A DNA stretch of 35,493 nt. Source: Candidatus Doudnabacteria bacterium RIFCSPHIGHO2_12_FULL_48_16 (GTDB taxonomy: Bacteria; Patescibacteriota; Doudnabacteria; UBA920; O2-02-FULL-48-8). The position numbers and the translations under genes are program-made. Below the pieces are notes generated by a model. It was not told the DNA's origin. It ran no database searches and worked only from the letters and a program-made list of their open reading frames with translations. The stretch covers positions 4,861 through 40,353 of the forward strand of contig MFEY01000005.1 in assembly GCA_001780035.1 (NCBI GenBank), in the 5' to 3' direction. Shown piece after piece: positions 1 to 35,493 of the stretch; positions within the stretch are counted from its first letter, which is position 1, and every line of letters begins with the position of its first letter.

Positions 1-189
1 CGTGCAGAGCTCGCAATTGAGTATGCGGAGCTCCGGGATTTTGACATTTCGGGAAAGACAGCCGAGCAAATTGCTTCCGACTATCTTCAGCGCCGAGCCA
101 ATGCTAACGCTTACGAGAAAATTCTCGCATTGGTCGACGATGCCATTCGTGAAAAAGACGAAGCGGCGGGTGCAATGAGCCAAGAGTAG
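1..189 (+). CDS. C-terminal fragment of a phage protein, probably portal / head-tail connector (5' truncated by window)
   Basis: Frame 1 is open from base 1 to TAG at 187-189 (RAELAIEYAELRDFDISGKTAEQIASDYLQRR...GAMSQE*). Position directly before scaffold-like and capsid genes suggests portal; no diagnostic domain is visible in the fragment. Confidence 0.5.
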   Translation, partial: RAELAIEYAELRDFDISGKTAEQIASDYLQRRANANAYEKILALVDDAIREKDEAAGAMSQE

Positions 190-279
190 CATGATGCCTA
201 TGGAGTACATGGCAAAAAACATTGGGGCAAGGTCGAACCCCAAACTAGTAAATAAAAATTCAATTTAACAAGCGCTTTT

Positions 280-1149
280 ATGAATCAAGATCGTAAAAAG
301 GAGCTCGACGCTCTCCTCAACGCAAACTCGGAAGATGAGGAAACGGATACCGAAGAAGAAGACACCCAGGAAGATAAGGGTGAGGAAGAAGACGAGGAAA
401 CCGACACCAAAGATTCTGAAGAAGAAACCGACGAAGACGAAGAAACTGATGAGGAAGAATCGGATGACGGCGAATCGGAAGATTCCGATGATAAAGAAGA
501 AACCGAGGAAGATGCAGGGGGCGAGGCATCCAAGCAGAAAAACAAGTGGCACGGCAAAAGCCGTGAGGAAGTGATCCGAATGTATGAGGAGCTCGAAACA
601 AAAAACCAACCGCCAAAGCGAACAAAAGCCAAGTCTGATTCCAAGAAGGAAAACGACGAAGGCAAGGGTGAGGGAGTAGATGTGCCTAATGACGAAGAAC
701 TGGCCAAGATGACTCCCAAGCAGTTCGCAGAATGGATGGTTACGACAGTTCAAAGCATCGTCGGCAAAACCTACGATGCGCGAAGCCGGATGCGAGATTC
801 CGCCGCGCAAGAAATTCGAGAGGCTCAGAAAGATCACCCTCTCCTGAAGACCAGTCCAGAGTACCGCGAACTCGTGCTGTCTTTGATCGACGCCGCTTCC
901 CAAAAAGGAACGGTTATGCCGCTCAAAGAAGCGTGTGCGAAGGTCGATGGATTCGCTGGAAAGGTAAAGGGAGACACAAAGGTTTCTGACACCGAGAAGA
1001 CTCGCCTCAAGAAAGCCAAAGCGCAAGTCGAGAGAGGAGCGGGCGCTCCGACCTCGCCGGGCGAAGAAAAGGGTGCGGAAGAACGCCGCCTCGAAAACAT
1101 CTTCGGAACAAGCGGGTCAAATGGCCCCTTAGGAGGCCTTGGGGTTTAA
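280..1149 (+). CDS. Acidic scaffold-like phage head morphogenesis protein
   Basis: 289-aa ORF with strongly D/E-rich N-terminal ~80 aa, charged C-terminal half, located between the portal-like fragment and the capsid gene. Confidence 0.5.
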   Translation: MNQDRKKELDALLNANSEDEETDTEEEDTQEDKGEEEDEETDTKDSEEETDEDEETDEEESDDGESEDSDDKEETEEDAGGEASKQKNKWHGKSREEVIRMYEELETKNQPPKRTKAKSDSKKENDEGKGEGVDVPNDEELAKMTPKQFAEWMVTTVQSIVGKTYDARSRMRDSAAQEIREAQKDHPLLKTSPEYRELVLSLIDAASQKGTVMPLKEACAKVDGFAGKVKGDTKVSDTEKTRLKKAKAQVERGAGAPTSPGEEKGAEERRLENIFGTSGSNGPLGGLGV

Positions 1150-1207
1150 ATCCTCAAATAGCAAGGTCGAACCTCCTATCAGTTAATTAATCAACTAACA
1201 ACAAGAT

Positions 1208-2386
1208 ATGTCATCAGCAAATGGAATCAAAGGAACCGCGAACTTGGGTGTTACGCGCAAGTACGACGTAGCGGATGTAATCTCGCTTCTTGACGTAGCG
1301 CGTTATCCGCTGCTCGGCATTCTCACGAACGCCGGAAAAGACCCTGCAACTAAACAAGGCAAGGCACTTAAGAAAAAAGAAACGAGTGATCCGGACTTCA
1401 AGTGGTTCGAGGATAAGTTCGGTGCACGCGAAGACATCGTTTCAGCTAACCAGGGAGCAGCAGTCACGCTGGTTGTGACCAACGGTGCGTACTTCAGTAT
1501 CGGCGACGTCTTGCTCGTGGTGAAGTCGGCCCAGGGCACGAACAACCCGACCGGCGAAGTCATGCTTGTAACGAACGTAGCAACCAACACGCTCACCCTT
1601 GTGCGCCAGATCGGTGACGGTGGTTCAGGCGGCGGTCTGCTTCAGCAGAACGATATCGTCTGGATCATTGGTAATGCCAACGAGGAAGGTGCGGATCTCC
1701 GCACAATGAAAGGAACGACGATCGCTGAAGTACTCAACTACTGCCAGATTTTCCGAACTACGATTGGAGTCACTGAAACTTCACGCAACACCAAGGGCCT
1801 GACAAAGGAGAACGACTTTGACTATCAGATTCGCAAGAAAGGTATCGAACACTTGGTGGACATCGAGCGAGCTTTCCTATTCGGGAAAAAGGAGATCATC
1901 ACTTCCGGTACACATCCGAAACGATTTACTGGCGGAGTTCTTCCTCGCATCAGCCAAGTCACTAGCAACGTAGCAACCCGCGACGACTTCAACAGCTACC
2001 TGAGAATCTTGTTCTCTCACGGCAACACTGAGAAATACTTACTTGCTTCAGGTTACGTGATCGACAAGATCAACGGATTCGCTCACGACAAGTTGCAGGT
2101 ATTGCAAGGAGAAAAAACTTTCGGATTAACCATCCTTAAGTATCTTTCTCCGCACGGCACGCTCAACATCATCAAGCACGATCTGCTCGCAGGAGATTTG
2201 TACGGCAAGAGTGGAGTCGGTGTAGACATGGAAGCTTTGACCTACCGATATCTCGCCAATCGTGACAGCAAGCTTCTCACGAATCGACAAGCACCGGGTG
2301 AGGACTCACGAGTAGACGAGTATCTGACCGAGTGTGGTCTCCAGATGGAACAGCCAGAGCGTCACGCAATCGTTAAGTTCGCTTAA
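1208..2386 (+). CDS. Major capsid protein, SU10/DUF5309-like
   Basis: 392 aa; architecture (N-terminal TRKYDVADVISLLDVARYPLLGILTNAG, central ETSRNTKGL..., C-terminal DMEALTYRYLANRDSKLLTNRQAPGEDSRVDEYLTECGLQ) resembles the SU10-type capsid family; follows scaffold-like gene. Confidence 0.6.
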   Translation: MSSANGIKGTANLGVTRKYDVADVISLLDVARYPLLGILTNAGKDPATKQGKALKKKETSDPDFKWFEDKFGAREDIVSANQGAAVTLVVTNGAYFSIGDVLLVVKSAQGTNNPTGEVMLVTNVATNTLTLVRQIGDGGSGGGLLQQNDIVWIIGNANEEGADLRTMKGTTIAEVLNYCQIFRTTIGVTETSRNTKGLTKENDFDYQIRKKGIEHLVDIERAFLFGKKEIITSGTHPKRFTGGVLPRISQVTSNVATRDDFNSYLRILFSHGNTEKYLLASGYVIDKINGFAHDKLQVLQGEKTFGLTILKYLSPHGTLNIIKHDLLAGDLYGKSGVGVDMEALTYRYLANRDSKLLTNRQAPGEDSRVDEYLTECGLQMEQPERHAIVKFA

Positions 2387-2400
2387 GCAATCCTTCAAGT

Positions 2401-2492
2401 CTCGGTCGGACGGGCATGCTTTCCGAACCCGCCTGACCGAGTGGAAAGCCCTTGAGGGGTTTTCCGCGGAAGATGAAAGGTCGATTCCGCGG
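2401..2492 (+). terminator. Consecutive hairpins after the capsid gene (partial terminator / mRNA processing region)
   Basis: CTCGGTCGGACGGG (2401-2414) pairs with CCCGCCTGACCGAG (2428-2441) with one mismatch; then CCCTTGAGGGGTTTT; then CCGCGGAA (2464-2471)/TTCCGCGG (2485-2492). Confidence 0.55.
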
Positions 2493-2524
2493 TCAATTAC
2501 AAAAATAACTTCACATTAATTCGT

Positions 2525-2959
2525 ATGGCAAAAAATCAAGCATCAACGGCAGAAAAACCAAAGACAAAGAGCAAGCGTTATGCAACGCGTTACGGACAGC
2601 ATTACGCGATCGTGATGATCCCGACTGTAACCGAAATCATCAACGGAATGGCGATAACGCGTCCAGGCAAAACAATCGAATTCAAGAATGGCATTTACGA
2701 AACGAAAGATTCGGCCGAACAAGACTTCCTGGATAATTCTCCGTTTGTTGGCATCGACTATCAAGAAGTCACGAAGGCAGTGACTTCGGCTCTTGAAGCC
2801 AAGTCCTTGTCGGAGAAAGAGTCCGAGCTACAAGAAAAGGAAGAAGACTTGAAGCGCAGAGAGATGGCGCTCAAAGGTAAAGAAGAAGGATCAGACTCCT
2901 CCACTGGAAAAGAAACCAAAACCGAGGGGAAGACAAAAAAGAAAGAGCCAAAGTTCTAA
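2525..2959 (+). CDS. Phage structural-module protein, unknown function, charged C-terminal coiled coil
   Basis: 144-aa ORF between capsid and decoration-like genes; K/E-rich C-terminus. Confidence 0.5.
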   Translation: MAKNQASTAEKPKTKSKRYATRYGQHYAIVMIPTVTEIINGMAITRPGKTIEFKNGIYETKDSAEQDFLDNSPFVGIDYQEVTKAVTSALEAKSLSEKESELQEKEEDLKRREMALKGKEEGSDSSTGKETKTEGKTKKKEPKF

Positions 2960-3014
2960 ACTTCCGGCTCGTTAAAGGTCGAACTATTATCAACCAAACA
3001 TAAGGCACAACGAT

Positions 3015-3308
3015 ATGGCGATAGAAAGTAAATCAAAATTCGCGGTGAACGAAGCGACTGTGGCCAGCGCAGGCACTGCCGTGCAGCTTCCCGATATTCC
3101 TGTCGGAGAAGGGTGCGAGCTCGTAGTTAAGGCGAAGCGCACAAATCTCGGCGTGATCAAGGTAGGAGAATCAGCACCACAGGCTCAAACGGGAAAATTT
3201 ACCCTAGAGCCGGGCGAAGCGGTGAAGCTCCGGATCAGCAATGCGAACAAAGGCTATATTGACGCGGAAGTAACCGGCGACAAAGTCGAGCTGATCGTTG
3301 AGCAATAA
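3015..3308 (+). CDS. Small beta-rich phage protein, possible capsid decoration protein
   Basis: 97-aa ORF, hydrophobic/charged alternation and position after capsid; no definitive motif. Confidence 0.4.
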   Translation: MAIESKSKFAVNEATVASAGTAVQLPDIPVGEGCELVVKAKRTNLGVIKVGESAPQAQTGKFTLEPGEAVKLRISNANKGYIDAEVTGDKVELIVEQ

Positions 3309-3314
3309 GCTCCT

Positions 3315-3902
3315 ATGTCAGATTTTATTCCTCAGCAGGGAGACTTCAGCTTCCTGCGGTTCAGAAAAACCGGCAGATACTTCGGGCCATTCATAACAGG
3401 CGGGACAGTGACTACGCAGTCGGCAGCGTCTGCAAATTCACTGCGCGCCTTTCCGTTCTTTGTTCCGAAGACGCAGAAGTTTGATCGGATCGCAATCCGT
3501 GTCACAACACTGGCAAGCGGTACAACTCCGAAAGCACGTCTCGGCGTATACGAAGACAAAGGCGATGGAAGCGTCTATCCGGCAAAGCTCGTGCTCGATG
3601 CGGGTGAGGTAGATGTGAATACTACGGGGCTTAAAGAGATCACGATCAATCTCACGCTCAAAGGCGGGAAACTTTACTGGCTCGCTTTTGTAGGCCAAGA
3701 CACTACCGCACTCGTGCTTGCAGCAATTCCTGCAGCAGACGCAATGGCGACATTCCTCGGTTTTGACAACGGACTTACCGGCACGCCGTACCTCGGTTAT
3801 GCGGTAACGCAAACCTATGGCGCACTGCCAGCAACATTCCCGACAGCAAGCCCGACGGATTGGAGCCTGAATGTGCCGCTCATTGCTTTGCGTAAAGCGT
3901 AA
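3315..3902 (+). CDS. Phage structural protein, beta-sandwich-like
   Basis: 195 aa; segment FDRIAIRVTTLASGTTPKARLGVYEDKGDGSVYPAKLVLDAGEV...LKGGKLYWLAFVGQ resembles phage tail/appendage beta-sandwich modules. Confidence 0.45.
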   Translation: MSDFIPQQGDFSFLRFRKTGRYFGPFITGGTVTTQSAASANSLRAFPFFVPKTQKFDRIAIRVTTLASGTTPKARLGVYEDKGDGSVYPAKLVLDAGEVDVNTTGLKEITINLTLKGGKLYWLAFVGQDTTALVLAAIPAADAMATFLGFDNGLTGTPYLGYAVTQTYGALPATFPTASPTDWSLNVPLIALRKA

Positions 3903-3904
3903 AT

Positions 3905-5551
3905 ATGCCGATGAATTATGTTGCCAAACTTCAAAGTAAAGTTGCTGAGAACGTCGATGACGGCCGTGAACAGGATGCAACAACCTGGAACAGCAATGGC
4001 AATGCCAGCAACGTAATTACTCTCGGCAACGTGAGTGGTTCAGTGTATTCTGGAGCGTTTCGTTTTCGCAATTTAAACATTCCGCGAAACTCGAAGATCG
4101 TCCTGGCCAGACTGAGGGTTCGGCCATCAGTCACGGACGGCGCAGACCCGGATGTGAAGCTCATTGTGAAAGGAATAAAAGAGCCGGACACAAAACCATT
4201 CACTCAAACTTCGCGTCCCAGTCAGAGAACAAAAACAGTAAACACTGTAGCGTGGCACATCATCAAGAAATGGGAGGTTCACGAATGGACGCAGACACCG
4301 AACCTCAAACTGCTCATTGAAGAAATCGTTGCACAAAGTGGATGGAAATCTGGCAACGCTCTCGCCTTAACGATCGAAGATAACGGATCTTCGTCAAACC
4401 AGGCCGAAACCTGCTATGACCGGAGCAAGGGCGACGATTATCAGGCCGAGCTTGAAGTCTGGTACACAACAAAAAGTGTGAGCATCGGCACTATCGCTGG
4501 CACCGATCGTGATGGAATGGAAACTGATAAGACCACATGGCAGTCGAGTCCGACCGGCAACGTGATAACGCTCGGCGATGACGGGCCCTCGGTAAATGAC
4601 GGTAGCTTTATATTCAGTTCGCTCACCATCCCTCGATACGCAAACATCATCGGCGCGTACCTTCTGGTTACACAGGCAGATCAGAACAACCGCTTCCCAC
4701 ACCTCATCATTAAAGGATTTGCGGAAGATGATGCTCCGGTGTTTGCCAGCAACGGATCGAACCGGCCATCAACCCGGCAGAAAACAAAAGCACTTGCCGA
4801 ATGGACTATCGGAGAAACAGTGGCCGGAGTTTTTGTCGGCATCCATTGGTCAGCCAACAGCGTGTATGAATCGCCCGACCTACGCGAGATCGTGCAAGAG
4901 ATCGTCGATCGCGAAGGCTGGACGACATCAAGCAGGCTGGGCCTTGTTCTGGAAAGCCAATCATCCTGGGATGGTCAATACAAACTGCCTTGGGACTATG
5001 TGAAGAACTCTGGAGAATTTGCCGCGAAGCTCGTGGTTGTGTGGGACACGCTCCGCACATTCCGATCAACAAAAAAAGATATTGCCAAATTCGATAAATC
5101 AAATTACCCGGAATTTATTATCGTGCATCACTCAGCGACACCACGAGACTCGACACACTTCAGCACAATAAAAAATAACCACATAGGAATCGGCTGGGGA
5201 GACATCGCATATCATCACTGGATTGCGGGAGCATTGGATGGCATCGGCGTGCACATTGCAGGTCGTCCGGAAAACAAGATCGGAGCTCATACCGATACGC
5301 AGAAAATGAATTATCGCTCTATCGGTATAGCCATGTGTGGAGATTTTCATCTGGCAAGTGGAAATGAAACGCCGAGCGCAGAACAGTTGGCAACGCTTCA
5401 GGCGCTTCTCGACACAATCAGGAAAGAGCGAGGTATTCCGAAGGAGCGGGTGCTTGGGCACCGAGAAACTCCGGACTCCACCAACTGCCCTGGCGACACC
5501 CTTCTTGAATACGTGAAGCGATACCGATCAACCGGAAAGCTTCTTCCCTAA
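3905..5551 (+). CDS. Virion-associated peptidoglycan hydrolase: two tandem beta-sandwich repeats plus C-terminal Amidase_2/PGRP domain
   Basis: Internal duplication (TTWNSNGNASNVITLGNVSGSVYSGAFRFRNLNIPRNSKI vs TTWQSSPTGNVITLGDDGPSVNDGSFIFSSLTIPRYANI); C-terminus has EFIIVHHSATP...IAYHHWIAG...GAHT...MNYRSIGIAMCGDF...VLGHRETPDSTNCPGD, typical of N-acetylmuramoyl-L-alanine amidases. Confidence 0.7.
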   Translation: MPMNYVAKLQSKVAENVDDGREQDATTWNSNGNASNVITLGNVSGSVYSGAFRFRNLNIPRNSKIVLARLRVRPSVTDGADPDVKLIVKGIKEPDTKPFTQTSRPSQRTKTVNTVAWHIIKKWEVHEWTQTPNLKLLIEEIVAQSGWKSGNALALTIEDNGSSSNQAETCYDRSKGDDYQAELEVWYTTKSVSIGTIAGTDRDGMETDKTTWQSSPTGNVITLGDDGPSVNDGSFIFSSLTIPRYANIIGAYLLVTQADQNNRFPHLIIKGFAEDDAPVFASNGSNRPSTRQKTKALAEWTIGETVAGVFVGIHWSANSVYESPDLREIVQEIVDREGWTTSSRLGLVLESQSSWDGQYKLPWDYVKNSGEFAAKLVVVWDTLRTFRSTKKDIAKFDKSNYPEFIIVHHSATPRDSTHFSTIKNNHIGIGWGDIAYHHWIAGALDGIGVHIAGRPENKIGAHTDTQKMNYRSIGIAMCGDFHLASGNETPSAEQLATLQALLDTIRKERGIPKERVLGHRETPDSTNCPGDTLLEYVKRYRSTGKLLP

Positions 5552-5555
5552 CACC

Positions 5556-6203
5556 ATGCAACTACAAGAATTTCTACAAGATCTCAACGCGCGAATGTCG
5601 GCGGCCAAGACCACCGGGTTTTGGAGTGAAGTCGATAAAAAAAGATGGATTAATAAATCCATTGTTCGGGCATGCAATTTTGCCAAATGGAACTTTCTCA
5701 ATCACCACTCAACTCAGCTGACCGAGAAAGATATCGAGGCATACTTCTTGCCCTTCGACTACAAACCCGGCGGAATGATGTTCATCAAAGTCGATGGACA
5801 AGAGCACGCAAAAACAAACGTTGAAAATTATCAAAGCGGAAATTATGTGTGGGAGCGAGTGTTCTCCATGCTTGGCGATCAGTATCTGATCAAACCCACG
5901 TCACTAGAAGACGGAAAGCTTATCGACATCTACTATCGCAGGCGTCCGATTCCGCTGGTGAATGATACCGACGAACCGATCACGCCTGAAGAAATGGAAG
6001 AAGCGATCATCAAATTGGCTCTCGGCATCTGTCTGAAGAAGGAACCGAATCGGGGCACGGATGGCGATAAACAAATTCTTGAAGCGACCGCGATCCTTCA
6101 GCAGATAAAAGATCGTCAGGATGAGGAGGGCGGAGAGGCCGGATTCACCGGCCAGGCAACAAGCTCGCGCTTCCTCTACAAAAACAGTAATCCGCAGGAT
6201 TAA
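5556..6203 (+). CDS. Head-tail connector / tail tubular protein A-like phage protein
   Basis: 215 aa; N-terminus MQLQEFLQDLNARMSAAKTTGFWSEVDKKRWINKSIVRACNFAKW is adaptor-like; position in structural module. Confidence 0.4.
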   Translation: MQLQEFLQDLNARMSAAKTTGFWSEVDKKRWINKSIVRACNFAKWNFLNHHSTQLTEKDIEAYFLPFDYKPGGMMFIKVDGQEHAKTNVENYQSGNYVWERVFSMLGDQYLIKPTSLEDGKLIDIYYRRRPIPLVNDTDEPITPEEMEEAIIKLALGICLKKEPNRGTDGDKQILEATAILQQIKDRQDEEGGEAGFTGQATSSRFLYKNSNPQD

Positions 6204-6209
6204 AAAATT

Positions 6210-7652
6210 ATGGCACTTAACGCATACAGAATAAAAGGTTTCCGCGGTGGTATCGCAGATGATGCCTACAAAGGCGTGGCCGGTGCGTTTAGATTTGGCT
6301 ACGGTCTCGACATCCGAAACGGCGCAGATACCTTGAAATGTAATCAGGCACTTGAAAAAGATTCGGGAAGTGTCGTCACTGACCTTATTTTGTTTTTCGT
6401 GCCAGCTTCCAACGGCAAACTGTATGGCTTCGGTAACGCCGGAAATATCTACAGCAAAGATACGCCAGCATCAGCATGGGTACTGAGATACACCGACCCC
6501 GACGGCAAGATTATGGGCGCGGCTGAGTACACCAACAACAACGGATCAGGAAGTTACGTGCCGTATCTCTACTGGGCTACCGAAACAAAGCTCAAGCGCA
6601 TTCCTTTCTCCGGTTCGTTCCCTGGCAGCGTGGAAACATTCGGCACATTAAACGGCGATCCCGCATGGCACACCATGACAATAGCGGTTGGCGTTCTGCA
6701 GATTTGCGACGGCCGATACATCGCGTTGGTGGATTACGAAGGCAACTTCAACAATCAGGCCCTGGATCTTATCGCGGGCAACCGCACTAAGACTTTGTTG
6801 CCGCAGGATCAGATCGCAATTATTGGCTCGACCAAAGGCGACAAGATTGAAGAAGGCTGGCTGTGGACGTGGGATAAGCAGCAACCCTCATGGATTCTGC
6901 GCCGCATGATCGCAGAAAAAGGAGTGAACGCGATGATCCAAACTGACTTCATCATGGTGCAGGCAGGCATCAGCGGGGGACTCTACTACTGGGACACGGT
7001 AAACATTTTGCGTTTCAAAGCATTCCCCGGCGGCGGATGGGTAAACCCCGGAGCGGCAGCCAACCTTAAAGGCGTAGCTCTAATGGGAGTAACGGGCTCA
7101 GATAAATGCGGACTGTATTCCTACGGACGGCTAAGCAAAAACGAACCTTATTCGATGAACCTCGAATATGTTCCTTCACATGGCAAACTCACCGGCGTTG
7201 AAATTGGCGCGGTGACGGTATACGGAGATCAGCCCTTCGCATCGTGGAAAGACGGATCAACTTACGGCGTGGATACAGTCGATCCTGACAATAAAGCCGA
7301 CGCACGATATGAGGGACTGGTCTTCGATGCTGGCGAACCAGAATTACAGAAAGGCTTCCGTCACATCAAGCTTCTAACCAAGCCATTGCCTTCTCAGTGC
7401 TGGCTAAAAACTTATTACCGCATTAACGAGCAGGGTGAATGGAAGCAGGCATACCTCGAAGACGGAGCAGACAGCTTCGACAAAGAAGGCAATACCAAAG
7501 TGGTGTTCACGGTCGAAACCGGAGATGAGGAGGAAGAAGAAAAAGGCAAAGGCGAAACATTCGAACTGGCGTTTGATTTACACCCCTCAGGGAATAACAC
7601 GCCAGAGATTGTCGCTGCCAGCACCTACTTTGAACCAATAGGGATCTTATAA
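6210..7652 (+). CDS. Large phage tail structural protein (beta-rich)
   Basis: 480-aa ORF in uninterrupted structural operon; beta-rich sequence with repeated short strands. Confidence 0.4.
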   Translation: MALNAYRIKGFRGGIADDAYKGVAGAFRFGYGLDIRNGADTLKCNQALEKDSGSVVTDLILFFVPASNGKLYGFGNAGNIYSKDTPASAWVLRYTDPDGKIMGAAEYTNNNGSGSYVPYLYWATETKLKRIPFSGSFPGSVETFGTLNGDPAWHTMTIAVGVLQICDGRYIALVDYEGNFNNQALDLIAGNRTKTLLPQDQIAIIGSTKGDKIEEGWLWTWDKQQPSWILRRMIAEKGVNAMIQTDFIMVQAGISGGLYYWDTVNILRFKAFPGGGWVNPGAAANLKGVALMGVTGSDKCGLYSYGRLSKNEPYSMNLEYVPSHGKLTGVEIGAVTVYGDQPFASWKDGSTYGVDTVDPDNKADARYEGLVFDAGEPELQKGFRHIKLLTKPLPSQCWLKTYYRINEQGEWKQAYLEDGADSFDKEGNTKVVFTVETGDEEEEEKGKGETFELAFDLHPSGNNTPEIVAASTYFEPIGIL

Positions 7653-7656
7653 AGCT

Positions 7657-8796
7657 ATGAGCGAATTCTTACAAAAAATATTTGGCAACCAAGAAGTGGA
7701 TGATCAGCCATTTCCAGAAGTTCCGCCGCATACTCATGACGGACAGAATTCACCGTTGCTCGCGCCTTCTTCAATCGATTCAGTGCAGATCAAAACAGGA
7801 GCGATCGGAACCCTGGCCCTGGCTGACGATTCGGTCAGCTCGGCAAAAATAATTGATCAGGCCATCCTCACTGAGCATCTCGACGCACTAGCGGTTACTG
7901 AGCAGAAACTTGCGAATGCTGCGGTGGCCACGGCCAAGATAAAGAACGGAGCAGTCAATGCATCAAAGCTCATTCAAACCGAAGCTGTAGTCACGCTTTC
8001 AGCGCAGATTGATGATGCGGTAATTATTAGCGCACATATCGGCACTGGAGTGATCCAAAATGCTCATCTGGGGAACGCTATCGTGACGAACGCAAAAATA
8101 GTAGATGCCACGATTCAGTCCGCAAAGATCGGAGATGCCCAGATCACTACGGCCAAAATTGCGGATGCAAATATCACTTCTGCGAAGATTGGACTTGCAG
8201 AAGTGAAGAACGCAAATATTGAAAACTTAGCTGTAACAGCCGCGAAGATTCAAGATGCCACGATTACTAATGCCAAGATCGCCAATGCCACAATTGATAA
8301 TGCAAAAATCGCAAATGTGGCTGCGGACAAGATCACGGCAGGGGTAATCAATCTGACATCAACCGGATACCTAGGGACTCCATACGGCGGAATACGTATC
8401 GGTTACTTGCGCACCATCGGCGGTACTCCGATCTATGGCTTGCAAGCCGGACCAGGGCACGGACTAATGCTTGACGACGGCGTACACGGATACGCGCGAA
8501 TGTGGGTGGATGATTCAGGAAATCGGCCGCTTGTCATCGACACAACTGCTAATGATCGAATTTTCTTCAAGGCAGCAAGCGGAAACGACATCCTTCGCTT
8601 ATATGGAAATAATGCGATCAGCGGAGGTTTTGTCGATGTTCAGACTTCGTTTCGGATTGGAACCAACGAGCCGAGCAGTCCCTCAAACGGGGAGATGTAT
8701 TACGACCCAAGTCCCTCAGGAATGGGAGCAGGCGGCAGGCTCATGATTTACAACGGATTCAGTTGGCACGGGGTCGCATGGTATGACGACATCTAA
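7657..8796 (+). CDS. Tail fibre / receptor-binding protein with decapeptide repeats
   Basis: N-terminal PPHTHDGQNSPLL and many ~10-aa repeats of type ITTAKIADAN / ITSAKIGLAE / VTAAKIQDAT / ITNAKIANAT / IDNAKIANVA, followed by a C-terminal head domain; typical of trimeric phage fibres. Confidence 0.7.
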   Translation: MSEFLQKIFGNQEVDDQPFPEVPPHTHDGQNSPLLAPSSIDSVQIKTGAIGTLALADDSVSSAKIIDQAILTEHLDALAVTEQKLANAAVATAKIKNGAVNASKLIQTEAVVTLSAQIDDAVIISAHIGTGVIQNAHLGNAIVTNAKIVDATIQSAKIGDAQITTAKIADANITSAKIGLAEVKNANIENLAVTAAKIQDATITNAKIANATIDNAKIANVAADKITAGVINLTSTGYLGTPYGGIRIGYLRTIGGTPIYGLQAGPGHGLMLDDGVHGYARMWVDDSGNRPLVIDTTANDRIFFKAASGNDILRLYGNNAISGGFVDVQTSFRIGTNEPSSPSNGEMYYDPSPSGMGAGGRLMIYNGFSWHGVAWYDDI

Positions 8797-8842
8797 AAAA
8801 TAAAGGTCGAATATTCAGCAAATTAATCACTTAAAAATTCCC

Positions 8843-9058
8843 ATGTTCACAAAAAAAATTAACAAAGAAGACTTAGAAGAAATACGTAAACGACAAGAAA
8901 TGATCCATCAGTACAAACTGATAGCCCAGGCTCTTGAGGCTCAGAAACAACAGTACATCATCAGTCGCTTTCCGAAGTACGGTCTTGATCCGAGCAGACA
9001 ATATGACATCGATCTCAAAACGGGAAGGATCACAGAAAATAAAAATCCCAGAATATAA
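8843..9058 (+). CDS. Small phage protein of unknown function
   Basis: 71-aa ORF in the structural operon, preceded by the AAGGTCGA motif. Confidence 0.45.
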   Translation: MFTKKINKEDLEEIRKRQEMIHQYKLIAQALEAQKQQYIISRFPKYGLDPSRQYDIDLKTGRITENKNPRI

Positions 9059-9063
9059 ATTTT

Positions 9064-10176
9064 ATGGCAAACAACAGCGCAACAAACATAGACTGGAATG
9101 AGTTTCGCCGACAATTTGAGCAATTCGGCAAAAGCTCCAAGTCACCGGCTTCCTCGCCGGATCAGACCGGCAATCCCGCTGGCTATGATTTGTCGTCGCT
9201 TCAAACTCAGATTGGCACTGCCCAACAAAAGCTCGATAGCGCGCAGGGCGCACTGAAAAATTACTACACCACCCGATACGATCAAGAGTACAGCACTCAA
9301 GGTTTAGGAGAAATGAAAAACAAGATCGCAAACCTAGACTCCAGGATCGCTACCGAAAAAGGAACACGCGATGAATCAATCAGTAAGACCCGGCGCAATC
9401 CGTACTATTCTGCAGCCACGATTACCGGAGAGTCCTCCGAGATTGAACGGCTGGCCAACTCCACAATCAATAATTACGTGGATGAGCGAAATAGTTTGGC
9501 GGGCCAATACAACACAACTCTCGATGAAGTGACGAAAAAAGTAGCTGCAGAGACGGGAGAAAAAGAGCGCGAGGTAGACGAACTCAAATATAATCTGGCC
9601 AATCTGACAAAGCAATTAGGCGACTACAAAGACACACTTCGCACCGAGTTAGATCATGAAAGCGACGAGCAGCACTGGGAGATGGAGTTCATGCTTAAGC
9701 TCCAGGAAGCCGACCAGCGGGCAAAAGAAGCCTCTAACGGCGGAGGTGGCAATAGTACGGCCGGTGAGCGATTTTCTGCCCGAATAGGGCAGGGTTTGGA
9801 GCCTGACCCATCCCTAAGAGCTACGGCCGAACGTTTGATCAGCCAAGGGATCGATGATCCAACTCGTCTTGGCTATAGCGGTGATCTGGCCGTTCAGCTT
9901 GAATCTGAAATTGCATACTTGCGAAAACAGTCGCCAGAAAAAGCATCAGCTCCGGCCAAAGCATCAGGCACGACCGCCGAGAGTACTTTTCGGCGAGAAG
10001 TCCGCGACGCATGGAAAGAAGGATATAACGCTGAACAGCTGAAGCAGGTTTATGGAAGCGTCCAGTTCACTGACTCAAAAAAGTCCGCAGCTGAAATAAT
10101 TGATGACGAATGGCGAATTAAAACCGCGGGAGGCGTCGGTGGATTCCTCGGACGACTCTTCCGTATTGGAGTCTAA
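9064..10176 (+). CDS. Coiled-coil-rich phage structural/internal virion protein
   Basis: 370-aa ORF; long helical segments (VDERNSLAGQYNTTLDEVTKKVAAETGEKEREVDELKYNLANLTKQLGDYK). Confidence 0.45.
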   Translation: MANNSATNIDWNEFRRQFEQFGKSSKSPASSPDQTGNPAGYDLSSLQTQIGTAQQKLDSAQGALKNYYTTRYDQEYSTQGLGEMKNKIANLDSRIATEKGTRDESISKTRRNPYYSAATITGESSEIERLANSTINNYVDERNSLAGQYNTTLDEVTKKVAAETGEKEREVDELKYNLANLTKQLGDYKDTLRTELDHESDEQHWEMEFMLKLQEADQRAKEASNGGGGNSTAGERFSARIGQGLEPDPSLRATAERLISQGIDDPTRLGYSGDLAVQLESEIAYLRKQSPEKASAPAKASGTTAESTFRREVRDAWKEGYNAEQLKQVYGSVQFTDSKKSAAEIIDDEWRIKTAGGVGGFLGRLFRIGV

Positions 10177-10183
10177 AACTACT

Positions 10184-13100
10184 ATGAATTTCTGGAACAA
10201 AATAACATCACCATTTAAGAAAGCAGCCGAGAAAACAAAAAAGACTATCGGCGACTTTTTCGCACCTGTCCCTGACCAAGTACGCGTGCGTGACTTTGTG
10301 CGGGAACTGCCGGGAGCAACAAAGACAGTCGGAACAGCGGTCTTGAATTTTGGTAAAGATGTTCTTCGTGCTCCCAATCGCGCAGCGGCTTCGGCGATGC
10401 TCTCGCTTCAGAATCAAAAAGAATTTATACCCGGTACAGGAGTGGCTCCGAAGCTAGAAAAGTTCCTTATGGGCGATAAGCCTATTAAGGATATTCGCGG
10501 GACCGGAGAAGAAACAATTAAAACATTTGGCGGCGGCGAGAAAGCTTCAAAGAAGTATGGACTGCCATTAGGTTTTGCGTTGACCGCACTTGATATCGTT
10601 CCCGGCATCCCGAAGAAAAAAATAGCCGAAGAACTCGGCGAACAACTCATTAAAAGATACGGCGATGACGTCGCTAAACTGATTGTTGAAAAAGGCGGGA
10701 AGAAACTTGCTGAGCAAGCAATTAAAGAAGGTGGAGAAAAACTCGTAGAAAAGGCTGGCATCGTGATTGCCAAAGAAATGAAACCGATCACCGAGGCTGT
10801 AAAGACTGCGGAAGAAGTTATTAAATCAGTGAAACCAGTCAACTATTTCGAGAAAGAAGGGCGCAATTTGATGGAATTTGAAAATGCCGATCTATCCCTG
10901 CCTGAGCTCAAACGAAAATTAGAAATAGCGATTGAAGGCAAAGAGGATGGTGGGTTATTGACCTTGATTAAAAAAGACATACAAACGAGAGAATCCGAAC
11001 TTATAGATCTTGAAAAAAATCTTTACCACGGCACTACGAAAGAAAATGCCGAATCCATACTGAAGAACGGAATAGACACGAATCTTAATAAAAAAGGATT
11101 TGCGGAAGCGCCCGACTCTTTCTACGTTGCGCCTACAGTTCAGGAAGCCTCGATGTACGGTGACGCAATCTTACGAGTCGAACCTACGCAGAAAGTAAAG
11201 ACACTGAGTGTATCGAGCGAAGAATGGGCAAAGACAATTGGCAAATCAAAAAATGCACAAGAATCAAAACTCGCCCGCGACGAACTTCGTAAGCGAGGAT
11301 ATGACGCTGTCCATTACGGCGATGAGGTTGAAATACTCAACCCCGAAAAATTCAAAGTAACCGGGCCACGCAACCTTACCTCAAATGCTGAAGAAGCAAT
11401 CGAAACCATTAATTCCAAAGGCCACCCAGTAATAAAGGCGGGAAAGAAAGTGGCACCGCCAAAACCGAGAGCGGATGAGCTTAAACCTCCGCCTCCAACA
11501 CCTCCTCGCATAACGACTGAAGTGCCGTTATCTGGAGTCCCGGATTCCCCAAAGGGAAGTGCTTTGGAAGCCATCGATGGCATGGTTGGAAAAACGAGCA
11601 CACCAAAAAATTTGATCGAGTGGATAAAAGGCGCACCAAAAAAATTCACCGAAGCATTCAGTGATCGCTTTGCACCAATCAAACGGTTCGAGGAAATGGT
11701 GAGCGACATGGCCGGAAAGCCCATCGATATTAACTCAAGTGCATACACCGCGGCGCGAATGTACGCGGGACGCATGGGGACGGTGGAGTCTTTCTTAAAC
11801 GATCTACAAAAAGTCATCTCACCATTAAGAAAAGAACGCGCCGACTTCACGCGCTTTGTTTTGTCGCGTCGGGCTCTTGAACGAGCCGAGCGCGGATTCG
11901 CCAATCCTGCGGGAGTCACGGCTGATACCGCAAAACAAGCAATGGATGAGCTGAAAACAAAAGTTGGTCCCGGCATCTTCAAGCAATTCGAAGCGGCAGA
12001 ACAAGCGATACAAAAATGGGCGGACGAAGCAATTCTCAAACCGGCTGCAGAATCAGGACTCATATCGAAACAGGCATACAGTTCGATCGTAGCAAAAAAT
12101 AAACACTGGATTCCTTTTCAAGTCCTTGATTATTTACCAGACTCCGCATTTGTGGACAGTTTGCCGAAAGGCGGCGAGATCTTCTCGGTAAGCAAGCAGG
12201 GCATAGTAAGAGGACTTGAAGGCACAGAGAAAATAATCCGCGATCCGTTCGAGGCCATCATCGACAAACTATCCAATGCGGTAAATCTTGCCAAGCGCAA
12301 CGACGTAGCCCGCAAGCTCATCAACATCCGTGAGGTGTTGCCGGAAGCCAAAGAGCTTATACAGCCGTTGGCTAAAGATGCGCGCGTGCCGAAAGGTTGG
12401 GGTTCCATCAGCGTATTCGTGGATGGAAAGAACACGAAATGGGTTGTGCTCGAAGAACTCTCTTGGGCGATGCATCAGATGAACGAGGTCGAAGCTGGCA
12501 TACTGGGAAACTTTGTAAAGTTCACTTCCGGTGCATTCAGGAAAGGAGCGACCACACTATATATACCGTTCTCGCTTTCCAACGCCGTGCGTGATGCACA
12601 GATGGCAGTCATGACTTCGAAGTACGGATTCAATCCGGCCGACTGGGTCAGTGGCTTTGCCCAGGGTCTCAAGGGGGCATTCGGCTGGGATTCAAAACTG
12701 CTTGAAGAATTCAGTCGCAACGGCGGAGGTTTCGGCGGATTTATTCAGGGGGCACGCGAGATCAGCGGCGTAAAAAAACAACTGTTTGAACCCGCATGGT
12801 GGAAGCGAACCAAAGCAGTCGTTAATCCCTTCAACCTTATAAGCAATTTTGCTGAAGCCATAGAGCTCGCGCCTCGCCTTGGAGTGTACAAGCGCGCGCT
12901 GAAGGGGGGAGCAACCGGCTTCGAGGCAGCATTTGAAGCCCGCAACGCTACGATCGATTTTGCCAAAGCCGGTCAAGAGATGCGAATCATAAATATGTGG
13001 GTGCCATTTGTGAATGCGCGATGGCAGGCACTGCTCAACACGGCCCGCGTGTTTAAAGAAAGTCCCGTCAAAGCCTCGGCAAAAGCGGGCGCATTGATCG

Positions 13101-14167
13101 TTGCGCCAGGCGTGACGACATACTTCTGGAACTCTCTGAATTTTCCAGACCTCTATGAAGACGTGCCTCGCTGGATCAAAGACACCTATTTCCCAATCAT
13201 TGTCGGTGAAGAAAAGGATGAGCAAGGCAATCGCGTGCCTAAGATGGTGTTGATTCCAAAAGGCGATGTCGGGCAGATCTTCTATAACCCGATCGAGTAC
13301 GCCCTCGACTATGTCCGCAAAGGCGAGCCGAGCAACTTCAGCAAGCTCGCATTGGAATGGATGAGTCAACTGGCTCCGATCCCATTCACGCGTGATGGAG
13401 AGCTATCCGTGACCCAATTCCTTTCCGGAGCGATGCCTCCGATTCTGCGTACTCCAATAGAACTTGCTACGAATCAATCATTCTTCACCGGAGGCCCGAT
13501 TGTTCCTAGACGCCTCGAACAAGTTTCGCCAACCGAGCAGTACGACGAAAAAACACCGCAGGCGGCGGTGGTCGTAGGTCGAGCGCTCGGTGTCTCGCCA
13601 ATGAAGATGGCCTATGGGCTTGGCGGCCTCCTCGGAGGTTTCGGCCGTGAAGCAATAGACCCGGCAAAAATTCTGCAAAGCACCGCCAGCCGATTCTACC
13701 GATCCGCCGGAGGCGAGAAGCGAAATCAAGCATGGAATCTGAAGGACGAAGCGGTGGTTGGATACAGCACCGCGCGCGAGCAGGCTAAGCGGGCGATTGA
13801 GGAGAACGATATAAAAACTGCGACGGCAATCATTGAAAACTGGAACGCATCAGCGGAAAAGATATTGCCGGACATCCTGCCATACCTCGCTCAAGATGAT
13901 CCGCAAGAAGCGCAAAAAATAAGTTCGTCGGTGACATTTCAGCCGCAAGACATTGCCCGGCTGCAAAGGTCGGTCTACGACGAACAAGTCGGGGAAGCGG
14001 AACGGAAAGGAACAACGACCCAGCTTAATCCGAAGCTGACGAAAGACAGTCTCCGCTCAATTCGCACTGCTAAAGAAGACCCGCTCGCAACGATCGGACA
14101 AATGTTCCCGACTGAGGAACTTCAGCAGACAGACCTGAAGCAGATGAGGCAGGGATTACGGCAATGA
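10184..14167 (+). CDS. Very large virion-type polyvalent protein with an ADP-ribosyltransferase-like segment
   Basis: ORF 10100-14167; ATG at 10184 (MNFWNKITSPFKKAAEKTKKTIGDFF) is the likely start because the upstream part overlaps the preceding gene. Contains YHGTTKENAESILKNGID...YVAPTVQEASMYGDAILRVE...GYDAVHYGDEVEILNPEKFKV. The C-terminal half resembles large polyvalent / internal virion proteins. Confidence 0.55.
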   Translation: MNFWNKITSPFKKAAEKTKKTIGDFFAPVPDQVRVRDFVRELPGATKTVGTAVLNFGKDVLRAPNRAAASAMLSLQNQKEFIPGTGVAPKLEKFLMGDKPIKDIRGTGEETIKTFGGGEKASKKYGLPLGFALTALDIVPGIPKKKIAEELGEQLIKRYGDDVAKLIVEKGGKKLAEQAIKEGGEKLVEKAGIVIAKEMKPITEAVKTAEEVIKSVKPVNYFEKEGRNLMEFENADLSLPELKRKLEIAIEGKEDGGLLTLIKKDIQTRESELIDLEKNLYHGTTKENAESILKNGIDTNLNKKGFAEAPDSFYVAPTVQEASMYGDAILRVEPTQKVKTLSVSSEEWAKTIGKSKNAQESKLARDELRKRGYDAVHYGDEVEILNPEKFKVTGPRNLTSNAEEAIETINSKGHPVIKAGKKVAPPKPRADELKPPPPTPPRITTEVPLSGVPDSPKGSALEAIDGMVGKTSTPKNLIEWIKGAPKKFTEAFSDRFAPIKRFEEMVSDMAGKPIDINSSAYTAARMYAGRMGTVESFLNDLQKVISPLRKERADFTRFVLSRRALERAERGFANPAGVTADTAKQAMDELKTKVGPGIFKQFEAAEQAIQKWADEAILKPAAESGLISKQAYSSIVAKNKHWIPFQVLDYLPDSAFVDSLPKGGEIFSVSKQGIVRGLEGTEKIIRDPFEAIIDKLSNAVNLAKRNDVARKLINIREVLPEAKELIQPLAKDARVPKGWGSISVFVDGKNTKWVVLEELSWAMHQMNEVEAGILGNFVKFTSGAFRKGATTLYIPFSLSNAVRDAQMAVMTSKYGFNPADWVSGFAQGLKGAFGWDSKLLEEFSRNGGGFGGFIQGAREISGVKKQLFEPAWWKRTKAVVNPFNLISNFAEAIELAPRLGVYKRALKGGATGFEAAFEARNATIDFAKAGQEMRIINMWVPFVNARWQALLNTARVFKESPVKASAKAGALIVAPGVTTYFWNSLNFPDLYEDVPRWIKDTYFPIIVGEEKDEQGNRVPKMVLIPKGDVGQIFYNPIEYALDYVRKGEPSNFSKLALEWMSQLAPIPFTRDGELSVTQFLSGAMPPILRTPIELATNQSFFTGGPIVPRRLEQVSPTEQYDEKTPQAAVVVGRALGVSPMKMAYGLGGLLGGFGREAIDPAKILQSTASRFYRSAGGEKRNQAWNLKDEAVVGYSTAREQAKRAIEENDIKTATAIIENWNASAEKILPDILPYLAQDDPQEAQKISSSVTFQPQDIARLQRSVYDEQVGEAERKGTTTQLNPKLTKDSLRSIRTAKEDPLATIGQMFPTEELQQTDLKQMRQGLRQ

Positions 14168-14329
14168 AGGCTTCGGCTCAATTTGCTGGCGCATTTCCCG
14201 GAGTTTGTCTGACTGAACAGCATCTCGCACCATCGGGCCGAAATTCAACCATAGATAAAGCCCGATGCCGAGACTCACCATCGCAAGCACCGCGACTAGC
14301 GCAAATAATCTTTTTTGAGCTGTAGACAT
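14156..14329 (-). CDS. Small single-pass membrane protein on the opposite strand in the lysis region (not in the supplied ORF track)
   Basis: Reverse complement reads MSTAQKRLFALVAVLAMVSLGIGLYLWLNFGPMVRDAVQSDKLREMRQQIEPKPSLP* (57 aa) with K/R then a ~20-aa hydrophobic stretch, and AAGGGTCTATG at its start (SD-like AAGGG). Confidence 0.5.
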   Translation of the reverse strand: MSTAQKRLFALVAVLAMVSLGIGLYLWLNFGPMVRDAVQSDKLREMRQQIEPKPSLP

Positions 14330-14376
14330 AGACCCTTGTGTTGTAGCTTACACTCGGCTCAAAAAGCAAATCCGTT

Positions 14377-14604
14377 ATGGAACACCCAAATTACCAAAAC
14401 CAAATACAGGACAAGAGGCTCGACAACCTCGAAAAAAGCGTCGACGAGATCAAGAACAACCATCTGCCCCACATCGATGGGAAACTGACGCGGGTAGGCA
14501 CCGATGTCGATTGGCTCAAACGGTTTTTCTGGATTGTCGCTACAGCCTCGGTCGGCGGGCTTATCGCGGCCTTGCTCAACTTACTAATTACCCTTAATAA
14601 ATAA
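14377..14604 (+). CDS. Holin-like protein, XhlA-type topology
   Basis: 75 aa: N-terminal coiled coil and C-terminal transmembrane helix (FFWIVATASVGGLIAALLNLLITLNK); directly upstream of endolysin. Confidence 0.55.
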   Translation: MEHPNYQNQIQDKRLDNLEKSVDEIKNNHLPHIDGKLTRVGTDVDWLKRFFWIVATASVGGLIAALLNLLITLNK

Positions 14605-14608
14605 CGCC

Positions 14609-15184
14609 ATGAATATCATTCAAAAAAAGTCTCCCAACTTCTGGGCCGGGCGCAAAGGTTATCGACCAGAAGGAGTGGTCATTCACATTATGGACGGCAC
14701 GCTCGTCGGCACCGATTCGTGGTTCGCAAATCCAGCTTCGTTAGTGAGCTCGCACTACGGCATCGGACGAACCGGTGAAGTCCATCAGTATGTGAAAGAA
14801 GAAGATACTGCCTGGCATGCAGGCAGGGTAGATGCGGCGGTCTGGAAACTTATAAAGCCGAACATTAATCCCAATCTTTATACGGTTGGTATCGAACATG
14901 AGGGAAAGCCGGATGATGTTTGGACAGATGCAATGAAGCAGTCCAGCGCAGAACTCATCCGCGATATTTGCCAACGATGGCAGATACCGATTGACCGCAA
15001 TCACATCGTCGGCCACTTCGAGATATTTTCGAAGAAGCCGAATTGCCCGGCGAGCAATAAGAAAATAATCGACGAACTTGTCGCACTGGCCGGTGGTCAG
15101 CAAACATCACATCCTTCGCAGGTCGAAGAAGGAGTGAGAAAAATTGAAGAAGGACTCGCACAAATAAAAAATTCCCTAAAATAA
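14609..15184 (+). CDS. Endolysin, N-acetylmuramoyl-L-alanine amidase (Amidase_2)
   Basis: 191 aa: GVVIHIMDGT...SSHYGIGRTGEVHQYVKEEDTAWHAG...LYTVGIEHEG...IVGHFEI..KPNCPA. Confidence 0.75.
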   Translation: MNIIQKKSPNFWAGRKGYRPEGVVIHIMDGTLVGTDSWFANPASLVSSHYGIGRTGEVHQYVKEEDTAWHAGRVDAAVWKLIKPNINPNLYTVGIEHEGKPDDVWTDAMKQSSAELIRDICQRWQIPIDRNHIVGHFEIFSKKPNCPASNKKIIDELVALAGGQQTSHPSQVEEGVRKIEEGLAQIKNSLK

Positions 15185-15186
15185 AT

Positions 15187-15363
15187 ATGGAAATTATTAA
15201 ATCCGCGAGCAAAGTTGTATTCGTCCTGATGGCCCTGGCAACGATCGGCGCGCTCTTCTTGGGCAAAATTTCAGGCGATCAATTCTTGCTTCTCGCTGGA
15301 ATGGCTTTCTCGTTCTACTTTTCCAACAAAGGAGATACGACTCAGCCGTTCGCAGGAAAATAA
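15187..15363 (+). CDS. Small two-TM membrane protein, possible second holin/antiholin (not in the supplied ORF track)
   Basis: ATG at 15187, TAA at 15361-15363: MEIIKSASKVVFVLMALATIGALFLGKISGDQFLLLAGMAFSFYFSNKGDTTQPFAGK. Starts 3 nt after the endolysin stop. Confidence 0.65.
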   Translation: MEIIKSASKVVFVLMALATIGALFLGKISGDQFLLLAGMAFSFYFSNKGDTTQPFAGK

Positions 15364-15378
15364 AGTCGAAAACTTATC

Positions 15379-15410
15379 AAAAGCCCGGCGTCGCACCGGG
15401 CTTTTGTGTT
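15379..15410 (+). terminator. Intrinsic terminator of the phage late operon
   Basis: AAAAGCCCGG CGTCGCA CCGGGCTTTT followed by GTGTTTT. Confidence 0.85.
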
Positions 15411-15517
15411 TTAATTGGTCTGACAAATAAAAATATAAGGAAAAGATAAAGGTTCAAGCGATCAAAAATCTGGACTTGTCTGACAACGACTTATAAAATT
15501 CAATTACTATAGCAATC

Positions 15518-15600
15518 GTGTTTGACTTCCTTGGCGCGAAGGAATATCTTTCCGTTTGGCATAGCGGTAGACTGGTGTCGACTGGTCTCTCGTCAAACAC
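15518..15600 (+). ncRNA. Candidate small structured RNA with 9-bp closing stem
   Basis: GTGTTTGAC (15518-15526) pairs with GTCAAACAC (15592-15600); immediately inside is TTCCTT GGCGCG AAGGAA (15527-15544). TACTAT at 15505-15510 could be a -10 placing a start at about the stem. Inference only. Confidence 0.35.
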
Positions 15601-15652
15601 ATTAACTTAAAAATACCTATCTCATTGTTCCTGAAAAGGATCAATCGGCCGC

Positions 15653-15855
15653 AAGGTCGAGGATGCGACACAATGGGGTTCGACAGATTGCCGCATAAGA
15701 GCTAAAATTGCTCTGCATGTTCATGTGCCGGGGATACCCGGATAACACGCGATCATGCGCGCCTTGCAAGGCGCTTCGCGTCCCGATCGCTGACTTCGGT
15801 CTGCGGACGGAAACGGCACGAACCCACCACGAGTCGCATCCTGGTGGGTTTCGTG
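15653..15855 (+). ncRNA. Candidate structured leader / cis-regulatory RNA upstream of the integrase
   Basis: AGGATGCGAC (15660-15669) pairs with GTCGCATCCT (15833-15842); GGGTTCG (15676-15682) pairs with CGAACCC (15819-15825); competing 3' hairpin CACGAACCCACCA/TGGTGGGTTtCGTG (15817-15855) whose loop contains the P1 strand. Confidence 0.4.
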
Positions 15856-15858
15856 TAT

Positions 15859-16977
15859 ATGCTAACTAAAGACGCAATAAATCAATTCTCGAACTGGAGA
15901 CAGTTCAAGGTTAAAAAAACAACAGTACGCGGCTATGACCGCGAGCTAAGAAACTTCTGCCTGTTTCTCCGCAACCCTGACATCGAGCACATCACGTTGA
16001 GCAACGTGATGGAATACCTGAACGGCATGGCAGACCTCGGATGGGACAGAAACAGCTTCGTCGGCAAGTGCATGGCACTCCGAAAATTCTTCGAATTCTA
16101 CCGGCTACAAGGTTACAAAGTAATCGACGAAGAACTGATCCCAATACCAGACAAAGAACCAAAGCTGCCTCGCGTAGCAAGTGATGAGCAGTATAAGCAG
16201 CTTGTCTCGGCAATTCCGCAAGACACCAGCGACCCACGACATATAAGAAATCTAGCGATTCTCGGTCTCCTTTGGGACACGGGAGCACGAAACGGAGAAG
16301 TATGCTCCCTTAACGTAGACGATCTAGATCTGAACGAAAAGAGAGCAATAATCCGAACAGAGAAAGCAAAGTCCCGTCGACCATTCCGAGAGATCTTCTG
16401 GACGGATGACACCAATGATTATCTAGTGCGCTGGCTTAAGAAGCGAGATCACCTTACGAAAGTCATGAAGTTCGATGAACCGGGTGCACTCTTCGTATCA
16501 GTGACTAGCGTGAAGTGCGGCGACAGGTTCTCAATCAAGGGGGTGGGCGAAATGTTGCGACGGTACTGCAACAGGGCAAAAATGCCGTACATGAACGCTC
16601 ACAGCTTCCGGCACCACCGCGGACATCACATTATCAAGAGCGGGGGGTCGACTGCAGACGTCATGAATATCCTAGGCCACGCTTCAGTGCAAAGCACGAC
16701 CATCTACACGATGATGCACGGCAAAGAGCTTGAACAGCGGGCACGTCTCTTCCTCACAGACAGTAATAAAGACTTCGCAGGAGAAAGGGAACGCGACCCA
16801 GGATTCGATGACGCACTGCAGGGTCTGGTCACATTCCTCCGGAATGAAAACCAGGGCAAAGAAGCCATCACAGTCGATGAATTCCAGCGACAGGCCGAGC
16901 ACTTCTCAAAGCATGGATTATACATGCAACGAACCCGATCCAAGACTAAAGTACCTTATCCACAGTACATAACTTGA
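15859..16977 (+). CDS. Tyrosine recombinase / phage integrase
   Basis: ORF 15844-16977; ATG 15859 preferred over GTG 15844, which lies inside a hairpin. Catalytic signature: HSFRHHRGHHII...NILGHASVQSTTIYTM; upstream Arg region DTGARNGEV. Confidence 0.85.
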   Translation: MLTKDAINQFSNWRQFKVKKTTVRGYDRELRNFCLFLRNPDIEHITLSNVMEYLNGMADLGWDRNSFVGKCMALRKFFEFYRLQGYKVIDEELIPIPDKEPKLPRVASDEQYKQLVSAIPQDTSDPRHIRNLAILGLLWDTGARNGEVCSLNVDDLDLNEKRAIIRTEKAKSRRPFREIFWTDDTNDYLVRWLKKRDHLTKVMKFDEPGALFVSVTSVKCGDRFSIKGVGEMLRRYCNRAKMPYMNAHSFRHHRGHHIIKSGGSTADVMNILGHASVQSTTIYTMMHGKELEQRARLFLTDSNKDFAGERERDPGFDDALQGLVTFLRNENQGKEAITVDEFQRQAEHFSKHGLYMQRTRSKTKVPYPQYIT

Positions 16978-17001
16978 CAGGAGTTGACAGGGGAATATAA
17001 T
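16974..17001 (+). promoter_or_regulatory. Sigma70-type promoter for the small HTH gene
   Basis: TTGACA 16974-16979, 16-bp spacer, TATAAT 16996-17001; a second TTGACA at 16984-16989. Confidence 0.7.
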
Positions 17002-17023
17002 AGTAGTGAAAGGATTCACCACT

Positions 17024-17242
17024 ATGCCTCTATCAACATTCAAACAAAAACAAGTTCAGGAAATGAAAGACAAAGCGGTGCGCCTGTACCAGCAGGGGCT
17101 GGACACGCGCACCGTTGCGAAGATGCTCAAGGAATTACATGGCTTCAAACGAAGCCATACTTGGGTATGGGAGGCCGTAAAAGAGCACGATAGTTTATCC
17201 ACTCCCAAGAAGTTGACAAAAACTGACAGACGAGTAAAATGA
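17024..17242 (+). CDS. Small helix-turn-helix protein
   Basis: ORF starts GTG 17006; ATG 17024 is better placed relative to the promoter. AVRLYQQGLDTRTVAKMLKELHGFKRSHTWVWEAVKEH looks like a Hin/resolvase-type HTH. Confidence 0.55.
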   Translation: MPLSTFKQKQVQEMKDKAVRLYQQGLDTRTVAKMLKELHGFKRSHTWVWEAVKEHDSLSTPKKLTKTDRRVK

Positions 17243-17412
17243 CCATAGGATCATTGAAAAGCGAATACGCCTACTCGTCTACGAGGGGGAAAGCACAACA
17301 GGCAACAGGGCCGGTTGCGACTCCTCGCAGACGAGCAGTCGAGAATCAAAGCACGGGTGGCTTCCCCAGCACCGAACCCCCTGTGGCATTTCTTACACTA
17401 GAAGAAATATAA
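17239..17412 (+). CDS. Unlisted 57-aa ORF overlapping the HTH stop by ATGA
   Basis: ATG 17239-17241 overlaps TGA 17240-17242; reads MTIGSLKSEYAYSSTRGKAQQATGPVATPRRRAVENQSTGGFPSTEPPVAFLTLEEI* ending at 17412. Confidence 0.4.
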   Translation: MTIGSLKSEYAYSSTRGKAQQATGPVATPRRRAVENQSTGGFPSTEPPVAFLTLEEI

Positions 17413-17478
17413 AAAGTGCGGATTGTTACAAACCGAAGAGCATAAAAAAAATCTTGCCAAGAAACAAGGATAAATTCC

Positions 17479-18477
17479 ATGCAGGAACTTAATGATGAGA
17501 AACTGAAACGTCTATTTAGCAAACAAGGTTCATTGAGGGAAAATTCTTGGTTAGAATTTAAGGAATCATTTAATTGGGGTTCAAAAGATGAATATGGAAG
17601 AACCGCCGCCGCTTTTGCTAATAGAGCAGGCGGTTTTCTAGTTTATGGGATTAAAAATTCTCCAATTGAAATAGTGGGTATAAGAAATAATAATTTTGAA
17701 ATTAAAGACGAATCTAATATTACAGGATATTTTCATAGCGTCTTTTCTCCAGAAATCCACTTTGATAAATACATTGTTAAACACAAAAATAAAACGCTAG
17801 GGTTACTGAAAATATACCAGAGCGATTCAAAACCAGTTATTGCGATAAAAAATGATGGTGCTATCAAGGAATCAGAAATTTATTACAGATACAATGCAAG
17901 GACGGAAAAGATAAAATATCCTGAATTAGTTGCATTATTTCAGTTATTAGTTGAAAATGAAAGACAAAGATGGATAGATATATTGTCCAATATTTCAAAA
18001 ATTGGTCCAGAAAATTCTGGTATTTTGAATATTTTAACAGGAGAGATAAAGGGAGATAAGGGCAGTTTGATTATTGATGAAAAACTAGTACCCAAGTTAA
18101 GATTTATCAAAGAAGGTGATTTTAAACGAAAAGGTAAGCCGGTATTAAAATTAGTTGGGGAGGTTAGGCAAGCAAAATTCTCAGGATCCAAATTCAGATT
18201 AACTAATGATGCTAATGCCATGGAGGTTAGAGTAAGCGATGATTTATTATTGAAAGAGTATTCAATCGACTATGATTCATTAAGCAAAAAATTACTTAAA
18301 CGGTATTCTGATTTTAAGTTAAATCCGAAGTATCATAGAATAAAAAACGAATTGAAAAAAGATCCCAAATACCATATCGTTCGGTATCTAGATCCTAAAA
18401 ACCCAAGAAGCAGCAAAAAAGACTATTATCATCCAAGGATTTTAAAAGCATTTGATAAGTACTATACTAAAAGATAA
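17479..18477 (+). CDS. AlbA_2 / Schlafen-like putative DNA-binding or nucleic-acid-processing protein
   Basis: 332 aa; LRENSWLEFKESFNWGSKDEYGRTAAAFANRAGGFLVYGIKN is the typical AlbA_2 N-terminal signature (E.K..., AFAN..GG.L.+GI). Confidence 0.65.
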   Translation: MQELNDEKLKRLFSKQGSLRENSWLEFKESFNWGSKDEYGRTAAAFANRAGGFLVYGIKNSPIEIVGIRNNNFEIKDESNITGYFHSVFSPEIHFDKYIVKHKNKTLGLLKIYQSDSKPVIAIKNDGAIKESEIYYRYNARTEKIKYPELVALFQLLVENERQRWIDILSNISKIGPENSGILNILTGEIKGDKGSLIIDEKLVPKLRFIKEGDFKRKGKPVLKLVGEVRQAKFSGSKFRLTNDANAMEVRVSDDLLLKEYSIDYDSLSKKLLKRYSDFKLNPKYHRIKNELKKDPKYHIVRYLDPKNPRSSKKDYYHPRILKAFDKYYTKR

Positions 18478-18532
18478 GAAGGAAATGCCCTTAAAGCCAT
18501 TTTTGTTTTGTACTCACAAAATGGCTAAAAAT

Positions 18533-18560
18533 TTGACTTTTTAGGAAAAGGGAGTATAAT
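18533..18560 (+). promoter_or_regulatory. Promoter upstream of RM operon
   Basis: TTGACT 18533-18538, 16-bp spacer, TATAAT 18555-18560. Confidence 0.7.
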
Positions 18561-18580
18561 TAAGACATATGTGAATAAGT

Positions 18581-18612
18581 AAAGGCGGCGTAAGGCCGCT
18601 TTTTGCTTTTTA
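18581..18612 (+). terminator. Intrinsic terminator just downstream of the RM-region promoter
   Basis: AAAGGCGGC GTAAG GCCGCTTTTTGCTTTTT hairpin plus T tract. Confidence 0.7.
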
Positions 18613-18708
18613 GCTTCTTTCCTGGCATAATGTATGAAAAGAAGGTAGAAGTGATTATATCGAAACAAAGACAAAATCGATAACTGAATTATTAGATGCC
18701 TAAAATTT

Positions 18709-20514
18709 ATGACGAAGAATGAACGAAAAACTGAGGATATTGTTCGCGACCTCTTTAAGAGGTTTGTTGAAAGTATTGTCATTGAAGAACAATCCTCCGA
18801 TACTCCTAAAATTAAAAAACTCCTCTCTACGGCTTCAAAGGGTGGTTTTGGTCGTGGTAGTCCAGAATTTATTATTCAATACAAAAAAAATCCTGACTTG
18901 CTAATCATCGTTGAATGTAAGGCAGACGTAGCTAAACATGAAAGCAAAGATCATTTGCAGTATAAAGATTATGCCGTGGATGGCGCTTTACTCTATTCCT
19001 CTTATTTAGCTAAAGAATACGATGTGCTCTCCATTGCTGTGAGCGGTGAATCTGAACGAGAAATAAGAGTTTCTCATTTCCTGCAATTAAAAGGAGAAAA
19101 AAAGGCTGTAGAAAAATTTTCCAATAAACTTTTGTCACCTGACGATTATTTGCAAGGATATTTGAAGAGCCCTGAAAAATTTAGACAGGATTATGATAAA
19201 TTACTTTCTTTTTCAAAAGATCTGAACGATAAACTGCATGGATATAAGATTTTGGAAAGCGATCGGAGTCTTCTCATTAGTTGTATTTTGATTGCTTTAG
19301 AGAGTGTAGCATTTCAAAAGTCTTATAAAGAATATTCAAAAGCTGAGGATCTTGCTAAGTATCTTGTCGATACCGTGGAGATGCAATTTAAGAATTCTGG
19401 AATACAAGATCAAAAGCTAAAAATTGTAAAAGGCCGTTTTGAATTTATTAAAACAGATACCTCCCTTTCTACAAAAGATGGTGTATTGCGAGAGATCATT
19501 TCTGATATTAATGATAATATAAACACCTTTATCCGAACCCACGAATATTTCGATGTTCTTGGACAGCTTTATATTGAATTTCTTCGTTACGCAAATAGTG
19601 ACAAAGGGCTTGGTATAGTTCTAACGCCGCCACACATAACTGATTTTATGGCGCGTTTAGGAGAAGTGAACAAAGGTAGTGTTGTTTATGATAGTTGCAC
19701 CGGCACAGGCGGTTTTTTGGTTAGTGCCATGAATTTGATGGTGAATGACGCAAAAGGTGATCAAACAGAAATAAAACATATAAAGCAAAATCAGCTGATA
19801 GGAGTTGAATATCAGGCTCATATTTTTGCTTTGGCTTGTTCTAATATGTTTATCCACCAGGATGGAAAAACAAACATATTGAATGGTAGTTGTTTTGACG
19901 AAGAAATTATTCAAAAAGTTAAAGAAAAAAGACCTACTGTTGGATTGCTTAATCCACCGTACAAATCCGACAAGAAAAATGATACAGAAGAACTCGAATT
20001 TATACTTAACAATCTTGAGTGTCTTGAGCAGGGCGGAAAAACTGTAGCGATTGTGCCTATGCAGGCAGCCTTGTCGCAGACAGGTAAAATTCTTGAGTTA
20101 AAAAAGAAACTTCTCGAACAGCACACACTTGAGGCAGTTTTATCTATGCCGGAAGAATTGTTTATCAATTCTAAAGTTGCTGTCGTTTCGTGCATTATGG
20201 TGTTTACTGCAAAAAGACCTCATCCGAGTGGAAAGAAGACATTTTTCGGGCATTTTAAAGACGATGGTTTTGTAAAACGAAAGAATAGGGGGCGTGTAGA
20301 TGTGTATGGTCGATGGGATACTATCCGTGAGAAGTGGATTCGTGCCTACATGAATAAAGAAGATCTTGCCGGTCTGAGTGTTAATAGGGTTGTAAAACCA
20401 GAAGACGAGTGGTGCGCAGAGGCATACATGGAAACTGACTATTCAGTCATTAGTGACGATAGCTTCATTCAAGAAGTAAAGAAGTATGTTGCATTTAAAG
20501 TTCAGAATTTATGA
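18709..20514 (+). CDS. BcgI-A-like fused restriction nuclease / N6-adenine methyltransferase
   Basis: 601 aa; N-terminal HSDR_N-like PD-(D/E)XK (SPEFIIQYKKNPDLLIIVECKAD); MTase motif I DSCTGTGGFLVSAM and motif IV NPPY. Confidence 0.75.
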   Translation: MTKNERKTEDIVRDLFKRFVESIVIEEQSSDTPKIKKLLSTASKGGFGRGSPEFIIQYKKNPDLLIIVECKADVAKHESKDHLQYKDYAVDGALLYSSYLAKEYDVLSIAVSGESEREIRVSHFLQLKGEKKAVEKFSNKLLSPDDYLQGYLKSPEKFRQDYDKLLSFSKDLNDKLHGYKILESDRSLLISCILIALESVAFQKSYKEYSKAEDLAKYLVDTVEMQFKNSGIQDQKLKIVKGRFEFIKTDTSLSTKDGVLREIISDINDNINTFIRTHEYFDVLGQLYIEFLRYANSDKGLGIVLTPPHITDFMARLGEVNKGSVVYDSCTGTGGFLVSAMNLMVNDAKGDQTEIKHIKQNQLIGVEYQAHIFALACSNMFIHQDGKTNILNGSCFDEEIIQKVKEKRPTVGLLNPPYKSDKKNDTEELEFILNNLECLEQGGKTVAIVPMQAALSQTGKILELKKKLLEQHTLEAVLSMPEELFINSKVAVVSCIMVFTAKRPHPSGKKTFFGHFKDDGFVKRKNRGRVDVYGRWDTIREKWIRAYMNKEDLAGLSVNRVVKPEDEWCAEAYMETDYSVISDDSFIQEVKKYVAFKVQNL

Positions 20515-21458
20515 AATTAGTACCCTTAAATTCAATCTTTGATATTGAGTACGGAAATCAATTTGATTTATATAAAATGGATTTGGACGATCCGGAAATC
20601 AGTTTTATTTCAAGAAGTAGTCAAAATCTAGGTGTTGTAGCAAAAGTCTCGAAAGATCAAAATCATGAGCCTTACCCAGCTGGTTTAATTACAGTGACTC
20701 TTGGTGGCACTTATCTCTTGAGTTCATTTGTTCAACAAGAACCATTTTATACCGCACAAAATATTAAGGTTCTTACTCCTAAAAGGGAGATGGATTTCAG
20801 GGAGAAGGTTTTCTATTGCATGGCAATCCAATCAAATAGATTTCGCTATACATCACACGGAAGAGAGGCCAATGTCACGCTCGACCACCTCTTAGTTCCC
20901 TCTGAAGTGCGAGCAAAATGGCTCAAACTGGATATTGATAAATTACTAAACATTAGTGCAAATCCAATAAGTGGTAGAAAAGTAAAACTTAGTATCGATC
21001 AGTGGCGGTACTTCAATCTAAAAGATTTGTTCAAGATAACAGGAAGTAAGACAACATCGATTATAGACTTACAAGAGATTGGTTTTGGTAAATATCCTTT
21101 TGTAACTACACAAGCCACTAATAATGGGGTGGAAGGATTTTATGCTCTTTATACAGAATCCGGTAATGTTTTAACTGTGGATAGTGCGGTTCTCGGTTAT
21201 TGTTCGTATCAACCTGAAAATTTTTCAGCCAGTGATCATGTTGAAAAACTTATTCCGAATTTTAGTATGAATAAGTACATTGCTTTATTTCTTGTAACGA
21301 TTTTTAACCAAGAACAATATCGATATAATTACGGCAGAAAAGCTAGTCAAGAAAGAATCCGGGATAGAAGCATAAAACTTCCTTCAAAAAACAACCGACC
21401 AGATTGGCAGTTTATGGAAGATTATATAAAGTCTTTGCCGTACTCGGCGAGTATATAA
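20511..21458 (+). CDS. Restriction-modification specificity (S) subunit, BcgI-B-like
   Basis: 315 aa; start ATGA-overlaps the methylase stop; MKLVPLNSIFDIEYGNQFDLYK...ISFISRSSQNLGVVAKV...PYPAGLITVTLGGTYLLSSFVQQEPFYTAQNIKVLTP typical of S subunits. Confidence 0.75.
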   Translation: MKLVPLNSIFDIEYGNQFDLYKMDLDDPEISFISRSSQNLGVVAKVSKDQNHEPYPAGLITVTLGGTYLLSSFVQQEPFYTAQNIKVLTPKREMDFREKVFYCMAIQSNRFRYTSHGREANVTLDHLLVPSEVRAKWLKLDIDKLLNISANPISGRKVKLSIDQWRYFNLKDLFKITGSKTTSIIDLQEIGFGKYPFVTTQATNNGVEGFYALYTESGNVLTVDSAVLGYCSYQPENFSASDHVEKLIPNFSMNKYIALFLVTIFNQEQYRYNYGRKASQERIRDRSIKLPSKNNRPDWQFMEDYIKSLPYSASI

Positions 21459-21596
21459 TTCTGGAGCCTGATTGCACCGAGCCAAGTCGACATCACCCTA
21501 GTACCACGGTATCATAGCCCAGTTGTTTTGATTTGGTGTAATTTATATACAATCGTTTACTGCTTAGGTCTTTAATGGTTCGACAGACTGTAACAA

Positions 21597-22136
21597 ATGG
21601 AAGAAATACCGCCTACTGAATACAGAAGAGCATCAGAAATTGATGTCGCAAAAAACGTGAAGAAAATCCTTTGTAAAAATTTTGACGGTAAGCGACGACT
21701 GGTTCCAGCCAACGAGCTTATTTTTCGTCCGTCTGTTTACGCGGTCATAATCAAAGGAAATAAAATATTACTTTCACAACAATGGGGCGGTTACGATTTT
21801 CCGGGCGGCGGTATCAAGAAAGGAGAAAAAATCGAAGATGCTTTAAAAAGAGAAGTTTGGGAAGAAACCGGTGTTAAAATCAAACCGGGCGGATTATTGC
21901 ATGCAGCCGATGATTTTTTTATCGGCACCAGTTCGGGCAAATGTTTTCATTCCACTCTTCTTTATTATGGCTGCCAAAGTTTTACGGGCAAGCCAAATGC
22001 TAAGCATTTGATAGGCGATGAAAAAAGATATAGTAAGGGACCGGAATGGGTGGATTTAAATCGCATAAAGAAAATCAAATTTTATAATCCCATTGATTCC
22101 GTTGCCTTAATAACGAAAACACTAAAGAGATCGTAA
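21597..22136 (+). CDS. NUDIX hydrolase
   Basis: NUDIX box GGGIKKGEKIEDALKREVWEETGVKI. Confidence 0.85.
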   Translation: MEEIPPTEYRRASEIDVAKNVKKILCKNFDGKRRLVPANELIFRPSVYAVIIKGNKILLSQQWGGYDFPGGGIKKGEKIEDALKREVWEETGVKIKPGGLLHAADDFFIGTSSGKCFHSTLLYYGCQSFTGKPNAKHLIGDEKRYSKGPEWVDLNRIKKIKFYNPIDSVALITKTLKRS

Positions 22137-22141
22137 AAGAA

Positions 22142-22711
22142 ATGAAATACGACGCAATTCTCGTTTTGGGGCGGGGATTTAAACCAAAAAATTTTTTACC
22201 GAGGTTAAAGTTGGCGGGGAAGCTCTATAAATCTCAAGCAGCGCCCAAGATTTTATTGTCGGGATATTTTTGGGGCGGATTGAAACAAAAACCGAAAATC
22301 AGCGAGGCCCGGGTGATGATGGGCCACTTGCTTCGTTGGGGCGTAAAAAAACACGATATTTTGCTTGAAGAAAAGTCCCTTAACACTATCGGCAATTTTT
22401 ATTTCAGCAAAAAGTTGTTTTTGAAACCTTTGAAGCTGCGAAAACTGGCAATCATTACGAGCAAGGATCATATGCCCAAGGCCAAATATCTGGCCAAAAA
22501 GATCCTGGGCCGCGCTTTTGATTATAAATTTATCGATGACAAATCGGTAACCAGATACTATGTCACAAAGGGACATTTTGGCGTGGGTGTAATGAAGATG
22601 CTGTTTAAAAAAGTTAAAGACGGCGATGCGCATGCCGCCGCCCGAGTTTTGGCCGGTGATCAGTTATATCTTTATCATTACAAAAACAATTTGCGCAAGA
22701 TTCTTAAATAA
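22142..22711 (+). CDS. YdcF/DUF218-like protein
   Basis: DAILVLGRGF...PKILLSGYF...KISEARVMMGHLLRWGVKKHDILLEEKSLNTIGNFYFSK...KLAIITSKDHMPKAKYLAKK. Confidence 0.7.
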   Translation: MKYDAILVLGRGFKPKNFLPRLKLAGKLYKSQAAPKILLSGYFWGGLKQKPKISEARVMMGHLLRWGVKKHDILLEEKSLNTIGNFYFSKKLFLKPLKLRKLAIITSKDHMPKAKYLAKKILGRAFDYKFIDDKSVTRYYVTKGHFGVGVMKMLFKKVKDGDAHAAARVLAGDQLYLYHYKNNLRKILK

Positions 22712-22719
22712 GGTATAAT
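22691..22719 (+). promoter_or_regulatory. Promoter for riboswitch-metK transcript
   Basis: TTGCGC 22691-22696, 17-bp spacer, TATAAT 22714-22719. Confidence 0.6.
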
Positions 22720-22733
22720 CAAGCCAATCAAAT

Positions 22734-22863
22734 ATATCAAGAGCGACAGCTAGGGATTTGGCCCGTTTGAACTGTCCAGCAACCCCGGAAACCGGAAGGT
22801 GCTAATTCCAACCTCGCAAGAGGAAAGATAAAGAAAAAACTTTCCTTTTTGGGAAAGTTTTTT
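22734..22863 (+). promoter_or_regulatory. SAM-I (S-box) riboswitch with intrinsic terminator expression platform
   Basis: ATCAAGAGCGACAGCTAGGGATTTGGCCCGTTTGAACTGTCCAGCAACCCCGGAAACCGGAAGGTGCTAATTCCAACCTCGCAAGAGGAAAGATA matches the S-box core (AUCAAGAG, GGCCC, GCAACC, AAGGUGCUAAUUCC, GAAAGAU); terminator AAAAAACTTTCC TTTTT(G) GGAAAGTTTTTT (22834-22863); antiterminator AGGAAAG (22821-22827)/CTTTCCT (22840-22846). Confidence 0.9.
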
Positions 22864-22872
22864 AAATTCCAA

Positions 22873-23856
22873 ATGACAAATTCTAAATTCCAAATTAAAA
22901 CCGCAGAGTTTGTTTCTCCACGGCATCCGGATAAGATTTGCGATTTTATCGCCGATTCGATTCTTGATGAGTATCTAAAATTCGATCCCAATTCCCGCGT
23001 GGCCGTGGAAGTCATGGGCGGTCACGGGCGGATTACGGTCAGTGGGGAGGTGACCAGCCAGGCCAACGGCAATGTAAATATCGAACAGATTGTCCGCGCG
23101 ATTGTGGGGCCGGCTTTTGAGGTGCATGTCAAAGTCGTGCCGCAAAGCCCATCCATTGCCCATGGCGTCGACGTCGGCGGCGCCGGGGATCAGGGCATCA
23201 TGGTGGGCTTCGCCTGCGTGGACACGCCGAATTTTATGCCTCTTGAATACGAATTGGCCCGGAATTTATGCGGGGAAATTTACAAAGTCTATCCATTTGA
23301 TGGCAAAGTGCAAGTGAGCGTAGAGCGCCGAGCGGTGAGCGCTGAGTCTAAAGTCAAAACTGTTGTTGCCAGTTTTCAAAATTCCAAAACAGCGGATTTA
23401 TTAAAATTAGTTCAATCCAAAATTCAGGCCGAGGAATATCTGATCAATCCGGCGGGGGAATGGACCGTCGGCGGATTTGATGCCGACTCCGGCCTGTCGG
23501 GGCGCAAGATTGTGATTGATGCTTATGGCCCGAATGTGCCGGTCGGCGGCGGATCATTCTCGGGCAAAGATTATACGAAAGTCGATCGCAGCGGCGCGTA
23601 TATGGCGCGCAAAATCGCGGTTGAGCTTTTGAAGCAAAACCAGGCCCGGGAAGTTTTGGTCAAATTGGCCTACGCCATTGGCAAAGCAAAGCCAGTTATG
23701 GCTATTGCAATTTTAGATGGGCTAGAGACCGAAATTCCCGAAGTTTACGATTTAACGCCGGCCGGAATTCAGAAATTGCTTAAGTTGAATCAGCCGATTT
23801 ATGCCCAAATTGCCACCGGCGGGCATTTCGGTCGCGGTTTTGAATGGGATAAATAA
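22873..23856 (+). CDS. metK: S-adenosylmethionine synthetase
   Basis: SPRHPDKICDFIADSILDEYL, GAGDQGIMVGFACVDTPNFMPL, GGGSFSGKDYTKVDRSGAYMAR. ATG 22873 used because the track start (TTG 22849) lies inside the terminator hairpin. Confidence 0.9.
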   Translation: MTNSKFQIKTAEFVSPRHPDKICDFIADSILDEYLKFDPNSRVAVEVMGGHGRITVSGEVTSQANGNVNIEQIVRAIVGPAFEVHVKVVPQSPSIAHGVDVGGAGDQGIMVGFACVDTPNFMPLEYELARNLCGEIYKVYPFDGKVQVSVERRAVSAESKVKTVVASFQNSKTADLLKLVQSKIQAEEYLINPAGEWTVGGFDADSGLSGRKIVIDAYGPNVPVGGGSFSGKDYTKVDRSGAYMARKIAVELLKQNQAREVLVKLAYAIGKAKPVMAIAILDGLETEIPEVYDLTPAGIQKLLKLNQPIYAQIATGGHFGRGFEWDK

Positions 23857-23873
23857 AATGCTAAAATAAAACC

Positions 23874-24329
23874 ATGAAAGATTGTCTTTTTTGCTCCATC
23901 ATTGCCGGGACAGTTCCCAGCCACAAAGTTTGGGAAGATGCCAAGCACCTGGCTTTTTTGACGATTTTTCCCAACACCGAGGGCGTCACCGTTGTGGTTA
24001 CAAAAGATCATCATAACGCCGATTTTTACGCAGTTGATGAAAGCGTATTCGCCGATATTTCAATTGCCGCCCGCAAGGTCGGCCAACTGCTGATAGATCG
24101 GCTGGACGATGTCGGCCGTACCGGCATAGTGTTTGAGGGTTTCGGCATTAACCATCTGCACGTGAAGCTGTTCCCCATGCACGGCACCAAGTTGGATTCT
24201 TGGCAGCCGATTCATTCGGACGTTGATAAGTATTTTGAAAAATACGAAGGCTATATTTCATCGCATGATTATAAGCGAGACGATGACGAGAAACTGGCAA
24301 AATTAGCCGCGAAGATCCGGGGAGAATGA
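23874..24329 (+). CDS. HIT-family hydrolase
   Basis: CLFCSIIAGTVPSHKVWED..HLAFLTIFPNTEGVTVVVTKDH...FGINHLHVKLFPMHG. Confidence 0.75.
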   Translation: MKDCLFCSIIAGTVPSHKVWEDAKHLAFLTIFPNTEGVTVVVTKDHHNADFYAVDESVFADISIAARKVGQLLIDRLDDVGRTGIVFEGFGINHLHVKLFPMHGTKLDSWQPIHSDVDKYFEKYEGYISSHDYKRDDDEKLAKLAAKIRGE

Positions 24330-24352
24330 TATGGGCAAACAATTGGGAACGG

Positions 24353-24427
24353 CGGTTTTTGGCGGAGGCTCCCCAGCACCAGAACCTGCGGTTCGGTGCG
24401 GGGCAGGGCTTCTTCCAAAAACAACCG
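24353..24427 (+). repeat. Long imperfect intergenic hairpin
   Basis: CGGTTTTTGG (24353-24362) pairs with CCAAAAAcaaCCG (24415-24427); core CCCCaGCACCaGAACC TGC GGTTCGGTGCGGGG. Confidence 0.6.
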
Positions 24428-24454
24428 TGCAGATTAAATTGTAATATTTAAAAT

Positions 24455-25006
24455 ATGAGCGTTGAGAATAATAAACTAGAAGTCGCGGTTTTCGGAGGCG
24501 GTTGTTTTTGGTGCACGGAAGCGATTTTTAGGCGCTTGCGAGGCGTAGAATCGGTTGAGTCCGGCTATGCCGGGGGCCATACGGATAAACCCGCCTACGA
24601 GCAAGTCAGTATGGGAAACACGGGTCATGCGGAAGCGATTAAAATAGAATTCGATTCCGCGCAAATCAAATATTCTGATCTTTTGAATTTTTTTCTGTCC
24701 ACGCACGATCCAACCACGCTTAACCGGCAGGGCAATGACATCGGCGAGCAATACCGCTCGGTAATTTTTTACACCAACGAAGAGCAAAAACAACAAGCTC
24801 AGGAATTTATCAAAAAACTTGACGATGAAGGGGTATTCGATGATCCAATTGTCACTGAGGTTGCGCCCTTAACTAAATTCTGGCCGGCCGAAAGTTATCA
24901 CCAGCGGTATTACGAGCTTAATGAAAGTAAATCCTATTGCCAGTTTGTGATCAGTCCGAAGATTGCCAAACTGCGCGCCAAATTCGGGCCATTATTAAAG
25001 GAATGA
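24455..25006 (+). CDS. msrA: Peptide methionine sulfoxide reductase A
   Basis: [29 protein letters not shown]...[11 protein letters not shown]...[24 protein letters not shown]. Confidence 0.9.
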
Positions 25007-25401
25007 TCAGTAAGATGCAAATTAATGACGAAGAACTCAAGAAGAAACTAACCCCGCAGCAGTATCATATTCTGCGCGAGCGGGGGACAGAGGCGCCGTT
25101 TAGCGGCCAATATGTCAACGAGCACAGCAAGGGCATGTATACCTGCGCCGTCTGCGCTCAGGAACTGTTTTCGTCCGCGACCAAGTTTGATTCCGGCACC
25201 GGCTGGCCGAGTTTTACCGACCCCGTGAATTTGGAGCATGTGGAATTGCGCGAAGATAACGAACACCGCACCGAAGTGGCCTGCAAGAATTGCGGCTCGC
25301 ACTTGGGCCATGTTTTTGATGACGGGCCGGCGGATAAAGGTGGCAAGCGCTACTGCATCAATTCCGCCTGCCTGGTGCTTAACAAAGAACAGACGAAATA
25401 A
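25003..25401 (+). CDS. msrB: Peptide methionine sulfoxide reductase B
   Basis: [43 protein letters not shown]...[33 protein letters not shown] 25003 overlaps msrA stop (ATGA); ATG 25015 is also possible. Confidence 0.9.
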
Positions 25402-25758
25402 ATGAAGGTTAATAAGCTGATTGCCCGGTTGGTGCTGTCCGTTCACGCCGCCCTTTTGGCCATCGGACTCTTGAGCATCGTGATAGTTTTGATTTTTCCT
25501 CAGATGGCATACGCGGTTCTGGTTCTGCCACTACTCAGCGTCGTACAATGGCTGATCTTTAAAGACCATTGCCTGTTGACTGATTTAGAAAATAAATATT
25601 TGAAACAAAGCGGGCAAGGCGGATACTCCGGAGGCTGCATTCGACACTATCTCTGGAAATGGGCATCAATCGAGCGGTCGGACCAACAAGTCGATTATAT
25701 TCTGTATGGTTATGTCGGCATTTTGATTCTCATTATAGTTTTACAAAAAACCATATGA
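25402..25758 (+). CDS. Small multi-TM membrane protein
   Basis: 118 aa with several hydrophobic helices (VHAALLAIGLLSIVIVLIF, MAYAVLVLPLLSVVQWLIF, VGILILIIVL). Confidence 0.6.
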   Translation: MKVNKLIARLVLSVHAALLAIGLLSIVIVLIFPQMAYAVLVLPLLSVVQWLIFKDHCLLTDLENKYLKQSGQGGYSGGCIRHYLWKWASIERSDQQVDYILYGYVGILILIIVLQKTI

Positions 25759-26324
25759 AAATAATCCTTGGTTCATCCTCTCCCCGCCGCCAAAAATTGT
25801 TATCCTATTGGGGATATCAATTCGAAACACTCAACCCACAAATCGATGAAAAATCCATCCGGTCTGGGGATTTGCGCGCCTTGCCGCTCCTGGTGGCCAA
25901 GGCAAAGAATCAAAGCTTGCTTGCCGGGATAAAGGAGCCGGCAATTTTGATTACCTGTGACACCATCGTGATTCATGACGGCGAACTCTATGAGAAGCCG
26001 CAAAACGAGTCTGAGGCCCGGCGCATGCTGGAATCTTATGGAGCAAAACCAGCCGAGGTTATTTGCGGCGTGGTCGTCACCAACACGAAAACCGGCAAAA
26101 CCGCCCAGGGCCTGGATTCGACCAAGGTTTATTTTCACAAAATCCCGGCCAAGCTAATTGACGAAATGGTCAAGCTCGGCCGCGTTCTTGATTTTGCCGG
26201 GGCGTTTCATCTCGACGATCCGCCGATTAAGCCGTATATTGTCCATATCGATGGCGAGCTGGGCACGGTCATGGGCTTGCCGCGGATTTTAACGAAGCAA
26301 TTAATTGAACAAGTGAAACAATGA
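25755..26324 (+). CDS. Maf-like nucleotide pyrophosphatase
   Basis: MKIILGSSSPRRQKLLSYWGYQFE...LITCDTIVIHDGELYEKPQNESEARRML. ATG 25755 overlaps the preceding stop. Confidence 0.8.
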   Translation: MKIILGSSSPRRQKLLSYWGYQFETLNPQIDEKSIRSGDLRALPLLVAKAKNQSLLAGIKEPAILITCDTIVIHDGELYEKPQNESEARRMLESYGAKPAEVICGVVVTNTKTGKTAQGLDSTKVYFHKIPAKLIDEMVKLGRVLDFAGAFHLDDPPIKPYIVHIDGELGTVMGLPRILTKQLIEQVKQ

Positions 26325-26827
26325 ATCAATCTAAAAAACCGGTGGTCGTGGCGGTTTCCGGCGGATTTGATCCGATCCATCCCGGCCATGTCCGATATTT
26401 TAAAGAAGCCAAGGCCCTCGGCGACAAGCTGGTGGTGATTTTGAACAATGATAACTGGCTGCGCGCCAAAAAGAAATACAGTTTTATGTCTGAGAAAGAA
26501 CGTAAAGAAGTGATTGAAGCAATTAGATGGGTGGATGAAGTGGTGATTACCAAGCATCCGAAGGATCCGACGGATATGGGCGTCTCGGAAGCTTTACGGC
26601 GGGTCCGGCCCGACATTTTTGCCAACGGCGGTGATCGAAACGAAAAGGACGCTAAAAACCCGGACTCATCGTTGTATAAAGATTCGGCAACTTGTAAAGA
26701 GCTGAGAATCAAAATGATCTACAATGTCGGAGAAGGCGGCAAAATTCAATCAAGCTCTTGGCTGATAGAGAAAGCTGCGCGCGAGGCCCCGCGCAAAATT
26801 GACGTGACTATCAAAAAGAAAAAATAG
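26321..26827 (+). CDS. Cytidylyltransferase-family nucleotidyltransferase
   Basis: VVAVSGGFDPIHPGHVRYFKEAKALGDKLVVILNND (HxGH motif). Confidence 0.75.
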   Translation: MNQSKKPVVVAVSGGFDPIHPGHVRYFKEAKALGDKLVVILNNDNWLRAKKKYSFMSEKERKEVIEAIRWVDEVVITKHPKDPTDMGVSEALRRVRPDIFANGGDRNEKDAKNPDSSLYKDSATCKELRIKMIYNVGEGGKIQSSSWLIEKAAREAPRKIDVTIKKKK

Positions 26828-26831
26828 AATC

Positions 26832-27389
26832 ATGAATCAAGAATCTGGAATCGAGAAGCGGGCCCTGATTTTAATCTTAGGGCTTGTTTTGATCTTTTTT
26901 TGGTTCCGTCCCGCTAAACATATGGAGCAAAAGTTGCCGGACCAAATTGCAACCAAGATACCAGCCAACTTAATAATTGAAAAATTATCGTTGTTCGTGC
27001 CGATAATCGAGGCGGCGAGCAATGATGAGCTGGCTATTCAGGTTGCCCTCGAGCGGGGAGTCGTTCACTTGGCTGGAACCAGCGAACCCGGGAAAGTTGG
27101 CAACTGCTACATTGTCGGCCACTCCTCGGATTATCCGAGCTCTTACGGGAGTTATAAATCCGTGTTTGCCCGCCTGCCCGAACTTGTGGGCGGGGATGAG
27201 ATCAGGATCAAAACGCCCAACGAGTCGTTTGTTTATAGAATTTTTGAAACAAGAATCGTTGAAGCCACAGATTTGTCCGTCCTCGCTCAGGATTCCGGCG
27301 GCCGCAAGCTGCTGACCCTGCAGACCTCGTATCCGATCGGGACGGCCAGGCAGCGGTTCCTAGTCGTTGCGCAACTTGTTGAAAAGTAG
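26832..27389 (+). CDS. Sortase-family protein with Ser at the usual catalytic Cys position
   Basis: N-terminal TM; VGNCYIVGHSSDY (His) and LLTLQTSYPIGTARQRFLVVAQL (TLxTS in place of TLxTC, downstream Arg present). Confidence 0.75.
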   Translation: MNQESGIEKRALILILGLVLIFFWFRPAKHMEQKLPDQIATKIPANLIIEKLSLFVPIIEAASNDELAIQVALERGVVHLAGTSEPGKVGNCYIVGHSSDYPSSYGSYKSVFARLPELVGGDEIRIKTPNESFVYRIFETRIVEATDLSVLAQDSGGRKLLTLQTSYPIGTARQRFLVVAQLVEK

Positions 27390-27431
27390 TATACTTTTTG
27401 GTAGAGGCATTACCTCTTTTTTATTGCTAAA

Positions 27432-28781
27432 ATGACAAAAAAGTCTTTATATATTAAGTTTATAATCATAGTTTTACTGGCGCTAGCGGCAGTCTATTTG
27501 GCGATTCCCGCAGGCGGCAAAATCAACCTCAAACCTCTCAAGATCAACTTTGAGCATCAATTTAACCTGCGTTTGGGCCTCGATTTGCAGGGGGGCAGCC
27601 ATTTGGTTTACGAAGCGGATTTGAAAGATATTCCATCGGATGCCCAAGGCGATGCCATGGCCTCGGCCCGGGATGTAATTGAGCGCCGCGTTAACGGTTT
27701 TGGCGTTTCCGAACCGGTGATCCAGGTTTCCGGCAACGACCGGTTGATTGTGGAATTGCCCGGCATCAAGGACATCAATCAGGCCATCGATTTGATCGGC
27801 CAGACTCCGTTTTTGGAATTTCGCGAAGAAAACCCCAATCCCAGCGTCACCCCGGACCAAAGCGGCCAGGTCAACTTAAGCGCTGACCAGGCCTTTAAGG
27901 CCACGGGACTGACCGGCAAGCAGCTCAAGCGTGCGACCCTGCAGTTTGATCAGCAAACCGGCGTGCCTCAGATTTTATTGCAATTCGACGCCGAAGGCAC
28001 GAAGTTGTTTGCGGATCTCACCACTCGCAATGTAGGCAAGCGAATTGCCATTTTTCTGGATGGCCAGGTTTTGTCCGCGCCGACGGTTCAAACTCCCATT
28101 ACCAACGGCCAGGCGGTCATTACCGGCCAATTTACGGTCCAGGAAGCCCGTGATCTGGTCACCCGGTTTAATTCCGGCGCCTTGCCCGTGCCGATTCATC
28201 TGATTGAGCAGCAAAACGTCGGCGCAACCTTAGGCGTGCAGTCAGTGCAAAAAAGCGTGGCCGCGGGATTGATCGGCTTTTTGATCGTCGCCTTGTTCAT
28301 GATTATTTATTATCGCTTGCCTGGCATTTTGGCCGTGCTGGCTTTGTCGATTTACACCTTCGTGAGTTTGGCTCTGTTTAAATTATTTGGCGTCACTTTG
28401 ACCCTGGCCGGAATTGCCGGCTTTATTCTGTCCGTCGGTATGGCGGTTGACGCCAACATTTTGATTTTTGAACGCTTGAAAGAAGAATTGCGCAAAGGCA
28501 AAACCCTGCAGCAAGCCGTGGAAGACGGCTTCAAGCGCGCCTGGCTCTCTGTTCGCGACTCCAATTTTTCAAGTCTGATTACGACCATGATTCTGGCTTA
28601 TTTCGGGTCGAGCATTATCCGCGGTTTTGCCATCACTCTAGCCCTGGGCATTCTGGTTTCAATGTTTACCGCCATTACCGTGACCCGGACTTTTTTGAGA
28701 CTGCTGGTCGGCCATAATTTATTGATCAAACATTCGTTGTATGGAGTCCGCAGCATGGTGGAGGAAGAAAAAAATGTTTAA
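27432..28781 (+). CDS. secD: Protein translocase subunit SecD
   Basis: FNLRLGLDLQGGSHLVYEAD, VIERRVNGFGVSEPVIQ, GMAVDANILIFERLKEELR. Confidence 0.95.
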   Translation: MTKKSLYIKFIIIVLLALAAVYLAIPAGGKINLKPLKINFEHQFNLRLGLDLQGGSHLVYEADLKDIPSDAQGDAMASARDVIERRVNGFGVSEPVIQVSGNDRLIVELPGIKDINQAIDLIGQTPFLEFREENPNPSVTPDQSGQVNLSADQAFKATGLTGKQLKRATLQFDQQTGVPQILLQFDAEGTKLFADLTTRNVGKRIAIFLDGQVLSAPTVQTPITNGQAVITGQFTVQEARDLVTRFNSGALPVPIHLIEQQNVGATLGVQSVQKSVAAGLIGFLIVALFMIIYYRLPGILAVLALSIYTFVSLALFKLFGVTLTLAGIAGFILSVGMAVDANILIFERLKEELRKGKTLQQAVEDGFKRAWLSVRDSNFSSLITTMILAYFGSSIIRGFAITLALGILVSMFTAITVTRTFLRLLVGHNLLIKHSLYGVRSMVEEEKNV

Positions 28782-29670
28782 TATCATGCGCTATTATAAG
28801 TTTTGGTTTGTTTTTTCGGTATTGCTGTTATTGGCCGGGGTGGTTTCGTTGGCGCTTTACGGGCTCAAACCCGGGATCGATTTTCGCGGCGGCACCCTGA
28901 CCCAAATTTCATTTGAGCAGGCACAGGACCCGGCCCAGATTGGCGAAGTTTTAAAATCTAGCGGCTTTGCAGAGGCGAGCGTTCAGCCACTCGGGGATAA
29001 GTCGATTTTGATCCGGACCCAGCCGCAAGATTTACAAATCCATAAGAATCTACTCAAAGCGCTGTCGGATAAGTATGGCCAAATCAAAGAAGACCAATAC
29101 ACTTCGATTGGCCCGGTAATCGGCAAGGAGCTGCGTTCCGGAGCCTTTGTGCAGCTGATTTTGGTGTCGCTGGGCATTATCCTCTACATTGCTTATGCGT
29201 TTCGCAAAGTCAGTAAGCCGGTCTCATCTTGGCGATTCGGCATTGCGGCCATCGTCGCTCTGATCCATGATTTATTTATCCTCGTGGGCGCCTTTTCTCT
29301 CCTGGGCCACTTTTGGGGAGTCGAAATTGACAGTTTGTTTGTAACTGCGGTCCTAACAGTGCTTGGATTTTCGGTGCACGACACCATTGTCGTCTTTGAC
29401 CGCATCCGTGAAAACTTAAGATTGCGAGTCGGCCAAAACTTGTCGGAGATTATCAATAACAGCATTAATCAGACTTTGATCCGGTCGATCAACACGTCAT
29501 TAACGGTTATTTTTGTCCTCACCGCGCTGTTGCTGTTCGGTGGCGAGTCAATCCACAATTTTGTTCTGGCCCTCCTGATCGGTATCGTAGCCGGCACGTA
29601 TTCGTCAATCTTTATTGCCAGCCCGATTTTGATTGTTTGGCACAATTGGGAAGTGCGGCGCCGCAGCTAA
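28774..29670 (+). CDS. secF: Protein translocase subunit SecF
   Basis: GLKPGIDFRGGTLTQISF, LGFSVHDTIVVFDRIRENLR, NQTLIRSINTSLTVI. ATG 28774 preferred; overlaps secD stop. Confidence 0.95.
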   Translation: MFNIMRYYKFWFVFSVLLLLAGVVSLALYGLKPGIDFRGGTLTQISFEQAQDPAQIGEVLKSSGFAEASVQPLGDKSILIRTQPQDLQIHKNLLKALSDKYGQIKEDQYTSIGPVIGKELRSGAFVQLILVSLGIILYIAYAFRKVSKPVSSWRFGIAAIVALIHDLFILVGAFSLLGHFWGVEIDSLFVTAVLTVLGFSVHDTIVVFDRIRENLRLRVGQNLSEIINNSINQTLIRSINTSLTVIFVLTALLLFGGESIHNFVLALLIGIVAGTYSSIFIASPILIVWHNWEVRRRS

Positions 29671-29685
29671 TTCATTTCATAAATC

Positions 29686-29719
29686 AAAAAGCCGCTCCCA
29701 AGTCCGGAGCGGTTTTTAT
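29686..29719 (+). terminator. Intrinsic terminator after secF
   Basis: AAAAAGCCGCTCC CAAGTCC GGAGCGGTTTTT. Confidence 0.85.
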
Positions 29720-29731
29720 TATAGCAAGGCC

Positions 29732-29760
29732 TTGACATAAAACTAAATTTATGCTATACT
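29732..29760 (+). promoter_or_regulatory. Sigma70-type promoter
   Basis: TTGACA 29732-29737, 17-bp spacer, TATACT 29755-29760. Confidence 0.75.
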
Positions 29761-29783
29761 ATAGGCGTCAATTTTAATTAGCT

Positions 29784-30923
29784 ATGTCTGATTCAGAGAC
29801 AAAAAATATCAACCCCATAAGTTCCAATATTTTGGACAAGGTTATGGGGTCGCAAACGCAGAGCAATCTAAGTGAGTTCCAGCCCACGAGCATGGTTAAT
29901 TCGCTGCTTTTGGGTTTAAAGCAGCGCGACCGGGAAATCCTGGGTCATCGTTTTGGTTTAGCCGGCATGGAAATTGAGACGCTGGAAGCGATTGGCAAAA
30001 AATTCAATCTGACCCGGGAGCGGGTCCGCCAGATCGAAAAAGATTCCCTGGCGGGTTTGCGCAAAAATAAAAGCTCGGCCAAGGACCAGGCCTTGAGTTT
30101 GATTTTTGATACGATTCTTGAGCACGGCCATATTATGAGCGAGGAATTTTTGATCCAGATTATGCTGTTGGATAAACAAAGCGAGTCGGAGACCGCAGCG
30201 TTCAAATTTCTGCTCAATATCGGCGACCAGCTGTCCAATCTCAAGGAGACAGGGGAGTTTTATGAATCCTGGTATGTCAGGGGCTTTGATCTCGAAAAGC
30301 TCAAGGCCGTGATTGATTCGTTTGTTTCCATTCTGGAAGCCGAAGACCATGTCGTGTCCCAGATTTCGCTCTATGATAAATTCCGCGACACCGAATTCTA
30401 CCGGGAGCATGTCCTAGAGCTGACTGAAAGCATTCTGAAAAGCTACCTCAATATTTCCAAAGCGATCCAAATCAACCCATTCAACGAAATCGGCCTGAAG
30501 AACTGGAGCGAAGTTAGGCCTCGTGATGTCGGGGATAAGGCTTATTTGGTGCTCAAACATCACGGCAAGCCCGAGCATTATTCGGATATTACCAAGCTGA
30601 TCAACGAGCATCGGTTTGATGCCAAAACCGCTTATCAGGAAACCGTGCACAACGAGTTGATCAAAGACAGCCGGTTTGTCCTGATTGGCCGCGGCATATA
30701 CGCTCTGACTGAATGGGGTTACAAGAAAGGCGTGGTGGCGGATGTGATTAAGGAAATCCTCCGCGCCGCCGGCAAACCGCTAAATCGCGACGAGATTATC
30801 AGCGAAGTTATGAAAAAACGCCAGGTTAAACGAAACACAATCTTGGTCGGGTTATCCAACCGCAAAAACTTTACAAAGGTCGGCAAGGATAAATATCAAG
30901 CAGCTCCTGATGGCATTATTTAA
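29784..30923 (+). CDS. Sigma-70 region 4-like / HARE-HTH domain protein
   Basis: LKQRDREILGHRFGLAGMEIETLEAIGKKFNLTRERVRQIEKDSL (sigma region 4) plus C-terminal AYLVLKHHGKPEHYSDITKLINEHRFDAKTAYQETVHNELIKDSRFVLIGRGIYALTEWGY (HARE-HTH). Confidence 0.75.
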   Translation: MSDSETKNINPISSNILDKVMGSQTQSNLSEFQPTSMVNSLLLGLKQRDREILGHRFGLAGMEIETLEAIGKKFNLTRERVRQIEKDSLAGLRKNKSSAKDQALSLIFDTILEHGHIMSEEFLIQIMLLDKQSESETAAFKFLLNIGDQLSNLKETGEFYESWYVRGFDLEKLKAVIDSFVSILEAEDHVVSQISLYDKFRDTEFYREHVLELTESILKSYLNISKAIQINPFNEIGLKNWSEVRPRDVGDKAYLVLKHHGKPEHYSDITKLINEHRFDAKTAYQETVHNELIKDSRFVLIGRGIYALTEWGYKKGVVADVIKEILRAAGKPLNRDEIISEVMKKRQVKRNTILVGLSNRKNFTKVGKDKYQAAPDGII

Positions 30924-32235
30924 CGAATATCTTCATTTTTTAATCGATGTCGTTCTGGTTTCAGGCTTTGGCTGGGTCTTTTTTTTGGTCGCGCTCGTTT
31001 ACATGATTTTTTGGCTCCGGCGCGACCGGCTGCGCAACGAGTATGCGGATACAACTCCATTTATCTGTCTCGAAGTGCGGGTGGATGAACTGAGCGAGAA
31101 ATCACCACTGGCTATGGAACAGGTGTTTGCCGCCATGCACGCCATGCACCAAAATTTTACCTGGGGTGAGGATGCCAACGGTAAGGTGGTGCTGAGTTGG
31201 GCGTGTGAGATGGTTTCGTTCGGCGGCAAGGTTAATTATTTTTTCCGCCTGCCGACACGGTTCCGAAGTCTGCTCGAGAGCGCGGTTTTTGCCCAATACT
31301 CGAAAGCGGAAGTTTCGGAAACCGAAGACTACTTGCGCAACATTCCGCACTACTACGATCCGGAAACCGCGGATTTTGATTTTTGGGGCACGCAGTGGTT
31401 GAAGAAAAAAGACAACGCCTATCCGATCCGCAGCTATATTCAAACCCAAAGCTTTGAGCACTCGGCGCAGGAAACATTTGTCGATCCTTTATCCAATGTC
31501 ATTGAAGTCATGAGTAACCTCCAGCCTCACGAACTCATGGTTTATCAGCTGGTGCTCAAACCCGTCAATGACGATTGGAAAAAACACACCAAGCATTTGA
31601 CCGATAAACTCAAAGGCGTGCCGGCCAAACACGACAACGGATTGTTTATGAAAATTGTTTATTTTATTCCCGATCTGCTGGCCGAGGTATTGGTCACTCA
31701 CATTCTGGGAGTTGAAAAGGGCGAGGAAGGCTATAAGTCCGCGGCGCCGGAACCGCCCACGCAGATGCTGCACAAAAGCGACGTGGAAAAAATGGTCATT
31801 TCCGCCATTGAAAACGCCATCGGCAAAGTCAGCTACGATGTCCGTATCCGCACTTTGTATCTGGCTCCGAAGGGCAAACTGAACAAAGCCGTTCGCATTC
31901 CGGAAATTGTCGGTGCTTTCCGCAATTTTGATGACGTGAATTTGAACGGAATCAAGCCGGATATCGCGCATTCGTGGACCGAAGGACCGACCTACAAATT
32001 TTCCGAACGCTTCGAGCGGCCGTATATGGAAATGGCCAAGCTGACTCGCCAGCGGCATTTCCTGCACAACTTTCTGCCGCGCTCGAGCTGGCGAGGGGTC
32101 GGCAAGGTTATCATGAATACGGAAGAGCTGGCGACGATTTTTCATTTCCCGCAGGTGCCGCATGCTAGAGTCAGCCAAGTGGCGCGCGTGCAGGCTGTCA
32201 AAGCCGCGCCGCCCGTGGATTTGCCGATTGGTTGA
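30910..32235 (+). CDS. Membrane-anchored protein associated with a T4SS-like ATPase
   Basis: 441 aa with N-terminal TM; immediately upstream of the HerA/VirD4-like ATPase, a pairing I associate with CPR genomes. Confidence 0.5.
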   Translation: MALFNEYLHFLIDVVLVSGFGWVFFLVALVYMIFWLRRDRLRNEYADTTPFICLEVRVDELSEKSPLAMEQVFAAMHAMHQNFTWGEDANGKVVLSWACEMVSFGGKVNYFFRLPTRFRSLLESAVFAQYSKAEVSETEDYLRNIPHYYDPETADFDFWGTQWLKKKDNAYPIRSYIQTQSFEHSAQETFVDPLSNVIEVMSNLQPHELMVYQLVLKPVNDDWKKHTKHLTDKLKGVPAKHDNGLFMKIVYFIPDLLAEVLVTHILGVEKGEEGYKSAAPEPPTQMLHKSDVEKMVISAIENAIGKVSYDVRIRTLYLAPKGKLNKAVRIPEIVGAFRNFDDVNLNGIKPDIAHSWTEGPTYKFSERFERPYMEMAKLTRQRHFLHNFLPRSSWRGVGKVIMNTEELATIFHFPQVPHARVSQVARVQAVKAAPPVDLPIG

Positions 32236-32269
32236 TTTTACAAATTAAAAAACCTAAAGAAAAAATTTT

Positions 32270-34018
32270 ATGGACTCTGATGACGACATAACGCTGTTTG
32301 CCAAAACCAACTTCCGGAATCGCGAGGTGTCTTTTGGCATTAAGCGCGACGACCGCCGCCGTCATATGTATATCATTGGGAAAACCGGCATGGGGAAGAC
32401 GACCATGATTGAAAACATGGTCATCCAGGACATTCAGGATGGCCATGGGGTGGCATTTGTCGACCCGCACGGCGATTCGATAGAAAAGATTTTAAACTAC
32501 ATCCCGTCGAACCGCGTCAACGATGTGGTCTACCTGAACCCGGCCGATAACGACTTTCCGATTGCGTTTAACCCCCTGGAGGCCGTCGACCCGAAATATA
32601 AACACTTGGTGGCTTCGGGCCTCATGGGCGTGTTTACCAAAATCTGGGCCGGCGTCTGGAGCGCGCGCATGGAATACATTCTTAACAATACGATTCTGGC
32701 TTTGCTGGATTCTCCGGGCAACACCCTGCTGGGCATTGCCCGCATGCTGGTCAATAAAAACTACCGCAAGCGGATTGTGGACAATATTAAGGATCCGGTG
32801 GTGAAATCGTTTTGGGTGGATGAATTTGCCAATTATAACGACAAATTCCGCAACGAAGCCATCGCGCCAATTCAGAATAAAGTCGGGCAGTTTTTATCAT
32901 CAGCCATTATCCGCAATATCGTCGGTCAGACCAAAAGCTCGATTGACCTGCGTGAAATCATGGACAAACAGAAGATTTTCTTGATTAATTTGTCCAAAGG
33001 CCGGATCGGGGAAGATAATTCAGCCCTCTTGGGCGCCATGATCATTACCAAGATGCAGCTGGCGGCCATGAGTCGGGTGGATATCCCGGAAGAGGAGCGG
33101 AAGGATTTTTATCTGTATGTCGATGAATTCCAAAACTTCGCCACTGAGTCGTTTGCAAACATTTTGTCGGAAGCGCGTAAATACCGGCTGAATCTGATCG
33201 TGGCGCACCAATATATTGGGCAATTGGTCACCGATCGCAATACCACCGTGCGGGATGCCATTTTCGGCAACGTCGGCACCCTGGTTTGTTTCCGCATCGG
33301 TGCCGATGACGCCGAATTTTTGGAAAAGGAATTTGATCCGACTTTTTTGCTGGCTGATTTGGTTAACCCGCCGAAGTTTCACATTATTTTGAAGCTGATG
33401 ATTAACGGCGTGGCTTCCACCCCGTTTTCGGCCACGACCTTGCCGCCGATTGCCGAATTGACGGGCAATGAGGACAAGGTCATAAAAGTTTCACGGGAAC
33501 GCTACACCACGCCGCGGGAAGTGGTGGAAGAAAAGATTAACAAATGGATGGGTTCGGAATTTCACTCGCAGGCCGCCGCTGTCGAGAGCAGCGCCGTGGA
33601 GCAAGAAGACCTGCAGGAAGAAATGCGCTACCAGCATGCAGCCGCCAGTTCTCCTCAGGAAATCAGACAGACCGCACCATTAGCGCCAAGACGGGAAGAG
33701 GAGAGAAGAGAAGAACCACCGGCCCGCTTTGAGCGTAGGCGCGATGATCGTCGGCCGAATCGCGGACCCAAACCACAGCGTGAACAACCCAAGCGCAGCG
33801 ACAATCCCGTTTGGGAAACCGTCAACAAGCTCAACGATGAAAAATTAATGGAAACTGCGAAGCGAGTCGTGACTGAGGCGGCAAAGCCGCCGCAACCCCC
33901 GCCCCCCACGCCGGAACCGCCAAAACCCCTGCCGCAGATAGAGCCTTTGGGGTCGGAAGAGGCTCCAGCACCGACCCAACAAGGCGTTCTGAAACCTGGG
34001 GATAAAATTCAGTTTTAG
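32270..34018 (+). CDS. Type IV secretion / VirD4-HerA-like ATPase with proline-rich C-terminus
   Basis: Walker A MYIIGKTGMGKTTMIENM; Walker B FYLYVDEFQNF; VAHQYIGQL. Confidence 0.75.
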   Translation: MDSDDDITLFAKTNFRNREVSFGIKRDDRRRHMYIIGKTGMGKTTMIENMVIQDIQDGHGVAFVDPHGDSIEKILNYIPSNRVNDVVYLNPADNDFPIAFNPLEAVDPKYKHLVASGLMGVFTKIWAGVWSARMEYILNNTILALLDSPGNTLLGIARMLVNKNYRKRIVDNIKDPVVKSFWVDEFANYNDKFRNEAIAPIQNKVGQFLSSAIIRNIVGQTKSSIDLREIMDKQKIFLINLSKGRIGEDNSALLGAMIITKMQLAAMSRVDIPEEERKDFYLYVDEFQNFATESFANILSEARKYRLNLIVAHQYIGQLVTDRNTTVRDAIFGNVGTLVCFRIGADDAEFLEKEFDPTFLLADLVNPPKFHIILKLMINGVASTPFSATTLPPIAELTGNEDKVIKVSRERYTTPREVVEEKINKWMGSEFHSQAAAVESSAVEQEDLQEEMRYQHAAASSPQEIRQTAPLAPRREEERREEPPARFERRRDDRRPNRGPKPQREQPKRSDNPVWETVNKLNDEKLMETAKRVVTEAAKPPQPPPPTPEPPKPLPQIEPLGSEEAPAPTQQGVLKPGDKIQF

Positions 34019-34113
34019 GTGTTGATAACTGCTAAATTGTAGTAATAAATTAGACAAAATATACTAGAAAAACCTAATAAAATAGGTTTTTCTTTATTTT
34101 TGTAGAAAAAATC

Positions 34114-34143
34114 TTGACAAGCTATTCAAAACCCAGCTATAAT
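34114..34143 (+). promoter_or_regulatory. Promoter for leader-TrmB transcript
   Basis: TTGACA 34114-34119, 18-bp spacer, TATAAT 34138-34143. Confidence 0.7.
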
Positions 34144-34393
34144 GATCGTGCTAGAGAAAACTCAACGGAGGAGAGTTTATACAGCACTTAACAGAAGTTA
34201 AGTGCCCAAACCAGAGATTAGCAAGAAAGAGATGATAAATGGAATAGCCAGCGTGAAGTTTCTAAGATAAATCTTACCCCAGACTCTAACCAGTCTACTC
34301 CCCGGTAAATTTACCCTACAAACTCCACCCCGCTAACCCATAACTCATCCCTCCCTCGCTCTCTCTGGTTCCTCTCTTTTTACAAACTTCCAA

Positions 34394-35146
34394 ATGCAAA
34401 TCCAAACCATCCTAAAGAATTTCGGACTCAAGGAAAAAGACATCGCCGTATATTTGACGTTGGTTGAACTTGGGCCATCGCCAGTGCGGGCGATTGCCGC
34501 CAAATCGGGAGTCAACCGCGGCACCAGTTATGATATTCTCAAGTCCCTGATCAGCCTGGGGCTGGTCAGTTATTACGAAAAATCCGCCCACCAGTATTTT
34601 GTGGCGGAATCACCGGAAAAACTTTTGAATGCCATCGAGGAAAAAAGCCGCCAGCTGGATCAGGTCCGGCAACAGGTAGAGCAGAGTCTGCCCGAACTCA
34701 AATCCTTGTTTGAAAAACAAGGTGGCCGGCCGGTCATGAAATTATACGAAGGCTTGGACGGCATCAAACAAATCCTCAATGACGTATTGATGACCATGGC
34801 CCTGTCACCGGATAAAACTTATGATGTTTACTCTTCTTCGACTGAGTCGGTGCGGAAAAACATTTATGAATCCATGCCAGACTTTAATGATCGCCGCCTT
34901 AAGAAAAAAATCCAGGTTAGAATTATCAGCTTGGGAGCCGGCGGAGTGCTGGTTGGCTTGGATGAGCGCAAATGGCTCCAAAATTCCACAGCCAATCCAA
35001 AAGCCACCCACGAACTTATTTATAATGGGAAAGTGGCCCATATCAGCCTGGACAATTCCGAAAATCCGGTCGGAGTGATTATCGAAAACGAAGCGATTTA
35101 TGAAACCCAAAAAACAATTTTTAAAACATTATGGCAGACACTTTAA
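34394..35146 (+). CDS. TrmB-family transcriptional regulator
   Basis: LKNFGLKEKDIAVYLTLVELGPSPVRAIAAKSGVNRGTSYDILKSLISLGLVSYYEK...HQYFVAESPEKLL. Confidence 0.75.
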   Translation: MQIQTILKNFGLKEKDIAVYLTLVELGPSPVRAIAAKSGVNRGTSYDILKSLISLGLVSYYEKSAHQYFVAESPEKLLNAIEEKSRQLDQVRQQVEQSLPELKSLFEKQGGRPVMKLYEGLDGIKQILNDVLMTMALSPDKTYDVYSSSTESVRKNIYESMPDFNDRRLKKKIQVRIISLGAGGVLVGLDERKWLQNSTANPKATHELIYNGKVAHISLDNSENPVGVIIENEAIYETQKTIFKTLWQTL

Positions 35147-35493
35147 ACATCCAGCCGATCATCCTGGCTGCGGGCAAGGGCACGCGGATGAACTCGGCCC
35201 TACCCAAAGTTTTGGTCGGCTTAGTCGACCGCCCTCTTATCCAGCATTTGCTGGATAATTTAAAATCCATCCAATTTTCTCACCCCCCGGTTATCGTAGT
35301 CGGACATAAATATGAATTGGTGCAATCTTACCTTGGCACTAATCTTAACTATGCTTTTCAGGAAGGACAGCTGGGCACCGCCCACGCCGCCCAGGCCGGT
35401 TTATCCAAGGCCGAAGGGGAAAACGTTTTGGTTTTGTATGGCGATATGCCTTTTATCAAACCGTTAACGATTCAGAAACTGGCGAGCCGACAC
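35131..35493 (+). CDS. NTP transferase, GlmU-like N-terminus (3' truncated by window; not in track)
   Basis: ATG 35131 in frame to window end: [46 protein letters not shown]...[11 protein letters not shown]...[13 protein letters not shown]. Confidence 0.75.
   Translation, partial: [121 protein letters not shown]

Follow-up and report, generated by a model that had tools for sequence, protein, structure and literature searches.

A leader RNA family upstream of phage integrases in Patescibacteria that looks like an undescribed RNA switch

In phage lambda, int is subject to sib/tI control, with sib located 3' of int and acting through RNase III. The locus described here is similar in that integrase expression appears to be under an RNA hairpin, and differs in that the RNA lies 5' of the gene and is predicted to switch folds. 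Autogenous translational operators are employed by ribosomal proteins and by phage RNA-binding regulators; here, too, the start codon of a small protein lies in a structured domain, and the domain is found again ahead of another gene, but the nearest folds of this protein, none of them significant, are of the DNA-binding AbrB/MazE types, and binding to the RNA is hypothetical. Terminator/antiterminator attenuators and riboswitch platforms, for example, T-box leaders, share with our locus an exclusive upstream domain, a terminator-like hairpin beside the gene and dissolution of this hairpin by a long-range helix; unlike in these systems, the controlled gene is a phage integrase, there is no Rfam match, and the upstream domain is shared with a small AbrB-like gene. 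In the satellite phage P4, immunity involves the CI RNA with the seqA and seqC segments, and base pairing leads to premature termination (PMC4825925). The likeness consists in a lysogeny decision made by base pairing that results in premature termination and in complementary segments within one leader, whereas the sequence, gene order and host are all different, the integrase is the controlled gene, and an RNA acting in trans is merely suggested. Finally, the STAXI motif consists of short pseudoknots, two or three in tandem (PMC2864571). It is also a pseudoknot-type RNA candidate near integrase and DNA-handling genes, but our locus contains a single large domain with a 3' hairpin, without a tandem repeat in the region or a match in Rfam.

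Literature searches found no description of this leader RNA. Searching Rfam 15 yielded no match at the gathering score in the element or in 7 homologous loci, and at lax thresholds, only chance-level matches far under the gathering scores (for example, 14.1 bits vs 59). The first bases of the element are tmRNA-like, but no tmRNA model matches at the locus, and the tmRNA of this genome was found on another contig (C4) at 118 bits. Judging from sequence comparison, the element upstream of the integrase is a new leader RNA family, which is absent from Rfam.

The window, that is, the whole stretch of 35,493 nucleotides analyzed here, belongs to a 925-kb genome; its relatives and homologues are mostly from Patescibacteria. 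The first 17.4 kb of the window represent the right part of a prophage, with genes for SU10-type capsid and adaptor proteins and two amidases, followed by the leader and then the integrase. The genes located 3' of the integrase are of host type and include type I restriction, NUDIX and S-adenosylmethionine synthetase genes, the last one behind a SAM riboswitch (Rfam RF00162, E 1e-9; window 22731-22834). The features of the locus are as follows:

15522..15550, plus strand: candidate outer promoter, TTGACT-17-TATCTT (9/12 consensus matches; p 0.1 when taken alone; homologous leaders are similar at the same relative place).
15623..15675, plus strand: 5' domain, with P1 (CATTG, 15623-15627, paired with CAATG, 15671-15675) around P2 (15629-15640), P3 (15646-15659) and the free strand GATGCGAC (15662-15669); identified by covariation and a covariance-model match, and also found before a second gene family.
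15660..15682, plus strand: 5' strand of the long-range helix (AGGATGCGAC followed by GGGTTCG); exact complement, with covariation of the loop pairing and an extension that beats shuffles in most leaders.
15680..15708, plus strand: candidate interior promoter, TCGACA-17-TAAAAT, just 3' of the 5' strand of the long-range helix (10/12 matches; p 0.005 against dinucleotide shuffles).
15683..15816, plus strand: variable middle with local hairpins (for example, CCGGGGATACCCGG and GCGCCTTGCAAGGCGC), from predicted folds; helix-supported counterparts in Nomurabacteria-type leaders.
15817..15855, plus strand: 3' hairpin, with the partner of GATGCGAC in its loop CGAGTCGCATCC; present in nearly all leaders, with double changes in 6/6 inner pairs.
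15819..15842, plus strand: 3' strand of the long-range helix (CGAACCC followed by GTCGCATCCT), consisting of bases of the 5' arm and loop of the 3' hairpin; from complementarity, duplex energies and folds.
15859..16977, plus strand: integrase, a tyrosine recombinase of 372 aa and the controlled gene (Pfam PF00589 and PF02899; PHROG integrases).
17387..17419, plus strand: attR, with the shared AAAAAGTGC at 17411-17419; similarity among L051, L072 and the window ends here, and the secA 3' end is seen in L143 (585-610).

The initial annotation placed a large structure at 15653-15858, and all the pairings it named are present in the sequence: the long-range 10-bp AGGATGCGAC/GTCGCATCCT (15660-15669/15833-15842) and 7-bp GGGTTCG/CGAACCC (15676-15682/15819-15825) pairings, the 3' hairpin CACGAACCCACCA/TGGTGGGTTtCGTG (15817-15829/15842-15855) and both internal hairpins. 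The energy of this region is -99.4 kcal/mol, compared to -70.9 +/- 4.4 kcal/mol for 200 dinucleotide shuffles, none of which equals it (z -6.4). The structure is thus real, but its 5' start had been set ~30-35 nt too late: the true start is at P1, and the element spans about 15619-15860, the extent of the covariance-model match. Nor does the element begin with a recurring AAGGTCGA motif, as had been proposed. The AAGGTCGA at 15653 represents no more than the 3' half of hairpin P3 (CGGCC-GCAA-GGTCG), and because other leaders lack AAGGTCGA, the overlap of the motif with P3 is a coincidence. The motif itself is present in 7 copies on one strand of the window vs 1.24 expected, including those at window positions 229, 1163, 2477, 2975 and 8803; five copies are followed by a phage start codon at a distance of about 40-51 nt. 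It is sometimes found in the loop of a small hairpin, precedes genes in four other records as well (L123, L134, L156 and L159), and is possibly a phage promoter or leader signal.

Because a BLASTN search for the element in 98 relatives returned only short chance matches, homologues were sought through the relatives of the integrase in viral contigs and species genomes. The integrase homologues with a leader come mostly from Patescibacteria phages and MAGs. Despite very different sequences, these leaders share a common architecture: helix P1 enclosing P2, P3 and a free strand (GATGCNNN), then a variable middle and a 3' hairpin before the integrase ATG. In many leaders, P1 is CCATTG/CAATGG and encloses one or two hairpins, often CCC-GAAA-GGG. 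The free strand inside P1 varies among leaders (GATGCTAG, GATGCGAC, GAGGCAAA, GATGAGAG, GACGCTAA and others), and the loop of the 3' hairpin is its complement; in most leaders, 1-30 nt separate the hairpin from the ATG. An automatic, unsupervised search recovered a loop complement of at least 8 in 25/31 leaders, compared to 7% of shuffles. Among leaders that were held out and fetched later, L119, L120, L122 and L123 show the loop complement at p <= 0.005, and L124 and L125 have the same layout with a weaker complement.

The pairing strands covary in the homologues rather than diverge. In a core alignment of 18 leaders (P1, loop pairing and 3' hairpin), for which the segments were delimited manually, a procedure favouring pairing, standard pairs occupy 98.7% of the cells, and double changes occur in 13/19 core pairs vs 8.6 in shuffles; pairing drops below 45% once the partner is slid by one to three columns. 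The same covariation is seen in a full-length MAFFT alignment of eight leaders, for which RNAalifold proposed the long-range helix unprompted. A covariance model (R1) of these eight distant leaders, with both the window and the loop pairing left out, matches window 15619-15860 at E 6e-6, as well as 10 other leaders. The search with this model yielded new leaders, L097 and L123, and L097 contains a GATGCGAC/GTCGCATC pair that is absent from what the model encodes. In 380 genomes, there are only two strong full-length matches, one of them L097, each directly before an integrase. Weak matches in other genomes (L099-L103) do not precede integrases and look like plain terminators or chance. Taken together, the covariation and an energy far better than that of shuffles support the earlier riboregulator reading.

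Sequence conservation of the 5' domain is weak in the most distant leaders, so that one sensor common to all leaders is not certain. In G033, the integrase that follows this leader is quite different. Outside the genome of the window, the leader type is seen at L138:1500-1702 ahead of an integrase of only distant relationship (about 27% identity), and hence leader and integrase type are exchangeable. An integrase subgroup (L053:2830-2997, L061 and L075) has a different structured leader (GCGAGAGTTATTTTTCCATGCTTTCTGACTCTCG) together with an earlier in-frame ATG. We also considered a 5' coding extension of the integrase: in the window, the frame is open for 153 nt upstream, but it is open for at least 150 nt in only 6/33 leaders, and this candidate was rejected.

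The bases that follow the free strand can, in addition, pair with the 5' arm of the 3' hairpin. This extension of the duplex beyond the loop pairing has a mean energy of -11.1 kcal/mol vs -5.4 kcal/mol in shuffles, with p <= 0.03 in most of 25 leaders. In the window, the long helix between 15660-15682 and 15819-15842 excludes both P1 and the 3' hairpin. Of the two options in the initial annotation, in which the nested pairings either compete or form a pseudoknot with the 3' hairpin, the former holds, and only the loop pairing could coexist with the hairpin as a pseudoknot. The two states of the window have energies of -112.4 and -110.0 kcal/mol; in ten leaders compared, the gap between the states is within about 3 kcal/mol in 7/10 and 6-8 kcal/mol in three. 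The locus thus combines a hairpin that adjoins the controlled gene and is kept in the homologues, an upstream strand that is able to dissolve this hairpin and is kept by covariation, and competing states of similar energy. Exclusive states of close energy are the design of an attenuator, and we consider it probable that the leader acts in cis on the phage integrase mRNA as a bistable attenuator, with the 5' domain as the sensing part.

The architecture of this switch is well supported, whereas we infer the trigger and the ON/OFF logic. In the first state, P1 (15623-15627/15671-15675) forms together with the 3' hairpin (15817-15855), directly before the integrase start. This is the presumptive OFF state: the hairpin is thought to block or terminate ahead of the integrase start, terminating transcription in leaders with a T-run and masking the start region where the T-run is short, as in the window. 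In the second, presumptive ON state, the strand 15660-15682 pairs with the 5' arm and loop of the hairpin (15819-15842), breaking P1 and opening the hairpin before the integrase, which would then be made. The hairpin is followed by T4-T5 in many leaders and only by TTT in the window, where a terminator scan did not score it as a terminator; because of this difference in the T tail, control may involve termination, start masking or both. P1 would be the sensing helix, and the domain that it forms with P2, P3 and GATGCNNN the sensing part.

Most leaders contain a TTGACA-16/17-TANNNT promoter shortly upstream of P1. In eight of them (L079, L083, L085, L088-L090 and L093, as well as L123), the -10 box of the outer promoter, also shortly upstream of P1, lies inside a palindrome (CACTACAcTAGgATGTAGTG) that is likely a repressor operator. 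In the window, a perfect 9-bp inverted repeat (GTGTTTGAC/GTCAAACAC) around further hairpins at 15518-15600 overlaps the candidate outer promoter.

The 5' domain is not confined to integrase genes. The covariance model detected two further copies of this domain alone in one phage, each over the start of a gene encoding a protein of ~100 aa, with the ATG inside P1' (CAATG), and with a model of the 5' domain, it was found in the same place at 16/23 loci of this small gene. The gene is unrelated to the integrase and co-occurs with the leader in 10/30 records that carry the latter, including G417, to which the domain itself had led; 191 other genomes gave 1 weak match. Many leader-bearing phages lack the small gene, and many of these records are fragments. 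The genome of the window carries it on contig C8, near the left end of apparently the same prophage; in this phage and its near twin, the gene comes without the 5' domain. The protein family (L143:1489-1809, L145-L156 and L157-L168) is weakly AbrB/SymE-like and shares the motif RAVTYRRxGIPALILEGKWLTxKYRLxIGDxVDI, and the RNA domain usually covers the start codon at these loci. No family was found for the protein in Pfam, NCBIfam or PHROGs, no match among PDB sequences, and none in the annotated phage collection searched. Its structure was predicted with low confidence (pLDDT 65), and a Foldseek search with this model gave nothing significant, the top neighbours being AbrB/MazE folds. Because the domain recurs before the small gene, with the ATG inside P1', a stabilized P1 would silence both the integrase and the small AbrB-like gene, and both would be expressed once P1 is opened. 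As for the sensor, the most economical choice, which is a guess, would be the small protein or another phage product binding the 5' domain.

Control by RNA-RNA pairing in trans, similar to P4 immunity, is an unlikely reading of the same elements: a short RNA started at the interior promoter and ending in the 3' hairpin would pair through its loop with the GATGCNNN strand, both in the small-gene leader and in nascent integrase leaders, thus setting their fold. Indeed, a promoter-like site is present at the same interior place, at p < 0.05 against shuffles, in 14/30 leaders including the window, and RNA begun there would lack the 5' strand and be able to form the 3' hairpin only. Moreover, seven genomes have one small gene with the domain, and in 7/7 of them, the 8-nt strand of this gene is exactly complementary to the hairpin loop of the genome's own integrase leader (48 of 5040 permutations), including G410, in which the strand of the integrase leader itself is mismatched. 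Because the P3 hairpins differ between the integrase and small-gene leaders, simple recent copying does not explain the match, but common descent could. In addition, hardly any of the Nomurabacteria-type leaders, which are those with the 7/7 match, have the interior promoter, one of the two small-gene copies in G394 does not match the hairpin loop, and a role in cis alone explains the covariation of the leader.

We consider improbable a metabolite riboswitch, in which the 5' domain would bind a small molecule and the long-range helix would serve as the expression platform. The modular domain before two types of genes, the classical two-state platform and the GATC and GATGCTA conserved in the junction are all compatible with such a switch. 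However, these junction bases are kept in close leaders and lost in distant ones (L022, L065 and L084), that is, the aptamer core is not strictly conserved; no Rfam aptamer matches, and the controlled genes are of the phage lysogeny type rather than metabolic.

A free-standing small RNA with its own terminator, merely located before the integrase gene, would account for the outer promoter, the structured body and the T-rich hairpin end of many leaders, but is decidedly improbable given that both strong full-length matches directly precede an integrase and that the helix dissolving the 3' hairpin, which a plain terminator does not need, is conserved.

The initial annotation also allowed for a recombination-site structure, and inverted arms about a short centre beside the integrase gene do resemble a tyrosine-recombinase core. 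The ends of the prophage, however, map elsewhere. Three near-identical phages in different hosts (the window, L051 and L072) lose similarity at window 17412-17418, in a secA 3' remnant about 430 nt beyond the integrase stop, and attL is in the secA 3' end on another contig of the assembly. The flank of L051 continues with ...AAGAAATGGAAAAAGTGTCATGGAAAATAA, reading KKWKKCHGK-stop, like the SecA C-terminus, and on contig C8, the secA 3' end ...AAAAAATGGAAAAAGTGCCATGG precedes the left prophage end; from these observations, the phage integrates in the secA 3' end. With neither a prophage end nor a shared core at the hairpin, the leader intact in the integrated prophage, and GNRA-type loops and compensatory G-U pairs pointing to RNA, the chance that the leader is an attP core or a folded single-strand site for the integrase is negligible.

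A larger scheme, which we put forward tentatively and consider rather doubtful, is that one RNA module ties together two loci in Patescibacteria phages, with the integrase hairpin loop and the leader of the AbrB-like regulator sharing a partner that pairs with them or reads them, in an RNA-centred lysogeny switch unlike the known repressor circuits. To our knowledge, almost nothing is known about the choice between lysogeny and lysis in phages of Patescibacteria. A conserved RNA switch before the integrase, whose 5' domain also lies over the start codon of a co-occurring small phage gene, would provide a concrete, testable control circuit, and appears to be a so far undescribed RNA switch through which these phages settle in or leave the host.
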